NCBI GenBank assembly: GCA_004005435.1
Contig: RZWH01000001.1
Location: forward strand, 186,001-250,000
DNA length: 64,000 nt
Source: Rhodobacteraceae bacterium CCMM004
GTDB lineage: Bacteria; Pseudomonadota; Alphaproteobacteria; Rhodobacterales; Rhodobacteraceae
Direction of reading: 5' to 3'
In this document: positions 1-64,000 of the stretch, in pieces
How positions within the stretch are numbered: position 1 is the stretch's first letter
Layout of the letters: each line of letters starts with the position of its first letter
The notes under the pieces: model-generated
The model's database searches: none
Told to the model about the DNA's origin: nothing
Seen by the model: only the letters and a program-made list of their open reading frames with translations
Position numbers and translations under genes: made by a program

Positions 1-481
1 CGCAGATCTCGCGCCCGATGTCATAATGCTCTTCGGGGCCCTGCATCAGCGCACAGACGATGGCCTGATTTGCCACCCCACCGTGATAGTCGCGCCGGGC
101 GTCCCAGTCGCTTTCGTCGTTGAAAATCGGCGGATGGCAGGGGTGGCCGATGAAATAGGTGATATCCGCGCGGTCCGGCAGGACACCGGCATAGGGCGCC
201 GCTGCGTCGAGGATCAGCACGATGGTGCCGGGATTGAGGCGCGGCACAAGATCGCCCGCCACCTGCCCGATCACCGAATCCGGCAACGCCAGAACCACCA
301 CATCGGCGCGCGGGATCCAGTCGGTCCCTTCGGTCACTCCGATGCCGGCCGCCGTCAACCGCTCGCGGCCCTCATCAGAGATCTCGATCGCGACAAGCTC
401 GTGATCGCTGTCGTGGATTTTCTTTGTGACGCGCGCGCCCATTTTCCCGCCCGCGCCAAGGATCGCTACTGTCTTGCCCAT
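1..481 (-). CDS. NAD(P)-binding dehydrogenase, ApnO/phosphogluconate-dehydrogenase-like (3' end outside window)
   Basis: The first 160 residues of a dehydrogenase are visible; the C-terminal part lies beyond the left edge. The protein starts at ATG 481 with MGKTVAILGAGGKMGARV, a Rossmann GxGGxxG nucleotide-binding loop, and has the motif GHPCHPPIFNDE near residues 125-136. This pairing is what I recall for the family of proteins with a phosphogluconate-dehydrogenase-type C-terminal domain that includes D-apionate oxidoisomerase (ApnO), so oxidation of a branched or linear sugar acid is the likely role. It is divergent from the FadR regulator and carries the same promoter-like element as two other units of the block. 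The exact substrate cannot be told, and the missing C-terminal half limits confidence. Confidence 0.7.
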   Translation of the reverse strand, partial: MGKTVAILGAGGKMGARVTKKIHDSDHELVAIEISDEGRERLTAAGIGVTEGTDWIPRADVVVLALPDSVIGQVAGDLVPRLNPGTIVLILDAAAPYAGVLPDRADITYFIGHPCHPPIFNDESDWDARRDYHGGVANQAIVCALMQGPEEHYDIGREIC

Positions 482-526
482 GCTTCTACCGTTCGAAGTC
501 CTTATTGGTGATTATGTGATCAACAT

Positions 527-535
527 ATCATACCA
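527..535 (-). promoter_or_regulatory. TGGTATGAT element, extended -10 and/or regulator site
   Basis: Read on the minus strand this is TGGTATGAT, which fits an extended -10 (TGnTATAAT). It lies about 45 bases upstream of the dehydrogenase start at 481. The same nonamer occurs at 1484-1492, and TGGTATAAT at 13162-13170, each pointing towards the first gene of a unit. It may be a shared promoter, the operator of the adjacent FadR-type regulator, or both. Confidence 0.45.
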
Positions 536-673
536 CTTATGAGGTCAGCCGCGGTGGGTGTCAACAGAGGATTGCCTAGACTGGCAACGCGCGCGTCACT
601 GTTTTACAGGTGATATGAGTAGAACAGGCCGCCGCGCCCAAACATCCAGCCCAGCTAGCCAGAGAGAGTTCCC

Positions 674-1408
674 TTGGGATCAGAAACGAAACCGATCAAA
701 CGCCGCAAACTCAGCGATGAGGTCAAGGATCGTATCCTAGAGACGATCCAACTCGAAGCGTTGAGCCCGGGCGACATACTCCCATCAGAGCGGGAGCTGA
801 TGACTCTCTACGGCGTCGGCCGGCCCGCGATCCGCGAGGCGATGCAATCCTTGCAGGGAATGGGGTTGATCGAGGTCCGGCACGGCGAACGCCCGCGCGT
901 CGCCGAGGCCTCGATGGACAGCGCGTTGGAGCAGATGAGCCTGACGATGCAGCACATCCTGTCGCATTCGGGCACAACCCTGGAGCATCTGAAAGAGGCG
1001 CGGCTCGGGTTAGAGACCTACCTTGCGGGACGTGCGGCCTCGGTGCGGACCGAGGCCCAGGTCGATCAGATCAGGTCCGTGTTGTCGGCCCAGCGCGCGG
1101 CACGACCCGATCCGGTCAAGTTCATGCATCTCGACGGCGCCTTCCATCAGAGCATCGCCGACATCTGCGGGAACCCTCTCTACAGCGCGGTGACGCGCGC
1201 GATTTTCGATTGGTTGTCGGTGTTCCATGTGGGCACCGTGCGAAATCCTGGACTGGAGGACCTCACGCTATCGGAGCACGAAGACATCTTCGATGCCATT
1301 TCAGGCGGTGATAGTGCGCGCGCCGCGAATGCGATGAAAGACCATCTGTTGCGCAGCAACAAGCTCTACCATCAGTCCAACGCGCGCGGGTCCGGTCAGC
1401 CAGGCTGA
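674..1408 (+). CDS. FadR/GntR-family transcriptional regulator
   Basis: The 244-residue product has an N-terminal GntR winged helix (about residues 12-78, with LPSERELMTLYGVGRPAIREA typical of the recognition helices) followed by a helical FCD ligand-binding domain (about 90-235). FCD regulators bind organic acids and usually repress the transport and catabolic genes beside them. The start is a TTG at 674 behind a purine-rich stretch at 661-669; the next in-frame ATG would cut the helix-turn-helix, so the TTG is preferred. The gene lies between the divergent dehydrogenase and the TTT transporter, which makes it the probable local regulator of this block. Confidence 0.88.
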   Translation: MGSETKPIKRRKLSDEVKDRILETIQLEALSPGDILPSERELMTLYGVGRPAIREAMQSLQGMGLIEVRHGERPRVAEASMDSALEQMSLTMQHILSHSGTTLEHLKEARLGLETYLAGRAASVRTEAQVDQIRSVLSAQRAARPDPVKFMHLDGAFHQSIADICGNPLYSAVTRAIFDWLSVFHVGTVRNPGLEDLTLSEHEDIFDAISGGDSARAANAMKDHLLRSNKLYHQSNARGSGQPG

Positions 1409-1483
1409 TCCACCGATTCCGACAATCTTCCTCTGCCCCTGCGCCGGTCCCCTCATCTTGACACCAGTCAGACCATCTCTTAG

Positions 1484-1492
1484 TGGTATGAT
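1484..1492 (+). promoter_or_regulatory. TGGTATGAT element upstream of the TTT operon
   Basis: This nonamer is identical to the one at 527-535 and is oriented towards the transporter genes, 27 bases before the ATG at 1520. Its TATGAT could be a -10 with an extended TG. A TTGACA at 1458-1463 is 23 bases away, too far for a standard -35 partner. Regulator binding here is inferred from recurrence only. Confidence 0.45.
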
Positions 1493-1519
1493 GAGCATGA
1501 CACTTTGGGGGGATTCATC

Positions 1520-2476
1520 ATGACGATCAGAGCATTCTTGGGCGCGGCGGCGCTATTTGCCGCAATCGCCCATCCTGCCAGCGCTGACTACCCGGAAGAA
1601 CCGATCACTGTCGTCGTGCCATTTTCGGCCGGCGGCGGGAGCGATGTGCTGATCCGCACGCTCGCGCGGGTGATCCAGGAAAAGGAGCTGCTGGATGTGC
1701 CTCTGACCATCCTCAACGTGGGCGGTGCCGGCGGCACCTTGGGCTCGCGGCGGGTAAAAGAGGCCGATGCAGACGGATACACCTATCTCCTGTCCCATTT
1801 CGCCTTGCTCAGCGCCCATGCGACGGGAGTTGCCGATTACGGACTCGATGCATTCGAGCCGGTCGCACAGATCTCGTCCACCTGCCTGATTTACGCGGCG
1901 CTGGAGGATTACGAGCACGACACGCTGGCCGCGGCGTTCGATGCCGCCAAGGCCGCTCCGGATACGATCAGCGAGGCAATCAACATCGGCGCGGTGGTGC
2001 ATCTGACATCTTGGATGGCGACCGATGCCTACGGCGGCGTCGACTTGCGCTATGTTCAGAGCGGCGGCGGGGCGAAGCGGTTCGAGTTCCTCTACGGCGG
2101 CCATGTCGATCTCGCGCAGTTCTCGGTGGCCGAGTTTGCGAATTTTGCGCCCAAGGGGCTCAAGGCCCTCGCCCTGCTGGACGACCAGCGCAATCCGAAC
2201 CTGCCCGATATCCCGACGGCGAAAGAACAGGGGATCGATGCCAGGGCATGCGTCAGCGACTGGGTCTTTGCCCCCAAGGGCACGCCCGCAGAGGTAACGC
2301 AGGTCATGGCCGATGCCATCGCGACGGCGCTTGAGACCGACGAGATGAAAGCCTTTTACGCCAAGGATCTTCGCACGCCCGATTTTCTGACCGGAGCAGA
2401 TCTCGAAGCGGCGATCCAAGCGCAGGATGCCATCATCCGCGAGGTCGCCGAGCGCCACGCCGACGAACTGAAATAG
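1520..2476 (+). CDS. TTT transporter periplasmic binding protein (TctC/Bug family)
   Basis: The 318-residue protein has a Sec signal peptide (MTIRAFLGAAALFAAIAHPASA, cleavage near residue 22) followed by the Bug/TctC opening YPEEPITVVVPFSAGGGSDV. This is the periplasmic receptor of a tripartite tricarboxylate transporter, which delivers carboxylates to the TctA/TctB membrane pair. I chose ATG 1520 because GGGGGGA at 1507-1513 is placed as a ribosome binding site; an in-frame TTG at 1505 would put extra residues before the signal peptide. It overlaps tctB by one base. Ligand identity is unknown; the neighbouring dehydrogenases suggest a sugar acid. Confidence 0.9.
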   Translation: MTIRAFLGAAALFAAIAHPASADYPEEPITVVVPFSAGGGSDVLIRTLARVIQEKELLDVPLTILNVGGAGGTLGSRRVKEADADGYTYLLSHFALLSAHATGVADYGLDAFEPVAQISSTCLIYAALEDYEHDTLAAAFDAAKAAPDTISEAINIGAVVHLTSWMATDAYGGVDLRYVQSGGGAKRFEFLYGGHVDLAQFSVAEFANFAPKGLKALALLDDQRNPNLPDIPTAKEQGIDARACVSDWVFAPKGTPAEVTQVMADAIATALETDEMKAFYAKDLRTPDFLTGADLEAAIQAQDAIIREVAERHADELK

Positions 2477-2967
2477 TGCGCAAGACATTGCGGCCCGTGT
2501 CGAGCTACACCCAGGTGACCGGGGTGATACGGGTCGGGCTGGCGTGCTGTTTTCTGGGTCTTGCGGCGGTCGCGTTCATTGGCGCGGCCGCGCTGCCAGG
2601 GGGGATATACGAGCCCCTGGGACCAGGGGCCTTTCCGCAGGCGGTGGCCTGCGCCGTGGCGCTTCTGGCCCTGCCGCTGCTTTTTCTTCGCCCCGCTCCG
2701 CCGGACACGGACGCGCAAGCCCCGGACAGCCGCCAGGATCTTGCCCTGTTCAGCCTCGTTCTGACCGCGCTGTATGTTCTGCTGTTGACCTTCGATCTCG
2801 ATTTCCGGCCAGCCACCTTCGCCTATGCGATGATGCTGAGCCTCCTGTTTTCAGGCGATTGGCGGCGTGGGCGGAACTGGGTGATCGCAATCGGCCTCGC
2901 TCTGGTGCTCGGGTTCGGAGTGCATTTCCTGATGACCGACGTCTTCGTCGTCGACATGCCAGGCTGA
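2476..2967 (+). CDS. tctB: TTT transporter small membrane subunit (TctB family)
   Basis: This 163-residue membrane protein starts at a GTG that shares its G with the tctC stop (TAGTG), a sign of translational coupling. It has about four hydrophobic segments, with LGPGAFPQAVACAVALLALP resembling the second TctB helix, and is the usual length for the family. TctB is the small integral subunit of the carboxylate uptake complex. The next gene begins five bases downstream. Confidence 0.85.
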   Translation: MRKTLRPVSSYTQVTGVIRVGLACCFLGLAAVAFIGAAALPGGIYEPLGPGAFPQAVACAVALLALPLLFLRPAPPDTDAQAPDSRQDLALFSLVLTALYVLLLTFDLDFRPATFAYAMMLSLLFSGDWRRGRNWVIAIGLALVLGFGVHFLMTDVFVVDMPG

Positions 2968-2971
2968 TCCG

Positions 2972-4453
2972 ATGGACCTGGCCGTTTTCCTTACGCCCAT
3001 GCTCGATCTGGGCACGATCTTCTACGTCGTTCTGGGCACGCTGCTGGGGGTCGTGGTCGGCGCGATCCCGGGGCTGAACGGCGCGATGCTGATCACGCTG
3101 TCGCTGCCGCTGACCTTCTACATGGAGCCGACACACAGCATCGTCATGCTGGTGGGGATGTATGTCGGGGCGATCAGCGGCGGCGCGATCACCGCCATCC
3201 TGTTTCGCATCCCCGGCACGCCGGCCTCTGTGGTGACGACCTTTGACGGCCATCCCATGGCGCGGCAGGGCAAGGCCGACCGGGCCATCGCGCTGTGCCT
3301 TGGCGCGTCGCTGGTCGGGGGATTGGTGGCGGGGGTTTTCCTGATCACCCTGTCCGCGCCCATCTCGGACTGGGCGGCGCGGCTCGGGCCGTTCGAGTAT
3401 TTCTCGCTGGTCATGATGGCGATGGTGCTGATCACGTCGGTGGGGTCGGGGCCGCTTTGGGCGGGGATGCTTTCAGGCGCCTTGGGGATGCTCGCCGCCA
3501 TGCCGGGATACGACCCGTCCTCGGGGCGGTTGCGGCTGGACTTCGACATACCCGGGCTGGACGCGGGGCTTGGCCTGTTGCCGGTTCTCATCGGGCTCTT
3601 CGCGGTCAGCCAGGTGATTGGCGAGATCGTCGATATCGACCGGACCGCCAAGGCCGAAACCATCGCCTATCGCCGCGCTTTTATGCGGCTGCGCGATTAC
3701 ACCGCCAATGCGATCAACCTGCTGCGCTCATCGCTGATCGGCACCTTCATCGGCATCCTCCCCGGCATCGGGGCCACGGTCGGATCGCTGGTGTCCTATT
3801 CCGTCGCGCGCAACACCGCCGCAGAGCCGGAGCGTTTCGGCAAGGGCGCGGAACAGGGCGTCATCGCATCCGAAGCGGCCAACAACGCCACCGTGGGCGG
3901 CGCGCTGATCCCGCTGATCGCCATCGGCATCCCCGGATCGGTGATCGACGCGATCCTGCTGGGCGCTTTCGTGATCCACGGCATGCGCCCGGGCCCGCTG
4001 CTGTTCGACAACAACCCCGAGATCGTGCATGCGGTCATGGGCAGCTATGTCCTGGCCTGTGTGGTGATGTTCGCCGCTCTGTCGCTGGCCTCGGGTCTGA
4101 TCGCGCGGCTGATGTACTTGCCGCGCCAGGCGATGTTGCCCGCCATCCTGGTGTTCTGCGTCGTCGGAGCCATCGCGGCGAACAACCAGATCTCCGATGT
4201 ATGGGTCATGTTTGCCTTTGGTCTGCTCGGATACGGGATGGAACGGGTCGGTATCCCCCTGGGCCCCTTCGTCATCGGCTTTGTCCTGACGCCGATTGCC
4301 GAAGAGTCGCTGCGCTCTGCGTTGATGATGTCGGCGGGCTCTTGGGCGCCTCTGGCGACCCGACCGATATCGGCGGCCTTCCTCGCCATTGCCGCACTGT
4401 TGCTGATCGCGCCTTTCGTCATCGGGCTTCTGCGGCGAATGAGACGCAAGTGA
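2972..4453 (+). CDS. tctA: TTT transporter large membrane subunit (TctA family)
   Basis: The 493-residue protein has the repeated TctA signature: GVVVGAIPGLNGAMLITLSL near the N-terminus and FIGILPGIGATVGSLVSYSV in the second half, each within a run of transmembrane helices. It is the translocation channel of the sodium- or proton-coupled TTT system. Length matches the family norm of about 500 residues. Its stop codon overlaps the GTG start of the following dehydrogenase by four bases, so importer and enzyme are very likely co-translated. Confidence 0.93.
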   Translation: MDLAVFLTPMLDLGTIFYVVLGTLLGVVVGAIPGLNGAMLITLSLPLTFYMEPTHSIVMLVGMYVGAISGGAITAILFRIPGTPASVVTTFDGHPMARQGKADRAIALCLGASLVGGLVAGVFLITLSAPISDWAARLGPFEYFSLVMMAMVLITSVGSGPLWAGMLSGALGMLAAMPGYDPSSGRLRLDFDIPGLDAGLGLLPVLIGLFAVSQVIGEIVDIDRTAKAETIAYRRAFMRLRDYTANAINLLRSSLIGTFIGILPGIGATVGSLVSYSVARNTAAEPERFGKGAEQGVIASEAANNATVGGALIPLIAIGIPGSVIDAILLGAFVIHGMRPGPLLFDNNPEIVHAVMGSYVLACVVMFAALSLASGLIARLMYLPRQAMLPAILVFCVVGAIAANNQISDVWVMFAFGLLGYGMERVGIPLGPFVIGFVLTPIAEESLRSALMMSAGSWAPLATRPISAAFLAIAALLLIAPFVIGLLRRMRRK

Positions 4454-5427
4454 TCGGCCCCGTGGCCGTTCTTCATCGCGCCGATGGTGCGCTCAGGCGG
4501 CTGATCGGCGAGGTTGCGGGGCCCGAACTGGAGCTTCGGTTTCCCGCCGACACGGCCCCGGAAACCCTAACCGCCACCGTCAAGGACGCGCGGTACGTGG
4601 TGGTTCACTCGGTCAAACTGACCGAGGCCCTGCTGGCCCGCGCCCAAAGGGTCGAATTGATCCACCGATGGGGCACCGGGCTCGACGGATTTCCCATTCG
4701 GGCGATGCAGGCCCGCGGCATCGTCGCCGCGCGGACGTTCGGGACAAACGCGCCAAGTGTCGCTGATCTGACCTTGGGGTTGATGCTGGCCGTCCTGCGC
4801 CGCGTGCCGCAGGCGCAGTCGGAGGTGCGGCGGGGCCCGGTCTCGAAAGGCGCGCTATGGACCGACGCGCGGGATCTGACCGGGCGGCGGGTGGCACTGG
4901 TCGGTTTCGGCCGCATCGGGCAGGCGGTGGCGAGACGCCTGCGCGGGTTCGATTGCGATGTCATGTGCGTGACGCGATCGGGGGTTTCGCCGGAACCGGC
5001 GCTGGCACGGGCGGTGCCGCTCGCGGAGGCGCTTGGCACCGCAGAGGTGCTGAGCCTGCATGTCCCGCTCACTGCGGAGACGCGGCATGTGCTGGGGCGG
5101 CGCGAACTGGGCCAGATGCAGCGGGGCGCGGTCGTGATCAACACCGCCCGTGGGGCGCTGGTGGATGAGACCGCTTTGGAGCAGGCGCTGCGCACCGGAC
5201 AGATCGCGGCCGCGGGTCTGGACGTCTTTGTGCAAGAACCCGTCGCGACCGACCACCCGCTGCTGGCACTGCCCAACGTGCTGGCCCTGCCCCATATCGG
5301 CGGCGCGACCCGCGACAACCTTGTCCGGCAGGTGCGCCACTGGGCGGGCAACATCGGACGCCATCACCGCGGCGAGCCGCTGGCAGTTGAGGATCTGGTG
5401 GGACAGGATGGGCCGGGCGGCCCCTAG
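4450..5427 (+). CDS. D-isomer-specific 2-hydroxyacid dehydrogenase
   Basis: The 325-residue enzyme interconverts a D-2-hydroxyacid and a 2-oxoacid with NAD(P)H in the cytoplasm. The Rossmann loop VGFGRIGQAV lies at residues 151-160, and the catalytic triad appears as R234 in NTARG, E263 in VQEP and H282 in LPHIGG. The GTG start at 4450 overlaps the tctA stop (AAGTGATC), which fixes the start; the frame stays open far upstream only as a shadow inside tctA. Coupling to the TTT genes suggests it acts on the imported acid or its first product. The gene meets the convergent oxidoreductase at a shared CTAG. Confidence 0.9.
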   Translation: MIGPVAVLHRADGALRRLIGEVAGPELELRFPADTAPETLTATVKDARYVVVHSVKLTEALLARAQRVELIHRWGTGLDGFPIRAMQARGIVAARTFGTNAPSVADLTLGLMLAVLRRVPQAQSEVRRGPVSKGALWTDARDLTGRRVALVGFGRIGQAVARRLRGFDCDVMCVTRSGVSPEPALARAVPLAEALGTAEVLSLHVPLTAETRHVLGRRELGQMQRGAVVINTARGALVDETALEQALRTGQIAAAGLDVFVQEPVATDHPLLALPNVLALPHIGGATRDNLVRQVRHWAGNIGRHHRGEPLAVEDLVGQDGPGGP

Positions 5428-6425
5428 GCCCGCCCGCCCGTCCCCGTGTCGGCCAGGTCATAGGCGGCATCGACAAGGCGCAGCGTCCTAAGGTTGTCGT
5501 CCAGCCCGGTCTCGAACGGACCGCCCTCGCGCAGCCGTTCCACGAAGTGTGCGATCGTCGCCGCCGCACCTTCGGCGAGAAGATCGCGGCCGTCGTAGTC
5601 CAGTTCTTGCGGATCCGGGCCGTGCAGGCGCAGACGCATGTTCTCCAGCGTGATCCTGCCCTTGGAGCCCAGGATTTCCACCCAGTCCGAGGCCCCGGAC
5701 GGCGTGCCGTGGGCGGTCATGTCGCCGCTGAGAAACACCGGCATCCCGCCCTCGGCTTCCAGGTAGAGCGCGGCCGAAGTCTCGCCCGCCAGTTCGGGGT
5801 CGGCATGGGTGGCGCGGGCCGCCACAAGCGCGAGGTCCCCCAACAGGTAGCGGGCGGCGTCGATATTGTGGATCATCACCTCGGCAATCACCAGGCGCGG
5901 CTCTGTCAGCATGAAGGGCTGGCGCCCCGCCGCTGGGCGGATCCCATCGGCTGCCGGGAGCATGGCGGCGGAGCGCATCACCACCGAGGCGTGCCGGATG
6001 TCTCCGACGAGGCCATCGTCGATCCAACGGCGCATCTGCCGATACGGGGGCCGAAACCGCCAGTTCTCGTGAACCATAAAGCGGTCGGTCTCACCGACCT
6101 GGCGGGCGAACGCCTCGGCCTCGGCCAGCGAGGGTGCCAGCGGTTTCTGGCAGATCACGGGCAGTCCCCTGCCCAGTCCGTCCAGCGATTGTGCCACATG
6201 CACCTGACGCGGCGCGGCGACATCGAGAACGTCGATCCCGCCCGCATCCAGCATCGCGGCGAAATCGTCATAGACCTTGCCGATCCCATGGTGATCCGCG
6301 GTGAAGTGCGCGCGCGCCAGGTCGGGGTCGGAAATGGCGACGACCTCGGCCCCTGCGGCGCGCCAGCCCGCGATGTGAACCGGCGCGATGTATCCCGCGC
6401 CGGACAATCCGATTCTCAGTCCCAT
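5424..6425 (-). CDS. Gfo/Idh/MocA-family oxidoreductase
   Basis: The 333-residue protein begins MGLRIGLSGAGYIAPVHI, the GxGxxA nucleotide-binding loop of the family, which oxidises sugars, inositols and sugar derivatives with NAD(P). The usual EKP motif after the fifth strand is here QKP (residues 93-95, VICQKPL), an uncommon but known type of variant, so the conserved glutamate is missing while the lysine is kept. It is the last gene of the minus-strand unit, four bases after the sulfatase stop-start junction. A role in oxidising the desulfated sugar is inferred from position. Confidence 0.85.
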   Translation of the reverse strand: MGLRIGLSGAGYIAPVHIAGWRAAGAEVVAISDPDLARAHFTADHHGIGKVYDDFAAMLDAGGIDVLDVAAPRQVHVAQSLDGLGRGLPVICQKPLAPSLAEAEAFARQVGETDRFMVHENWRFRPPYRQMRRWIDDGLVGDIRHASVVMRSAAMLPAADGIRPAAGRQPFMLTEPRLVIAEVMIHNIDAARYLLGDLALVAARATHADPELAGETSAALYLEAEGGMPVFLSGDMTAHGTPSGASDWVEILGSKGRITLENMRLRLHGPDPQELDYDGRDLLAEGAAATIAHFVERLREGGPFETGLDDNLRTLRLVDAAYDLADTGTGGRA

Positions 6426-6429
6426 GGGT

Positions 6430-7863
6430 CTACCACTTGGTCCTACGGCGGCCGGGCGCTTCGGCGATCAGTTCGGGATCCTTGGTCAGCCAGTCCACCG
6501 TCCATTCGTTGTGCAGATGGTCGTCGGTGGCGGCCATCCAGCCCACCATCTTGCGTTTCAGACCGTCGAGCGTTTCGGCATAGGCCGGGTCCTCTGCCAG
6601 GTTGGTCATCTGCCAGGGGTCGTTGCGGCGGTCGTAGAGCTCGTCGATATCGTTGGTGTGATAGACAAAGGCCCATTCATCGGTGGTCAACAGCCGCATG
6701 GAATAAAGGCCCATGTGGCTGCCGTGAAACTCGCAATAGGCGCTGTCTGGCCAATCCTGGGGCGCAGCGGCGCCCTTCATCATCGGCAGCAGCGAGCGGC
6801 CGTGAAAGGTTTCGGGCACCTCGGCTCCCGTGAGGTCCAGCACCGTGCCGCAGATATCCAGGAAATGGTGCACGAAGACACCGCATTCCGACCCTTCGGG
6901 GATCACGCCAGGCCAACGCATCAGCATCGGCACACGGTAGATCTCCTCGTACATCGTGTAATCCTTGTTGCAGATCCCATGCGCGCCGATCGTGTCGCCA
7001 TGATCGGATGTCCAGATCACCAGGGTGTCGTCTTCCAGACCGAGCGCCGCCAGATGATCCAGCACCCGCCCCACCTGATCGTCGATCAGGGAGATTTCGC
7101 CGTAATAGGCCGAGATCAGCTTGGCCCATTCCGGCCAGGGCATGTTTTCGGTGCGCCAGTGCTTCTGCTTGATACGCTGCACCGCGGGTTTGCCATCCAA
7201 GGGATCGGTATTGTTGGGCCACTGCGGGATGTCCGCGGGGTCGTACATCGAATAATACGGGTCCGGGACGACATTGGGGAAATGCGGCCCGTGAAAGTCG
7301 AGCCGCAGAAAGAATGGCGCGGCGCCGCCGCTATATCGGTCGATCAGCCGGATTGCGTTGTCGGCAAGAAAGGCAGGGCGGCTTTTGTCCGCCGGGGCCT
7401 CGTCGCGCACGGCGCGCTGGGTAAGATAATCGTTGTAGGCATCCGGCACCTCCAGCCCCTGCTCGCGCCGCCAGGTCATGTAGTCGCCAAGGCTCACGTA
7501 ATCCTCATAGCCGAACCCGGGCGGGTCGATCTTGGAGACATGCCACTTTCCGACATAACCCATCCGGTAGCCCGCCGCCTTGAGGGCCCGGGACATCCGG
7601 TCGTCCTCGGGCTCGAGCTGGGCGCGCACCGGGTGCAGGCCCACATTGGTCAGGACGCGGTGTTCGTGCGGGTAGACACCGGACAGCAAAGAGGCGCGGA
7701 CCGGCGAACACAGGCCCGTGGGCGTGAACGCCTTGTCGAACCGCATGCCGGCGCGGGCGACACGGTCCATGTTGGGGGTCCGGCAGACGGTCGAGCCATA
7801 GGCGCCCACGGTGTCGACGCGCTGCTGGTCGGTGACGACGACAAGGATGTTGGGCTGACTCAT
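6430..7863 (-). CDS. Type I sulfatase (arylsulfatase A-like), predicted cytoplasmic
   Basis: The 477-residue enzyme hydrolyses sulfate esters. The formylglycine signature CxPxR is CSPVRASLLSG, with Cys52 as the residue to be converted to formylglycine. TDQQR (residues 11-15) and TSDHGDTIGAHG supply metal and active-site residues typical of the alkaline-phosphatase fold. There is no signal peptide: the protein starts directly with the first strand (MSQPNILVVVTDQQR). A cytoplasmic sulfatase implies import of a small sulfated substrate, consistent with the ABC importer upstream in the same unit. No formylglycine-generating enzyme is in the window. A phosphonate hydrolase or phosphodiesterase activity of the same fold is possible. 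Confidence 0.87.
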   Translation of the reverse strand: MSQPNILVVVTDQQRVDTVGAYGSTVCRTPNMDRVARAGMRFDKAFTPTGLCSPVRASLLSGVYPHEHRVLTNVGLHPVRAQLEPEDDRMSRALKAAGYRMGYVGKWHVSKIDPPGFGYEDYVSLGDYMTWRREQGLEVPDAYNDYLTQRAVRDEAPADKSRPAFLADNAIRLIDRYSGGAAPFFLRLDFHGPHFPNVVPDPYYSMYDPADIPQWPNNTDPLDGKPAVQRIKQKHWRTENMPWPEWAKLISAYYGEISLIDDQVGRVLDHLAALGLEDDTLVIWTSDHGDTIGAHGICNKDYTMYEEIYRVPMLMRWPGVIPEGSECGVFVHHFLDICGTVLDLTGAEVPETFHGRSLLPMMKGAAAPQDWPDSAYCEFHGSHMGLYSMRLLTTDEWAFVYHTNDIDELYDRRNDPWQMTNLAEDPAYAETLDGLKRKMVGWMAATDDHLHNEWTVDWLTKDPELIAEAPGRRRTKW

Positions 7864-7896
7864 ATGGCTTCCTTTTGCGGTGTGATCGGGCGCGGC

Positions 7897-8625
7897 TCAG
7901 GGCGCGCGCCAGGGTTGCAGCAGATTGCGGGGGGTCCGGTTGCGCAGCGCCTGGCGCTCGGCCAGGGTCGCCTCTGCCAGCGCGGTATCGGCGCCGGTCA
8001 GGCCTATGCGCATCAGCCCGGCGCTGCGCAGATGCAGATAGCCCGCGCCCGCCGGGCCGGGCAGCAGGCCGACCGTCGCGGCCATGCCCAGAACCGACAG
8101 CAGGGTGATCGCGACGCAGGCCAGCGGATAGCGCAGGACGATGGCGACCAACTCCGCCAGCCGGGTCCGCATGGAGGTCGCCCGATCCAGGGCGAACGCC
8201 GGGGAAAAGGCCGCCAGTTCCACGGCGACGAGCAACAGCCAGCCGCCGCATATCGCCTCCGCCACGGCCAGTGTGTTGTCCACCCCGCCGCCCTGCAAAA
8301 GCAGCATCGCCGCGCCCGCAAGACCGACGAGGGTAAAGGCCAGCAAGCCGCAAAAACGGACGTCCGGAAACAGGGCGGATCGGTCGAGATCGCGCCGCTC
8401 GGCGATCTGCGCCACCAGCGCGGAAACCCCGGCCCAAAGGCCCAAGCCCACCCAGAGCGTCGCAACCAGCCCGGGCGCCAGCCAGAACGGGGCCAGCCCG
8501 CCCACCCGCGAAACTGGGTAGAGGATCAGCGCCGAAACGCCCAGCAGACCAATGTTGAGCGCGAAAATGACGACCGCATTGTCCCAAAGGTCGACAAGCG
8601 TGCGACGCAGGACGGCCGCGATCAT
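7897..8625 (-). CDS. DUF624-like polytopic membrane protein
   Basis: This 242-residue protein has about five to six transmembrane stretches and a short cytoplasmic C-terminus. Its size, N-terminal LVDLWDNAVVIFALNIGLL and position inside a carbohydrate ABC operon fit the DUF624 (YesL-like) family, whose members often accompany sugar importers and whose role is unknown. The start codon overlaps the stop of the ATPase gene by four bases (ATGA), so the gene belongs to the transporter unit. Assignment to DUF624 is by general resemblance and gene context. Confidence 0.55.
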   Translation of the reverse strand: MIAAVLRRTLVDLWDNAVVIFALNIGLLGVSALILYPVSRVGGLAPFWLAPGLVATLWVGLGLWAGVSALVAQIAERRDLDRSALFPDVRFCGLLAFTLVGLAGAAMLLLQGGGVDNTLAVAEAICGGWLLLVAVELAAFSPAFALDRATSMRTRLAELVAIVLRYPLACVAITLLSVLGMAATVGLLPGPAGAGYLHLRSAGLMRIGLTGADTALAEATLAERQALRNRTPRNLLQPWRAP

Positions 8626-9725
8626 GTCGTGCCCGTGGTCTGGTCGCTTGCCTGTCCCAGCGCCAGTCCGTCGGCGTCGAAGAAATGCACCCGGTCGGCA
8701 TTGAGCCCGAGGCTGAGCGCGCCGGTCTGCGGCAAGGCTTGGCCCTCGGCCTGAAGGATCGTGATGTCACCGAACGGCAGACGCACGTAGTGATAGGCCC
8801 GGTCGCCCAGATGCTCTGCGCCCAGCGTTGTGAACTGATCCTCGGGGATCGTCAGGTTGCGGCCGCCCACGCTGACATGTTCCGGCCGTACGCCAAGGGT
8901 TCTGGCGGTATCGGGCACAACTCGGTCCAGCGCGATCTCCAGACCGCCCTCCAGCCGAACGACCGCGGCATTCTCTGCGTTCCGCACCGACTCGAACGGC
9001 AGAAAATTCATCGACGGAGACCCGATGAAACCGGCCACGAAGCGGTTGGCAGGGTGGTTGTAGATGTCCAGCGGCGCGCCGACCTGCTGCACATGGCCGC
9101 CATTCATGATCACGACCTGATCGGCGAGCGTCATCGCCTCGACCTGATCGTGCGTGACGAAAATCATCGTCGCACCCAGCTCCTTTTGCAGGCGGGCGAT
9201 CTCAAGCCGCATCTTGACCCTCAGTTCCGCGTCCAGGTTCGACAGAGGTTCGTCGAAGAGGAACACCTCGGGGTTGCGGATCATAGCGCGGCCCATGGCG
9301 ACACGCTGGCGCTGACCGCCCGACAGATCGCGTGGCAGCCGGTCCAGCAGGGGTTCCAGCTCCAGCACCTTGGCGGTCTCGCGCACCTTGAGCTCGATCT
9401 CGGATTTCGGCGTGCCCTTCATCTTGAGCGGAAAGGCCATGTTCTTGAACACGGTCTGGTGCGGGTAAAGAGCGTAGTTCTGAAACACCATCGCACAGCC
9501 GCGCCGTGACGGATCGACGTCGTTCACCAGGCGGTCGCCGATGCGCAGATCGCCGTCGCTGATATCTTCGAGACCCGCGATCATCCGCAGCAGCGTAGAC
9601 TTGCCGCAACCCGACGGGCCCAGAAGGACGGTAAGCTTGTTGGCCGCAATCTCCAGATCGATGCCGTGCAGCACCTCGACCGCGCCATAACGTTTGACCG
9701 CATTGGACAGCGTGACTTGTGACAT
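8622..9725 (-). CDS. Carbohydrate ABC transporter ATP-binding protein (UgpC/MalK type)
   Basis: The 367-residue ATPase has Walker A GPSGCGKST (residues 36-44), the signature LSGGQRQR, Walker B VFLFDEPLSNLD and an H-loop THD, followed by a C-terminal TOBE/OB regulatory domain containing GVRPEHV. This is the layout of CUT1-family ATPases that power import of oligosaccharides, polyols and glycerol-3-phosphate. It lies between the permease genes and DUF624, all in one direction with little or no spacing. Confidence 0.93.
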   Translation of the reverse strand: MSQVTLSNAVKRYGAVEVLHGIDLEIAANKLTVLLGPSGCGKSTLLRMIAGLEDISDGDLRIGDRLVNDVDPSRRGCAMVFQNYALYPHQTVFKNMAFPLKMKGTPKSEIELKVRETAKVLELEPLLDRLPRDLSGGQRQRVAMGRAMIRNPEVFLFDEPLSNLDAELRVKMRLEIARLQKELGATMIFVTHDQVEAMTLADQVVIMNGGHVQQVGAPLDIYNHPANRFVAGFIGSPSMNFLPFESVRNAENAAVVRLEGGLEIALDRVVPDTARTLGVRPEHVSVGGRNLTIPEDQFTTLGAEHLGDRAYHYVRLPFGDITILQAEGQALPQTGALSLGLNADRVHFFDADGLALGQASDQTTGTT

Positions 9726-9729
9726 GGCT

Positions 9730-10731
9730 CTATCCTTTCACCGCACCGGCCATCGCCGAACGGATGAACAGCTTCTGGAAAACGAGGTAAACGACGAGGA
9801 TCGGCGCAAGCGACAGCAGGACGCCGGAAAAGATCGCCTCGAAATTCGTGGTGAATGTGCCGCCGATCGAGGCCACGAAGGCCGGGAGCGTGTAGTTGTC
9901 GGGCCGCAGCAGCACCAGCGCGTGCAACAGGTCGTTCCAGAACCACGGCATGGTGATCGATGCAAAGACCGCGAACGGCGTGCCCATCAGCGGCAGCAGG
10001 ATGTAGAGGAAGTAATGGTAATGCTTGCCCCCATCCATCGCGACGGATTCCTTGAGCTCCCGCGGGACGGTCGCGATATACGAGGTGAACACCATCGTCG
10101 ACAGCGCCCCGCCCTTGATATGCAGCAGGATCAGCGACATCAGGCTGTTCTCCAGCCCCAGATACCGCGTGATGATGATGTATTGCGGCAGGATCACCAT
10201 CATCGGCGGAATGATCATGTTCAGAAGATAGGAGTTGTAGACGAACATGTGCCATCGACGTCGGAACCCTGCCAGGGCCGAGCCGGTCATGATCCCCAGT
10301 AACGCCCCCACCAGCACCGAGGCACCTGTGACCACGATGGTTGCGATCAACGAGCGGACAAAGCCGTTGTTCACGATCGTGTAGATGCCGTTGTATTGAA
10401 CGTAGGGCTCCAGATAGTCGCGGATCCGGTCGGGCTCGATCCCATATTGCTCGGCGATCTGGCTCAGCTTGAGCTGCGGGTTCAGATAGCCCTTGATCTC
10501 CATCGCGTTGCGAAAGGCGCGTGCATCCACGTTATAGATCGTGGACAGATCGCCGATCCGCGAGTTCATCGACAGGTCGCGACGCTCGGGGATCCACAGA
10601 TGCAGTTCCGTGCTTTGGATCGTCGGCGTAAAGGCGCGAACCGCGAGAATGTAGAACGGCACGAGCGTCAGCAGACAGTATGCCGACAGCACCACGATCA
10701 GCAGCGTGTTCTTGGTCGATGCTTTACCCAT
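9730..10731 (-). CDS. Carbohydrate ABC transporter permease (MalG/UgpE type) with enlarged first loop
   Basis: The 333-residue inner-membrane subunit has the EAA-type coupling loop (ELKESVAMDGGKHYHYFLYILLP region) and six expected helices. Between the first helix (about residues 9-31) and the conserved core there are roughly 80 residues of polar sequence, including TIYNVDARAFRNAMEIKGY, more than the usual short periplasmic loop. The enlarged loop may contact the binding protein or substrate. Its start overlaps the stop of the partner permease by one base. Confidence 0.9.
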   Translation of the reverse strand: MGKASTKNTLLIVVLSAYCLLTLVPFYILAVRAFTPTIQSTELHLWIPERRDLSMNSRIGDLSTIYNVDARAFRNAMEIKGYLNPQLKLSQIAEQYGIEPDRIRDYLEPYVQYNGIYTIVNNGFVRSLIATIVVTGASVLVGALLGIMTGSALAGFRRRWHMFVYNSYLLNMIIPPMMVILPQYIIITRYLGLENSLMSLILLHIKGGALSTMVFTSYIATVPRELKESVAMDGGKHYHYFLYILLPLMGTPFAVFASITMPWFWNDLLHALVLLRPDNYTLPAFVASIGGTFTTNFEAIFSGVLLSLAPILVVYLVFQKLFIRSAMAGAVKG

Positions 10732-11711
10732 CAGTGATAGCTCATCTTCTTTTGCAGGCGGTTGAGCCAGAAGGCCAAGAACACCAGCGGTAGAAAGATC
10801 ACCAGCGACGCCGTGATCCCCTGGGCGAGCGTGCCGATCTTGGCCCCGCCCATCGTCGCCGACCCAAAGCCCAACTGGTAGATAAAGATCGACATGAACT
10901 CGGCGTTCTGGTTGCCGGCCAGGGCGCCAAGCCCGACAAGCTCGTCGAAGATTCCGAAGGAGTTGATGATCGAAAAGATCGTCGCGATGATGATCGAGGG
11001 CACGATTTGGGGCAGGTAGATGTACCAGACCCGCTTCCAGTAACCGGCCCCGTCCATACGCGCAGATTCGATGGTTTCGGTGGGGATCGCCAGAAGGCCG
11101 CCCAGAAACAGCGCCATGTTGAAGCCCGCCGCCTTCCAGCCGTACATGAACGGCAAGACGAACAGGGCGGTGGTTTCGCTCTTGGCGTCAAAGGCGTTCC
11201 CATCCGCGCCCAGCTCGGACACGATCAGGTTGAACGACCCGGTGTCGGTGGAAAACAGCATCACCATGATGAGACCCACGCCGATGCCCGACAGCATCCA
11301 AGGCATGTAGATGATGGTGAAAAAGATCCCCTTCAGCTTGGACACCAGTTCGAACATCGCCAGCGCCAAAAGAAAACCGAACAGGAATACCATGAGATAG
11401 TTGACGACCGAGAAGATCACCGTGCGCCGGAGCGCCTGGTAAAGGCGATCGTCAAGCGGCGCCTGGAACAGCGAGGCGATGTTGTCGAACCCGACCCAAT
11501 TCACGTCTTGGTCCAGGAAATCGACCTGATCGGTAAAGATGATCGGCAGCGCAATCGCAAAGGGCAAAAGCTGTAGCCCGATATAGATGACATATTGCGG
11601 CGCGATATAGATCAGGTCGGTCAGGAACTCGCGTCTGCTGCGGGCCCGTGCGGCCTGGGTGCGCGTGCCCTCCGAAGAGGCCACGCGCGCGGAGCTTTCA
11701 CTCGGTTTCAT
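10731..11711 (-). CDS. Carbohydrate ABC transporter permease (MalF/UgpA type)
   Basis: The 326-residue permease has a polar N-terminus, about six transmembrane segments and the coupling motif ESARMDGAGYWKRVWYIYLP, which binds the ATPase. It is the heterodimer partner of the permease that follows. The gene starts 48 bases after the binding-protein stop and is in the same transcription unit. The first helix (residues 39-57) follows a long basic cytoplasmic tail. Confidence 0.92.
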   Translation of the reverse strand: MKPSESSARVASSEGTRTQAARARSRREFLTDLIYIAPQYVIYIGLQLLPFAIALPIIFTDQVDFLDQDVNWVGFDNIASLFQAPLDDRLYQALRRTVIFSVVNYLMVFLFGFLLALAMFELVSKLKGIFFTIIYMPWMLSGIGVGLIMVMLFSTDTGSFNLIVSELGADGNAFDAKSETTALFVLPFMYGWKAAGFNMALFLGGLLAIPTETIESARMDGAGYWKRVWYIYLPQIVPSIIIATIFSIINSFGIFDELVGLGALAGNQNAEFMSIFIYQLGFGSATMGGAKIGTLAQGITASLVIFLPLVFLAFWLNRLQKKMSYH

Positions 11712-11759
11712 CTACGGGTTCCTGCTCTTGCCACGCTCGACTGACGGTATCCGATCAGC

Positions 11760-13115
11760 CTATTGGCCGTAGGACTGGTCCCACCTCGCCTGCATCAGTT
11801 CCAGCAACTCTTCGAGGCTGGTTTCGCCGGACACATAGGCACCGATCTCGGATGCCATCGCGTTGTCCTCGACGACAAAGGGCGTCCCGCTCTTTTGCAT
11901 CGGACCGGCCGCCGCCTGTCCGCCCAGCGAGTTGTCGAAGGTGATCTCACCGGCATCGAGCGCCGGGCCGACGAGTTTGACGTATTGCGGGTTTTGCAGT
12001 TCGACACCGCCCTGGTCGGTCAGATCCATGGCCGGAAGATAGCCGATGGCTTCGGCCCGCAGTTTGACGATTTCGGGCGAGGTCCACCAGTAGAACGCTT
12101 TCTTGGCCGCTTCGAAGTTGGGATCGTCCATGTTGCCTGCGAACAAGGCCGAACCCCGGTCCGCCGTGGTCGCATCCTGCCAGACGACGCCGTTCTCGTT
12201 CGGCGGGAAGAAGATCCCGTCAAGCTCTGCATCCGGGTTTTGCGCCAGCACCTTGTTCCACAGCCAGGGGCCGTGAACCGCCATGATGGACTTGCCGGTG
12301 ATAAAGCTGGCCTCGTACTCCTGTTCCCAGGCGCGGGTCCACCAGTTTTCCGGGAAATATCCCTTCTCGGTGAATTCCTTAGCCAGTTCCAGGGCGGGGA
12401 CCATCGGGTTGTTTTCCTGATCGGTCCAGGCGATTTCGCCGGTCCAGAGACGGCGGAAATCCTCTTTGGTGGCGCCCATCCCGACACCCCAGGCTTCCAA
12501 AAGCCACCGGCCCCAGAACCGCGGATGCCAGCCGATGTCGAGCACGTAGTTCACGTCGTCGCGCGTGTCGACATGGGCCTTGAGCTCTTCCAGGAGCGCC
12601 CGCAAATCGTCGACCGAACCGATCGACTTGGGGTCCAGCCCCGCCTTCTCCATCTCGTCGGCATAGTAGATGAGGTTTAGGAAAAGCCCGCCTTGGACGT
12701 TGAACGCGGGCGCATAGCCTTCGACGCCGTGGGTCTGCTCGAAGATCGTTCGGGCGTCGTAATTCGCCTTGTCCCAGTTGGGGAAATCGATGTCGAGCAG
12801 GTTGACGTAGGTTTTGTAGTTGTCCCGGGTCGGGAAGGTCAGACCGCGAATGTCGGGCGGATCCCCCGCAGCGACGCGGGCCTGGAACGCGGCTTCGGTA
12901 TCTTCATTGATCGAGAAAAGCTCGATCTTCACGCCGGGATTCTCCTCTTCGTACAGGTCCCAGATGGCACGGTCCTGCGCGAAGTATTCCGGCTGGGTCG
13001 CGGACACCTCGATCACGGTCTCCTGTGCAGCGACCGGCGCCGCGAAGGCGGCCAGCGCAAGTCCGGCCAGCGCCGACCGCGCCGAACGTCCTACGTTTGT
13101 CGATTTTTCTGACAT
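11760..13115 (-). CDS. Carbohydrate ABC transporter substrate-binding protein (family 1)
   Basis: The 451-residue protein begins with a signal peptide ending near PVAAQE (cleavage about residue 30) and continues VIEVSATQPEYFAQDRAIWDLYEEENP, the usual opening of extracellular family 1 sugar receptors. The C-terminal helical part (SLEELLELMQARWDQ) also fits. It delivers substrate to the two downstream permeases in the periplasm. As the first gene of the minus-strand unit, it lies 47 bases downstream of a TGGTATAAT element. The gene is longer than most ABC sugar receptors. Confidence 0.92.
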   Translation of the reverse strand: MSEKSTNVGRSARSALAGLALAAFAAPVAAQETVIEVSATQPEYFAQDRAIWDLYEEENPGVKIELFSINEDTEAAFQARVAAGDPPDIRGLTFPTRDNYKTYVNLLDIDFPNWDKANYDARTIFEQTHGVEGYAPAFNVQGGLFLNLIYYADEMEKAGLDPKSIGSVDDLRALLEELKAHVDTRDDVNYVLDIGWHPRFWGRWLLEAWGVGMGATKEDFRRLWTGEIAWTDQENNPMVPALELAKEFTEKGYFPENWWTRAWEQEYEASFITGKSIMAVHGPWLWNKVLAQNPDAELDGIFFPPNENGVVWQDATTADRGSALFAGNMDDPNFEAAKKAFYWWTSPEIVKLRAEAIGYLPAMDLTDQGGVELQNPQYVKLVGPALDAGEITFDNSLGGQAAAGPMQKSGTPFVVEDNAMASEIGAYVSGETSLEELLELMQARWDQSYGQ

Positions 13116-13161
13116 TAGGTCCTCCCTACCACATATTAGATCATTTCTCCATTATCATGTC

Positions 13162-13170
13162 ATTATACCA
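13162..13170 (-). promoter_or_regulatory. TGGTATAAT element upstream of the ABC operon
   Basis: On the minus strand the sequence is TGGTATAAT, a full match to an extended -10 (TG-n-TATAAT), with the binding-protein ATG 47 bases downstream. No convincing -35 is visible, as expected for extended -10 promoters. It differs at one base from the elements at 527-535 and 1484-1492. Confidence 0.5.
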
Positions 13171-13324
13171 GTTACAATCCACAAAACACAGCTCTCCTCT
13201 AGCCTCACAACCCGTTCGTGTGCGCAGGACCGCGTGGCTCACCGCCCGAAAATCGAGCGGTGACAAGGTCCGACCTCGTCTGGCAGTCGGATGCGCCGGT
13301 CGTCTTTCTTCCCGACGTCCCAAG

Positions 13325-13626
13325 GCAAACCGTGGGCCCGCTTCCGACGGGCTCATAGACGCGTTAATAGACAGGGGGATCCGTGCCGTTCAGGGCTGAT
13401 CCGATCCACCAGATCAGATCTCGTCGCCCCTCAGCCCGGGTCGGAGCCCCCGCGAGGCACCCGTTGACCGTGCCAAGCGCAGCTACCAACGGCGCACCCG
13501 GATCGAGACCGTGTTCGGCAGGCTCACGACTGGGCACCGCATCGCACCCCGATACGACAGATGCCCCAAGGCCCTCGCTCAGCCCCGGCAGCTCGCTGCG
13601 ACCGTCATCTGTTGGCTATGGGGCCT
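13325..13626 (+). pseudogene. Remnant of an IS5-type transposase (C-terminal part)
   Basis: In one reading frame the segment gives SDGLIDALIDRGIRAV, a stop at 13397-13399, and then DRAKRSYQRRTRIETVFGRL followed by RYDRCPK and LAATVICWL. These match the C-terminal end of IS5-group DDE transposases, including the Y-x2-R-x3-E of the Y(2)R(3)E(6)K motif; the final K is T here. The N-terminal two thirds is missing, there is an internal stop, and no terminal inverted repeats were found, so this is a decayed fragment. It lies just outside the lower-GC catabolic block. Confidence 0.65.
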
Positions 13627-13960
13627 GAGCCTGAGCTCTCCCATAGGTTCGGGATACACGTTTGCACGCTGTCCGATTTCTCGGGACCAGGTCAGTCGAG
13701 AACAGACACCGTGGCGTCCGCCAGTCCCGGGACGGCACGGGACCGCCGCGATAGTGGGCCGGACAGAACCCCGGGGCCAAGTCCCCTGGTCTTTGGACAC
13801 GGTTCTGGCCCACCCCTACGACCTGGCAAGCGAGCCCTTCGCCGGCGGACGTGGCAGCGGTCGTCGTCCGCCGCTTCGGGGCGCGACTGGGACGGGGGCA
13901 CCGGCGGGCCACGGCCGACGGGACCCGCAACGGGGGCGGCCGCCACTGTAAACTTTTCTG
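13627..13960. other. Non-coding or decayed sequence, nothing recognisable
   Basis: Between the transposase remnant and the FNR-like box I see no gene with a credible start, ribosome binding site and protein-like composition. The open frames here are arginine/glycine/proline-rich shadows of high-GC DNA. It may be more of the decayed mobile element. Confidence 0.4.
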
Positions 13961-13967
13961 GACAGCC

Positions 13968-13981
13968 CTGACGTAAATCAA
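13968..13981. promoter_or_regulatory. FNR/FnrL-like box
   Basis: The sequence CTGACGTAAATCAA matches the FNR/Anr consensus TTGAT-N4-ATCAA at eight of ten specified positions. It is centred about 56 bases upstream of the DUF6455 start. Oxygen-responsive control would suit the formate dehydrogenase-type genes downstream. One imperfect match can arise by chance. Confidence 0.4.
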
Positions 13982-14030
13982 TTTCCCTGAGGCGAGTTCC
14001 GGTGTAGGCTTCACCTTGGGGGAGATGCCG

Positions 14031-14351
14031 ATGCCAGTGACAAAACTCACCGCCATGGACGCCGACATCCGACGCCGCTTTGCGCTTTATCGGCGCATGT
14101 CGCGGCACGCCAGGGTCAGCCTGTCCGACGACGCCCTGCCCGCCTGCCAGAACGACCTGCGCGCCGCACTGCTGGCCTGCGCCCGGTGCCGCAACCTCGA
14201 TTGCTGCACCGCCTGGCTGGACCAGGACCGGCCAGGCGTTCCGCTGTTCTGCCAAGCCCGGGGCAACTTTCTGAGCCTTGCCGACGCGCCGCCGGAGAGG
14301 GCGCCCGCCGCGGCACGGACAGGGGCGCGGGTCCTGTCGCCCTGCTCCTGA
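14031..14351 (+). CDS. DUF6455-family cysteine-rich protein
   Basis: The 106-residue protein has a core of paired cysteines, CARCRNLDCCTAWL and a later FCQARGNF, matching the pattern I recall for DUF6455, small alphaproteobacterial proteins of unknown function with a possible metal or redox site. ATG 14031 is preferred over 14025 because GGGGGAG at 14018-14024 is then at a normal distance. It lies 50 bases after an FNR-like box and 92 bases before the cytochrome b gene. Confidence 0.65.
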   Translation: MPVTKLTAMDADIRRRFALYRRMSRHARVSLSDDALPACQNDLRAALLACARCRNLDCCTAWLDQDRPGVPLFCQARGNFLSLADAPPERAPAAARTGARVLSPCS

Positions 14352-14443
14352 CAGGGCCGGTCCGCGGCGCCACGCCGACCCTTTCCAAAGGGCGGTCCAG
14401 AGGGTAGCCTCCGGGCCAAACGGGAGGGAGGCCCCAAGTCGTC

Positions 14444-15688
14444 ATGAGCGCACGCACGTCGTCCGGTATCGGACTGTTTCTGCTGGTCTTCGTCGGCCTG
14501 GTGGCCGCGGCCCTGATCGGAACCGCGGTGATCGACCGGCCCGAGCCGCTGCCTGAGATCTCGCGCGAAGCCACCGGCGGCGCACAGACCCTGGAGGACA
14601 TCCTGCGCCGCCAGGAAGGCCTGCACACCGGGCAGAAGACCGACCCAGAGCCGAACGTCGATCCGTCCGTGGGCGCCCTGTCGACCCGGGGCAGCGCCTC
14701 GGACCCCGACCTCTGGCGCGGCCTGCGCTACGACACCGCCAACGTGACCACGCAGCAGCAGGGGCCGGCCGCCACGGTGCTAATCCAGGACGGCGGGATG
14801 CGCTGGCTGGAATGGCGCAACGGCCCGCTCAAGGAATGGGGCGCGTGGCTGTTGATCGGGACGCTGGTGGCGCTGGCTCTGTTCTACCTGGTCCGCGGCC
14901 GCATCCGCATCGACGGCGAAAAGACGGGGCATAAGGTCAAGCGCTTCGCGGGGATCGAGCGCTTCGGCCACTGGCTCCTGGCCGGGTCCTTCATCATCCT
15001 GGGGATCACCGGGCTCTTGGTCCTCTTCGGCCGCATCGCGATCATCCCGTTGGTCGGGCGCGACGCCTATGCGCCCATCGCGGCGGCGTCGAAATGGGTC
15101 CACAACAGCGTGGCCTGGGCGTTCATGCTCGGCCTCGTCCTGGTGTTCGTTATGTGGGTCATCCACAACCTGCCCAACCGCCACGACCTGCGCTGGCTGG
15201 CCCAGGGCGGGGGGCTCTTCGGCGGCGGCCACCCCCCGGCCAAGAAGTTCAACGCGGGCCAAAAGCTGATCTTTTGGAGCACCATCGTGCTCGGCGCGTC
15301 GATCTCGGCCTCGGGCCTGTCGCTTCTGTTCCCGTTCGAACTGCCCATGTTCGCCAAGACCTTCGACGTGCTGAACGCCACGGGCCTGCCCGAACTGGTG
15401 GGCTTCGGCACCCTGCCGACCGAGATGGCACCGCACGAGGAGATGCAGCTCGCGCAGCTCTGGCACTCCATCGTCGCCTTCGTCTTCATCGCCATCATCC
15501 TTGCCCATATCTACCTCGGCTCCATCGGCATGGAGGGCGCCTTCGACGCCATGGGCCGCGGCAAGGTCGAGCTGCAATGGGCGCGCGAGCACCACGGCTT
15601 GTGGGTCGAAGAGCTGGAGCGCAAGGGCAAGACCCCCGACACCACCGACACCTCCGACGGCAAGGGCACCGCCACGCCGGCGGAGTGA
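14444..15688 (+). CDS. Formate dehydrogenase gamma subunit (membrane cytochrome b)
   Basis: The 414-residue protein has an N-terminal helix (about 10-28), a periplasmic segment of some 100 residues and then four further transmembrane helices beginning near 137. Within them are GIERFGHWLLAGSFIILGITG, WVHNSVAWAF and LWHSIVAFVFIAIILAHIYLG, whose histidines are the expected haem b ligands of FdnI/FdoI-type subunits. This subunit passes electrons from formate dehydrogenase to quinone. The unusual point is that neither the catalytic alpha nor the iron-sulfur beta subunit is adjacent. The following gene starts five bases after the stop. Confidence 0.88.
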   Translation: MSARTSSGIGLFLLVFVGLVAAALIGTAVIDRPEPLPEISREATGGAQTLEDILRRQEGLHTGQKTDPEPNVDPSVGALSTRGSASDPDLWRGLRYDTANVTTQQQGPAATVLIQDGGMRWLEWRNGPLKEWGAWLLIGTLVALALFYLVRGRIRIDGEKTGHKVKRFAGIERFGHWLLAGSFIILGITGLLVLFGRIAIIPLVGRDAYAPIAAASKWVHNSVAWAFMLGLVLVFVMWVIHNLPNRHDLRWLAQGGGLFGGGHPPAKKFNAGQKLIFWSTIVLGASISASGLSLLFPFELPMFAKTFDVLNATGLPELVGFGTLPTEMAPHEEMQLAQLWHSIVAFVFIAIILAHIYLGSIGMEGAFDAMGRGKVELQWAREHHGLWVEELERKGKTPDTTDTSDGKGTATPAE

Positions 15689-15693
15689 GGCGG

Positions 15694-16977
15694 ATGCGTA
15701 GCCTGCTCTGGGCTCTGGCGATGGGCGCGGCGACGACGGCCGCGGCGGACGGTTTCGCCCGGCTGGAGGGGCACGGCGGCCCGGTCATGGGGCTGGACGT
15801 GGGCCACGAGGGACAGGTCGCCTCGGCGAGCTTCGACAACGCGATCGGCCTGTGGCGCGACGGCGCGCCAGAGTGGTTCGACGGCCACCGCGCTGCGGTC
15901 AACGCCGTCGCCTTCGTCCCTGGCGGGCTGGCCTCGGGCGGGGACGACACCGATCTGAGGCTCTGGCGCGCGGGCGAGGCGACGCGCCACCCCGGCCACA
16001 CGGCCAAGATCATGGACATCGCCGTCGCCCCGGACGGCGCCACGCTGGCCACCGCCAGTTGGGACCGTCGCATCGGCCTCTGGCCCCTCGACGGCGGCGC
16101 CCCGCGGTTCCTGGAGGGTCATGCTGTGGGGGTGAACGCCGTCGCCTTCTCTCCCGATGGGCGCCTGCTGTGGTCGGCAGGCGGCGACGGCACGCTCAGG
16201 GAATGGGACGTGGCGACGGGCGCCCAAACGCGCATGATCAAGTCCCACGGATTCGGCCTCAACGAGATGGTGGCGGACCCCGCGGGCGTCTGGCTGGCCT
16301 ACGGCGCCATCGACGGCGGCACCCGGGTGGTCGACGCCGCGACCGGGGCCGAGCGCGCCGACCTGACCGCCGGGCGCCGCCCGATCCTGGCCATGGCCAC
16401 CGACCCTGCCGGGCGGCACCTCGCGGTGGGCGATGGCGAGGGCTACATCATGGTGGTCGACACCGCCGACTGGTCGATCGCCCACGACTTTCGCGCCACC
16501 CGCGCCGGACCCGTGTGGGCGCTCGCCTTCTCCCCCGACGGCGGCACGCTGTATGCCGGGGGGCTGGAGTCCGCGATCCACGCCTGGCCGCTCCACGCGC
16601 TCGACACCGCGCCGCCGATGGACGATGCCGACCAGAGCTTTCTCCGCCCGCCGGGCGAGATGGAGAACGGCGAGCGGCAGTTCGCCAGGAAATGCTCGAT
16701 CTGCCACACGCTGACACCCGGCAGCGCGCGCCGCGCCGGTCCGACGCTGCACGGCGTTTTCGGCCGTCCGGCAGGCCGCGTTCCCGACTACAACTACTCG
16801 CCGACCCTTGCAGGCTCGGACATCGTGTGGGACGAAGACAGCATAGACGCCCTCTTCGACCTCGGACCCGACCATTTCATCCCCGGCTCGAAGATGCCGA
16901 TGCAGCGCATCGTCGCGCCGCAGGACCGGGCGGACCTGATCGCCTATCTGCGCCGCACCACGCGCCCTCAGGAGTGA
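15694..16977 (+). CDS. WD40 beta-propeller / cytochrome c fusion protein, periplasmic
   Basis: The 427-residue protein starts with a signal peptide (MRSLLWALAMGAATTAAADG). Residues about 25-305 contain repeated WD40-like blades, for example LASGGDDTDLRLW, LATASWDRRIGLWPL and LLWSAGGDGTLREWD. The C-terminal 100 residues form a class I cytochrome c domain with haem motif C334-SIC337-H338 and a candidate axial methionine at 401 or 403 (GSKMPM). It probably carries or relays electrons in the periplasm. ATG 15694 gives a clean signal peptide. Partnership with the cytochrome b subunit is inferred from adjacency. Confidence 0.85.
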   Translation: MRSLLWALAMGAATTAAADGFARLEGHGGPVMGLDVGHEGQVASASFDNAIGLWRDGAPEWFDGHRAAVNAVAFVPGGLASGGDDTDLRLWRAGEATRHPGHTAKIMDIAVAPDGATLATASWDRRIGLWPLDGGAPRFLEGHAVGVNAVAFSPDGRLLWSAGGDGTLREWDVATGAQTRMIKSHGFGLNEMVADPAGVWLAYGAIDGGTRVVDAATGAERADLTAGRRPILAMATDPAGRHLAVGDGEGYIMVVDTADWSIAHDFRATRAGPVWALAFSPDGGTLYAGGLESAIHAWPLHALDTAPPMDDADQSFLRPPGEMENGERQFARKCSICHTLTPGSARRAGPTLHGVFGRPAGRVPDYNYSPTLAGSDIVWDEDSIDALFDLGPDHFIPGSKMPMQRIVAPQDRADLIAYLRRTTRPQE

Positions 16978-16980
16978 CCG

Positions 16981-17106
16981 ATGAAAGCCATGTTCCTCGC
17001 CTTCCTGGCCATCGCGGTGATCGCCGTCGGCGCCGATTACGCGCTGGACTACGCCGGATGGTCGTCGGCCGAGCGCACCACGGGGGAAGCGGTCCGGCTT
17101 GACTGA
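16981..17106 (+). CDS. 41-residue single-span membrane peptide
   Basis: A short gene begins three bases after the WD40-cytochrome stop and encodes MKAMFLAFLAIAVIAVGADY followed by a 21-residue polar tail (ALDYAGWSSAERTTGEAVRLD). One hydrophobic segment covers residues 4-17, either a membrane anchor or an uncleaved signal. Its stop overlaps the TTG start of the following regulator by eight bases, so it appears to be a translated member of the operon. Function is unknown; a small subunit of the electron-transfer complex is conceivable. Confidence 0.6.
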   Translation: MKAMFLAFLAIAVIAVGADYALDYAGWSSAERTTGEAVRLD

Positions 17107-17983
17107 GCCCGCACCCGAGCATCTGACCACCCGCGAGCTGGCCGCGCGGCTGCGGTTGAGCGAGCGCAAAATCTACGACCTGGCCGCCCAGGGCGAGGTG
17201 CCGTGCGTGCGGCTGGTGGGCAAGCTGTTGTTTCCCCGCGCCGAGATCGACGCCTGGATCGCCGCCGCGCGCTCTGGACCAGTGGCGCCCGCCCCCCTGC
17301 CGCCCATCGTGGCGGGCAGCCACGACCCGCTCCTCGACTGGGCCTTGCGCGACAGCGGAGCGGGGCTTGCGGGCTATTTCGACGGCAGCCACGACGGGCT
17401 CGACCGTCTGAGCGCGCGGCAGGCCCAGGCGGCGGGGCTGCACATCCGCGAGGCCGAGGACTGGAACGTCGCCGCGGTCGCGGCCCGCTGCGGCGCGCTG
17501 CCGGTGACGCTGATCGAGGTGGCGCGGCGGCGACGCGGCCTGCTGACCGCCCCCGGCAATCCCCTGGGCCTCGCCGGACCCGGCGACCTGGCCGGGCGCC
17601 GCGTGGCGCGGCGGCAGGAGAGCGCGGCGAGCCACGCCATGCTGGACACCGCCCTCGCCCAAGCGGGCCTGTCGCTGGCCGACCTGCCCGGACCCGACCG
17701 CCCCGCCCGCAGCGAAGAAGACGTCGCGGCGATGATCCGCGAGGGCGCCGCCGACGCCGGGCTGGGCCTGCAATCGGTGGCCGCGGCGTCGGGCCTGGGG
17801 TTCGTGCCGTTGTTTTGGGAGCGTTACGACCTGGCCGTCTGGCGGCAGGCGGCGTTCGATCCGCCCCTGCGCACGCTCCTCGGTTTCCTCGCCGGCGCCG
17901 AGGCGCGGGCCCGCGCCGCGGCGATGACCGGCTACGACCTGTCGGATGCCGGGCGCGTCCGGTGGAACGCGCCGGTGCCCTGA
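17099..17983 (+). CDS. Excisionase-type HTH regulator with periplasmic-binding-protein domain
   Basis: Residues 8-55 form a MerR/excisionase-like DNA-binding motif (LTTRELAARLRLSERKIYDL then LVGKLLFPRAEIDAWI). The rest (about 70-290) resembles the PBP-like domain (PF12727 type) of molybdate- or tungstate-linked regulators, with AGSHDPLLDWAL and a hinge-like two-lobe pattern. It is a cytoplasmic sensor-regulator. The start is TTG 17099, overlapping the peptide gene. It converges on the tungstate importer and follows the formate dehydrogenase genes, so oxyanion-dependent control of these genes is a reasonable inference. Confidence 0.75.
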   Translation: MTEPAPEHLTTRELAARLRLSERKIYDLAAQGEVPCVRLVGKLLFPRAEIDAWIAAARSGPVAPAPLPPIVAGSHDPLLDWALRDSGAGLAGYFDGSHDGLDRLSARQAQAAGLHIREAEDWNVAAVAARCGALPVTLIEVARRRRGLLTAPGNPLGLAGPGDLAGRRVARRQESAASHAMLDTALAQAGLSLADLPGPDRPARSEEDVAAMIREGAADAGLGLQSVAAASGLGFVPLFWERYDLAVWRQAAFDPPLRTLLGFLAGAEARARAAAMTGYDLSDAGRVRWNAPVP

Positions 17984-17990
17984 GCCTCGG

Positions 17991-18794
17991 TCATCGGGCG
18001 TTGGGAAAGAAGAGCTGCTCTCCCTCGACGCGATAGGCCGCGATGGCGGCCTGCCCCTCCGATCCCACGATCCAGTCGACGAACGCCTGTCCGCCTTCGG
18101 CGTTGACGGTGGGGTGCCGCTCGGGGTTCACCAGCGTCACGCCGTATTGGTTGAAGAGCCGCTCGTCGCCTTCGACCAGCACGCCATGGTCGCCCTTGTT
18201 GCCGAAGGCGATCCAGGTCGCGCGGTCGGTCAGCGCATAGGCGCCCATCGCTGTGGCCATGTTCAGGGTCGCGCCCATCCCCTGCCCGGTCTCGCGATAC
18301 CAACTGCCGGACGCGGCCGCGACCTCCAGGCCCGCCTCGGTCCAGAGCGCCAGTTCGGCCATATGCGTGCCGCTGTCGTCGCCGCGGCTGGCAAAGGGCG
18401 CGCCGGCCTCGGCGATCCGCGCCATCGCCGCCACCGCGTCCGCCATCCCCGCCACCCCGGCCGGGTCGGCCGCCGGGCCGACGATGACGAAGTCGTTGTA
18501 CATCACGTCGAAGCGCTCAACGCCGTGGCCTTCGTCCACGAACGCCAGTTCGGCGGGCTCCGCATGGACGAACAGGACGTCGCCGTCGCCGTTGGCGGCA
18601 TTGCGGATCGCCTGGCCAGTGCCGACCGCGACGACGCGCACGGGCACGCCCGTGGCCTCGGTGAACTGCGGCAGGATCGCCTCGAACAGCCCCGAGTTCT
18701 GGGTCGAGGTGGTGGACTGGATGACGATGTCGTCTTCGGCGGCGGCCGCCGTGGCGGTGAGGCCGAGCGCGGCGGCGAGGATCAGGCGGAGCAT
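17991..18794 (-). CDS. tupA: Tungstate ABC transporter substrate-binding protein TupA
   Basis: The 267-residue periplasmic receptor has a signal peptide ending around residue 19 and the TupA fingerprint TTSTQNSG at residues 28-35, which supplies oxyanion-binding hydroxyls. Later FASRGDDSGTHMAELALW is also characteristic of the family. TupA binds tungstate with very high affinity, while closely related proteins may also take molybdate. It is the last gene of tupB-tupC-tupA on the minus strand, 22 bases after tupC. Confidence 0.9.
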   Translation of the reverse strand: MLRLILAAALGLTATAAAAEDDIVIQSTTSTQNSGLFEAILPQFTEATGVPVRVVAVGTGQAIRNAANGDGDVLFVHAEPAELAFVDEGHGVERFDVMYNDFVIVGPAADPAGVAGMADAVAAMARIAEAGAPFASRGDDSGTHMAELALWTEAGLEVAAASGSWYRETGQGMGATLNMATAMGAYALTDRATWIAFGNKGDHGVLVEGDERLFNQYGVTLVNPERHPTVNAEGGQAFVDWIVGSEGQAAIAAYRVEGEQLFFPNAR

Positions 18795-18816
18795 GGGGGG
18801 TCCTCTCTTCGGGGGG

Positions 18817-19536
18817 TCACAGCAGGAGTGCGCCGGAGAGATACGCCCGCCCCTCGGGCGACCGCGGCGCGGCAAAGAACTGGGTCGCCGGGGTGCGCTC
18901 GGCGATGCGGCCCCGGTTGAGCAACAGGACCTCGCCGCCCAGACGCCGGGCCTGTCCCGGATCGTGGGTGACAATGACGATTTTGGTCCCTTGGGCGTCG
19001 GCCTGCGCCAGCAGTGTCTCGATGGCATGGGTCGCGGCGGGATCGAGGCTCGCCGTCGGCTCGTCGAGGAACAGAACGTCGGGCGCGGTGGCCAGGGCGC
19101 GGACCAGCGCCAGCCGCTGCTGTTCCCCGCCCGACAGGGTGCGGGCGGGCTGCCGTGCCGAGGCGGCGAAACCAAACTGCGACAGGAGGTCGGGGAGACG
19201 GGCGCGGCGGGCGCGGCGGCCCTCCCCCGCGGCGCGGAGGGCATAGTCCAGGTTCGCCGCCACCGAGCGGCGCAGGAGCACGGGGCGCTGGAACACCATC
19301 GCCTGCCGCACCTCCGGTGCCGCGATCACCCGCCCCTCCTGCGGCGCGATCAGCCCGTGGAGGAGCCGCAGGAGCAGGCTCTTGCCCGCGCCGTTCGGGC
19401 CCAGCACCGCGGTGGGCGCCCCGGCCCTCAGGTGCAGCCGCGGCACCTCCAGCCGCACCGCGCCCCCGGCCGAGAACCGCAGATCGTGGCAGGCGACCAG
19501 CGGCGGCGCCTCGGCATCCCAGGCCAGATCACGCAT
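18817..19536 (-). CDS. tupC: Tungstate ABC transporter ATPase TupC
   Basis: The 239-residue ATPase carries Walker A GPNGAGKS (residues 46-53), signature LSGGEQQRLALVRAL, Walker B VLFLDEPTASLD and the THD switch. There is no C-terminal regulatory domain, in line with TupC rather than ModC. It overlaps tupB by eight bases and is followed by tupA, so the specificity is inferred from the operon. Confidence 0.88.
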   Translation of the reverse strand: MRDLAWDAEAPPLVACHDLRFSAGGAVRLEVPRLHLRAGAPTAVLGPNGAGKSLLLRLLHGLIAPQEGRVIAAPEVRQAMVFQRPVLLRRSVAANLDYALRAAGEGRRARRARLPDLLSQFGFAASARQPARTLSGGEQQRLALVRALATAPDVLFLDEPTASLDPAATHAIETLLAQADAQGTKIVIVTHDPGQARRLGGEVLLLNRGRIAERTPATQFFAAPRSPEGRAYLSGALLL

Positions 19537-20236
19537 GGAGTGCCTCCCGTGGGCGGGCGCCCAGAGCGGCGACGGCGGCGTTGACCGCCAGCGCCAGCAG
19601 GATCAGGAGCGCCCCAAGGGCCAGCGCCAGGTGCAGGTTCCCCTTGGACGTCTCCAGCGCGATGGTGGTGGTCATGACCCGTGTGGCGTGGTTGATGTTG
19701 CCGCCGACGATCAGCACCGCGCCCACCTCGGCGATGGCGCGGCCGAACCCCGCCAGCGCGGCGGTGGCGAGCGCCGGGCGCGCCTCCCACAACAGCGTCG
19801 GGATCGCGCCCAGGCGGCCGATCCCGAGCGAGCGGAGCTGTTCGTCGTACTCGGCCGCGAGCCCCTCGACCGCCGACCGGGTGAGCGCGGCCACGATCGG
19901 CGTGACCAGCACCGCCTGCGCCGCGATCATCGCCGCAGGGGTGTAGAGGAGTTGCAGAACCCCGAGCGGACCCGATGCCGAGAGCATCAGATAGACGGCC
20001 AGGCCCACGACCACCGGCGGCAGCCCCATCAGCGCATTGACGCAGACGATGGCCGCGCCGCGCCCCGGGAACCGTCCCACCGCCAGAGCCGCCCCCAGGG
20101 GAAACCCGATGAGGGCGGCGATGGCCACCGCGGTCAGAGACACCCGCAGCGACAGGGCCACGATCTCCCACAGGGCCGGGTCGCCGGTGAGGATCAGCAT
20201 CGCCGCCGAGGCGAAGGATTCTGCAAAACCCTGCAT
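19529..20236 (-). CDS. tupB: Tungstate ABC transporter permease TupB
   Basis: The 235-residue permease has about five membrane segments and the motif GFGRAIAEVGAVLIVGGNINHATRVMTT, the typical EAA loop of TupB-like permeases (AEVGA...GGNI). It transports tungstate handed over by TupA. It is the first gene of the unit; 87 bases separate it from the RpiR gene upstream, where I find no clear promoter match. Confidence 0.9.
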   Translation of the reverse strand: MQGFAESFASAAMLILTGDPALWEIVALSLRVSLTAVAIAALIGFPLGAALAVGRFPGRGAAIVCVNALMGLPPVVVGLAVYLMLSASGPLGVLQLLYTPAAMIAAQAVLVTPIVAALTRSAVEGLAAEYDEQLRSLGIGRLGAIPTLLWEARPALATAALAGFGRAIAEVGAVLIVGGNINHATRVMTTTIALETSKGNLHLALALGALLILLALAVNAAVAALGARPREALHA

Positions 20237-20323
20237 TTTTTCCCGAAAGCTTCCGATTTTGGAGCGCTGTGCAGGAGAATGCCAAGAATCAGCAGGGCCG
20301 TCCAGGGCCGCGCCGGGGTTCGG

Positions 20324-21196
20324 TCAGGAGAAGTCGCGGAACAGCCGGGTCTGCCGGAACATGCCCTCCAGCGCCTCGATGCGGGCACGGCTGTCGTCCC
20401 ACCGCGCCTCCTGCACGGCCGCGATGAGCGCTTCGATCACGACGGTCATCGCCGCGGTGCTGTCCCAGCTCGACGGGACCTCGACCCCGGCGTTGATCTC
20501 GACATCGGCGTGGCGCCCGGCGGGAGAGCCCCAAGGGTCGGTGAACAGCACCAGAGCCGCGCCGCGCTCGGTCGCCAGACGTGCGAGTTTCAGCAGCTCG
20601 GCCTCGTAGCGGCGGATGTCGAAGAGGACGAGGACCGTGCCGGGCGCCATGTCCACCAGGTGCTGGGGCCAGACATTGGGCGACTGGCCCAGGTGTCGCA
20701 CGCCCGGCCTCAGGATCTGGAGGTGGTTGTAGAGATAGTCTGCGGCCGAGCGGGTGATCCGCCCGCCGCCCACGTAAACCGGCCGTTCGGCGTCCGCGAG
20801 GAGCGCCACGGCGGCGTCGAAGGACGCAGGCTCCACCCGCCGCAGCGTGGCGCGGATGTTGGCGGCCACCGCCTCGGCAAAGCGCGGCAGGATATGCGCC
20901 TCGTCCCCCGCCCCGCGCCAGGCATCTCGGCGCGGGATCGGCGCCTTGATCCGCTGCGCCACATCCTCGCGCAGCGCCTTCTGGAACGCGCCGAAACCGT
21001 CGAAGCCCAGCTTTTGAACCATGCGCACGACGGTGGGCGCGCTGACCCCCGCAGCCTCGGCCAGTTCGGTCACCGTGCCCAGTCCCGACATGGGAAAATC
21101 GGCCAACAGGACGCCGCCCAGGCGCCGCTCGGCGGGGGTCAGGTCGGCCATCGCCGCCCTCAGGGACTGCTCCAAGGTCGCCCGGTTTTCCGCCAT
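20324..21196 (-). CDS. RpiR/MurR-family transcriptional regulator
   Basis: The 290-residue protein has an N-terminal RpiR helix-turn-helix (about residues 10-80, TVTELAEAAGVSAPTVVRMVQKLGF) and a C-terminal SIS domain (about 120-265, starting VYVGGGRITRSAADYL) that usually binds phosphorylated sugars or related ligands. It is divergent from the amidohydrolase-TRAP operon, with 95 bases between starts, and is the likely regulator of that operon. Confidence 0.88.
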   Translation of the reverse strand: MAENRATLEQSLRAAMADLTPAERRLGGVLLADFPMSGLGTVTELAEAAGVSAPTVVRMVQKLGFDGFGAFQKALREDVAQRIKAPIPRRDAWRGAGDEAHILPRFAEAVAANIRATLRRVEPASFDAAVALLADAERPVYVGGGRITRSAADYLYNHLQILRPGVRHLGQSPNVWPQHLVDMAPGTVLVLFDIRRYEAELLKLARLATERGAALVLFTDPWGSPAGRHADVEINAGVEVPSSWDSTAAMTVVIEALIAAVQEARWDDSRARIEALEGMFRQTRLFRDFS

Positions 21197-21291
21197 CCCA
21201 GCCCATCCTCCTCGCGCCGCACAGGGACGGCGACCAGCCTACTGAAAAGATATTGACAGAGCAAAGCGTTCCGTAATGCACTGTTCAGGAG

Positions 21292-22059
21292 ATGCACGAT
21301 ACCCCGCCCCTGACCCTGCCCCACGGCGCCGCGCCTGTCGCCGTTCACCGCCCCGAGGGGCGCGGGCGGGCGGTGGTGGTGTGCGAACATGCGGCCGCGG
21401 CGATCCCGGCGGACCTGGGCGATCTGGGGCTGACCGCGGCCGACCGGCTGTCCCATGCGGTATGGGATCCGGGCGCGGGGGCGCTGGCCGCGGCGCTGTC
21501 GGCGCGGCTCGACGCGCCGCTGGTGGCGGGGACCGTGTCGCGCCTGGTCCACGACTGCAACCGCCCCGATGGCAGCGCCGCCGCCTGCCCCGAGCGGGTG
21601 GAGCGCATCGCCGTTCCGGGCAACGTCGGCCTGACCGCCGCGGCGCGGTCTGCGCGCGCCGCCCGGGTCGCCGCGCCGTTTCACGCCGCTGTGGCCCGAA
21701 CGCTCGACGCCGCGCCCGCCGACGCGGCGCTGATTACCGTTCACAGCTTCACCCCGGTGTGGAACGGCACGCCGCGACAAACGCGGCTGGGCCTCCTGCA
21801 CGACACCGACGCGCGGCTGGCGCGGGCGATGGCCGCCACGCTGCGCCCCCGCGCCGAGCTGAACCGCCCCTACGGCCCCGAGGACGGGGTCACCCACATG
21901 CTGGCCCGCCACGCCCTGCCGCGCAGCCTGCGCAACGTGATGATCGAGGTGCGCAGCGATCTGTTGGTCGAGCCGGGGCAGGTCGCCGCCCTGGCCGACC
22001 GCCTGGCCCGGGCCCTGACCGCGGCCTTGTCGGACACTGCGGCCGAGGCCGCCCGATGA
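21292..22059 (+). CDS. N-formylglutamate amidohydrolase-family hydrolase
   Basis: The 255-residue protein matches the FGase family: CEHAAAAIPADLGDLGL, SRLVHDCNRP, VHSFTPVWNG and a final VMIEVRSDLL supply the conserved His, Asp and Glu residues of a zinc amidase. The family hydrolyses N-formylglutamate and can act on other N-acyl or gamma-glutamyl-like amides. AGGAG at 21287-21291 directly abuts the ATG, an unusually short spacing. The stop overlaps the dctQ start by four bases. Given the neighbouring ligase and oxidoreductases, release of glutamate from a gamma-glutamyl intermediate is a plausible role, but this is inference. Confidence 0.82.
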   Translation: MHDTPPLTLPHGAAPVAVHRPEGRGRAVVVCEHAAAAIPADLGDLGLTAADRLSHAVWDPGAGALAAALSARLDAPLVAGTVSRLVHDCNRPDGSAAACPERVERIAVPGNVGLTAAARSARAARVAAPFHAAVARTLDAAPADAALITVHSFTPVWNGTPRQTRLGLLHDTDARLARAMAATLRPRAELNRPYGPEDGVTHMLARHALPRSLRNVMIEVRSDLLVEPGQVAALADRLARALTAALSDTAAEAAR

Positions 22060-22625
22060 GGGTGCTGAGCGCCTATGTCCGCTGGGTCGAGGCGGTGAAC
22101 CGGACCCTCGGCCGGATCGTCATGTACGGTATCTTCGTCATGGCGGGCATCCTGCTCTGGTCCACCTTTTCCAAGGCGTTCCTCCTGCCCTCTCTCTGGA
22201 CGCTGGAGATGGCGCAGTTCGCCATGGTCGCCTACTACGTCCTGGGCGGGCCCTACGCGATCCAGATGGGATCGAACGTGCGGATGGACCTGTTCTATGG
22301 CGCCTGGTCGGATCGGCGCAAGGCGGCGGTGGACGCCGTCACCGTCCTGTTTCTGCTGTTCTACCTCGGCGTCCTGCTCTACGGCGGGCTGGGCAGCCTC
22401 GCCTACTCCCTGGGGTTCTGGGGCACGGATTACCTGAGCTTCTTTGCCGGGCTCGTCACCGGGGCCGAAGAGATCGGGCGTCTGGAAACCTCGCCAACGG
22501 CCTGGCGCCCCTGGCTCTGGCCGATCAAGACGATCATGGTCGTGGGCCTGATCCTGATGCTGCTCCAGGCGGTGGCCGAGTTGATCAAGGACGTGTGGCG
22601 GATCAGGGGGGTCGAGGCCCCATGA
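22056..22625 (+). CDS. TRAP transporter small permease (DctQ)
   Basis: The 189-residue membrane protein has four predicted helices and the DctQ-like segment YYVLGGPYAIQMGSNVRMDLFY. DctQ is the small membrane subunit of TRAP importers, which take up carboxylates or zwitterions using an ion gradient. Its start overlaps the amidohydrolase stop and its stop overlaps the dctM start (ATGA both times), so the three are translationally coupled. Confidence 0.88.
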   Translation: MRVLSAYVRWVEAVNRTLGRIVMYGIFVMAGILLWSTFSKAFLLPSLWTLEMAQFAMVAYYVLGGPYAIQMGSNVRMDLFYGAWSDRRKAAVDAVTVLFLLFYLGVLLYGGLGSLAYSLGFWGTDYLSFFAGLVTGAEEIGRLETSPTAWRPWLWPIKTIMVVGLILMLLQAVAELIKDVWRIRGVEAP

Positions 22626-23944
22626 GCCACGAGGCCATCGCCCTTTTCATGTTCTCCACCATGATGGTGCTGCTCTTCACCGGGCAGCGGGTGTTCGGCG
22701 CCATCGGCGCGGTAGCCGCCATCGCGGCCGTGGCGCTCTATGGCACGGGGGGCGTCGACATCCCCTTTTCGGCGGCGATGAAGCTGATGAAGTGGTATCC
22801 GCTGCTGACGCTGCCGATGTTCATCTTCATGGGCTACGTGCTGAGCGAGAGCCGCATCGCCGACGACCTCTACCGCATGTTCCACGTCTGGATGGGGCCG
22901 CTGAACGGCGGGCTGGCGGTGGGGACGATCCTGCTGATGGTGCTCATCTCGGCGATGAACGGGCTGAGCGTCGCGGGGATGGCCATCGGGGCCACCATCG
23001 CGCTGCCCGAACTCCTGCGCCGCGGCTACGACAAAAGGATGGTCACAGGCGTGGTGCAGGCCGGATCGTCGCTGGGCATCCTGGTGCCGCCGTCGGTGGT
23101 GCTGGTGCTCTATGCCATGATCGCGCGCCAGCCGGTGGGGCAACTCTGGCTCGCCGGCGTGGTGCCGGGCCTGATGATGGCGGCGATGTTCGTGGCCTAC
23201 ATCGTGATCCGCTGCCGCATGAACCCGGCGCTGGGGCCGGCCCTGCCCGAGGCGGGCCGCGATCTGCCGCGCGCGGAAAAGCTGCGGCTGCTGCGCGCAG
23301 GACTCCTGCCGCTGGCCATCTTCGCGGCGATGATGGTGCCCTTCGTCAACGGCTGGACCTCGCTGGTCGAGAGCTCGGCCATCGGCGCGCTGGCGGCGTT
23401 CCTGGCGGCGGCGCTCAAGCGGCGGATGACGGCCGAGGTGTTCGAGAACTCGGTGCGCCAGACCCTCGGCATCACCTGCATGTTCATGTGGATCATCCTG
23501 GCCGCCCTGGGCTTTGGCGCGGTGTTCGACGGGCTGGGCGCGGTGCGCGCCATCGAGTCGCTGTTCACCGAGCAATGGGGCCTCGGCCCCTGGACCATCC
23601 TGATCCTGATGCAGCTGAGTTTTATCCTGATGGGGACGTTCCTCGACGACACCGCGATGCTGGTGATCGTCGCGCCGCTCTATGTGCCGCTCGTCGGCGC
23701 GCTGGGCTTCGACCTGATCTGGTATGGCGTGCTCTACACCATCACCACCCAGATCGCGTACATGACCCCGCCCTTCGGCTACAACCTGTTCCTGATGCGC
23801 GCCATGGCCCCGCCCGAGATTACGCTGGGCGACATCTATCGCTCTATCGTGCCTTTCGTCGGCGTGATGGTCCTGGCGCTCGCCACCATCATGGCCTTTC
23901 CCGAGATCGCCCTGTGGCTGCCCGGATACGTCTACGGAAACTGA
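22622..23944 (+). CDS. TRAP transporter large permease (DctM)
   Basis: The 440-residue protein contains about 12 hydrophobic segments with hallmarks of DctM: MFIFMGYVLSESRIADDLY, GAGSSLGILVPPSV-like text around residue 155 (QAGSSLGILVPPSVVLVLYA) and TPPFGYNLFLMR near the end. It forms the translocation pathway of the transporter. The ATG at 22622 overlaps the dctQ stop; earlier in-frame starts would run into dctQ. Confidence 0.92.
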   Translation: MSHEAIALFMFSTMMVLLFTGQRVFGAIGAVAAIAAVALYGTGGVDIPFSAAMKLMKWYPLLTLPMFIFMGYVLSESRIADDLYRMFHVWMGPLNGGLAVGTILLMVLISAMNGLSVAGMAIGATIALPELLRRGYDKRMVTGVVQAGSSLGILVPPSVVLVLYAMIARQPVGQLWLAGVVPGLMMAAMFVAYIVIRCRMNPALGPALPEAGRDLPRAEKLRLLRAGLLPLAIFAAMMVPFVNGWTSLVESSAIGALAAFLAAALKRRMTAEVFENSVRQTLGITCMFMWIILAALGFGAVFDGLGAVRAIESLFTEQWGLGPWTILILMQLSFILMGTFLDDTAMLVIVAPLYVPLVGALGFDLIWYGVLYTITTQIAYMTPPFGYNLFLMRAMAPPEITLGDIYRSIVPFVGVMVLALATIMAFPEIALWLPGYVYGN

Positions 23945-23993
23945 CAACGACGCCCGGTCCGCGGGCGCACCCACCCAGCAAGGAGAGAGACCC

Positions 23994-25028
23994 ATGACAA
24001 CCAGACGCAAGTTCCTCGCCGGGGCCGCAACGGTCCCCGCCGCCGGCCTAGCCGCCCCGGCCATCGCCCAGTCCAAGATCACCTGGCGGATGCAGACCTA
24101 TGCCGGTGCCGCCCTGGCCGAGCATGTCGTGCAAGGCATGGTCGACAACTTCAACAAGATCGCCGGCGACGAGATGGAGATCGAGCTCTATTACGCCGAC
24201 CAGCTGGTGCCGACGGGCGAGCTGTTCCGCGCGATGCAGCGCGGGACCATCGACGCGGTGCAGTCCGACGACGATAGCATGGCCTCGCCCACCGAGGTCA
24301 CGGTGTTCGGCGGCTACTTCCCGTTCGCCTCGCGCTACTCGCTCGACGTGCCGGTGCTGTTCAACCAGTACGGGCTGAACGAGATCTGGGACGAGGAGTA
24401 TTCCAAGGTCGGCGTCAAGCACATCTCGGCAGGCGCCTGGGATCCCTGCCACTTCGCCACGAAGGATCCGATCCGCAGCCTCGCCGACCTGCAGGGCAAG
24501 CGGGTCTTCACCTTCCCCACCGCCGGGCGGTTCCTGGCGCAGTTCGGCGTGGTGCCGGTGACGCTGCCGTGGGAGGACATCGAGGTGGCGGTGCAGACCG
24601 GCGAGCTCGACGGCATCGCCTGGTCGGGGATCACCGAAGACTACACGGTGGGCTGGGCCGACGTGACCAACTACTTCCTGACCAACAACATCTCGGGCGC
24701 CTGGGCGGGGTCGTTCTTTGCCAACATGGACCGCTGGAACGAGCTGCCGGAGCACTTGCAGACGCTGTTCCGCGCCTGCTGCGACCAGTCGCACTATTAC
24801 CGCCAGTACTGGTATTGGGGCGGCGAGGCGCGGCTGAGGGTGCACGGCGAGAAGATGGAGCTGACCACCATCCCCGACGCCGAGTGGGCACAGGTCGAGG
24901 CCGCCGCGCGCGAGTTCTGGGACGAGATCGCCGCCGAGAGCGAGACCAAGGCCAAGGTCGTCGAGATCTTCAAGCAGTACAACGCCGACATGGAAAAGGC
25001 CGGACGGCCCTACCGCTACAACTCCTGA
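23994..25028 (+). CDS. TRAP transporter substrate-binding protein (DctP) with Tat signal
   Basis: The 344-residue receptor begins MTTRRKFLAGAATVPAAGLA, a twin-arginine signal peptide, ending APAIAQ. The mature part has DctP features such as ELYYADQLVPTGELFRAMQRGTID and GKRVFTFPTAGRFLAQFG. Export by Tat is common for this DctP subgroup, annotated in relatives as binding mannitol/chloroaromatic-type or keto-acid ligands; the true substrate cannot be read from the sequence. It is followed by a strong terminator-like hairpin. Confidence 0.9.
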   Translation: MTTRRKFLAGAATVPAAGLAAPAIAQSKITWRMQTYAGAALAEHVVQGMVDNFNKIAGDEMEIELYYADQLVPTGELFRAMQRGTIDAVQSDDDSMASPTEVTVFGGYFPFASRYSLDVPVLFNQYGLNEIWDEEYSKVGVKHISAGAWDPCHFATKDPIRSLADLQGKRVFTFPTAGRFLAQFGVVPVTLPWEDIEVAVQTGELDGIAWSGITEDYTVGWADVTNYFLTNNISGAWAGSFFANMDRWNELPEHLQTLFRACCDQSHYYRQYWYWGGEARLRVHGEKMELTTIPDAEWAQVEAAAREFWDEIAAESETKAKVVEIFKQYNADMEKAGRPYRYNS

Positions 25029-25034
25029 CACCCT

Positions 25035-25066
25035 CGGGGCGCCCTGCCCCGGGCGCCCCGGTTTTT
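25035..25066 (+). terminator. Intrinsic terminator or attenuator after dctP
   Basis: A perfect 10-bp stem (CGGGGCGCCC at 25035-25044, GGGCGCCCCG at 25051-25060) with a six-base loop is followed by GTTTTT. It would stop or reduce transcription between the transporter and the ligase gene 57 bases further on. Confidence 0.7.
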
Positions 25067-25102
25067 CGCCGAAAAACCGGTCCGAATTTTCGTCGAAAAT
25101 TC
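25058..25102. repeat. Two further perfect inverted repeats in tandem
   Basis: Directly after the terminator stem lie CCGGTTTTTCG-C-CGAAAAACCGG (25058-25080) and GAATTTTCG-T-CGAAAATTC (25084-25102), both perfect. The three hairpins overlap or sit within 20 bases, ending 20 bases before the ligase start. Confidence 0.75.
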
Positions 25103-25122
25103 GTGACCCAGCGGAGACGCCG

Positions 25123-26478
25123 ATGCTCACCCTCGACACCCTCAGCGACGCCGCCGACGCCGGCACCATCGACACCGTGCTGGTCTGCCTCGTGGACATG
25201 CAGGGGCGGCTGATGGGCAAGCGGTTCCACGTCCGCGACTTCCTCGACCACAGCCACGCCGAGACCCACGGGTGCAACTACCTCCTGGCGACGGACCTGG
25301 AGATGCACACCGTCGACGGCTATGCCGCAACCTCCTGGGCGGCAGGATACGGCGACTACGTGATGCAACCCGACCTGTCCACGCTGCGCCCCGCGCCTTG
25401 GCTCGACGGCACCGCGCTGGTCCTGTGCGACGTGCTGGACCACCACACCCACGCCCCCGTCCCGCATTCGCCGCGCGCCGTGCTCAAGGCCCAGATCGCC
25501 CGCCTGGCCGAGCGCGGCTGGACGCTCAAGGCGGCGACCGAGCTGGAGTTCTTCCTGTTCGAGGGCGGCTACGACGCGATCCGCAAGGGCGGCTTCCGCG
25601 ACCTCGTGCCCGTCTCGGGCTACAACGAGGACTACAACATCCTGCAGACCACTAAGGAAGAAGCGGTGATGCGGCCGGTTCGCAACCACCTCTTCGCCGC
25701 GGGCATCCCGGTGGAGAACACCAAGGGCGAGGCCGAGACCGGTCAGGAAGAGCTGAACATCCGCTATGCCGAGGCGCTGCTCTGCGCCGACCACCACGTC
25801 ATCGCCAAGCAGGCGGTGAAGGAGATCGCCTGGGCCCAGGGGGTCGCGGCGTCGTTCCTGCCCAAGTGGCGCGCCGACAAGGTGGGCAGCGCCGCGCATG
25901 TGCACCAGTCGCTGTGGGACGGCGATACGCCGCTGTTCCACGACGCCGAAGACCGGCGCGGCATGTCCGACACCATGCGGGCCTGGATGGCCGGGCTGAT
26001 CGCGCACGCGGGCGACGGCACGGTGTTCCTTGCGCCGTATGTCAACAGCTACAAGCGGTTCCAGAAGGGCACCTTCGCCCCGACCCGCACGGCGTGGTCG
26101 GTGGACAACCGCACCGCGGGCTTCCGCCTCGTCGGCGAGGGGACCAAGGGCGTGCGGGTCGAGTGCCGCATCGGCGGGTCCGACCTGAACCCCTACCTCG
26201 CCATCGCCGCCCAGATCGCGGCAGGCCTCGCCGGGGTGGACGGCGACCTGGACCTCGCCCCACCGATCGCCGGAGACGTCTATCACATGGACGACGTGCC
26301 CGAGATCCCCCGCACCTTGCGCGCCGCGACGGAGGCCCTGCGCGGCTCGGACATGTTGCGCGCGGCCATGGGCGACGCCGTGGTCGACCACTACGTGCGC
26401 GCCGCCGAATGGGAGCAGGAGGCGTTCGACATGGCCGTCACCGACTGGGAGATTGCGCGCGGCTTCGAGCGGGCCTAG
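25123..26478 (+). CDS. Glutamine-synthetase-family ligase (PuuA/GlnT-like gamma-glutamyl-amine ligase)
   Basis: The 451-residue enzyme has the class III-like glutamine synthetase N-terminal grasp (VDMQGRLMGKRF) and a catalytic domain with ELEFFLF, ETGQEELNIRYAEAL, AHVHQSLWDG and ECRIGGSDLNPYLAIAA. Metal-binding glutamates, the ATP/glutamate histidine and the arginines are present. Divergent members such as PuuA, IpuC or GlnA4 join glutamate to an amine instead of ammonia. Context of alcohol and aldehyde dehydrogenases plus an amidohydrolase supports amine or amino-alcohol gamma-glutamylation rather than nitrogen assimilation. Start ATG 25123 follows GCGGAGA. Confidence 0.85.
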   Translation: MLTLDTLSDAADAGTIDTVLVCLVDMQGRLMGKRFHVRDFLDHSHAETHGCNYLLATDLEMHTVDGYAATSWAAGYGDYVMQPDLSTLRPAPWLDGTALVLCDVLDHHTHAPVPHSPRAVLKAQIARLAERGWTLKAATELEFFLFEGGYDAIRKGGFRDLVPVSGYNEDYNILQTTKEEAVMRPVRNHLFAAGIPVENTKGEAETGQEELNIRYAEALLCADHHVIAKQAVKEIAWAQGVAASFLPKWRADKVGSAAHVHQSLWDGDTPLFHDAEDRRGMSDTMRAWMAGLIAHAGDGTVFLAPYVNSYKRFQKGTFAPTRTAWSVDNRTAGFRLVGEGTKGVRVECRIGGSDLNPYLAIAAQIAAGLAGVDGDLDLAPPIAGDVYHMDDVPEIPRTLRAATEALRGSDMLRAAMGDAVVDHYVRAAEWEQEAFDMAVTDWEIARGFERA

Positions 26479-26551
26479 AGAGAATGTAACTATTGACAAA
26501 CACACAGTGCATATTCCAGAACTTCGGTGCCTGAGAAATGGAGACGAAGCG

Positions 26552-26929
26552 ATGAGCAAGTATGCCCCTCTGAGAACTCATCTGGAAAACCGTGGCTATG
26601 GACAGATCCCGATGACCTTTTCCGAGATCGAGAAGATCATCGCCGGGCGCCTGCCAGCGTCCGCGCGCAAGCACCGAGCCTGGTGGAGCAACAATCCCAG
26701 CAACAGCGTCATCACCCATGCGTGGTTGGGCGCCGGCTATCGGACGGCGCAGGTCAATCTAGAGGGCGAACGCGTCACCTTCGTCCGCAGCGACGACCGC
26801 CCAGGAGGCGACCCGTCGGCACCTCCGCGCCACCCGTTGCACGGCTCCCTCGCCGGGACCGTTTCGGTGGCAGAAGGGACCGATCTGACCGAACCGCTCG
26901 GCGCCGCGTGGGATGCGGAGGGCACGTGA
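26552..26929 (+). CDS. DUF7662-like small protein, probable antitoxin
   Basis: The 125-residue protein has MTFSEIEKIIAGRLPASARKHRAWWSN and HAWLGAGYRTAQVNLEGERVTFVR, matching the pattern of the DUF7662 domain as I recall it, found in small proteins of accessory modules. ATG 26552 is preferred because the core begins soon after. It overlaps the PIN gene by four bases (GTGA), so the two are co-translated, and a toxin-antitoxin pair is the natural reading. The 70 bases upstream are AT-rich relative to the surroundings and may hold its own promoter. Confidence 0.6.
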   Translation: MSKYAPLRTHLENRGYGQIPMTFSEIEKIIAGRLPASARKHRAWWSNNPSNSVITHAWLGAGYRTAQVNLEGERVTFVRSDDRPGGDPSAPPRHPLHGSLAGTVSVAEGTDLTEPLGAAWDAEGT

Positions 26930-27339
26930 CGGCCTTTCTCCTCGACACCTGCGCCGTGATCTGGACCGCTCAGGGCGATACCCTCGATGCGAGAGCGCAG
27001 ACGGCGTTGGCGGGGGCCTACAGCGATGGGAGCACCATCTGGGTGTCGCCGATCAGCGCATGGGAGATCGGCCTTCTGGCGGCGCGGGGCCGAATCGGGC
27101 TGTCCCTGCGTCCGAAGGCGTGGTTCGACGCGGTGCTTGCACAACCGGGCGTCGGACTGGCGCTGATGTCGCCCGAAGTCCTGATCGATTCGTCTTCGCT
27201 TCCCGGAACACCGCCAAACGATCCGGCGGACCGGATCATCCTTGCGACCGCGCGCGAACTCGGGCTCACGGTCGTGACCAGGGATGCGCGCATTCTCGAC
27301 TACGCCGACGCGGGCCATGTCCGCGCCCTGCCCTGCTAG
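26926..27339 (+). CDS. PIN-domain protein, probable VapC-like toxin RNase
   Basis: The 137-residue protein starts FLLDTCAVIWTA with Asp7, contains WEIGLLAARGRI with Glu47 and PNDPADRIILATARELGLTVVTRD with further acidic residues, the standard PIN active site of a metal-dependent RNase. The GTG start at 26926 overlaps the preceding gene. Length agrees with VapC proteins of about 130 residues. The pair is inserted between the ligase and aldehyde dehydrogenase genes of a metabolic operon. Confidence 0.82.
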   Translation: MTAFLLDTCAVIWTAQGDTLDARAQTALAGAYSDGSTIWVSPISAWEIGLLAARGRIGLSLRPKAWFDAVLAQPGVGLALMSPEVLIDSSSLPGTPPNDPADRIILATARELGLTVVTRDARILDYADAGHVRALPC

Positions 27340-27349
27340 GAGGATCGCC

Positions 27350-28729
27350 ATGACCGGCACTCTGTTGCGCTGCATCTCGCCCGTGGACGGCTCGGTCTAT
27401 GCCGAGCGCATGGCCCTGCCAGACGCCGGGCGCGCGGCGGCGCGGGCCGCACGGGCGGCGCAGCCCGGGTGGGCGACGCGGCCCCTGTCCGAACGGCGCG
27501 ACCTGGTGCTGGCAGGGGTGGCGCGGCTGGGAGAGATGACGGACGAGGTCGTGCCGGAGCTGGCCTGGCAGATGGGCCGCCCGGTCCGTTACGGCGGCGA
27601 GTTCGGCGGCGTGGACGAGCGCGCGACCTACATGGCGGGCATCGCCGAGGCGGCGCTGGCGCCGATCCGGGTCGAGGACAGCGCCGCCTTCCGCCGCCGT
27701 ATCGACCGGGTGCCCTTGGGCGTGGTGCTGGTCGTGGCGCCCTGGAACTATCCCTACATGACCGCCATCAACACCGTTGCGCCCGCGCTGATCGCGGGCA
27801 ACACGGTGCTGCTCAAGCACGCCACCCAGACCCTGCTGGTGGGCGAGCGCATGGCGCGGGCGTTCCACGAGGCGGGCGTGCCCGAGGACGTGTTCGCCAA
27901 CGTCTTTCTCGACCACGACACCACCTCCGCTCTGATCGCCGGGCGGGCGGTGGACGCGGTGAACTTCACCGGCTCGGTCGGTGGAGGCCAGGCGATGGAA
28001 CGGGCGGCGGCGGGCACCTTCATCCCCGTGGCAACCGAACTGGGCGGCAAGGATCCGGCCTACGTGATGGAGGACGCCGACGTCGCCCGCGCGGCCGAGG
28101 TGCTGGTGGACGGGGCGATGTTCAACGCGGGCCAGTGTTGCTGCGGGATCGAGCGCATCTATGTCCATGCCCGCCACTACGATGCCTTCCTCGACGCCGC
28201 GCGGTCCATCGTCGAGGGCTATAAACTGGGCAACCCGCTGGACGAGGCGACGACGCTGGGGCCGATGGCCCATGTCCGCTTTGCCCGGGTCGTCCGCCAG
28301 CAGGTGGACGCGGCGCTGGCAGCCGGGGCGACCGGGCTGATCGACCCCGCGCTGTTCCCGGCCGACGACGGCGGCGCCTATCTGGCGCCGCAGATCCTGA
28401 CCGGCGTGACCCACGACATGGACATCATGCGGGAAGAGACCTTCGGCCCCGCCGTGGGCGTCATGCGGGTGGAGAGCGACGCCGAGGCGCTGGCCTTGAT
28501 GAACGACAGCCGCTACGGCCTGACCGCCTCGCTCTGGACCGGCGACTTCGACCGGGCCGAGCGGCTGGCGGCGCGGCTGGAGACCGGGACCGTGTTCGTC
28601 AACCGCGCCGACTATCTCGACCCCGCCCTGTGCTGGACGGGGTGCAAGGACACGGGCCGCGGGGCGGGCCTGTCGGTCCTGGGCTACCACGCCCTGACCC
28701 GCCCCAAATCCCTGCATTTCCGCGCCTGA
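27350..28729 (+). CDS. NAD(P)-dependent aldehyde dehydrogenase
   Basis: The 459-residue enzyme carries the ALDH landmarks VVAPWNYPYMTAINTVAPALIAGN, the general base in TELGGKDP and the catalytic cysteine in FNAGQCCCG. It oxidises an aldehyde to the acid. AGGAGG at 27338-27343 lies just before the ATG 27350, a strong ribosome binding site that overlaps the end of the PIN gene. The alcohol dehydrogenase gene follows seven bases after the stop, so the pair can run alcohol to aldehyde to acid. Confidence 0.93.
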   Translation: MTGTLLRCISPVDGSVYAERMALPDAGRAAARAARAAQPGWATRPLSERRDLVLAGVARLGEMTDEVVPELAWQMGRPVRYGGEFGGVDERATYMAGIAEAALAPIRVEDSAAFRRRIDRVPLGVVLVVAPWNYPYMTAINTVAPALIAGNTVLLKHATQTLLVGERMARAFHEAGVPEDVFANVFLDHDTTSALIAGRAVDAVNFTGSVGGGQAMERAAAGTFIPVATELGGKDPAYVMEDADVARAAEVLVDGAMFNAGQCCCGIERIYVHARHYDAFLDAARSIVEGYKLGNPLDEATTLGPMAHVRFARVVRQQVDAALAAGATGLIDPALFPADDGGAYLAPQILTGVTHDMDIMREETFGPAVGVMRVESDAEALALMNDSRYGLTASLWTGDFDRAERLAARLETGTVFVNRADYLDPALCWTGCKDTGRGAGLSVLGYHALTRPKSLHFRA

Positions 28730-28736
28730 GGCCGCC

Positions 28737-29882
28737 ATGACCCCCACCGCCACCTGGTCCTATCCCACGTCCATCCGCTTCGGCGCCGGGCGCCTGAGCG
28801 AGCTGCCCGGCGCCTGCGCCGAGGCCGGGATGACGCGCCCGCTCCTCGTCACCGACCGCGGCCTCGCCGCCCTGCCCATCTCCGCGCGGGCGCTCGACGT
28901 TCTGCGCGCGGGCGGTCTGGCGGCCGAGATGTTTTCAGGCGTCGACCCGAACCCCCACGAGGGCAACGTGGCCGAGGGACTGCGCGCGCTCAGGGACGGC
29001 GGGCACGACGGGGTCGTGGCCTTCGGCGGCGGTTCGGCGCTGGATCTGGGCAAGGTGCTGGCCTTCATGGCCGGGCAGACGCGCCCGATCTGGGATTTCG
29101 AGGACGTGGGCGACTGGTGGACCCGCGCCGACGCCGACGCCATCTTGCCCGTCATTGCGGTCCCCACCACCGCCGGGACCGGCAGCGAGGTGGGCCGCGC
29201 GGGCGTCATCACCAACAGCGAGACGCGGGAGAAGAAGATCGTCTTCCACCCCCGGATGCTGCCGCAGGTCGTCATCGCCGACCCCGAACTGACCGTGGGG
29301 ATGCCGCCTGCGATCACCGCGGGCACCGGCATGGACGCCTTCGCCCACTGTCTGGAGGCGTACTGCTCGCCGCACTACCACCCGATGAGCCAGGGCATCG
29401 CGCTGGAGGGGATGCGGCTGGTGGCCGAGAACCTGCCCCGCGCCCATGCCGACGGCAACGACCTGGAGGCGCGGGCCCACATGATGAGCGCCGCGGCCAT
29501 GGGCGCGGTGGCGTTCCAGAAGGGCCTGGGCGCCATCCACGCCCTCAGCCACCCCATCGGGGCGATGCACCACACCCACCACGGCACGACGAACGCGGTG
29601 GTGATGCCGGCGGTCCTGGACTTCAACCGCCCGGCGGTGGAGGCGCGTCTGGCCCGCGCCGCGGCCTATCTGGGGATCGACGGCGGCTTCGACGGCTTCC
29701 GCGCCTTCGCGGTGGACCTCAACCGCCGCCTCGGGATCCCCGAGAGCCTGACCGCGCTCGGCGTCGCCGACCCGGACATGGACCGCCTGGTGGCCTCGGC
29801 GCTGGCCGACCCCTCGGTCGGCGGCAACCCGGTCGAGATGACGGCCGCCACCACCCGCGCCCTGTTCGAGGCGTGCCTCTGA
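28737..29882 (+). CDS. Iron-containing alcohol dehydrogenase (group III)
   Basis: The 381-residue protein has the glycine-rich nucleotide loop VVAFGGGSALDLGKVLA, TTAGTGSEVGRAGVI and the metal-site segments GMDAFAHCLEAY and HALSHPIGAMHHTHHG, which supply the Asp and His ligands of Fe-ADHs. It oxidises a primary alcohol or reduces the aldehyde. It ends the plus-strand operon and converges on the MDR gene. Confidence 0.92.
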   Translation: MTPTATWSYPTSIRFGAGRLSELPGACAEAGMTRPLLVTDRGLAALPISARALDVLRAGGLAAEMFSGVDPNPHEGNVAEGLRALRDGGHDGVVAFGGGSALDLGKVLAFMAGQTRPIWDFEDVGDWWTRADADAILPVIAVPTTAGTGSEVGRAGVITNSETREKKIVFHPRMLPQVVIADPELTVGMPPAITAGTGMDAFAHCLEAYCSPHYHPMSQGIALEGMRLVAENLPRAHADGNDLEARAHMMSAAAMGAVAFQKGLGAIHALSHPIGAMHHTHHGTTNAVVMPAVLDFNRPAVEARLARAAAYLGIDGGFDGFRAFAVDLNRRLGIPESLTALGVADPDMDRLVASALADPSVGGNPVEMTAATTRALFEACL

Positions 29883-29901
29883 GGCGCGGGGGCCGCCGCG
29901 C

Positions 29902-30882
29902 TCAGGCGGCGGCGGAGATCGCGGCGGCCGGGCGCAGGGCCACAACCGCGGCGCCCTCGCGATGGCGGCTCTCGACCCGTGCGTGGGCCTCCGCGATGTG
30001 CGCGAGCGGCCAGACCCCGTCCACCGGCGCGGTCAGGGTGCCCGCCGCCAGCCCCTCGGCGATCGCCTCCAGATCCGCCGCCCTCTCGGTCGAGACCTTC
30101 AGCACCAGTCCGCGGTCCCACAGCCCCCGCAGCATCATCCCCACGCTGAACTCCAGCGGGACGAAGCGTCCGCCGGCCGCGAGGATGCGCCGGACGTCCC
30201 GGTACCGCAGCACACCGGCGGTATCCAAAACCACGTCGTAGCGGGCCGCGCCGCGGGTCACATCCTGGCGGCGATAGTCGATCACGGCGTCGGCGCCGAG
30301 GCCGCGCAGGCGGTCGGCCGTTTCAGCCCGCGCGAGCGCGGTCACATGGGCCCCGGCCGCGCGGGCGATCTGCACCGCCCACGACCCGACCTCGCCCGAC
30401 GCCCCGGCGATCAGCAGGCGCGTCCCCGGCCCCACTTCGGCGATCTCGCGGACGAAGGACCGCGCCGCGAGCGCGCCGAAAGGCGTGGCCGCGGCGGCAG
30501 TGTCCGACACGCCGTCCGGGATGCGCGCGACCGCGGCGTCGGCGCGGACCGCCACCCGCTCGGCATGGGCGCCGAGGCCCGACGCGCCGAACACCCGGTC
30601 CCCCACGGCGAACCGCGCCACGCCATCGCCGAGGGCCGCCACCCGCCCGGCGAAATTGCTGCCGAGCACGCGGTGGCGCGGCCGCCGGAGCCCGGCCAGA
30701 GCCCGCCCGATCAGCCACAGGCCGCCTGGGAACGCCGACGCGCGAAACCGCCAGTCGGCCGTGGTGACGGCGCTGGCGGCCACCTCCACCAGGATCTCTC
30801 CCGGGCGCGGCCGCGGCTCGGGCACATCCGCGACCCGCACCACCTCTGCCGCCCCGTATCTGTCGTAAACCGCCGCCCGCAT
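29902..30882 (-). CDS. Zinc-free MDR-family oxidoreductase (quinone oxidoreductase-like)
   Basis: The 326-residue protein has the medium-chain dehydrogenase layout: MRAAVYDRYGAAEVVRVADV, the substrate-domain GSNFAGRVAALGDGV, and the Rossmann loop LLIAGASGEVGSWAVQIARAAG. Structural-zinc cysteines are missing, as in quinone oxidoreductases and enoyl reductases. GGAGG at 30888-30892 is correctly placed before ATG 30882, so a TTG twelve bases earlier is unlikely. It is divergent from a LysR regulator that probably controls it. Confidence 0.85.
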   Translation of the reverse strand: MRAAVYDRYGAAEVVRVADVPEPRPRPGEILVEVAASAVTTADWRFRASAFPGGLWLIGRALAGLRRPRHRVLGSNFAGRVAALGDGVARFAVGDRVFGASGLGAHAERVAVRADAAVARIPDGVSDTAAAATPFGALAARSFVREIAEVGPGTRLLIAGASGEVGSWAVQIARAAGAHVTALARAETADRLRGLGADAVIDYRRQDVTRGAARYDVVLDTAGVLRYRDVRRILAAGGRFVPLEFSVGMMLRGLWDRGLVLKVSTERAADLEAIAEGLAAGTLTAPVDGVWPLAHIAEAHARVESRHREGAAVVALRPAAAISAAA

Positions 30883-30969
30883 GGCGTCCTCCAATCGTTC
30901 GATCCGTCGATGGCGCCGGAATACCGCACCTGGCCGCTCTGCGGAATTGACCAGTTACGCGGATCAGCT

Positions 30970-31866
30970 ATGCGTACACGCATGGAATGGAAGTCCGTGA
31001 CCTTCGACTGGAACCGCGCCCGCGCGTTCCTGGTCACCGCCGAGGAGGGGTCGCTCTCGGCCGCCGCCCGCGCGCTTGGCATGGCGCAGCCGACCCTGGG
31101 GCGGCAGGTGGCCGCGCTGGAGGCGGCGCTGGGGGTCGCCCTCTTTGAGCGGACGGGGCGGGGCCAGGCACTGACCCCCGCGGGCCACGACCTCCTCGCC
31201 CATGTCCAGGCGATGGGCGAAGCCGCGCGCGCCCTCTCGCTGGCGGCGGAGGGGCGGAGCCGGTCCATCGCCGGTCCAATCACCGTGACGGCGAGCGAGA
31301 TCACGGCCGCGCGGCAACTCCCCGCCATCGTCGCCCGCCTGCGCGAGGTCGCCCCCGGCCTCACCGTCGAGATCGTGGCGAGCAACGAGAGCCAGGACCT
31401 GCGCCGCCGCGAGGCCGACATCGCGGTGCGCAACTACCGCCCCACCGACCCCGACCTCTTCGCGCGCAAGATCGGGGACGGGCACGCGCGGCTCTACGGC
31501 GCGCCGCACTACCTCGACCGACTCGGGCCGCTCCACGGCGCGGCGGACCTGGCGCGGGCCGAGATCGTGGGCTTCGTCCCCGTGGCCGACTTCCTACGCC
31601 AGATCCGCGCCATGGGCGTCCCGGTGACCGAGGACAACGTGCGCGTCGCCACCGCCAACCACCTGGTGCATCTGGAACTGGTGCGCGCCGGGGTCGGTCT
31701 AAGCTTCTTCCCCGAGCCGGTAGGCGACGGCGATCCCGACCTCGCCCGCGCCGTCCCCGCCATGGCGCCCTTCGTCTATCCCCTCTGGGTGGTCGCCCAT
31801 CGAGAAGTGTCGACCTCGGCCCGCGTGCGCCTGGTCTTCGACCTCCTGGCCGAAATGTTGAGCTGA
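30970..31866 (+). CDS. LysR-family transcriptional regulator
   Basis: The 298-residue protein has the LysR winged helix (about residues 12-72, AFLVTAEEGSLSAAARALGM and TLGRQVAALEAALGVALFER) and a periplasmic-binding-protein-like effector domain (about 100-295). It is divergent from the MDR gene across 87 bases, the classic arrangement for a LysR regulator and its target. An alternative start is ATG 30982. Confidence 0.9.
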   Translation: MRTRMEWKSVTFDWNRARAFLVTAEEGSLSAAARALGMAQPTLGRQVAALEAALGVALFERTGRGQALTPAGHDLLAHVQAMGEAARALSLAAEGRSRSIAGPITVTASEITAARQLPAIVARLREVAPGLTVEIVASNESQDLRRREADIAVRNYRPTDPDLFARKIGDGHARLYGAPHYLDRLGPLHGAADLARAEIVGFVPVADFLRQIRAMGVPVTEDNVRVATANHLVHLELVRAGVGLSFFPEPVGDGDPDLARAVPAMAPFVYPLWVVAHREVSTSARVRLVFDLLAEMLS

Positions 31867-31915
31867 ATGTCGCAGTTTATTGTGGAGGGTGAGTAAGAAC
31901 ATTATAAGAACACCG

Positions 31916-33151
31916 ATGGCTCGTTTGGATTTACAGAAAAGGCTCGCGATTCTCTCCGACGCGGCGAAGTACGACGCCTCCTGCGCGTCCTCGGGGTCGT
32001 CGAAGCGCGATTCGCGGGATGGCAAGGGGCTGGGCTCGAACGAGGGGACGGGCATCTGCCACGCCTATGCTCCCGACGGACGCTGCATCAGCCTCTTGAA
32101 GATCTTGATGACGAACTTCTGCATCTACGACTGCGCCTACTGCATCAACCGCGTGTCCTCGAACGTCGCCCGCGCCCGGTTCAGCGTCGAGGAGGTCGTG
32201 CGCCTCACCGTCGAGTTCTACCGCCGCAACTATATCGAAGGGCTGTTTCTGTCGTCTGGGATCATCCGCTCGCCGGACGAGACCATGGGGCAGATGGTCG
32301 AGATCGCGCGCCGCCTGCGGGAGGTCGAGAACTTCCGAGGCTACATCCACCTCAAGACCATTCCCGACGCCGACCCTGCGCTGATCGAGGCGGCGGGGCG
32401 TCTAGCCGACCGCCTGTCGATCAATGTCGAGCTGCCCACCGACGCCAGCGTCAAGGCCTACGCGCCCGAGAAGGACCCCCGCACCATCCGCAAGGCCATG
32501 GCCGACGTGCGGCTGAAGAAGGAGGCCGCGCGCGAGCGCAGCCACACCGGCCGGCGCGCCCCGCGCTTCGCCCCCGCCGGGCAGTCCACTCAGATGATCG
32601 TCGGCGCGGACGGCGCCACCGACACCGCCATCCTGGGCAACGCCACGCGGCTTTATGCCTCCTACGGGCTCAAGCGGGTCTACTACTCCGCCTTTTCGCC
32701 GATCCCCGACGCCACGGCCAAGCTGCCTCTGGTGCGCCCGCCGCTGGAGCGGGAGCATCGTCTCTATCAGGCCGACTGGCTCCTGCGGTTCTACGGCTTC
32801 GACCTGGACGAGATCGCGGGGACGGCGCCGGGCGGTAACCTGGATCTCGACATCGATCCGAAACTGGCCTGGGCGCTCAGAAACCGGCACCTCTTTCCGC
32901 TCGACGTGAACCGCGCGGCGCGCGAGCTTTTGCTGCGGGTGCCGGGGTTCGGGGTCAAGACGGTGACCCGCATCCTGACCACCCGCCGCCACCGCACCCT
33001 GCGCTACGACGACCTCACGCGGATGGGCGCGGGGATGAAGAAGGCGCGCGCCTTCGTCACCCTGGGCGGGTGGACGCCCGGCGCGCTGACCGACAGCGCC
33101 GACCTGCGCGCCCGCTTCGCGCCCCCGCCCGAGCAACTGGCGCTCTTCTGA
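31916..33151 (+). CDS. Putative DNA modification/repair radical SAM protein
   Basis: The 411-residue protein carries the radical SAM cluster motif CxxxCxxC at Cys69, Cys73 and Cys76 (CIYDCAYC) and a C-terminal helix-hairpin-helix DNA-binding motif (RVPGFGVKTVTRIL). This is the known family of radical SAM proteins with unknown substrate that travel with a UdgX-type gene. The N-terminus MARLDLQKRLAILSDAAKYD matches relatives, so ATG 31916 is preferred to TTG or GTG codons up to 36 bases upstream. The next gene begins five bases after the stop. Confidence 0.88.
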   Translation: MARLDLQKRLAILSDAAKYDASCASSGSSKRDSRDGKGLGSNEGTGICHAYAPDGRCISLLKILMTNFCIYDCAYCINRVSSNVARARFSVEEVVRLTVEFYRRNYIEGLFLSSGIIRSPDETMGQMVEIARRLREVENFRGYIHLKTIPDADPALIEAAGRLADRLSINVELPTDASVKAYAPEKDPRTIRKAMADVRLKKEAARERSHTGRRAPRFAPAGQSTQMIVGADGATDTAILGNATRLYASYGLKRVYYSAFSPIPDATAKLPLVRPPLEREHRLYQADWLLRFYGFDLDEIAGTAPGGNLDLDIDPKLAWALRNRHLFPLDVNRAARELLLRVPGFGVKTVTRILTTRRHRTLRYDDLTRMGAGMKKARAFVTLGGWTPGALTDSADLRARFAPPPEQLALF

Positions 33152-33156
33152 CCGCG

Positions 33157-34599
33157 ATGCCCACCGTCGCCCTCCCCTCGATCGGCACCGATGCGGCCTG
33201 GCGCGCGGCGGCTCGGGCGCATCTGGGCGCGGGCACGCCGCCCGAGGCGCTGCATTGGCAGATGGACGGCGGCGGCGATCTGTTCGCCGAACCGGCCGCA
33301 CCCTTGCCCGAAGCCGCGCCGGTCACGGTGCCCCGTGCCTTCGCCGCGCTGGCCGGCACGGTGGTCTGGCACCGCGATCCCGAGCGTTTCGCGCGGCTCT
33401 ATGCGCTGCTCTGGCGGCTCAGGACCCAGCGAGGGGCGTTGCAGGACCGGGCCGACCCCGCCGTCGCGCGGCTGTGGAAGATGGACAAGGAGGTGCACCG
33501 CGACCTGCACAAGATGCGCGCGTTCCTTCGGTTTCGCGAGATCGGGGCGCCCGACCTTCCCCGGCGCCGCTTTGCCGCATGGTTCGAGCCCGGGCACCAC
33601 ATCGTCGAGCCCATCGCGCCGTGGTTCGCCAACCGCTTCGGCGACATGGACATGGTGATCCTGACCCCCGACCTGACCCTGAGCATCGAGGATCGCCGGG
33701 TCGCGCTGTCGCCCGGACAGGCCAAACCGCCCCTGCCTGACGACGCGCATGAGGCGCTCTGGACCACGTATTTCCGCAACATCTTCAACCCCGCGCGGCT
33801 GAAGGTGAAAGCGATGCAGGCCGAGATGCCCAAGAAATACTGGAAGAACATGCCCGAGGCGTCGGCGATCCCCGATTTGATCGCCGGGGCCGAGGCGCGG
33901 GTGCGGCAGATGCAGGCGGCGGCCCCCACCCTGCCCCCCGCGCGGGCGGCCAAGATCACGGAGCGATGGATGACCGAAACGCAAGAGCCGCCTCCGGCCG
34001 ACAGTCTGGAGGCGCTGCGGCGGCAGGCCGAGGGCTGCACCCGCTGCGCGCTGCACGGCCCCGCGACGCAGGTGGTGATGGGCGAGGGACCGCGCGACGC
34101 CGATTTGATGATCGTGGGCGAGCAGCCGGGGGACCAGGAGGACCTGATGGGCCGCCCCTTTGTCGGGCCGGCGGGTCAGCTCTTCGACCGGCTGGCGGAA
34201 GAGGCGGGATTGGACCGCGCGGGCGCCTTCGTCACCAATGCAGTCAAGCATTTCAAGTTTCAGCCGCGGGGCAAGCGGCGGATCCACCAGCGGCCGGGCG
34301 CCGACGAGGTGCAGGCGTGCCGTTGGTGGCTCGACGCGGAACGCGCGCTGGTGCGGCCCAAGCTGATCCTGGCCATGGGTGCGACCGCGGCGGCCAGCCT
34401 GACCGGCACCGGCGCGGGACTCCTCAAACGCCGCGGAACGTGGGAGGCGGGGCCCGACGGCACGCCGGTGTTCCTGACCCTGCACCCCAGCTATCTGCTG
34501 CGGGTGCCGGACGCCTCGGCCCGGGCGCGTGCCACCGACGACGTGCGCGCCGACCTCGCGGCGGTACAGGCCCGGGTGCAGGCGCTCCGCGCGGCGTGA
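33157..34599 (+). CDS. udgX: DUF4130-UdgX fusion, uracil-DNA crosslinking glycosylase-like protein
   Basis: The 480-residue protein joins an N-terminal DUF4130 domain (about residues 75-245) to a family 4-like uracil-DNA glycosylase domain (about 285-475). Cys294 and Cys297 begin the iron-sulfur ligands. GEQPGDQEDLMGRPFVGPAG starts near residue 321 and KRRIH is at 373-377; in mycobacterial UdgX the histidine of this KRRIH loop bonds covalently to uracil-derived sites in DNA. The pairing with the radical SAM gene is conserved, which suggests joint processing of a modified or damaged base. What the two do together is not known to me. Confidence 0.9.
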   Translation: MPTVALPSIGTDAAWRAAARAHLGAGTPPEALHWQMDGGGDLFAEPAAPLPEAAPVTVPRAFAALAGTVVWHRDPERFARLYALLWRLRTQRGALQDRADPAVARLWKMDKEVHRDLHKMRAFLRFREIGAPDLPRRRFAAWFEPGHHIVEPIAPWFANRFGDMDMVILTPDLTLSIEDRRVALSPGQAKPPLPDDAHEALWTTYFRNIFNPARLKVKAMQAEMPKKYWKNMPEASAIPDLIAGAEARVRQMQAAAPTLPPARAAKITERWMTETQEPPPADSLEALRRQAEGCTRCALHGPATQVVMGEGPRDADLMIVGEQPGDQEDLMGRPFVGPAGQLFDRLAEEAGLDRAGAFVTNAVKHFKFQPRGKRRIHQRPGADEVQACRWWLDAERALVRPKLILAMGATAAASLTGTGAGLLKRRGTWEAGPDGTPVFLTLHPSYLLRVPDASARARATDDVRADLAAVQARVQALRAA

Positions 34600-34606
34600 A
34601 GCGGGC

Positions 34607-35608
34607 TCACCCCGCGCGGCGCCGCTCGAACATCGGGACCGCGGATGGGCCGCCGTCGTAGAAGCTGTGGCGCGCGCGCCCCGTCCCCTTGGACCGGTAG
34701 AGCGCGGCGTCGGCGTCGGCCAACAGACGGGCAGGCTCGGGCGAGGCATAAGTTTGGCTCAGCGTGGTGCCGAGGCTCGCCGAGATGCGGCAGGTCTCGC
34801 CGCGGAACACGATCGGGTCTTCGATCCGGGCGATGAGCCTGCGGGCGATCCCGTCCACTTCGGCCCGCTCCGAGATCCCCTCGAACAGCACGACGAACTC
34901 GTCCCCTCCGATCCGCGCCACATGGTCGCCCTCGCGCACCGTCTCTTGGATGCGGCGGGCGACGGTTTGCAGAACGTGGTCGCCGGCGGCGTGGCCCAGG
35001 GTGTCGTTGACCTCTTTGAACAGGTCGAGGTCGATCTGGGTCAGGGCAAAGCTGCGCCCGTCCAGCACCCGCCCCGCCAGCAGGTGGTCCAGCGCGCGAC
35101 GGTTCTTGAGCCCGGTCAGCGTGTCGGTCAGCGCCCGCTCCTCCGCCGCCGCCTGCGCCGCCTGGAGCCGGGTGATCAACTGCCGCGCCTCGTCCATGAT
35201 CGCCGAGTTCGCCTCGATCAGATAGACCATGTCGACGGTCATGTCGGTCGGCGCGAAGTCCGTGCAGGTCATACCGTATCGGCCGAGGTTCTCTAGTTCT
35301 GAGAGGCCGAGCGCCAGGTTCAGGATCCCGCCCTCGCCGCGCAGCGCCAGGAGACCGCTGAGCTGCACCGGAACCCCTTCGGCAAAGCTGAGCCGCAGAG
35401 GCTGACCGGCGGCGTCGAACAGCTCTGCCGCCGTGGCCACGTCGGGCGGCCGGTGCAGGCGGAACGCGCAGGTTGCTGGCCGGTCGATCAGCGCCCGATC
35501 CCCGGCAAGGCGGCGAAGCGCGGGGCCCGCATGGACCACCCGCCCCGCGGCATCCAGGCGCGCGTGCAGCGGGAGAAGAAGGTCGAGCGTGGCGTCGCAT
35601 CCTTTCAT
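34607..35608 (-). CDS. H-NOX-associated diguanylate cyclase (HNOBA-GGDEF)
   Basis: The 333-residue protein has an N-terminal H-NOX-associated sensory region (about 1-130), a short coiled-coil (QLITRLQAAQAAAEERAL) and a GGDEF domain with DTLTGLKNRRALDHLL and the intact catalytic loop IGGDEF. An inhibitory RxxD site (REGD) lies five residues before it. It should make cyclic di-GMP under control of the H-NOX protein encoded just upstream, whose stop is three bases before this start. Confidence 0.87.
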   Translation of the reverse strand: MKGCDATLDLLLPLHARLDAAGRVVHAGPALRRLAGDRALIDRPATCAFRLHRPPDVATAAELFDAAGQPLRLSFAEGVPVQLSGLLALRGEGGILNLALGLSELENLGRYGMTCTDFAPTDMTVDMVYLIEANSAIMDEARQLITRLQAAQAAAEERALTDTLTGLKNRRALDHLLAGRVLDGRSFALTQIDLDLFKEVNDTLGHAAGDHVLQTVARRIQETVREGDHVARIGGDEFVVLFEGISERAEVDGIARRLIARIEDPIVFRGETCRISASLGTTLSQTYASPEPARLLADADAALYRSKGTGRARHSFYDGGPSAVPMFERRRAG

Positions 35609-35611
35609 CGC

Positions 35612-36202
35612 TCACACCCTCCGCAGCGACAGATCGAACCCGCGCGAGGGCGCAAAGCTCGTGGAGAGGACCGCGATGTCCACCCGGATGTCGCCGTCCT
35701 CGGCGATCTCGGGGGCGTCGAGGAAGGCCAGCGCGCCATAATCGTCGGCCATCGCCCGCAGCACCCCCATCGCGAGCGGGACGTAGAGCGCGTGGGACGC
35801 CCCCATGCGCAGCCGATACCGCCCCTCGCCCACCTGGTGCAGGTCCAGTCGCGGCACGTCGAGATCGGGCAAGGCGAGCCGCGACCGGTCGTGCAAGTCA
35901 TTCAGAGAGTGCAGAAAATCCACGAATCCGTCGCCACCGAACCGCAACAGACGTCGCAGGCGGTGCATGTTGGGATGCGACACCAGGTAAGTGCCGAAAT
36001 CCTCCAGGATCACCGTCTGGGATTTCGACAGCCGCGCCGCGGCAGCAGCCAGGATGTCCGGCGTCACCCGGTGCGCATAGTCCAGAAACGGCTCGACGTC
36101 GGTGACGCCGATCCCCGCATCGCGCGCGATCTCCACCCAGACCTCTCGCCCGTAGGTGTCGGTCAAGAAGCTCTGCAACGAACGATTCACGATCCCGTGC
36201 AT
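35612..36202 (-). CDS. H-NOX haem NO-binding domain protein
   Basis: The 196-residue single-domain protein begins MHGIVNRSLQSFLTDTYGRE, the H-NOX opening, and has a candidate proximal haem ligand His104 in DFLHSLNDLH. At the place where the haem-propionate motif YxSxR is expected the sequence is YRLRM (residues 129-133), so Ser and Arg seem replaced. GGAGGGG lies at the correct distance before ATG 36202, which excludes a longer start. H-NOX proteins sense NO and regulate a partner, here the adjacent GGDEF protein. Confidence 0.85.
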   Translation of the reverse strand: MHGIVNRSLQSFLTDTYGREVWVEIARDAGIGVTDVEPFLDYAHRVTPDILAAAAARLSKSQTVILEDFGTYLVSHPNMHRLRRLLRFGGDGFVDFLHSLNDLHDRSRLALPDLDVPRLDLHQVGEGRYRLRMGASHALYVPLAMGVLRAMADDYGALAFLDAPEIAEDGDIRVDIAVLSTSFAPSRGFDLSLRRV

Positions 36203-36279
36203 AGCGCGGTCCCCTCCGTTCGCCCCCATGACAGGGCACGCTAGGAGCTGAACCTTAAGATTCCGCTTAAGCCGGCGGC

Positions 36280-37836
36280 TCAGAAGTCGGTGGGCGCGCC
36301 GCCCTCGGCCTTGCGCCGGGCAACGAAGTCGGCGAGCGCGTCGCGCACCCCTTCGTCCATCGGCGGCGGCTCGAAGCCGTCGATGATCTCGCGCGCAAGA
36401 CGGCCGGCGCGTTCGGCGGTCCAGGCGCCCCCCGCCAGGCGCCAGCCCTCGTAGTTGCGCCAATCCGACAGAAACGGCTGATAGAACGCAGTGGTATAGC
36501 GGTCCTGGGTGTGCTGGAGGCCAAAGAAGTGGCCCTGCCCGCCCACCTCGGCGATGGCGTCGAGGGCGATCTCGTCGGGCCCCGTGGCCCAGAGCACGGG
36601 GTCGCAGTAGCGCTGAATCTGCTGGAGCAGTTCGCAATCCATGAGGAACTTCTCGGGGCTGGCGATCAGTCCGCCTTCGAGCCACCCGGCGGCGTGGTAG
36701 ACCATATTGGCGCCCGACTGCACCGCCGACCACAGGCTGTTGGCCGTCTCCCACATCGCCTGGCCGTCGGGGACGTTGGCGGCGCAGACGCCAGAGGCGC
36801 GCATGGGCAGGCCGTAGAACCGCGCCATCTGCCCGGTCATCTGGGTCGCGCGCATGTATTCGGGGGTGCCGAAGGCGGGCGCCCCGGACTTCATGTCGAC
36901 GTTGGAGGTAAAGGTGCCGATGGCGCAGGCACAGCCCGGCGCGACGTATTGGAACAGCGCGATCGCACACAGCGCCTCGGCGATGGACTGCGCCACGGCA
37001 CCGGCCAGGGTGACGGGCGCCATCGCGCCCGCCAGGGTGAAGGGCGTCACCACCACCGCCTGACCGCGGCGGATCAGCCGCAGGCAGCCGTCGATCATCG
37101 GCCAGTCGTGCTTGAGCGGCGAGGTGGAGTTGATGTTGGTGTACATCCGCGGCGTGGCGGCAAAGTCGTCGTGGCTCAGCCCTGCGGCGATGCGCACCAT
37201 CTCCATCACGTCCTCGACCCGCTCGGAGCCCAGCGAATAGGCGTGGGCGACCTTGTCGGTCAGCGTGAGCTTGTCGAAGAGGACGTCGAGATGGCGGATG
37301 CTGGGATGCAGGTCCACCGGCTCGACCGGATAGCCGCCGACGAAGTGGATGCAGTTGAAATACTGGCTGAGCTTGATCAGGTCGCGGCAGGTCTCGCGCG
37401 TGCCGGGGCGCTTGCCCCCGTCGACGTCCCAATAGTTCGGCGGTGACGAGACGTTGCCGAACAGCATCTGCCGCCCGCCGACGGTCAGGCGGCGGTCGGG
37501 ATTGCGCGGCGTGAGGGTAAAGCTGGCGGGCGCCCGCCCCACCATCTCCATGACGAACTCGCGGTCCATGCGCACGGTCACGCCCTCGATCCGGCAGCCG
37601 GCCCTGCGCAGGATCTCCACGGCCTCCTCGTTCAGGAACTCGACGCCGATCTCTTCGAGGATGCGCATCGCGCCGTCGTGGATCGCCGCCACGCCCTCTT
37701 CGCCCAAGGGCTCGGTGGGGCGGTCGGGGTTGACCGGCGGCGCCCAGGGCATTTGCGCGATGGTCTCGCCCGTCCGGCGGCCGGTATTGCCGGCGCGACC
37801 CCCCGAGCGGCGGCGGCGCGTCGATGTCTCGGCCAT
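36280..37836 (-). CDS. Trimethylamine methyltransferase family protein (MttB-like, non-pyrrolysine)
   Basis: The 518-residue protein is full length for the MttB superfamily and has no in-frame amber codon, so it belongs to the non-pyrrolysine branch, some members of which demethylate glycine betaine or other quaternary amines. Typical segments are NVSSPPNYWD, HPSIRHLDVLFDKLTLTDK and MVYHAAGWLEGGLIASPEKF. The N-terminus (RRRRSGGRAGNTGRR) is basic. These enzymes hand a methyl group to a corrinoid protein; none is encoded here. Start ATG 37836 follows GAGAGGAG. Confidence 0.88.
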   Translation of the reverse strand: MAETSTRRRRSGGRAGNTGRRTGETIAQMPWAPPVNPDRPTEPLGEEGVAAIHDGAMRILEEIGVEFLNEEAVEILRRAGCRIEGVTVRMDREFVMEMVGRAPASFTLTPRNPDRRLTVGGRQMLFGNVSSPPNYWDVDGGKRPGTRETCRDLIKLSQYFNCIHFVGGYPVEPVDLHPSIRHLDVLFDKLTLTDKVAHAYSLGSERVEDVMEMVRIAAGLSHDDFAATPRMYTNINSTSPLKHDWPMIDGCLRLIRRGQAVVVTPFTLAGAMAPVTLAGAVAQSIAEALCAIALFQYVAPGCACAIGTFTSNVDMKSGAPAFGTPEYMRATQMTGQMARFYGLPMRASGVCAANVPDGQAMWETANSLWSAVQSGANMVYHAAGWLEGGLIASPEKFLMDCELLQQIQRYCDPVLWATGPDEIALDAIAEVGGQGHFFGLQHTQDRYTTAFYQPFLSDWRNYEGWRLAGGAWTAERAGRLAREIIDGFEPPPMDEGVRDALADFVARRKAEGGAPTDF

Positions 37837-37902
37837 GGCGGGCTCCTCTCGTGGGGTCCCGCCCAGCAAACGGCACCCGGCGCCCCCGCGCCGGACCGAT
37901 TG

Positions 37903-37917
37903 CGACATCCCTTGTCG
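37903..37917. promoter_or_regulatory. Short inverted repeat upstream of the mttB-like gene
   Basis: CGACA-TCCCT-TGTCG is a perfect five-base inverted repeat 67 bases upstream of the methyltransferase start. It may be a regulator site; such short repeats also arise by chance. Confidence 0.25.
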
Positions 37918-37943
37918 TTTTGTGCGCCCCGGCCCCGCGGCCC

Positions 37944-38699
37944 CTAGAGACCCAGCCAGGACGGCAGGTCGCCGATGTCGCGCAGGACCGCCGCGGCGTG
38001 GGGGGCGAGCGTCTGCGCCTCGGCCGGTCCGGTGAGCACCGCCACCGGCACCGCCCCCGCCGCGCGGGCCGCCGCCATGTCGGTCAGGCTGTCGCCCACC
38101 ATCGCCACTCGGTCGGACCGCGCCCCGGTGTGCCGCACGAAGGCGCGGATCGGGCCCGGATCGGGCTTGGCGCCATGGCCGCTGTCGCAGCCCAGGATCA
38201 GGGAAAATCGGTCGGCGACTCCGGCGCGCTCCAGATGGGTCCGCGCCACCGCCTCCGCGTCGTTGGTGGCCACGCCCAGGATCAGCCCTGCCGCCAGCAG
38301 CCGGTCGAGCAGAGCGGCGAGCGGCACCGCGGGCACCTGCGGCGTCGCCTCGGCCAGGGCGTCCATCCGCGCCACCAGCGGCCCCGCGCCCCACGCGGGC
38401 AGGTGCGGGAGGAGACGCGCGGCCGCCTCCTGCGCGGTCGCCGCGATCACTGGACTGTCGGGGTCGTAGCGGCCCGCCTCCGGGTCGTAGCCCAGCGTGC
38501 TGAAGAGGCGCGCGGCCAAGGCCGCATCGCCGTCGGCCAGGTCGGCGACCAGCGCCTCGGCATACCCCCCCCAACTCGCGGTAAAGTCGAACAGCGTGCC
38601 ATCCTTGTCGAACAGCACCGCTGCAAAACCGCCCTGCCCCGCGACCGCAGCCATACGTTCGGAAGCGTTGACTTTCGCGCCGGTTGTGTCACTGGACAT
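37944..38699 (-). CDS. HAD-family phosphatase (phosphoglycolate phosphatase-like)
   Basis: The 251-residue protein has HAD motif I FDKDGT with Asp31 and Asp33, motif II in GVATND, a lysine in HGAKPDPGPI and motif IV VGDSLTDM. These define a haloacid dehalogenase phosphatase with a helical C1 cap, like Gph. The substrate is not determined. An internal ATG at codon 16 could also be the start. It is transcribed away from the MarR gene, with only four bases between the two start codons. Confidence 0.85.
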   Translation of the reverse strand: MSSDTTGAKVNASERMAAVAGQGGFAAVLFDKDGTLFDFTASWGGYAEALVADLADGDAALAARLFSTLGYDPEAGRYDPDSPVIAATAQEAAARLLPHLPAWGAGPLVARMDALAEATPQVPAVPLAALLDRLLAAGLILGVATNDAEAVARTHLERAGVADRFSLILGCDSGHGAKPDPGPIRAFVRHTGARSDRVAMVGDSLTDMAAARAAGAVPVAVLTGPAEAQTLAPHAAAVLRDIGDLPSWLGL

Positions 38700-38703
38700 A
38701 GCT

Positions 38704-39159
38704 ATGCCTCCTCGCGTCGACTATTCTCTGCATTCCTCCCTCGGCTATCGCCTGTCGCTCGCCGCGCGGCTGCAAGAGCGGCGGCTGGACGACGGGCTGA
38801 AGCCTCTGGGTCTCACGCGGGTCACCTGGTGCGTGCTCTTGGCGCTGGGACCTGGGGGCTGCCGCAAGCCGTCGGAGATCGCCCGCTTCATCGGCATCGA
38901 CCGCACCGCGACGTCGCGCGCCCTGCGGCAGCTCGAAGCCGCCGGCCTGATCAGCCGCAGCAGCGGCGACGGCGACCGCCGCACCACCGTCGTTGCGCTC
39001 ACCGAGGCGGGGCACGAGACGCTGGCCCAGGGCGTGCCGATCGCGCAAGGAAACGCGCGGGCTCTGAAGTACAAGCTGACGGCCGACGAATGGCAGCAGA
39101 TGTCCGACCTGCTCGCCCGCCTGATCGAGGGCGAATCGCAAGACCTCCCCCGCTTCTGA
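38704..39159 (+). CDS. MarR-family transcriptional regulator
   Basis: The 151-residue protein has the MarR winged helix with GCRKPSEIARFIGIDRTATSRALRQLEAAGLI and the wing SGDGDRRTTVVALTEAG. It should act as a dimeric repressor or activator. The start ATG 38704 is four bases from the divergent HAD start, so each gene's promoter must lie within the other's coding region. A C-terminal acidic tail follows the last helix. Confidence 0.88.
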   Translation: MPPRVDYSLHSSLGYRLSLAARLQERRLDDGLKPLGLTRVTWCVLLALGPGGCRKPSEIARFIGIDRTATSRALRQLEAAGLISRSSGDGDRRTTVVALTEAGHETLAQGVPIAQGNARALKYKLTADEWQQMSDLLARLIEGESQDLPRF

Positions 39160-39167
39160 GCCGGGCC

Positions 39168-39446
39168 TCACGTCCAGTGGACCTGCGCCCCGCCCGGCAG
39201 CGCCACCCGCGCCCGCAGAGGCGCGTCGTAGGGCAGACCGCGCGCGTCGCAGAACGCGACCACCCAAGCATCGTCCATGGTCAGAAAGTCCAGAACCGCG
39301 CCCAGCACGTCCGCCTCCGCGGCGCGGGTGCGCAGGTCCGCGGCGGTCAGGCCAGAGGCGCCCATGAACACGCCCAACAGGTCGTCGGTCGCCGCCAACC
39401 ACTCCAGCGCCGCCGCCGCCACCGCCTCGGCGCGGTCCTGCCGCAT
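39168..39446 (-). CDS. DUF3572-family protein
   Basis: The 92-residue protein has the DUF3572 pattern AVAAAALEWLAATDDLLGVFMGASGL and VLDFLTMDDAWVVAFCDARGLPYDA. The family is limited mainly to alphaproteobacteria, often next to pleD, and has no known function. ATG 39446 is chosen because GGGGAG lies eight bases upstream; a GTG nine bases earlier is too close to that site. It is divergent from the PleD-like gene. Confidence 0.75.
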   Translation of the reverse strand: MRQDRAEAVAAAALEWLAATDDLLGVFMGASGLTAADLRTRAAEADVLGAVLDFLTMDDAWVVAFCDARGLPYDAPLRARVALPGGAQVHWT

Positions 39447-39543
39447 CTCCCGCACTCCCCGCTGTCGTCGAAAGGGTTTCTTAACACTTCTGACCGACTT
39501 TCTTAACCGACGACAACACTTTTACTAAATTCGGCGGTGCTCG

Positions 39544-40938
39544 ATGGCGCGGCGACTGGTGCTGATACATGGATCCGCGACCGAGCGGATCGCCCTCAAG
39601 GCGCTCCTGGCCCCGGCCCGCTATGCGGTCCGCACGGCTGCGACGCTGGAGGCGGCCGAGGCGATCCTGGCACAGACCCCTAGCGATCTGATCTTGGTGG
39701 ACGCCGCGGTGCTTTCGGCCGATCCCGACGCGGTCTTGGGGCGGCTGCGCGCCGCGGCGGGGGGCGAGCGGCTGCCGGTGATCGGCCTCGCCGACGGGCC
39801 CGCGCCCGAGATGCGACTGGCGGCGGTCCGGGCCGGGGCCGAGGACTGCGTGCATCGGCCGTTCGGGGGCGGCTGGCTCCTGGCGCGGATCCGCAGCGCT
39901 CTGCGTAACAGCGAGACACGGCTGGAACTCGCGCGCCGCACCGCCGCGGCGGCCGAGGCGGGGTTCGCCGAGGATGCCGCCGCCTTCGCCGGGCCGGGGC
40001 GCGCCGCGCTGGTCGCAGAGCCTGGCGAGGGCCCGATCGGGCGGCTGCCCGCGATCCGCCGGGCGCTGGGTCAGCCCTTGACCCTGCTCAGGCCGGGCGA
40101 GGCGCTGGACCCCAGCCCGGACCGCCCCGCGCCCGAGGCGCTGCTCCTGGCCATGGGCCCGGCGCCCGAGGCCACGCTGTCGCTTCTGTCGGAGCTGCGC
40201 AGCCACGGGCCGACCCGCCACGCCGGGATCGTCGTCCTGCACCCCCCAGCGCTGCGCGAGGCGGCGGCACAGGCGCTGGACCTCGGCGCCTCGGACCTCT
40301 GCGAAGCCGCGGCGGCCCCGGCCGAGATCGCCGCGCGCCTCGACATCCAGATCCGGCGCAAGCGCGAGGGCGACCGCCTGCGCGAGAGCATCGACCGCGG
40401 CCTGCGCCTGGCCGCCACCGACCCCCTGACCGGCCTCTACAACCGCCGCTACGCACTCAACCACATGGCCGATCTGACGGCGCGGAGCCGGGCGGCGGGG
40501 GGGGGCCTGACCGCGATGGCCATCGACCTCGACCACTTCAAGTCGGTGAACGACGGCCACGGTCACGCCGCAGGCGACGCCGTGCTGGTCGAGGTGGCGC
40601 GGCGCCTGCGCGACGATCTGCGCGCCGGCGATCTGGTGGCGCGGCTCGGGGGCGAGGAGTTCCTGGTGGTCACCCGCGACGAGGACACCGCCACCGCCCA
40701 TGCCCTGGCCGAGCGGTTGCGGATGCGGATCGCGGGGCTGCCCGTGACGCTGCCCTGTGGGGCGTCGCTCACGGTCACTGCCAGCATCGGCGTCGCGGTC
40801 ACCGCGCCCCCGCCCGCCCCCTCGGACCTCATCGACCGCGCCGACCTGGCGCTCTACGCCGCCAAGCGGGCGGGCCGCGACCGGGTCCGACTCTGGCCCG
40901 GCCCCGAAGCGCCGCACGCCGCCACCGACGCCGCCTGA
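39544..40938 (+). CDS. PleD-like diguanylate cyclase with two degenerate receiver domains
   Basis: The 464-residue protein follows the PleD order: receiver (about 1-125), receiver-like adaptor (about 150-275) and GGDEF (about 295-455). The cyclase domain is intact, with DPLTGLYNRRYALNHM, GGEEF and an RxxD inhibitory site (RAGD) five residues before it. In the first receiver the acidic pair after the first strand is HGS, and the conserved lysine region is VHRPFG, although an aspartate remains in LILVDAAVL. Phosphorylation may therefore be lost or altered. Cell-cycle or motility control by c-di-GMP is the family role. Confidence 0.83.
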   Translation: MARRLVLIHGSATERIALKALLAPARYAVRTAATLEAAEAILAQTPSDLILVDAAVLSADPDAVLGRLRAAAGGERLPVIGLADGPAPEMRLAAVRAGAEDCVHRPFGGGWLLARIRSALRNSETRLELARRTAAAAEAGFAEDAAAFAGPGRAALVAEPGEGPIGRLPAIRRALGQPLTLLRPGEALDPSPDRPAPEALLLAMGPAPEATLSLLSELRSHGPTRHAGIVVLHPPALREAAAQALDLGASDLCEAAAAPAEIAARLDIQIRRKREGDRLRESIDRGLRLAATDPLTGLYNRRYALNHMADLTARSRAAGGGLTAMAIDLDHFKSVNDGHGHAAGDAVLVEVARRLRDDLRAGDLVARLGGEEFLVVTRDEDTATAHALAERLRMRIAGLPVTLPCGASLTVTASIGVAVTAPPPAPSDLIDRADLALYAAKRAGRDRVRLWPGPEAPHAATDAA

Positions 40939-40951
40939 GTCCCGCGGCCCG

Positions 40952-41437
40952 TCAGCGCCGCTGCGGCCGCTTGAGCGAGCGGTCCAACCGCTCGGCATAG
41001 GCCCGGCGCCCGGCGGGCGACAACCCGGCGAGGTGATCGAGGATCAGCTCCTCGCCCAGGGCCTGCCGGTCCGAGGCGGCCTGGCGGGTCTCGGCGATGG
41101 CCGCGCGCACAGCCTCGCGGTCGAACGGTTCGGCCACGATCAGGGCCAACAGCCGCTCGAACCGGGCCCGCAGCTCGGCGCGGTTGCGCGTGAACGGCCC
41201 CGCCTCGTCGCGGTAGCGGCGCAACACCTCGCGGCGGTCGTCGGGGTCGAGCGCCATCAGATAGGGGGTCGGCGCGACGCCCCTGGGCGGGCGCAGCTCG
41301 CCCCGCGGCCGGTCGGGGCCGTGATCGCCGTGGCGCGCCCACCACGCGCCGACGGCGACGCCTGCCACCGCGAGGTTCAGCGCCAGGGACAGGGCCAGGG
41401 CGATCCGCAGGCCGCGGCCGGAGGAGCTCTCGGCCAT
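40952..41437 (-). CDS. Periplasmic heavy-metal-sensor-like protein (CpxP/ZraP type)
   Basis: The 161-residue protein has one N-terminal membrane span (about residues 11-30) and a helical, charge-rich periplasmic part with repeated Arg/Glu heptads, for example DDRREVLRRYRDEAGPFTRNR. This matches the periplasmic metal-sensor family related to CpxP and ZraP, involved in envelope stress. It is the third gene of a sigma/anti-sigma unit, three bases after the preceding stop, so it may be part of the signal input. Confidence 0.75.
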   Translation of the reverse strand: MAESSSGRGLRIALALSLALNLAVAGVAVGAWWARHGDHGPDRPRGELRPPRGVAPTPYLMALDPDDRREVLRRYRDEAGPFTRNRAELRARFERLLALIVAEPFDREAVRAAIAETRQAASDRQALGEELILDHLAGLSPAGRRAYAERLDRSLKRPQRR

Positions 41438-41440
41438 CGC

Positions 41441-41809
41441 TCAGCCCTCGACAGCCAGGTCGCCCAGACCCGGCATCAGATCGACCAGGTCGAAGCCCGC
41501 GCCGGCGGCGCCGTCCACGGACGGGGGCAGCACCAGGTCGGGCGCGGCCATGCCGATCCAGAGCCCCGCCACCGCGGCCGAGGCCAGACCGGCCACCGCG
41601 GGCCAGCCCCCGATGGCGGCCACCAGCACGCCCAGCCGCCCGCGCAGGATCCGGCGCGTCCGCCGGGCGGGCGGCGCCGGGCAGGCGGCATCGGCGTCGG
41701 CCGCCAGCCGCGCCAGAAAGGCGTCCGAGGCGGCCGGCGGCGACCGCCGCGCGGCGCCGAACAGCGCCTCCAGATCGGGGGCCCCGGGGGGTGGGGGTCT
41801 CTCAGCCAT
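41441..41809 (-). CDS. Putative anti-sigma factor, single-span
   Basis: This 122-residue protein has a cytoplasmic N-terminal part (DLEALFGAARRSPPAASDAFLARLAADA), one membrane span (about residues 63-90) and a short periplasmic tail. Its position immediately after an ECF sigma gene, with an eight-base overlap, is the main argument for anti-sigma function. No zinc-binding HxxxCxxC motif is visible, so it is not of the ZAS class. Confidence 0.6.
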   Translation of the reverse strand: MAERPPPPGAPDLEALFGAARRSPPAASDAFLARLAADADAACPAPPARRTRRILRGRLGVLVAAIGGWPAVAGLASAAVAGLWIGMAAPDLVLPPSVDGAAGAGFDLVDLMPGLGDLAVEG

Positions 41810-42389
41810 ATCCCAGCTCCTCGCGCCGGCCGGACAGGGCCCGGGCCAGCGCACGCTTGCCGCGCGCGGTCAGACTTTCGACCGCGGCGACGTTGATGTC
41901 CATCACCTCGGCGATCTCGGAGTTGGACAGCCCCTCCAGATGCCGCAGGACCACCGCCTGGCGCTGTCGCTCCGGCAGCGCCAGCAACGCCGTCTCCAGC
42001 GCCTGGGCCCGGTCCCGGTCGGCCAGCCTGTCGACCGCCGCGGGGGTGGCGTCGGCGGGATCCGGCACCTGGTCCAGCGGCGGTCCGGGCCGCCGCGCCC
42101 GGATCCGGTCGATGCAGAGGTTCGACACGACCCGGTAGAGCCACGTGCCCACCTGCGCCTCGCCCTGGCGCCACGCGGGCGCCTGTTTCCACAACCGCAG
42201 CATCGCCTCCTGCACCACGTCCTCGGCCTCGGCCCGGTCGCCCAGCATCCGGGTGGCATAGCCCAGAGCCCGCGGGCCGAGCCGCGCCACAAGTTCCCGG
42301 CCGGCCGCCCGGTCGCCGTTGCCATAGGCCACCAGAAGCGCCGCGTCGGGGGCGGCCCCGGCCTGGTCGGAGGTGAGCGGCCTCGTCAT
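41802..42389 (-). CDS. ECF RNA polymerase sigma factor
   Basis: The 195-residue protein has sigma region 2 (YATRMLGDRAEAEDVVQEAMLRLWK, then GTWLYRVVSNLCIDRIRARR) and region 4 (ALPERQRQAVVLRHLEGLSNSEIAEVMDINVAAVESLTARGKRAL). It directs transcription of a stress regulon. It is translationally coupled to the putative anti-sigma gene and lies 87 bases downstream of the EF-hand gene on the same strand. Confidence 0.92.
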   Translation of the reverse strand: MTRPLTSDQAGAAPDAALLVAYGNGDRAAGRELVARLGPRALGYATRMLGDRAEAEDVVQEAMLRLWKQAPAWRQGEAQVGTWLYRVVSNLCIDRIRARRPGPPLDQVPDPADATPAAVDRLADRDRAQALETALLALPERQRQAVVLRHLEGLSNSEIAEVMDINVAAVESLTARGKRALARALSGRREELGYG

Positions 42390-42476
42390 CGCGGTCCCTG
42401 CCTAGCGCCCCAAGCGGGCCCGGACAATCGGCCCGGCGCGAAAGGCGGGGGGCTCCCCTCGCGCCGGACCCGCGGC

Positions 42477-42971
42477 TCAATTGCCGCGGCGCGGCCCCTT
42501 GCCGCCGTGGCGGCGGTGGCCGCCGCGCTCGGCCACCGCGGTCTCGAACTCCGCGGCGCTGAGCGCACCGTCGCCGTCGGTGTCGAAGCGGTCGATCATC
42601 CGCTCGGGGCCGGGACCGCGGCGGCGCTCTTCGATCTCGGCGAGGCTGAGCTGACCGTCGCCGTTGCTGTCGAGCCGGTCGATCATCCGCTCGGCCCGGC
42701 TCGCGGAGCGCTGGGCGGCCCGGGCCCGCACCTCGTCGGCCGACAACAAACCGTTCCCGTCGGTGTCCGCCTCGGCAAAGCGCGCCTGCGCGTGGGCGGC
42801 GAAATCCTCGGCCGTCAACAGGCCGTCGCCGTTGCGGTCCAACTCGCCAAAGGTCGGGCGCTCGCCGCCGCCGGGGCCGCCGCGGGCCGCCGCGGCGTGG
42901 GGCAGCGCCATCGCGCCGGCCGCGATCGACAGCGTCAGGGCGCCCAACAGCAGATCGGTCTTGCGCAACAT
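42477..42971 (-). CDS. Secreted EF-hand calcium-binding protein
   Basis: The 164-residue protein has a signal peptide (MLRKTDLLLGALTLSIAAGA, ending near HAAAA) and four EF-hand loops: DRNGDGLLTAEDF, DTDGNGLLSADEV, DSNGDGQLSLAEI and DTDGDGALSAAEF, with canonical calcium ligands. It is probably periplasmic. The C-terminus is rich in Arg, Gly and His. Location upstream of the ECF operon hints at a shared envelope-stress or metal response. Confidence 0.88.
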   Translation of the reverse strand: MLRKTDLLLGALTLSIAAGAMALPHAAAARGGPGGGERPTFGELDRNGDGLLTAEDFAAHAQARFAEADTDGNGLLSADEVRARAAQRSASRAERMIDRLDSNGDGQLSLAEIEERRRGPGPERMIDRFDTDGDGALSAAEFETAVAERGGHRRHGGKGPRRGN

Positions 42972-43182
42972 GGTGTCTCTCCTCGCAGGTCGCGGCCCGG
43001 TCTCGGGGGCCGCCGCAGGCGCCTCTCGCCCGCGTTCCAAGCGTCATACGGAGCGGCGCGGCAGTTCCGTCGCCACGGTGACAAGAAATTTTGCGACAAC
43101 CCGCCGCAAGGACAATCCGCACCCTCACGGTTTTCCCGGCCGCCCCTATGGTCTAGGAAAGACCCTTCACGAGAGGCGTTCC

Positions 43183-43578
43183 ATGTACGACACCGACTGC
43201 CCGCACCCGACCGATGCTCCTGCCGAGGATCGGCCGATGCGCACCTCCCTGCGCCGCGGCTGGCGGCGGCGTTGTCCCAGCTGCGGGTCGGGCCCTCTGC
43301 TGAAAGGGTATCTCACGGTGCGGTCGAGCTGCACGGTCTGTGGCGAGGATTTCACCCCGCAGAGGGCGGACGACGGGCCGGCCTATCTGACCATCCTCAT
43401 CGTCGGCCATGTGATGGCGCCTGCGCTGTTGTGGACCTTCACCACCTATCGCCCCGACCCGCTGGTGCTGGCGACGCTGTTTTCTGTGGGCTGCGTCGCG
43501 CTGTCGCTCTATCTCCTTCCTCGACTCAAGGGGCTGGTCGTCGCGATCCAATGGGCGCGGCGGATGCACGGCTTCTAA
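43183..43578 (+). CDS. DUF983 membrane protein with zinc-ribbon-like cysteines
   Basis: The 131-residue protein contains RGWRRRCPSCGSGPLL and SSCTVCGEDFTP, two CxxC pairs that resemble a zinc ribbon, followed by two transmembrane helices. This is the DUF983 layout, found in many alphaproteobacteria; a link to terminal oxidase biogenesis has been suggested for relatives, but function is not settled. It is followed at 26 bases by the NUDIX gene. Confidence 0.82.
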   Translation: MYDTDCPHPTDAPAEDRPMRTSLRRGWRRRCPSCGSGPLLKGYLTVRSSCTVCGEDFTPQRADDGPAYLTILIVGHVMAPALLWTFTTYRPDPLVLATLFSVGCVALSLYLLPRLKGLVVAIQWARRMHGF

Positions 43579-43604
43579 CACCTTCGCGCGAGGAGCGCCG
43601 TGTG

Positions 43605-44297
43605 ATGGACAAACGCAGCCTCCGCGACGCCGCAACGGTCATCCTGGTGCGCGACCCCGACAGCGCGCCCAAGGTGCTGATGGGACAGCGGGGGGCCAAG
43701 GCGGCGTTCATGGCGTCCAAGGTGGTGTTTCCCGGCGGCGCCGTCGATGCGGAGGATGCGCGCGTGCCACTGTCGCGGCCCATGAACGGGCTCTGCGCCG
43801 GACGGCTGGAGGAAGCGTCGGGGCGGCTGAACGTCGGCGCCCTGGCCGCCGCGGCGATCCGCGAGGTGTGGGAGGAGACAGGACTGATCCTGGGCGTCCC
43901 CCGCACCTGGCCCGGCACGCCCCCGCCGGGGTGGCAGAGTTTTGCCGCTACGGGCCACGTCCCCTCGCCCGCCGGTTTGCGTTTCGTCTTTCGCGCGATC
44001 ACGCCGCAGGGGCGGCCCCGCCGCTTCGACGCGCGGTTCTTTACGATCGACGCCGGCCGGGTCGCGGGCGACCCCGACGACTTCTCCCGCGCCAGCGACG
44101 AGTTGAGCCACCTGCGCTGGGTGCCGGTGGCCGAGGCGCGGACGCTGGACCTGCCTTTCATCACCCAGGTAGTGCTGGCCGAGGTCGCCGCGCGGCTGCC
44201 CGATCTGGACCCGCCCGACACGGTGCCGTTCTTCCGCAACGAGGACGAGGACGTGCTGGTGCGGCGGCTGGGCGGCGCCTCGCCGCTCGACCTCTAA
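43605..44297 (+). CDS. NUDIX-family hydrolase
   Basis: The 230-residue protein has the Nudix box GGAVDAEDARVPLSR... and AAIREVWEETGLILG, with a long insertion between the leading glycines and the REVWEETG core, as in NUDT7/NUDT19-like proteins. It hydrolyses a nucleoside diphosphate derivative such as a CoA or nucleotide sugar; the substrate is unknown. AGGAG at 43591-43595 suits ATG 43605; GTG 43602 is also possible. Confidence 0.85.
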   Translation: MDKRSLRDAATVILVRDPDSAPKVLMGQRGAKAAFMASKVVFPGGAVDAEDARVPLSRPMNGLCAGRLEEASGRLNVGALAAAAIREVWEETGLILGVPRTWPGTPPPGWQSFAATGHVPSPAGLRFVFRAITPQGRPRRFDARFFTIDAGRVAGDPDDFSRASDELSHLRWVPVAEARTLDLPFITQVVLAEVAARLPDLDPPDTVPFFRNEDEDVLVRRLGGASPLDL

Positions 44298-44321
44298 GCT
44301 CCCGCCCCGCCGCAGGGCGCC

Positions 44322-45224
44322 TCAGAGCGCCAGGATCAGGACCAGGATCGACAGGGTGAGCAGCGCCATACCCGCGATCTCGCGCGCCGTGATCCGTTCG
44401 CGGAAGATCAAGACGGACACCAGGACCGAGAAGATCAGCTCGATCTGCCCCAACGCCTTGACATAGGCGGCGTTCTGCAAGGTGAACGCCAGGAACCAGC
44501 AGAACGACCCGATCATCGAGGTGATCCCGGCCAGCGCGGCGATCCGCCAGACCCGCACCACTGCGGTGAGCTGCCCCGGCTCGCGCCATGCCAACCACGC
44601 GCCCAGCGCCAGGGATTGCAGCGTCGTGACCACTGCCAGCGTTGTCCCCGCCCGCATCACCGCGTCGCCGCCGTCGAGCGCCAGTGACGCGCCGCGATAC
44701 CCCACCGCCGAACAGGCGAAGAGCACGCCCGAGGCCAGCCCCAGCCCCGAGGCGCGGTTCCAGATCCGGCGCAGCCAGCGTCCCTGGCCCCCCGGCGGGT
44801 CGCTCAGGAGCAGGACGCCGCCCAGGCCGATACCGATGGCCACCGCGCCGCCGCGCGACACCCCCTCGCCCAGGACCAGGCTGCCGACGATGGCGGTCTG
44901 CACCGTCTCGGTCTTCTTGAAGGTGATGCCAACGGCAAAGTTGCGGTGGGTGAAGAGCGCGATGACGCACATGGTGGCCAGGATCTGCGCCGTGCCGCCC
45001 CAGACGGCGAAGGCAAAGAACTCCGGGTTCAGACCGGGCAGCGGCCGCTCGGACAGGGCGCCGTAGGCCAGGATCAGCACCGCGACGATGGGCGCCGAAA
45101 AGACGAAGCGCGAAAAGGTGGCGCCGCCGGTGCTGAGCGACGTCGCCTTGAGATGCCTCTGGACCATGAAGCGCAGGGTTTGCGCCGTGGCCGCGGCGAT
45201 GGTGATGGGAATCCAGGGCTCCAT
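44322..45224 (-). CDS. EamA/DMT-family transporter
   Basis: The 300-residue protein has about ten hydrophobic segments arranged as two similar halves, with IGSFCWFLAFTLQNAAYVKALGQIELIFSVLVS and the final helix GMALLTLSILVLIL typical of EamA-domain exporters. Substrates of the family are metabolites or amino acids; this one is not identified. Confidence 0.85.
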   Translation of the reverse strand: MEPWIPITIAAATAQTLRFMVQRHLKATSLSTGGATFSRFVFSAPIVAVLILAYGALSERPLPGLNPEFFAFAVWGGTAQILATMCVIALFTHRNFAVGITFKKTETVQTAIVGSLVLGEGVSRGGAVAIGIGLGGVLLLSDPPGGQGRWLRRIWNRASGLGLASGVLFACSAVGYRGASLALDGGDAVMRAGTTLAVVTTLQSLALGAWLAWREPGQLTAVVRVWRIAALAGITSMIGSFCWFLAFTLQNAAYVKALGQIELIFSVLVSVLIFRERITAREIAGMALLTLSILVLILAL

Positions 45225-45269
45225 GCCCTCTCATGTCACGCCGGAAAGGGCCGCGCCAGCGTCTGCCGT

Positions 45270-46238
45270 CTATCCCCGGACTTCGTCGGGAGAGCCCACC
45301 GCCGCCACCGGCAGAGGGGGCGCGGCCGCCGCGCCCCGCCGCCACAGGGGATGCGGCACAGGATCCTTGGGCGCCAGAAGGTAGCGGCGGAACACCTCGC
45401 CGTAGGAGCGGTAGACATAGCCGTCGTTGCGCGCCAGGTAGCGGTCGCGCTGGGCCGCGTAGACGGCTGGGAGGCGATACCATGGCACGCGCGGGTGCAT
45501 GTGGTGGACCACATGCAGGTTGTTGTTGAGAAACAGCAGCGCCAATGGCCCCCGATCCTCGACGATGACGGTGCGCGCCCGGGCGCGGGCGTGGGCCTGG
45601 TGCTCCAGGAACGTGCGGATGCGCAGGAGCGAGAGTCCCAGGTAGACCCCCGCGGCGTAGGCCCAGAACGGCATCGGCGCGACGGCGACCAGCGCCAGCA
45701 CCGCCGCCGCGGCGGGCAGATGCGCCAGCCACGCCCGCCGCACGGCCCGGTCGCGCAGGGCGAGCCTCAGATCGCCGACCAGGAACACGCCGGTCCCGAT
45801 GGCGGGCCCCAGCGCCATCCGGCCGAGGAGCGTGTTGTTGGCCCTGAGCACCGCCCGGACGGGCCACGGCAGCCGCGTCCAGACCGCGGGGTCCAGGTAG
45901 TTGCTCTCGGGGTCGTCGTAGGGATCGGTCAGCAGCGCGTCGCGGTGGTGCGCCAGATGGGTGTCGCGGAACCTCCCGTAAGGCAGCACGACCGACAGCG
46001 CCGGCCAGACCGCGGCGGCATTCCACCGCGGATCGCGGAACGGGTGGCCGTGGATCGCCTCGTGCGTCAGAGAGCCGTGGAGCGCCACGGCGATGGCGAG
46101 CGCCGGAACGCTGGCCCAAATGGGCCCGCCGCCGAGCACGGCAATCGACCACACCAGATAACATCCCGCAAGAAGAGCCAGCGTCGGCCATTCGACGGGG
46201 TCGGACGCACGGGGCGCCGGCAACCGTTTTTTCTGCAT
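45270..46238 (-). CDS. Fatty acid desaturase-family membrane di-iron enzyme
   Basis: The 322-residue membrane protein shows the three histidine boxes: HEAIHGHP (HxxxH), HLAHHRD (HxxHH) and HVVHHMHP (HxxHH), which bind a di-iron centre for O2-dependent desaturation or hydroxylation. ATG 46238 is preferred to a GTG 21 bases upstream. It lies divergent to an XRE-type regulator. Whether it acts on fatty acyl chains, carotenoids or another lipid is open. Confidence 0.87.
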   Translation of the reverse strand: MQKKRLPAPRASDPVEWPTLALLAGCYLVWSIAVLGGGPIWASVPALAIAVALHGSLTHEAIHGHPFRDPRWNAAAVWPALSVVLPYGRFRDTHLAHHRDALLTDPYDDPESNYLDPAVWTRLPWPVRAVLRANNTLLGRMALGPAIGTGVFLVGDLRLALRDRAVRRAWLAHLPAAAAVLALVAVAPMPFWAYAAGVYLGLSLLRIRTFLEHQAHARARARTVIVEDRGPLALLFLNNNLHVVHHMHPRVPWYRLPAVYAAQRDRYLARNDGYVYRSYGEVFRRYLLAPKDPVPHPLWRRGAAAAPPLPVAAVGSPDEVRG

Positions 46239-46322
46239 GGCGCGACTGTGCCCCACCACGGCTATGTCACAGAAGGGCGTATTTGATGCACAAATCCGTC
46301 AGGAGGTGATATTTCTCAGCGT

Positions 46323-47186
46323 ATGGCTATGATTCTAGACAAGCGCGACCGTTCTCAACAATTTCGAACTCGTTTAAGTCAGGCGCTGACCGATCGCGGC
46401 ATGTCGCAGAGCGCGCTGGCCCGCGCCTGCCGCGTCGACCGCTCGACGCTGTCCCAGCTCTTGAGCGGGGCGACGCCGCGGATGCCGGGGGCGCAACTTT
46501 TGGGGGATATGGCGGCGGTGCTGGGCGTCTCCGCCGACTGGCTGCTCAGTCTCAGCGACCGGCCGGAGAGCGCCGCCGACCTGCTGGCCGCGTCGCTCAG
46601 CATCGACGCCGCGCCCCGCGCCCTCGTGGACGAGCGCATCTTCGGCTGGCACCGCGAGGCCGCGGGTTACAAAATCCGGCACGTCCCGGCGAACCTGCCC
46701 GACATGCTCAAGACCGACGAGATGATGCGTTGGGAATACGCCCCCCACCTGGGCAAGACCACCGAGCAGGCCATCGGCGCGAGCCGCGACCGGCTGGACT
46801 GGATGCGCTCGTCCTCCAGCGACTACGAGATCGCCATGCCGCTCTACGAACTGGACAGCTTCGTCCGCGGCGAAGGTTACTACCGCGGTCTGCCCCGCGA
46901 CGTCCGCGAAGGTCAGATCGCGCGCCTTCTGTCGCTGCACGATACGCTGTTTCCGCGGCTGCGGCTGTTCCTGTTCGACGCGCGGCAGGTCTTTGCCGCG
47001 CCGATCACCGTCTTCGGGCCGCTGATGGCGGTGCTCTATTCAGGCCAGCACTACCTGACCTTCCGCGACAGCGAACGGGTGGCGGCCTTTGCCCGCGATT
47101 TCGACCGGCTGGTGCGCAACGCCTGGGTGTCGGACCGCGACTTTCCCGGCCACCTGACCAGATTGGGCGCCGAGCTCAGAGCGTGA
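46323..47186 (+). CDS. XRE-family HTH transcriptional regulator
   Basis: The 287-residue protein has an N-terminal XRE/Cro-type helix-turn-helix (about residues 14-77: FRTRLSQALTDRGMSQSALARAC and DRSTLSQLLSG) and a long C-terminal domain of unknown type. AGGAGGTGATAT at 46301-46312 is a strong Shine-Dalgarno sequence before ATG 46323. It is divergent from the desaturase gene, so that gene is a likely target. Its 3' end overlaps the convergent lipoprotein by 11 bases. Confidence 0.82.
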   Translation: MAMILDKRDRSQQFRTRLSQALTDRGMSQSALARACRVDRSTLSQLLSGATPRMPGAQLLGDMAAVLGVSADWLLSLSDRPESAADLLAASLSIDAAPRALVDERIFGWHREAAGYKIRHVPANLPDMLKTDEMMRWEYAPHLGKTTEQAIGASRDRLDWMRSSSSDYEIAMPLYELDSFVRGEGYYRGLPRDVREGQIARLLSLHDTLFPRLRLFLFDARQVFAAPITVFGPLMAVLYSGQHYLTFRDSERVAAFARDFDRLVRNAWVSDRDFPGHLTRLGAELRA

Positions 47187-47454
47187 TGGCGGTGTCGATG
47201 ACGCCGAAGACCTGACCCGATTCGTCGGCCGAGCAGGAGAACGGGCTGGACCGTCCCGGCACGCTGACGAAGACGACGATGTTGGGGTCGGCCACGTCGG
47301 TGCGGAACACGCTGGCGCCGGTGGTGCCGGTGCGCGCCTCGACGGCCTGGATGCAGGCGGCCTCGGCCGTGGCGGGGTCGAGCGGCTGGGGCCCGGGATC
47401 GGCCACGCAGGCCGCGGCGAGCGGCAGGGCGGCGAGGGGCAGGACGAAACGCAT
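47176..47454 (-). CDS. Small predicted lipoprotein
   Basis: The 92-residue product begins [20 protein letters not shown], with a lipobox LAAAC placing the lipidated cysteine at 16. The mature part has two more cysteines and ends [11 protein letters not shown]; it resembles small alphaproteobacterial periplasmic proteins with no known function. It converges on the XRE gene. Confidence 0.65.
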
Positions 47455-47741
47455 CTTTGAAAACCCTTGTGTTCGGAAACCGGAAAACGACCGCCCCATT
47501 TGGCCGCGGCCCCGCCCGCCGGTCAACCCGCCCGGTCTTCCGCGGCCGCCGGGCGGGCCGTCATATTCGCGCGCGGCAATATATCCCCCGGCCCGGCGCG
47601 CCCGGCCCATTGCGGCACCGGCGCGATGTCTTTAGAAGCGTTCTCAGCCACCCCGGTCCGCGCCTGCGCTCCGGGGTTCAACGACACTGCGGCCGGGTCT
47701 CAGACGGTGCCGCGGCACACACTGGGACTCAGGAGGCACGC

Positions 47742-49415
47742 ATGGCCGACGCAGCCGTCCACGGCCAAGAGGGACACGACGAGCGGAGTTTCTTCACCCG
47801 CTGGTTCATGTCGACGAACCACAAAGACATCGGGATCCTCTACATCTTCACCGCCGGTTTCGCCGGCTTCCTCTCGGTGGCCTTCACGGTCTACATGCGG
47901 ATGGAGCTGATGGACCCCGGCGTGCAGTACATGTGCCTCGAAGGGGCCCGTCTGCTGCCCGCCGACCCGGCCGAGTGCACGCCCAACGGCCACCTTTGGA
48001 ACGTGCTGATCACCGGCCACGGCATCCTGATGATGTTCTTCGTGGTGATCCCCGCGCTCTTTGGCGGATTCGGCAACTATTTCATGCCGTTGCAGATCGG
48101 CGCGCCGGACATGGCGTTCCCGCGGCTAAACAACCTCAGCTTCTGGCTGTTCTTCGCCGGCACCTCGATGGCGATCCTGTCGGTGTTCGTGCCGGGCGGT
48201 AACGGCCAGTCGGGATCGGGCATCGGATGGGTGCTGTATCCGCCGCTGTCGACGACCGAAGCGGGCTTCTCCACCGACCTGGCGATCTTTGCCGTGCACC
48301 TGTCGGGTGCCTCGTCGATCCTGGGCGCGATCAACATCATCACCACCTTCCTGAACATGCGCGCGCCCGGCATGACGCTGTTCAAGGTGCCGCTCTTTGC
48401 CTGGTCGATCTTCGTCACCGCGTGGCTGATTCTGTTGGCGCTGCCGGTTCTGGCGGGCGCCATCACCATGCTCCTGACCGACCGCAACTTCGGCACCGCG
48501 TTCTTCGACCCTGCGGGCGGCGGCGACCCGGTGCTCTATCAGCACATCCTGTGGTTCTTCGGACACCCCGAGGTCTACATCGTGATCCTCCCGGGCTTCG
48601 GCATCATCAGCCACGTCATCGCCACGTTCAGCCGCAAGCCGATCTTCGGCTATCTGCCCATGGTCTGGGCGCTGATCGCCATCGGCGCACTGGGCTTCGT
48701 CGTCTGGGCGCACCACATGTACACCGTCGGGATGAGCCTGACCCAGCAGACCTACTTCATGCTGGCGACCATGGTCATTGCGGTGCCCACGGGCATCAAG
48801 ATCTTCTCGTGGATCGCGACGATGTGGGGCGGCTCGGTCGAGTTCAAGACGCCGATGCTCTGGGCCTTCGGCTTCCTCATCCTGTTCACCGTGGGCGGCG
48901 TCACCGGCATCGTTCTCAGCCAGGCGCCGGTCGACCGCGCCTATCACGACACCTACTATGTGGTGGCGCACTTCCACTACGTGATGAGTCTGGGCGCGGT
49001 GTTCGCGATCTTTGCGGGGATCTACTTCTACTTCCCAAAGATGACGGGGCGGATGTATCCCGAATGGGCCGGTAAGCTCCACTTCTGGACGATGTTCATC
49101 GGCGCCAACCTGACGTTCTTCCCCCAGCACTTCCTGGGCCGTCAGGGGATGCCGCGGCGCTACATCGACTATCCCGAAGCCTTCGCCTACTGGAACCAGT
49201 GGTCGAGCTGGGGGGCGTTTCTGTCCTTCGCGTCGTTCCTGTTCTTCATCGTGGTGATCTTCTGGGCGATGTTCCGCGGCCCGGTCTGCAAGGCCGCCAA
49301 CCCCTGGAACGAGCACGCAGATACGCTGGAATGGACCCTGCCCTCGCCGCCGCCGGAGCATACGTTCGAGACGTTGCCCAAGCGCGAGGACTGGGACAAG
49401 ACCCCGGCCCACTGA
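47742..49415 (+). CDS. ctaD: Cytochrome c oxidase subunit I (aa3 type)
   Basis: The 557-residue protein is the catalytic subunit of the aa3 terminal oxidase. Haem and copper ligands are all visible: [10 protein letters not shown] (low-spin haem a), [17 protein letters not shown] (CuB His and the cross-linked Tyr), WAHHMYTVG (CuB His pair) and VAHFHYVMS (haem a3 and haem a). About 12 membrane helices are present. AGGAGG at 47731-47736 precedes ATG 47742. Other cox genes are not adjacent. The 287 bases upstream hold no recognisable gene and presumably the promoter. Confidence 0.97.
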
Positions 49416-49419
49416 CCCC

Positions 49420-49944
49420 ATGCCGGTCGAATGGCTGACACGACCTGACAAGGCCCCGGCATCGCCCGGGGCCTTTTCGTCCGGGGGGGTGGTGGCGCGG
49501 GCCTGCCTCTGGCCGCACCGCTCGCTCCCGCGCCGCGGGTTCGCGGCGTTCATCCTGATCACCTTCTTTCTGATCCTGATGCCGACGGTGCCGCTCCTCG
49601 GCACGCCGGTGCTCTGGGGGCTCCTGCCGTTCCTCCTCGGGGCGGTGGCGCTGTTGTGGTATTTCCTCGACCGCAGCTACCGCGACGGCGAGCTGACCGA
49701 AGAGCTGGTGCTGTGGTCCGATCGGGTGCGCCTGACCCGGCGCAACCCCCGCGGCCCGGCGCAGGAGTGGGAGGCCAACCCCCACTGGGTCCGGGTGGAG
49801 ATGCACGAGAGTGGGGGCCCGGTGGAGAACTACGTGACACTCCGGGGCGGCGGCCGCGCGGTCGAGATCGGCGCGTTCCTCAGCCCCGAAGAGCGCGAGA
49901 CCCTCTACGGCGACCTGCGCCACCTGTTCGCACGGGTGGCTTGA
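49420..49944 (+). CDS. DUF2244 membrane protein
   Basis: The 174-residue protein has MPVEW at the start, LWPHRSLPRRGFAAFILITF and two transmembrane helices (about 45-65 and 70-87), then a soluble part ending LFARVA; this is the DUF2244 layout, common near oxidase genes in alphaproteobacteria. The start at 49420 matches the MPxEW opening of relatives but places a terminator hairpin within codons 11-19. GTG at 49489 or 49492 would avoid it and still keep the core. Confidence 0.78.
   Translation: MPVEWLTRPDKAPASPGAFSSGGVVARACLWPHRSLPRRGFAAFILITFFLILMPTVPLLGTPVLWGLLPFLLGAVALLWYFLDRSYRDGELTEELVLWSDRVRLTRRNPRGPAQEWEANPHWVRVEMHESGGPVENYVTLRGGGRAVEIGAFLSPEERETLYGDLRHLFARVA
49450..49479 (+). terminator. 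Intrinsic terminator after ctaD, inside the next coding frame
   Basis: A perfect 10-bp stem, AAGGCCCCGG (49450-49459) and CCGGGGCCTT (49466-49475), with a six-base loop CATCGC and trailing TTCGT, lies 35 bases after the ctaD stop. It has the form of a rho-independent terminator, yet it falls in the first 20 codons of the DUF2244 gene if that gene starts at 49420. Confidence 0.7.
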
Positions 49945-49976
49945 CCCCCCGTCCCGCAGGGCGGCACAGTGACGCC

Positions 49977-50723
49977 ATGCGCCTGCCAATCCTCGCCGCC
50001 CTCTGCATCGCCGCCGCGCCCGCCGGGGCGCAGCTCTTGATCTGCGACGACGGCGGCTGCCGTGGGGACACGGGGGCGGCGGCCCAGACCGGCATCTCCC
50101 GCCCCGCGCCGGGCACCGCCGCGACGCCCCCGCCGATCCCGGCCCCGGCCACGCCGCCGCCGATCCCGTCACCCCCCGTGGCGGCGCCCGCGCCCATCCC
50201 GGCGCAGCCCGTGGCGTCGCCGCCGCCGATCCCGGCGCAGCCCGCGGCCCCCGCGCGGTCCGGCACCTGCGTGGCGCCGCGCCTCGCCACGGGCCCGGCC
50301 GAGGTCTGCGCCAGCACCGTGCTGCCGCCGCAAGGGACGAACGACTACGGGCCCGAGAACCTGTTCGACGGCGATCCGGCCACCGCCTGGGTCGAGGGCC
50401 TGCCCGGAGACGGCATCGGCGCCACCCTGACGCTGATCTTCGCCCAGCCGCTGCCGCAGGTCGAACTGGTGCTGCGCACCGGCTACCAGAAATCGAACCG
50501 GGCCTATGCCGACAACGGCCGCGCGGCGGAGCTCCACCTCACCGCGTCGAACGGCGTGTCGGGGCGCCTGGTGCTTCAGGACACGCCCGTGCCCCAGGGC
50601 TGGACCCTGGCCGAACTGGCGGGCATCACCTGGATGACGCTGGAACTGGTGGCCGCGCACCCGGGCGCGCGCTGGCAGGACACCGCCCTCAGCGCCATGG
50701 AGATCCTGCCCCTCCACGACTGA
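49977..50723 (+). CDS. Secreted proline-rich protein with discoidin/NADase-type glycan-binding domain
   Basis: The 248-residue protein has a signal peptide (MRLPILAALCIAAAPAGAQ), a proline-rich linker with repeated PPPIPA/PAPIPAQP units (about residues 48-92) and a C-terminal domain with NLFDGDPATAWVEGLPGDGIG, the opening of discoidin-like (NADase-type glycan-binding) domains. It is likely exported and binds a carbohydrate or cell-surface ligand. Repeats in the linker may vary in length between strains. Confidence 0.7.
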   Translation: MRLPILAALCIAAAPAGAQLLICDDGGCRGDTGAAAQTGISRPAPGTAATPPPIPAPATPPPIPSPPVAAPAPIPAQPVASPPPIPAQPAAPARSGTCVAPRLATGPAEVCASTVLPPQGTNDYGPENLFDGDPATAWVEGLPGDGIGATLTLIFAQPLPQVELVLRTGYQKSNRAYADNGRAAELHLTASNGVSGRLVLQDTPVPQGWTLAELAGITWMTLELVAAHPGARWQDTALSAMEILPLHD

Positions 50724-50732
50724 AGCCAGCGG

Positions 50733-51215
50733 TCAGGCGCGGAAGAGCTGGCGCCACCCGTCCGCACCCCAATACTCCTGGATCTGACGGATCACGCGGT
50801 CGGCACCCGTCGCGGGCGTCTTGACCTTCGTTCCCTGGGTCAGAACCTTGGACAGATCGAAGTCGCCCAGGTCCTTCAGCGATCGGGCGCATTCCGGCAG
50901 CGTCATCTCGATGGCCTTGGTCACGAGGTTATAGTTCCCTGCGCCGCCCATCTGGACCCCGCCAGACATGCCCGGTCCGCGATACGTGGACACCTGCACG
51001 TCGTTGGAGATGACGCCGCGCCCGCGCGCCCGAGTCTGCTGCGGCGCCTGCAACCGGATCGGCGCGTCGAAGAAGGCCAACGCCTTGCGCCGCTGCGATC
51101 CGCTGACGTTGCTCTGACCCTCGCCGCCGTTCTGGATGGAGACCTCGCGCAGGCCCTCGACCTTGTCGTCGCTGGGCCGATACGCGTAGTCCCAACAGCA
51201 GATCATGTAGAGCAT
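50733..51215 (-). CDS. Unrecognised protein, possibly truncated
   Basis: I do not recognise this product. From ATG 51215 it has 160 residues, beginning MLYMICCWDYAYRPSDDKVE, with a glycine-rich middle (MSGGVQMGGAGN) and a polar C-terminus ending WGADGWRQLFRA. The frame stays open to a TTG at 51248. In another frame upstream MNDPAMRWKLVFGE (from 51282) also reads like protein, so a one-base frameshift near 51240 is possible. Base composition is less GC-rich than its neighbours, and no ribosome binding site is obvious. Confidence 0.45.
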   Translation of the reverse strand: MLYMICCWDYAYRPSDDKVEGLREVSIQNGGEGQSNVSGSQRRKALAFFDAPIRLQAPQQTRARGRGVISNDVQVSTYRGPGMSGGVQMGGAGNYNLVTKAIEMTLPECARSLKDLGDFDLSKVLTQGTKVKTPATGADRVIRQIQEYWGADGWRQLFRA

Positions 51216-51412
51216 CGTTTCGGAGCGGTGCTGCGCCGTGCTCTCCAAAAACCAGCTTCCAGCGCATGGCGGGATCGTTCATCCGCCATTCGCCGAAGAG
51301 CTTGAGCGTTCGTTCCGTGGTTCCGGGCCTGCCGATGTCCGTCCCCGAAGGCGGGGGTGCCCCGGTTATACGACCCGCGGGTGCAGATCCGTCGCGCGTA
51401 TGTGCTGGAGAC

Positions 51413-51880
51413 TCAGCCCGCGGCGAGGCGGTCCTTGACCTGCGGACCCACCCGCCCGAAGTCCATGCGACCGGTGTATTCCGACTTCAACGCCGCCATG
51501 ACCCGGCCCATGTCGCGGATGGAACTGGCGCCGGTATCGCCGATGGCGCGGGCGATGGCCTTGTCCACCTCGGCATCGTTCAGCTTGCGCGGCAGGAACT
51601 CTTCGATCACCTCGATCTCCTCGCGCTCACGGTCGGCCAGTTCCAGGCGGCCGCCCTCCTCATAGGCGCGGATGCTCTCCTGACGCTGCTTCACCATCTT
51701 GCCCAGGATGTGCAGCACCTCGGCGTCGCCCACCTCCGCCGGGCCCTCGTCCTGGCCGCGGAGCGCGATGTCGCGGTCCTTGATCGCGGCGTTGATCAGG
51801 CGCAGCGTCGACAGCCGCTGGCCCTCCTTGTCCCGCATCGCCTGCTTCAGGCCCGCGTTGATCCGCGCTCTCAGTTCCAT
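51413..51880 (-). CDS. GatB/YqeY domain-containing protein
   Basis: The 155-residue protein MELRARINAGLKQAMRDKEG... matches YqeY, which resembles the tRNA-binding tail of GatB, with ALRLINAAIKDRDIA-like helix and DMGRVMAALKSEYTGRMDFGRV at the C-terminus. The role in the cell is not clear; tRNA-related amidotransferase activity has been proposed. It is divergent from carA, a frequent neighbour in alphaproteobacteria. Confidence 0.9.
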   Translation of the reverse strand: MELRARINAGLKQAMRDKEGQRLSTLRLINAAIKDRDIALRGQDEGPAEVGDAEVLHILGKMVKQRQESIRAYEEGGRLELADREREEIEVIEEFLPRKLNDAEVDKAIARAIGDTGASSIRDMGRVMAALKSEYTGRMDFGRVGPQVKDRLAAG

Positions 51881-52074
51881 GTCCGTCTCATCCCCATGAT
51901 CGGCGTTGGCGAGCCGGAAAAATACCGCAACTCGGCACCGGGGACAATCGCGCAACATTGACGTAACCCATTGATTTTGCTTTGCTGCGCAAATTCGCCC
52001 TCGGCTTGACCCGGCTCTGGCGCGCCATTAGGGTGCCGCGGATTTGCCGCCCCGCCCGCCAGAGGACGCCCACC

Positions 52075-53220
52075 ATGACCCGCTCCACGCCCACCGCTTG
52101 CCTGGCGCTCGCCGACGGCACCGTGTTCTACGGCCGCGGGTTCGGCGCCACCGGGCGGACCGAGGCGGAACTGTGCTTCAACACAGCGATGACGGGCTAT
52201 CAGGAGATCATGACCGATCCCTCCTATGCCGGGCAGATCGTCACCTTCACCTTTCCCCATATCGGCAACACCGGCGTCACGCCCGAGGACGACGAAAGCG
52301 CCGAGCCGGTTGCGGCGGGCATGGTGGTCAAGTGGGACCCGACCGAGCCCTCCAACTGGCGGGCCGCGGGGGATCTGGACGACTGGCTGCGGCGGCGCGG
52401 GCGGATCGCGATTGGCGGCGTCGACACCCGCCGCCTGACCCGCGCCATCCGCCAGCAGGGCGCGCCGCATGTGGCGCTGGCCCACGACCCCGAGGGGCAG
52501 TTCGACATCGCCGCTCTGGTCGCCCAGGCGCGGGCGTTCCGCGGGTTGGAGGGGCTGGACCTGGCCCGCGACGTCACCTGCGCCCAGTCCTACCGCTGGG
52601 ACGAGATGCGCTGGGCCTGGCCCGAGGGCTTTCCCCGCCGCGAGGGGCCGGGCCACCGGGTCGTCGCGGTGGACTACGGCGCCAAGCGCAACATCCTGCG
52701 CAGCCTCGCCAGCGCCGGCTGCGACGTCACCGTCCTGCCTGCCAGCGCCACGGCCGACGACGTGCTGGCGCATGACCCCCAGGGCCTGTTCCTGTCCAAC
52801 GGCCCCGGCGATCCGGCCGCCACCGGCGCCTATGCCGTACCGATGATCCGCGAGGTGATGGAGCGCAGCGAGATCCCGATCTTCGGCATCTGCCTGGGCC
52901 ACCAGATGCTGGCCCTGGCCATGGGCGCCCGGACGGTCAAGATGAACCACGGCCACCACGGCGCCAACCACCCGGTCAAGGATCTGGAGACCGGCAAGGT
53001 CGAGATCACGTCGATGAATCACGGCTTTACCGTGGACGCCCAGACCCTGCCTGACCATGTGAAGGAGACGCATGTGTCGCTCTTCGACGGGTCGAACTGC
53101 GGCATCCGCCACGGCTCGCGGCCGATCTGGTCGGTGCAGTATCACCCCGAGGCGAGCCCCGGGCCGATGGACAGCTTCTATCTGTTCGAGCGCTTCGCCC
53201 GGCACATGGCGGCGGCCTGA
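52075..53220 (+). CDS. carA: Carbamoyl-phosphate synthase small subunit
   Basis: The 381-residue glutaminase subunit supplies ammonia for carbamoyl phosphate in arginine and pyrimidine synthesis. The N-terminal domain begins CLALADGTVFYGRGFGA and the class I amidotransferase domain has the nucleophile Cys273 in FGICLGHQM and the His-Glu pair in QYHPEASPGP. Length is standard. The carB gene is not adjacent downstream. Confidence 0.97.
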   Translation: MTRSTPTACLALADGTVFYGRGFGATGRTEAELCFNTAMTGYQEIMTDPSYAGQIVTFTFPHIGNTGVTPEDDESAEPVAAGMVVKWDPTEPSNWRAAGDLDDWLRRRGRIAIGGVDTRRLTRAIRQQGAPHVALAHDPEGQFDIAALVAQARAFRGLEGLDLARDVTCAQSYRWDEMRWAWPEGFPRREGPGHRVVAVDYGAKRNILRSLASAGCDVTVLPASATADDVLAHDPQGLFLSNGPGDPAATGAYAVPMIREVMERSEIPIFGICLGHQMLALAMGARTVKMNHGHHGANHPVKDLETGKVEITSMNHGFTVDAQTLPDHVKETHVSLFDGSNCGIRHGSRPIWSVQYHPEASPGPMDSFYLFERFARHMAAA

Positions 53221-53282
53221 GCCGCGTTAACGGCCGGTTAACCCGCCACGGCCCATGCTGACGCAGGTTCTGCGGAGGGAGC

Positions 53283-55214
53283 ATGGGACGCCAAGGTCTG
53301 CACCTCGTGCCGACGGAGACGGCCGCGGCGCCGATCCCGCCGCGGCTGGGCGAGTTGTTGGTCGCGGACGGGGTTCTGTCGCCGACCGCGCGGGACTGGG
53401 CCCTGCATCGTCAGGGCAAGAGCCGCGCGCCGCTGGGCCGCATCCTCACCGCGCACGGCCTCCTCGACCCGCAGGTGCTGGCCCGGGCGTTGGCGCGGCA
53501 GCGCGGCCTGCCGCTCCTGTCGCCCGCCGACTGCCTGCCGGGGTTCGCCGCCATCGACCGATTGGGGCCGGCGTTCTGCGCGCGCGAAGGGATCCTGCCC
53601 CTGGCGCGCGGCGGTGCGGCGGCGGTGGTCGCGACCTCCGACCCGGCCCGGTTTCCCCACATCCGCGACCGGGTGGAGGCGGCGCTGGGCCCGGTGTCGA
53701 TGGCCGTGGTGGCGGAGCCGACGGCGCGCGCGGGGCTCGCCGCGGCGCGCCAGCACCGCATGGTCGCCCGCGCCGAGGCGCGGACCGACACCGCCGACAG
53801 CTGCCGCGACCTGGCCGGTGCGCATCTCCCCGCCGTGCTGGTCGCCATCGCCGCCGCGACGGGGGCCGCGGTGCTCTGGGCGCCGCTGGCGACCTTCAGC
53901 GTCCTGGCCATCGTCGCCATCTTCGTCACCCTGGCCAATGCCGTGCTCAACGCGGCCGCCGCCCTGGCCAGCATGACGCCGCGCCTGCCGCGGCGGACCC
54001 GCGTGCCGCTGGTCGGCGCGCTCCCCAGCGTGTCGATCCTGGTGCCGCTCTACCGCGAGCGGGCCATCGCAGGGCCACTGATCTCGCGCCTCTCACGGCT
54101 CGACTATCCGCGCGAGCTCCTGGAAATCTGTCTGGTGACCGAAGCGTCGGACACCGTCACCCGCGCCACTGCCGCCGCCGCCGACCTGCCGCCCTGGATG
54201 CACCTGATCACCGTGCCCGACGGCGCGCTAACCACCAAGCCCCGGGCGATGAACTATGCCCTGGATTTCCTGCGCGGTGAGGTGGTGGGGGTCTACGACG
54301 CCGAGGACGCGCCGGCCCCCGACCAGATTCGTCTGGTCGCGCGGCAGTTCCGGCAGAGCCCGCCGCGGGTCGCCTGCCTGCAAGGGCGGCTGAACTTCTA
54401 CAACGCCCGGGCCACGTGGATCTCGCGCTGCTTTACCATCGAGTACGCCACCTGGTTCGGCGTCACGCTGCCGGGCCTCCGGGCGCTGGGCCTGCCGCTG
54501 CCCCTGGGCGGCACGACCCTGTTCTTTCGCCGCACCGCGCTGGAGGATGTGGGGGCCTGGGACGCCCACAACGTGACCGAGGACGCCGACCTGGGGATGC
54601 GCCTGGCCCGCCGCGGCTATGTCACGGACATCCTCGACAGCACCACACTGGAGGAGGCGGCGTGCCATCCGCTGGCCTGGATCCGGCAAAGATCGCGGTG
54701 GCTCAAGGGCTTTGCCGTGACCTATGCGGTGCATATGCGGCGGCCGCTGAGGCTCTGGGCCGATCTGGGCGCTTACAGGTTCCTCGGCATGCAGATGCTG
54801 TTTCTCGGGACGCTCCTGGGGTTCCTGCTGGCGCCGATCCTGTGGACCTTTTGGCTGTTGTTCCTCGATCTGCCGCATCCGTGGCGCGGGCACGTGCCGT
54901 CAGCGGCGCGCTGGGCGCTGGGCGGCACGCTGTTCATGACCTTCGTGCTGACGGTCGTGGCCAACGTCGCCGGGCTGGCCCGGCTCGGGCGGCCGGAGAT
55001 GTGGCGCTGGATCCCTGCGCTGCAAGTCTATTTCGTCATGGCGTCGATCGCGTTGGCCAAAGCGCTGATCGAAGCGGTGGTGCGACCGTTCTTCTGGGAC
55101 AAGACGGCGCATGGGGTTTCGCCCCCCGACGCCGGCGCCCTGGCCCACGCCGCCCCGGCGCAGATGTGCCCGGCGCCTATTCGGCAGCCTCGGCCGCCGC
55201 CGCGTCGTGCCTGA
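53283..55214 (+). CDS. Family 2 glycosyltransferase with N-terminal GspE/MshE-N-like domain
   Basis: The 643-residue protein starts with a type II secretion GspE-N/MshEN-like region (about 20-160: RLGELLVADGVLSPTARDWAL and LGRILTAHGLLDPQVLARALARQRGLPLL), which in other proteins binds c-di-GMP. Two helices follow, then a GT2 catalytic domain with SILVPLYRE, the DxD-like DAEDAP, TEDADLG and QRSRWLKG, and C-terminal membrane helices. It is likely a processive or lipid-linked polysaccharide synthase. Its last 38 bases overlap the convergent GntR gene. Confidence 0.85.
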   Translation: MGRQGLHLVPTETAAAPIPPRLGELLVADGVLSPTARDWALHRQGKSRAPLGRILTAHGLLDPQVLARALARQRGLPLLSPADCLPGFAAIDRLGPAFCAREGILPLARGGAAAVVATSDPARFPHIRDRVEAALGPVSMAVVAEPTARAGLAAARQHRMVARAEARTDTADSCRDLAGAHLPAVLVAIAAATGAAVLWAPLATFSVLAIVAIFVTLANAVLNAAAALASMTPRLPRRTRVPLVGALPSVSILVPLYRERAIAGPLISRLSRLDYPRELLEICLVTEASDTVTRATAAAADLPPWMHLITVPDGALTTKPRAMNYALDFLRGEVVGVYDAEDAPAPDQIRLVARQFRQSPPRVACLQGRLNFYNARATWISRCFTIEYATWFGVTLPGLRALGLPLPLGGTTLFFRRTALEDVGAWDAHNVTEDADLGMRLARRGYVTDILDSTTLEEAACHPLAWIRQRSRWLKGFAVTYAVHMRRPLRLWADLGAYRFLGMQMLFLGTLLGFLLAPILWTFWLLFLDLPHPWRGHVPSAARWALGGTLFMTFVLTVVANVAGLARLGRPEMWRWIPALQVYFVMASIALAKALIEAVVRPFFWDKTAHGVSPPDAGALAHAAPAQMCPAPIRQPRPPPRRA

Positions 55215-55830
55215 GCCGGGTCTCGTAGGCCTTGGAGATATGCGCCTTGAGCGCGTCGTCGGCCGCGTCCCCATCGCGGTCGGCGATGGCGCCGACGATG
55301 CGTTCATGCTCGGCCAGCGCATTCTCGCCGCGGCCCTCCACCGCCAGCGACGTGCTGGCCAACAGCGCCATGGAGCGGTGCACCAGATCGAGCTGCTTGA
55401 CGAGAAAGCGATTGTGGCTGGCCAGGTGCACCTGTTTGTGAAACCGCCGGTTGGCGCGGCTCAGCGCCGCCGGATCGTCGAGCAGGGCGCGATCCTCGGC
55501 CACCATCGCCGACAGGACCCGCACCTCCTCGTCCGTGGCGTGGCGGGCGGCGAGACGCGCGGCCAGCCCCTCCAACTCGGCCCGCACCACGTAGAGCTCG
55601 GCCAGCTGGTTGTGGTCCAGCGACGACACGATCAGGCTCCGCCCGTCCCGCACCAGCAGCGACTGCGTCTCCAGCCGCTGAAGCGCCTCGCGGATCGGTG
55701 TGCGGCTGACGCCGAAGCGGTCGGCCAGCTCGCTCTCGACCAACCGGTCGCCGGGCTTGTAGACGCCGACGTCGATGGCCTCCAAGATCAGCTTGTAGGC
55801 GTCGGGGTGCCCCACGCGCGGGTCTGACAT
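55177..55830 (-). CDS. GntR-family regulator with FCD domain
   Basis: The 217-residue protein has a GntR winged helix (about residues 8-72, GDRLVESELADRFGVSRTPIREALQRLE) and an FCD effector domain (about 80-210) with HKQVHLASHN, part of its metal/ligand site. ATG 55830 is chosen over GTG 55836 because GGGAAGG lies at a normal distance. Targets are unknown; it is divergent from the nucleotidase gene. Confidence 0.88.
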   Translation of the reverse strand: MSDPRVGHPDAYKLILEAIDVGVYKPGDRLVESELADRFGVSRTPIREALQRLETQSLLVRDGRSLIVSSLDHNQLAELYVVRAELEGLAARLAARHATDEEVRVLSAMVAEDRALLDDPAALSRANRRFHKQVHLASHNRFLVKQLDLVHRSMALLASTSLAVEGRGENALAEHERIVGAIADRDGDAADDALKAHISKAYETRLRHDAAAAEAAE

Positions 55831-55933
55831 CGGCACGCCTTCCCTTGGGTCGGATGCACCATCTTAGGTCCCCGCCGCCGCCGCTGGCAACCCGACGCTG
55901 GACGCCGTGGGGTCGCAGCGCTAAACCGCCGCC

Positions 55934-56593
55934 ATGGTCGCGCATCACTTCAGCCATGTCCGCTATTGGGTGTTCGACCTGGACAACACGCTCTATGGCC
56001 CCGAGGCGCGCCTGTTCGACCAGATCGAGGTGCGGATGACCGAGTGGGTGATGCGTGCGCTGGGCGTCGACCGGGCCGAGGCCGACCGCCTGCGCCGCGA
56101 CTACTGGCGGCGCTACGGCACCACCCTGGCCGGTCTGATGGCCGAGCACGATGTCGACCCCGAACCCTACCTTCTGGACGTGCACGAGATCGACCTGGGC
56201 GCGCTCGACCCCGATCCCGACCTCGCCGCGGCGGTGCGCGCCCTGCCCGGCCGCCGCCTGGTCTACACCAACGGATCGGCGCCCTACGCCCGGCGGGTGC
56301 TGGAGGCGCGGGGGCTCGACGGCGCGTTCGACGCTGTCTACGGGGTCGAGCACGCGGGCTTCCTGCCCAAACCCGAACGGGCCGCGTTCGAGGCGGTGTT
56401 CGCGCTCGACCGCGTCGCGCCCGAGGAGGCGGCGATGTTCGAGGACGACGCCCGCAACCTGGCCGCGCCCCACGCCATGGGGCTCAGGACCGTGCTGGTC
56501 ACGCCCGAACCCCAGGCCGCCGACCACATCCATCATCACACCGACGACCTGGCGGGCTTTCTGTCGCAGATCGGCCGCGGCCTCTTTCCGTGA
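55934..56593 (+). CDS. HAD-family pyrimidine 5'-nucleotidase-like protein
   Basis: The 219-residue protein has the motif I FDLDNTLY, motif II VYTNGSAPYARRVLEARGL, a lysine in LPKPERAAF and motif IV FEDDARNL. This matches the SDT1/PhoX-like pyrimidine 5'-nucleotidase branch of the HAD family (FDLDNTLYP type). It probably dephosphorylates nucleoside monophosphates or a similar metabolite. Its stop overlaps the next start by four bases (GTGA). Confidence 0.85.
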   Translation: MVAHHFSHVRYWVFDLDNTLYGPEARLFDQIEVRMTEWVMRALGVDRAEADRLRRDYWRRYGTTLAGLMAEHDVDPEPYLLDVHEIDLGALDPDPDLAAAVRALPGRRLVYTNGSAPYARRVLEARGLDGAFDAVYGVEHAGFLPKPERAAFEAVFALDRVAPEEAAMFEDDARNLAAPHAMGLRTVLVTPEPQAADHIHHHTDDLAGFLSQIGRGLFP

Positions 56594-57840
56594 CCGCCCC
56601 CGCCGCTACCCTCAGCGCCGTGGAGCAGGACGCCGACATCCTCGTCTCCGGCGCCGGGATCGCCGGAATGATCGCCGCGGCGGGGCTCGCCCATGCCGGG
56701 TGGCGGGTGGTCCTGGTGGACCCCGCCCCGCCCCCCAAAGACGCCGAGGCCGATGGGTCGGACCTGCGCGCCACCGCCTATCTGCACCCCTCGGTCGAGC
56801 TCTTCCAGAGGCTGGGCCTGTGGAACGACCTCGCCCCCCATGCCACACCGCTGGCCGCGCTGGAGGTGATCGACACCCAGGGATGGCCGCCTGAGGCGCA
56901 GGCCGCCCGCATCTTCACCGCCCACGACCTCGGACTGCCGGTCTTTGGCTGGAACCTCCCCAACTGGCTGACGCGGCGGCGGCTGGGCGATCTCTTGGCC
57001 GATCTGCCGGGGCTCGACCTGCGCTTCGGCACCGGGGTCGCGGGTCTCTTTACCCGCACCACCGGCGCGCGCGTCGACCTGAGCGACGGCAGCCGCCTCG
57101 GCGTGCGCCTGATCGTCGGCGCCGACGGCCGCGCCTCGACGGTGCGCGCGGCCCACGGCATCGGCACGCAGGTCCGCCGCTACGGGCAAAAGGCGCTGGC
57201 CTTTGCCGCGGTGCACGACCGGCCCCATGCCGACGTGTCGGTGGAGATCTACAACGTCGGCGGCGCCTTCACCACGGTGCCCCTGCCCGACCACGACGGG
57301 CGGCCGGCCTCGGCCATCGTGTGGATGAACGACGGCCCCCGCGCTCAGGCGCTGATGGAGATGGCCGGCGCCCCCTTCGGCGACGCGATGACGACCCGCG
57401 CCATGGGGCGTCTGGGGCGGATGGACCTGGCCTCGCCCCGCAGGATCTGGCCGGTGGTGACGCAGACGGCCGCGCGGCTGACCGCCGAGCGGACCGCGCT
57501 GATCGCCGAGGCCGCCCACGTCCTACCGCCGATCGGCGCCCAGGGGCTCAACACCTCGCTGGCGGACGTCGCCGCGCTGCTGTCGGCGCTCGACGGCGCG
57601 ACCGACCCCGGCGCGCCCGCGGTGCTGGACCGCTACGCCCGGGCGCGGGCGCGGGACGTGGCGCTGCGCGCGCGGGCCATCGACCTCTTCAACCGGGTGT
57701 GCAAGTCCGACGCGGGCCCCGCCCACGCCCTGCGCCGCGCGGGCCTCGCCGCCGTCCACGACATCGCCGCCCTGCGCCAGGCGGTGATGCACGCGGGGAT
57801 GGGCGCGGCCTTTTCCGGTGGCGGGATGGGCCGGGGGTAA
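56590..57840 (+). CDS. UbiH/UbiF-family FAD-dependent hydroxylase
   Basis: The 416-residue monooxygenase has the FAD loop ILVSGAGIAGMIAAAGLAHAGW, the second motif LIVGADGRASTVRAAHGI, and the family signature HVLPPIGAQGLNTSLADVAALL. Members hydroxylate the ring of ubiquinone precursors. GTG start 56590 is fixed by the overlap with the upstream stop. It could be UbiH, UbiF or a generic UbiH-like enzyme. Confidence 0.9.
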   Translation: MTAPAATLSAVEQDADILVSGAGIAGMIAAAGLAHAGWRVVLVDPAPPPKDAEADGSDLRATAYLHPSVELFQRLGLWNDLAPHATPLAALEVIDTQGWPPEAQAARIFTAHDLGLPVFGWNLPNWLTRRRLGDLLADLPGLDLRFGTGVAGLFTRTTGARVDLSDGSRLGVRLIVGADGRASTVRAAHGIGTQVRRYGQKALAFAAVHDRPHADVSVEIYNVGGAFTTVPLPDHDGRPASAIVWMNDGPRAQALMEMAGAPFGDAMTTRAMGRLGRMDLASPRRIWPVVTQTAARLTAERTALIAEAAHVLPPIGAQGLNTSLADVAALLSALDGATDPGAPAVLDRYARARARDVALRARAIDLFNRVCKSDAGPAHALRRAGLAAVHDIAALRQAVMHAGMGAAFSGGGMGRG

Positions 57841-57859
57841 CACGTCGGCTGGAAGACGA

Positions 57860-57924
57860 GGGCAGCGCCGTCCCGAGGGGAGGCGCGAAGAGCGCCGCCC
57901 CGTGGGGGCGGGACGGCGCTGCCC
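57860..57924. repeat. Long perfect inverted repeat in the intergenic region
   Basis: GGGCAGCGCCGTCCCG (57860-57875) is repeated inverted at 57909-57924 with 33 bases between, and the loop contains GGCGCGAAGAGCGCC, itself palindromic. A second stem, GCCCGGCC-TGC-GGCCGGGC, follows at 57921-57939. It lies between convergent genes and may be a REP-like element or bidirectional terminator; no U tract follows. Confidence 0.7.
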
Positions 57925-57967
57925 GGCCTGCGGCCGGGCGTGGCGTTGCGGCTGACGACCCCCCGCC

Positions 57968-59095
57968 CTAGAACACCGCGTCGAGCGCCGTCTCCAGCCG
58001 CGCCACGGTCGCGTCCACGTCTCTGAGTTTGTCCAGTCCGAAGAGCCCGAGGCGGAAGGTGGAGAAATCATCGCCCTCGCCCACCATCAAAGGCACGCCG
58101 CCCGCGATCTGCACACCCTGCTCGGCGAAGGCCTTGCCCGACTTCACCTCCGGGCGGTCGGTGTAGCTGACCACGACCCCCGGCGCGCCATAGCCCTCGG
58201 CGGCCACCGAAGCGATGCCGCGGTCGGCCAGAGCCTGGCGCGCGCGGCGCCCCAACTCCCACTGCGCGTCCGCCAGCGTGTCGAAGCCCACCTCGCGGCT
58301 CTCGGCCATGGCGTCGCGGAACACCCGCAGGGCATCGGTGGGCATGGTGGCATGATAGGCGTGGCCGCCGCCCTCGTAGGCCTCCATGATCGCCAGCCAC
58401 TTGGCCAGGTCGATGGCGAAACTGGTCGACGTCGTCTCGCGCACCCGCGCCACCGCCGCCGCGCTCAGCATCACCGCCCCGGCCGCAGGCTGTGCCGACC
58501 ACCCCTTCTGCGGCGCCGAGATCAGCACGTCGACCCCAGTGGCGGCCATGTCCACCCAGGCGCAGCCAGACGCGATGCAGTCCAGCACCATCAGGCCGCC
58601 CACCTCGTGCACCGCGTCGGCCACCGCGCGGATATAGCCGTCGGGCAGGATCAGACCCGCCGACGTCTCCACATGCGGGGCGAAGACGACGCCGGGCCGC
58701 ACCTCTCGGATGCGGTCGACAACCTCCTCCACCGGCGGCGGGGCAAAGGGCGAGGTGGCCGCGTTGCCGCTGCGCCGGGCGGTCATCACCACCTCGTCTG
58801 TCACCATGTCACCAGCGGCAAAGATCTGGCTCCAGCGATAGGAGAACCAGCCGTTGCGGATCACCAGCGCCGTCTGGTCTGTCGCCAGTTGCCGCGCCAC
58901 CGCCTCCATCGCATAGGTGCCGCCGCCGGGGATCAGCGCCGCCGCCTCGGCCCCGTAGACCTCTCGCAGCATCTCGGACAGGTCGCGCATCACCCCCTGG
59001 AACGCCGCACTCATGTGGTTCAGCGACCGGTCGGTGAAGACGACGGAGAACTCCAGCAAACCGTCCGGATCGACGTCGGGCAACAGGGCGGTCAT
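57968..59095 (-). CDS. Class V PLP aminotransferase (alanine-glyoxylate/serine-pyruvate type)
   Basis: The 375-residue enzyme has the PLP lysine in LISAPQKGWSAQP, with LNHMSAAFQGVMRDLSEML and VFAPHVETSAG typical of the alanine-glyoxylate, serine-glyoxylate or ureidoglycine-glyoxylate (PucG-like) group. It transfers an amino group to an oxoacid. It is the last gene of the minus-strand cluster, 33 bases after ridA. A role in recycling nitrogen from pyrimidine or purine breakdown is inferred. Confidence 0.88.
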   Translation of the reverse strand: MTALLPDVDPDGLLEFSVVFTDRSLNHMSAAFQGVMRDLSEMLREVYGAEAAALIPGGGTYAMEAVARQLATDQTALVIRNGWFSYRWSQIFAAGDMVTDEVVMTARRSGNAATSPFAPPPVEEVVDRIREVRPGVVFAPHVETSAGLILPDGYIRAVADAVHEVGGLMVLDCIASGCAWVDMAATGVDVLISAPQKGWSAQPAAGAVMLSAAAVARVRETTSTSFAIDLAKWLAIMEAYEGGGHAYHATMPTDALRVFRDAMAESREVGFDTLADAQWELGRRARQALADRGIASVAAEGYGAPGVVVSYTDRPEVKSGKAFAEQGVQIAGGVPLMVGEGDDFSTFRLGLFGLDKLRDVDATVARLETALDAVF

Positions 59096-59128
59096 GGGCG
59101 GGACTCCTTCCTCGGGGACGTCCCCGAC

Positions 59129-59539
59129 CTACCCCGCCGCGGGCCGTTCGGGAAGGGGGCGCACCGCCGTCGCCTCGACCTCGACCACGAACTCGGGCCG
59201 GGTAAAGCCCGAGACGATCACCAGCGTCGAGGCGGGCAGCGGGTTGAGCCCGGCGCAGAACGCATCGCGCGCGGCCATGTAGCCGGGCATGTGGGCGCGG
59301 TCGGTGACGTAGGCGTTCAGCCGGACGATGGCGCCCGGCCCCAGCCCCGCCTCGGCGAGGATCGCGGCGATGGCGGCAAAGCACAGCCGCGCCTGCGCCT
59401 CGGCGCCCTCGGGCACGGTGCCGTCCGGGGCCACGCCCAACTGACCGCTCGTCACCACCACCTCGCCCGCGGGCGCGGCGATGCCGTGACTGTAGGCGGC
59501 AAAGGGCGGAGCGATGCCGGGGGGCGTGAGCGCGCGCAT
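59129..59539 (-). CDS. RidA-family enamine/imine deaminase
   Basis: The 136-residue protein MRALTPPGIAPPFAAYSHGI has the YjgF/RidA pattern, including VTSGQLGVAPDG and the C-terminal RPEFVVEVEATAV, with the arginine-binding region RLNAYVTD. These trimeric proteins hydrolyse reactive enamines and imines. Its neighbourhood suggests disposal of an imine made in the adjacent catabolic route or by the aminotransferase. The start follows a tandem repeat. Confidence 0.88.
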   Translation of the reverse strand: MRALTPPGIAPPFAAYSHGIAAPAGEVVVTSGQLGVAPDGTVPEGAEAQARLCFAAIAAILAEAGLGPGAIVRLNAYVTDRAHMPGYMAARDAFCAGLNPLPASTLVIVSGFTRPEFVVEVEATAVRPLPERPAAG

Positions 59540-59554
59540 GGTCGTGTCGGGGCC

Positions 59555-59614
59555 GCGAGGGGGTGCCCCCCGCGGCCCGCGGTCGCGAGGGGGTGCCCCC
59601 CGCGGCCCGCGGTC
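59555..59614. repeat. Perfect 30-bp tandem duplication
   Basis: Two identical 30-base units (59555-59584 and 59585-59614), each starting GCGAGGGGGTGCCCCCCGCG, fill the gap between the binding-protein stop and ridA. Each contains the palindromic cores GGGGGTGCCCCC and CCGCGG-type ends. Confidence 0.9.
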
Positions 59615-59616
59615 GC

Positions 59617-60612
59617 TCAGTTGGTCAGCGCCATGTCGGTGATCTCGTGCGTCCAGGCCGCGGCGCCCGGATCGGCGGTGATCACCGGATCGGACCCGCC
59701 GGCCAGCAGCGTGTCCACCGTCCGCTGGAAGTCGGCCGGGTCGAGCGCGCCGTTCGACCCCGCCGTCAGCTTGGCCACCTCGCGCATCATCCGCTGCTGG
59801 TGCATCTCGGTCTGGGCGCCGGTTTCGTCGTATTCCAGCACGATCTCGGCCGCCTCGTCGGGATTCTCCTCGGCGTACTTCCAGCCCTGCATCGACGCCG
59901 CGACAAAGCGCGACAGCGCGTCCTTGAACTCGGCGTCCTGCAGCCGGTCCTCCAGCACGTAGAGGCCATCCTCCAGCGTCGCGACGCCGTTGTCCTCGTA
60001 CTTGAAGGTGATCAGGTCCTCCTCGGAGATCCCGGCATCGATGACCTGCCAGTACTCGTTGTAGGTCATCGTAGAGATGCAATCGGCCTGCTTCTGCAGC
60101 AGCGGGTCGACGTTGAAGCCCTGCTTGAGCACCTCGACCCCGTCGGCGCCGCCCTCGGTCGGGATGCCCAGCTGGCTCATCCAGGACAGGAACGGATACT
60201 CGTTGCCGAAGAACCACACGCCCAGCGTGCGGCCGGGAAAGTCGGCAGGCCCCTCGACGCCCGACTCCTTGAGGCAGGTCAGCATCATGCCCGACGACTT
60301 GAAGGGCTGGGCGATGTTGACCAGCGGCAGGCCGCGCTCGCGCGCCGCCAGCGCCGCCGGCATCCATTCGACCACCACGTCGGCACCGCCCCCGGCGATG
60401 ACCTGAGTGGGCGCGATGTCGGGGCCGCCCGGCTTGATCGTCACGTCGAGGCCCGCCTCTTCGTAGAACCCCTTCTCCAGCGCGACGTAGTAGCCCGCGA
60501 ATTGCGCCTGGGTGACCCACTTGAGTTGCAGCGTCAGTTCGTCGGCGTCCTGGGCGAGCGCGGCGCCCCCGGTCAGCCCCAGGGCCATCGCCCCGGCAAA
60601 CAGCGTCTTCAT
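59617..60612 (-). CDS. ABC transporter substrate-binding protein (NMT1/THI5-like)
   Basis: The 331-residue receptor has a signal peptide (MKTLFAGAMALGLTGGAALA) and the NMT1/ThiY-type opening LTLQLKWVTQAQFAGYYVALEKGFY, found in receptors for pyrimidine precursors, hydantoins and related compounds. Two later segments, GVWFFGNEYPFLSWM and STMTYNEYW, resemble those relatives. Its neighbours are the permeases and a dihydropyrimidinase, which supports a pyrimidine or dihydropyrimidine ligand. Confidence 0.88.
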   Translation of the reverse strand: MKTLFAGAMALGLTGGAALAQDADELTLQLKWVTQAQFAGYYVALEKGFYEEAGLDVTIKPGGPDIAPTQVIAGGGADVVVEWMPAALAARERGLPLVNIAQPFKSSGMMLTCLKESGVEGPADFPGRTLGVWFFGNEYPFLSWMSQLGIPTEGGADGVEVLKQGFNVDPLLQKQADCISTMTYNEYWQVIDAGISEEDLITFKYEDNGVATLEDGLYVLEDRLQDAEFKDALSRFVAASMQGWKYAEENPDEAAEIVLEYDETGAQTEMHQQRMMREVAKLTAGSNGALDPADFQRTVDTLLAGGSDPVITADPGAAAWTHEITDMALTN

Positions 60613-60758
60613 GGTCGTTCCTCCGTGTTGGACGGGCCTTTGGCGGCCCTTCGTCGTATCGTCGCAATCTCGCCTTGCCGGAGCGCGAAGGCAAGCCGCA
60701 CGCGCCCCGTGCCGCCGCCCCATCGGGCATCTGCCGGTTTCGCGGGCACTGGGCCCGC

Positions 60759-61676
60759 TCACCGCCGCATCGACGGGTGCCAGAACGTCACCGCCCGCTG
60801 GATCGCCGCCACCGCCCCGTAGAACGCGCTGCCCGCCACCGCCGCCACCGCGATCTCGGCCCAGACCATGTCGAGCGCCAGTTGACCAACCGCCGTCGAG
60901 ATGCGGAACCCCATGCCGCGGATCGGGCTGCCGAAGAACTCGGCCACGATGGCACCGATCAGCGCCAGGGTCGTCGCGATCTTGAGCCCGTTGAAGATCA
61001 TCGGCATCGCCGCGGGCAGCCGCAGCTTCCACAGGGTCTGCCAGTAGCTGGCGGCGTAGGTGCGCATCAGGTCGCGCTGCATCGCGCCGGTGTCGGCCAG
61101 GCCCGCAACGGTGTTCACCAGCACCAGAAAGAACACCATGACGACCACGACCGCCGCCTTCGACTGCCAGTCGAAGCCGAACCACATCACCAGGATCGGC
61201 GCCGTGCCGATGATCGGCAGGGCCGCGACGAAGTTGCCCACCGGCAAAAGCCCGCGTTGCAGGAACGGCGAGCGGTCGATCAGGATCGCCACCGCCACCG
61301 CCGCGCCGCAGCCCATCACGTATCCGGTCAGCGCCCCCTTCACGAAGGTCTGGACGAAGTCGCCCCACAGGATATCGCCCGACACCGCGATCCGCGCCGC
61401 GATGTCCGTCGGCGCCGGCAGGATCACCCCCGGCACATCGTAGAGCCGCACGGTCATCTGCCACAGGACCAGCAGCGTCACGCCGAAGATCGCCGGCACC
61501 ACCAGTCTGCGGCCGGGAAAGGACAGGCCCGACAGCACGGCGTTCGCCGCCCAGGCCCCGATCCACACCGCCAGAACGGCCCCCAGCCGCCAGTCCACCA
61601 CCGCCGCCACTGCGACGCCCGCAAACGCGCCCAGCCACCCCGGTGACAGACCGAGAGGCGCCGCCCCCGCCCTCAC
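60759..61676 (-). CDS. ABC transporter permease (BPD type)
   Basis: From GTG 61676 the protein has 305 residues, with six to seven membrane helices and the coupling loop LMRTYAASYWQTLWKLRLPAAMPMIFNGLKI. Open frame continues 44 codons upstream but would translate the GC-rich intergenic hairpin, so GTG is preferred. It pairs with the second permease to form the channel of the importer. Confidence 0.85.
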   Translation of the reverse strand: MRAGAAPLGLSPGWLGAFAGVAVAAVVDWRLGAVLAVWIGAWAANAVLSGLSFPGRRLVVPAIFGVTLLVLWQMTVRLYDVPGVILPAPTDIAARIAVSGDILWGDFVQTFVKGALTGYVMGCGAAVAVAILIDRSPFLQRGLLPVGNFVAALPIIGTAPILVMWFGFDWQSKAAVVVVMVFFLVLVNTVAGLADTGAMQRDLMRTYAASYWQTLWKLRLPAAMPMIFNGLKIATTLALIGAIVAEFFGSPIRGMGFRISTAVGQLALDMVWAEIAVAAVAGSAFYGAVAAIQRAVTFWHPSMRR

Positions 61677-61722
61677 GCGCCACCCCCCAGGCCAGCTTTC
61701 CTTGCCAAATATCCTCGGGGGG

Positions 61723-61739
61723 GCTTGCCGCAGGCAAGC
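61723..61739. repeat. Hairpin GCTTGCC-GCA-GGCAAGC between permease genes
   Basis: A perfect 7-bp stem with a three-base loop lies in the 136-base gap. Nearby (minus strand) is CCCCCCCGAGGATATTTGGCAAGG-type sequence, which I recall as recurrent in Rhodobacterales intergenic regions; this memory is not verified here. Confidence 0.55.
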
Positions 61740-61812
61740 GGGGGGGGCGACATGGTTGCGCCATCGGTCTGAGCGACCATGGCGACAGCCCCCCTCGGCA
61801 TCTGCCACCCGC

Positions 61813-62757
61813 TCACCGCTCCATCCCCATGCGCCGCAGCACCACCCGCTGGATCAACCCGACGATCCCCACCATCGCCGCCGCACAGGCCGCGGCCATC
61901 AACAGCGCCGACCAGATCTGCACCGTCTGCCCGTAATAGCTCCCCGACAACAGCCGCGCGCCTAGGCCCCGCACCGCGCCCGTGGGCAGTTCGCCGACAA
62001 TGGCGCCCACGAGGCTCGCCGCGATGGCGACCTTCAGCGAGGCGAAGAGATAGGGCATCGACGCGGGCAGCCGCAGCTTCCAAAACACCTGTCCGTCGCT
62101 GGCCGAATAGGTCTTCATCAGGTCCAGCTGCTGGGTCTCGGGCGAGCGCAGGCCGCTGACCATGCCCACGACCACCGGAAAAAAGCTCAGATAGGCGCTG
62201 ATGATCGCCTTGGGCAGCAGCCCCTGCACGCCCACCGAGTTCAGCACCACGATGATCATCGGCGCGATGGCCAGGATCGGGATCGTCTGGCTGGCGATGG
62301 CCCAGGGCATCACGCTCATGTCCATCGCCCGGTTGTGGACGATCCCCACCGCCAGCAGCATCCCCAGCACCGTCCCGATGGCAAACCCGGTCAGCGTCGC
62401 GCTGAGCGTAATCCAGGCGTGGAAGACGAGGCTGCGGCGCGAGGTGACGGGCTTGTCCAGCACGGTGTCGTAGAGTTCCACCGCCACCTGGTGCGGCGCC
62501 GGCAGCTTGGGCCGGTCCTGGTTCAGCGTGTCGGCCACGATCTCGGAGAAGGTGACAGTGCGGTCGGCGCGGGCGGCCTGGTCCAGCGTCCACTGGCTGT
62601 TCATCCACACCGCGGCGGCATACCAGATCACGAACAGCGCCGCGACCACGGCCAGGACCGGCCCGGCGGTGCGCCCCATCCCGCGCAGCATCAGGCCCAC
62701 CCGGCCCGACCGGCCGGTGCCCGCGCCCGGCGCGGCGAGGGGGCCCGTCAGGCTCAC
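61813..62757 (-). CDS. ABC transporter permease (BPD type)
   Basis: The 314-residue protein has an N-terminal helix (about 33-53), a polar periplasmic segment (about 54-110) and five further helices with the coupling motif LMKTYSASDGQVFWKLRLPASMPYLFASLKV. It closely resembles its neighbour in this loop, consistent with a heterodimeric channel. It lies three bases downstream of the ATPase gene. Confidence 0.9.
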   Translation of the reverse strand: MSLTGPLAAPGAGTGRSGRVGLMLRGMGRTAGPVLAVVAALFVIWYAAAVWMNSQWTLDQAARADRTVTFSEIVADTLNQDRPKLPAPHQVAVELYDTVLDKPVTSRRSLVFHAWITLSATLTGFAIGTVLGMLLAVGIVHNRAMDMSVMPWAIASQTIPILAIAPMIIVVLNSVGVQGLLPKAIISAYLSFFPVVVGMVSGLRSPETQQLDLMKTYSASDGQVFWKLRLPASMPYLFASLKVAIAASLVGAIVGELPTGAVRGLGARLLSGSYYGQTVQIWSALLMAAACAAAMVGIVGLIQRVVLRRMGMER

Positions 62758-62760
62758 CGC

Positions 62761-63573
62761 TCAGACCGTGTCGTCATGGCCCGCCCTCAGTCCCTCGCGC
62801 ACCCGGTGCGCCACCTCGATGAACGCGGCCGTGTCGCGGATGTCGAGCGGGCGCTCGCGCGGCAGCGGGCTTTCGATGATATCGGTGATCCGGCCCGGCC
62901 GCGGGCTCATCACCACGATGCGGGTGGACAGATACACCGCCTCGGGGATGGAATGGGTGACAAAGCCGATGGTCTTGCCCGTCCGGTTCCAAAGCGACAG
63001 AAGCTGCTCGTTGAGGTGATCGCGCACGATCTCGTCCAGCGCGCCGAAGGGCTCGTCCATCAGCAGAATATCGGCGTCGAAGGCCAGCGCCCGCGCGATC
63101 GACGCCCGCTGCTGCATCCCGCCCGACAACTGCCAGGGATACTTCTTCTCGAACCCCTCCAGATCAACGAGTTGCAGGACGTCCTTCATCCTGCGGTCCT
63201 GCTCCTCGCGGGCGTATCCCATGATCTCCAGCGGCAGCTTGACGTTGCGCCCGATGGTCCGCCAGGGATAGAGCCCCGCCGCCTGGAACACATAGCCATA
63301 GGCCCGCGCCCGCCGCGCCTCGTCCGGGGTCATGCCGTTGACCGTGACGGTCCCGCCGGTGGGCGCCTCCAGCGCCGCGACGACCCTCAGGAACGTGGTC
63401 TTGCCGCAGCCCGAGGGGCCGATGAAACTGACGAAATCGCCCTTGCGGATGTCCAGATCGACATTCGACAGCGCCTGCACCGGGCCGTCGTTGGTGCGAA
63501 AGGTCAGGTCGAGACCTTTTGCCTCTATGACAACGGGTTGCGCGCCGCTGTTGAGGTCGCGCGCCTCCGTCAT
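62761..63573 (-). CDS. ABC transporter ATP-binding protein
   Basis: The 270-residue ATPase has Walker A GPSGCGKTT, LSGGMQQRASIARAL, Walker B ILLMDEPFGALDEIVRDHLN and the switch THSIPEAVYLS, which places it with the NitT/TauT-type ATPases (SsuB/TauB/ThiZ group). It energises the two permeases. The start immediately abuts the dihydropyrimidinase stop (no spacing), so coupling is likely. Confidence 0.93.
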   Translation of the reverse strand: MTEARDLNSGAQPVVIEAKGLDLTFRTNDGPVQALSNVDLDIRKGDFVSFIGPSGCGKTTFLRVVAALEAPTGGTVTVNGMTPDEARRARAYGYVFQAAGLYPWRTIGRNVKLPLEIMGYAREEQDRRMKDVLQLVDLEGFEKKYPWQLSGGMQQRASIARALAFDADILLMDEPFGALDEIVRDHLNEQLLSLWNRTGKTIGFVTHSIPEAVYLSTRIVVMSPRPGRITDIIESPLPRERPLDIRDTAAFIEVAHRVREGLRAGHDDTV

Positions 63574-64000
63574 TCAGACGCCGCTCGCCGGGATTCCGGT
63601 GCGCTCGACCTTGCGCGGCGCGGTCAGCTCCTTCCACGTGGACAGCGCCTTGGTCACGGTCTGGTTCGGCGGACGCGAAACGAACTTGCCGTGCCCCTCC
63701 TCGGTGCGCACCTCGCCGTCGTAGATCGCCACCTTGCCACGGGTCAGAGTATAGCGCGGCAGGCCCGTCACCTCCTTGCCCTCGAACACGTTGTAGTCGA
63801 TGGCCGACTGCTGGGACTCGGCGCGGATCGTCTTGGACTTTTCCGGGTCCCAGACGACTATGTCGGCGTCGGCCCCTTTCAGGATCGCCCCCTTCTTCGG
63901 GTACACGTTTAGAATCTTGGCGATGTTGGTCGAGGTGACGGCCACGAACTCCTCGGTCGTGATCCGCCCGGTGCGGACGCCATAGGTCCAGAGCATCGGC
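63574..64000 (-). CDS. hydA: Dihydropyrimidinase/D-hydantoinase, C-terminal part (5' end outside window)
   Basis: The last ~140 residues of an amidohydrolase-superfamily enzyme are visible. LWTYGVRTGRITTEEFVAVTSTNIAKILNVYPKKGAI, DADIVVWDPEKSKTI and YNVFEGKEVTGLPRYTLTRG are the C-terminal strand features of dihydropyrimidinases. It opens the ring of dihydrouracil, dihydrothymine or hydantoins. The metal site lies in the missing part. It heads the ABC importer genes, so imported pyrimidine-like substrate goes straight to this step or to one before it. Confidence 0.9.
   Translation of the reverse strand, partial: PMLWTYGVRTGRITTEEFVAVTSTNIAKILNVYPKKGAILKGADADIVVWDPEKSKTIRAESQQSAIDYNVFEGKEVTGLPRYTLTRGKVAIYDGEVRTEEGHGKFVSRPPNQTVTKALSTWKELTAPRKVERTGIPASGV

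Follow-up and report, generated by a model that had tools for sequence, protein, structure and literature searches.

The locus at positions 20324-29882 of the window analyzed here, a 64,000-nucleotide stretch of contig RZWH01000001.1 from Rhodobacteraceae bacterium CCMM004, is very probably an eto operon for the use of ethanolamine by a gamma-glutamyl route. The eto operon is already known and its gamma-glutamyl chemistry is already in print; recognizing it supplies specific names for eight genes that family searches label broadly. A first-pass annotation had proposed that the locus holds a TRAP importer, a glutamine-synthetase-like ligase, an iron alcohol dehydrogenase, an aldehyde dehydrogenase, and an FGase-type amidase, and a Pfam search of the locus confirmed the complete set, i.e., each gene is an open frame that spans almost an entire Pfam profile and scores above the curated cut-offs.

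The locus opens with a gene for an RpiR-family regulator (20324-21196, minus strand; HTH_6 and SIS domains, PF01418 and PF01380) that is divergent from the operon, and the genes for FGase, DctQ, DctM, DctP, ligase, aldehyde dehydrogenase, and iron alcohol dehydrogenase follow in that order, all on the plus strand. The FGase-family amidase (21292-22059; PF05013, 106.5 bits), whose sole solved homologue is 2odf (hypothetical protein Atu2144), is a predicted gamma-glutamylglycine amidohydrolase (GGAH). The TRAP importer comprises the small permease DctQ (EtoV; 22056-22625; PF04290), the large permease DctM (EtoW; 22622-23944; PF06808), and the solute-binding protein DctP, a predicted ethanolamine-binding EtoX (23994-25028; named from its phmmer match to 4uab), with overlaps of four bases between FGase and DctQ and again between DctQ and DctM. 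Further along are the glutamine-synthetase-like ligase, a predicted ethanolamine gamma-glutamylase (ETAGA; 25123-26478; PF00120 C domain, 314.2 bits), the aldehyde dehydrogenase, a predicted gamma-glutamylacetaldehyde amide dehydrogenase (GAADDH; 27350-28729; PF00171, 368.5 bits), and the iron-containing alcohol dehydrogenase, a predicted gamma-glutamylethanolamide dehydrogenase (GETADH; 28737-29882), the two domains of which (PF00465 and PF25137) scored 163.1 and 143.4 bits. Two genes within the locus that were absent from the first-pass annotation, at 26552-26929 and 26926-27339, encode a DUF7662 protein and a PIN-domain protein, respectively. A radical SAM protein (PF04055) is encoded nearby at 31880-33151, outside the operon.

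The same eight gene functions appear in identical order in the published listing of the Phaeobacter sp. MED193 operon (MED193_10021-10056), which gives RpiR as the first gene, followed by GGAH, EtoV, EtoW, EtoX, ETAGA, GAADDH, and GETADH (PMC10132767). In the window this order is interrupted by the DUF7662-PIN insert, whereas the MED193 listing has no toxin-antitoxin-like pair between the ligase (10046) and the aldehyde dehydrogenase (10051). The amidase of the window occupies the position listed for MED193_10026 (PMC10132767), a further basis for naming it as a GGAH candidate. Five proteins of the MED193 operon are reported to have risen on phosphorylethanolamine, and one of them, EtoX, was also up when phosphate and phosphorylethanolamine were both absent (FC 2.14); the same report describes purified EtoX as binding ethanolamine with a Kd of 7.9 uM, and as showing no binding of phosphorylethanolamine, glycerol-1-phosphate, glycerol-3-phosphate, or phosphocholine (PMC10132767). 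As described there, the operon connects the degradation of ethanolamine headgroups of phospholipids with the supply of carbon and nitrogen to marine bacteria.

When DctP was searched against solved chains with phmmer, its best match was 4uab (E 1.4e-194, with the runner-up at 1.8e-18), and 270 of 318 aligned residues (85%) were identical. This chain is described as Csal_0678 of Chromohalobacter salexigens with ethanolamine bound and with Glu220 named as the residue holding the ligand (PMC12410723), and Csal_0678 is reported to be without the carboxylate-binding arginine typical of TRAP proteins (PMC4646407). Judged from the 4uab match, the DctP of the window likewise belongs to the ethanolamine type of solute-binding proteins and presumably lacks that arginine. 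Its residues 206-225 contain a single glutamate, E215, which lies in a segment that differs from 4uab once; E215 would correspond to Glu220, and it falls at 217 by plain counting along the chain, vs. the published number of 220. The study of Csal_0678 from which chain 4uab comes is reportedly that of Vetting et al. in 2015. The 85% identity of DctP to Csal_0678, which binds ethanolamine, favors conversion of ethanolamine to glycine over that of 3-aminopropanol to beta-alanine; the first-pass annotation had considered that either would fit, and the first of its two substrates is the one retained. Of 390 genomes in a sample of the order, 239 had this DctP at E <= 1e-100, own genome counted.

Among solved chains, the ligase matched 5dm3 (671 bits, E 8.7e-201) and 11zs (564 bits), and the next match was a glutamine synthetase at 169 bits. 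The ligase is identical at 301 of 448 positions (67%) to 5dm3, presumably also a chain from C. salexigens. Assignment of the ligase as a true glutamine synthetase (GlnA type I or type III) was rejected, since it scored under the curated cut-offs of all five glutamine-synthetase-type NCBIfam models listed, e.g., 225.8 vs. a cut-off of 429.15 for TIGR00653 and 235.3 vs. 469.6 for TIGR03105; a separate GlnA with an FDGSSI motif is present in the same genome. Alignment with this GlnA showed that phenylalanine (F318) replaces what we take for the flap residue E327 of glutamine synthetase, and phenylalanine occupies that position in 83 of 83 aligned ligases, the window's among them; the column was located by the GFEAP motif. 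Two glutamates aligned with GlnA positions that are presumably metal ligands are also glutamate in 83 of 83 ligases. The column of the ammonium-site residue D50 holds D65 in the window, aspartate in 45 of 83 ligases and glutamate in 31 (76 of 83 acidic), and glycine in 5dm3; since it is mostly Asp or Glu, a loss of this portion of the ammonium pocket is not evident. GlnA4 of Streptomyces coelicolor, for which formation of gamma-glutamylethanolamide in vitro is reported, has phenylalanine (F331) at the E327 position as well (PMC6529630). On the basis of its identity to 5dm3 and this phenylalanine, the ligase is predicted to form gamma-glutamylethanolamide. Its predicted substrate is ethanolamine, and another small amino alcohol would also be compatible with the sequence.

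The enzymatic steps and the regulation that we infer for the operon are taken from homologues. The TRAP system EtoVWX would import ethanolamine, which the ligase would couple to L-glutamate, with ATP spent, to give gamma-glutamylethanolamide; oxidation of this amide by the iron alcohol dehydrogenase would give an aldehyde, which the aldehyde dehydrogenase would convert to gamma-glutamylglycine. The FGase-family amidase, predicted from family membership and position to hydrolyze gamma-glutamylglycine, would then release glycine and glutamate, and RpiR is the probable substrate-responsive regulator. Ligation of an amino alcohol, its oxidation to aldehyde and then acid, and gamma-glutamyl hydrolysis had been proposed in the first-pass annotation, and this sequence of reactions is supported both by its publication for the MED193 gene order (PMC10132767) and by the same pathway as deduced for S. 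coelicolor (PMC6529630). An FGase-like hydrolase for the last step, called unusual in the first-pass annotation, had already been proposed for S. coelicolor (PMC6529630). The GlnA4 pathway resembles that of the window in the replacement of E327 by phenylalanine and in the route to glycine deduced for it, oxidation followed by FGase-family hydrolysis. However, the S. coelicolor cluster as listed has no TRAP importer, includes a short-chain dehydrogenase in place of the iron alcohol dehydrogenase, and has EpuRI rather than RpiR as its regulator (PMC6529630). The pathway of C. salexigens is termed "predicted in silico" in the 2019 paper (PMC6529630) and "demonstrated" in the 2023 paper (PMC10132767). 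The canonical eut pathway, which employs ethanolamine ammonia-lyase, was rejected for this bacterium, since EutB had 0 matches in its genome (99.99% complete); of the 14 control genomes searched for EutB, E. coli was positive.

A single scan of genome contigs yielded 373 ligase relatives, and the best 80 of these 373 loci were kept. All eight genes occurred in the same order and on the same strands in 66 of the 80 loci, and because of this recurrence the eto gene order is not a product of chance. Five of the remaining 14 loci end at a contig edge near the ligase (L007, L009, L040, L083, and L084), and nine have a genuinely different neighborhood. L030 and L031 have the ligase and the iron alcohol dehydrogenase only; the TRAP genes are missing nearby in L058, L068, L071, and L073, with L058 also devoid of FGase; L035 is without RpiR, FGase, and aldehyde dehydrogenase, and L080 without RpiR and FGase; and in L081 the TRAP genes are on the opposite strand and RpiR is absent.

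The same chemistry could conceivably serve another small amino alcohol, with 3-aminopropanol yielding beta-alanine, or with L-alaninol or serinol as the substrate. The enzyme families are broad, the roles of the ligase and the dehydrogenases are predicted, and no NCBIfam model above its cut-off fixes the substrate of either, all of which would accommodate such an alcohol. However, an importer 85% identical to a protein crystallized with ethanolamine, with the sole glutamate of its residues 206-225, E215, in a segment that differs once from 4uab, argues against it, as does the rise of a published operon of the same order on phosphorylethanolamine (PMC10132767), and we consider another substrate improbable. 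Family names alone would also permit a chance neighborhood of unrelated genes, in which a true glutamine synthetase lies beside general dehydrogenases and an N-formylglutamate amidohydrolase of histidine breakdown. To this we attach next to no credence, considering that with none of the listed glutamine synthetase models does the ligase reach the curated cut-off, that the genome has its own GlnA with the FDGSSI motif, and that the order conserved in 66 of 80 loci contradicts it.

Within what is thus most probably an eto operon for ethanolamine, the two genes between the ligase and the aldehyde dehydrogenase constitute a modest and open side finding. VapBC modules are type II toxin-antitoxin systems with a PIN toxin. 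The insert resembles them in that its small upstream gene overlaps the PIN gene (by four bases, 26926-26929), in the conserved acidic residues of the PIN domain, and in its AT-rich leader (26479-26551, plus strand; 44% GC), a possible promoter or operator of the insert. The upstream gene (plus strand; PF24698, 65.4 bits) encodes a DUF7662 protein with a VapB-like tail, a candidate antitoxin, and the downstream gene (plus strand; PF01850, 47.8 bits) encodes a candidate VapC-like toxin, making the pair toxin-antitoxin-like. D7, E47, D99, D102, and D120 of the PIN protein were invariant in 9 of 9 sequences (alignment A2), and the catalytic residues are presumably among these five. The tail of the DUF7662 protein was conserved as well, with G98, D111, P115, and W120 invariant in 9 of 9 (alignment A1); by eye, it resembles the tails of VapB and Phd. 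Unlike in VapBC, the N-terminal part of the upstream protein is DUF7662, with no known DNA-binding antitoxin domain; DUF7662 was the sole Pfam hit at E <= 0.1.

The leaders of the four operon pairs that we found have 39-44% GC, compared with 70% for the 20-32 kb region of the window; of all 73-base stretches of the window, 0.3% are as AT-rich as its leader. The 110 bases 5' of five pairs outside the operon have 41-50% GC. A sigma-70 consensus had no match in the leader (26479-26551). The aldehyde dehydrogenase starts 10 bases past the PIN stop, and the leader may act as a promoter that drives the dehydrogenase genes. The viral collection held no relative of the DUF7662 protein, and the 20 plasmid records that match it do so neither over 80% of its length nor beyond residue 91. 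PADLOC returned nothing for the pair, and a search of the PDB returned no chain at E <= 0.001 with the PIN protein and one, at E 0.19, with the DUF7662 profile; the predicted model of the DUF7662 protein was poor (pLDDT 46.5). In the literature library searched, DUF7662 was named in no paper, and a search on PIN toxin-antitoxins in catabolic operons brought up no report of the insert.

Four operons carry the pair at the junction of ligase and aldehyde dehydrogenase genes: the window (26552-27339), L064 (10429-11233), L134 (about 9137-9962, minus strand), and L135 (about 10316-11126). L064, a Roseibium MAG, is the sole carrier among the best 80 of 373 ligase loci, and L134 and L135 come from two genomes in the same family as the window. 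Of the 66 complete operons in the set of 80 loci, 65 are without the pair; it is therefore dispensable for the pathway, and its role as a needed pathway part was rejected. In the order sample, DUF7662 was matched in 9 of 390 genomes and was above the cut-off in six; in three of these six, own genome counted, it adjoins a relative of the window's PIN gene, all three at the eto junction. These neighbors were sought by tblastn with the window's PIN, a search that more distant PIN genes could escape. Relatives of the DUF7662 protein occurred in 15 of the 385 genomes sampled from the class, and five of the 15 besides our own (L117-L121) had a PIN neighbor by tblastn and no eto gene within ~1.5 kb; therefore, the pair is not restricted to the eto operon. 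In L122, L123, and L124, DUF7662 is followed by an open frame starting FFDTN or FLDTN that appears PIN-like by eye and was unmatched by the window's PIN, and DUF7662-PIN pairing may be wider. In L110 and L111, DUF7662 has a longer C-terminal region and no PIN neighbor by tblastn, and the domain seems to have other partners.

Quick trees were made for the ligase (83 rows), the aldehyde dehydrogenase (77 rows), and the pair itself (9 rows). The four insert-bearing operons were ungrouped on the ligase and aldehyde dehydrogenase trees, with 4 changes, equal to shuffled labels; the placement of the window and L134 on the ligase tree is unsure, as both have long branches there. On the pair tree, three of the four operon pairs group weakly (80/83, not starred), and a single clade of all four was not rejected (AU p 0.166; 15% of bootstrap trees; 75/500 shuffles as low). 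Repeated entry and transfer between operons each fit this distribution. A bolder reading, in which DUF7662 is the DNA-binding half of a new class of VapB-type antitoxin, the pair entered the junction repeatedly, and its own leader drives the dehydrogenases so that a stress-responsive module controls clearance of the reactive gamma-glutamyl aldehyde, is speculative and in our judgment unlikely. The recurrent insert raises a testable question, i.e., whether toxin-antitoxin-like modules become part of catabolic operons.

The junction between the ligase and the aldehyde dehydrogenase is longer than 200 bases in 13 of 78 loci, or in 10 of 75 when the window, L134, and L135, selected for carrying the insert, are left out; the other junctions of the same set are that long in 0/72, 0/75, 2/76, 2/76, and 7/76. 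The ten long-junction loci include close relatives and are not independent events. No gene was identified in the shorter gaps of L067 and L074. The others hold the pair (L064), glyoxalase-family open frames (L017, L061, and L069), or SnoaL-like open frames (L012 and L057) by Pfam, with an open frame much like that of L012 in L018 and a gap of the same size in L029. The junction behaves as a variable slot for small genes.
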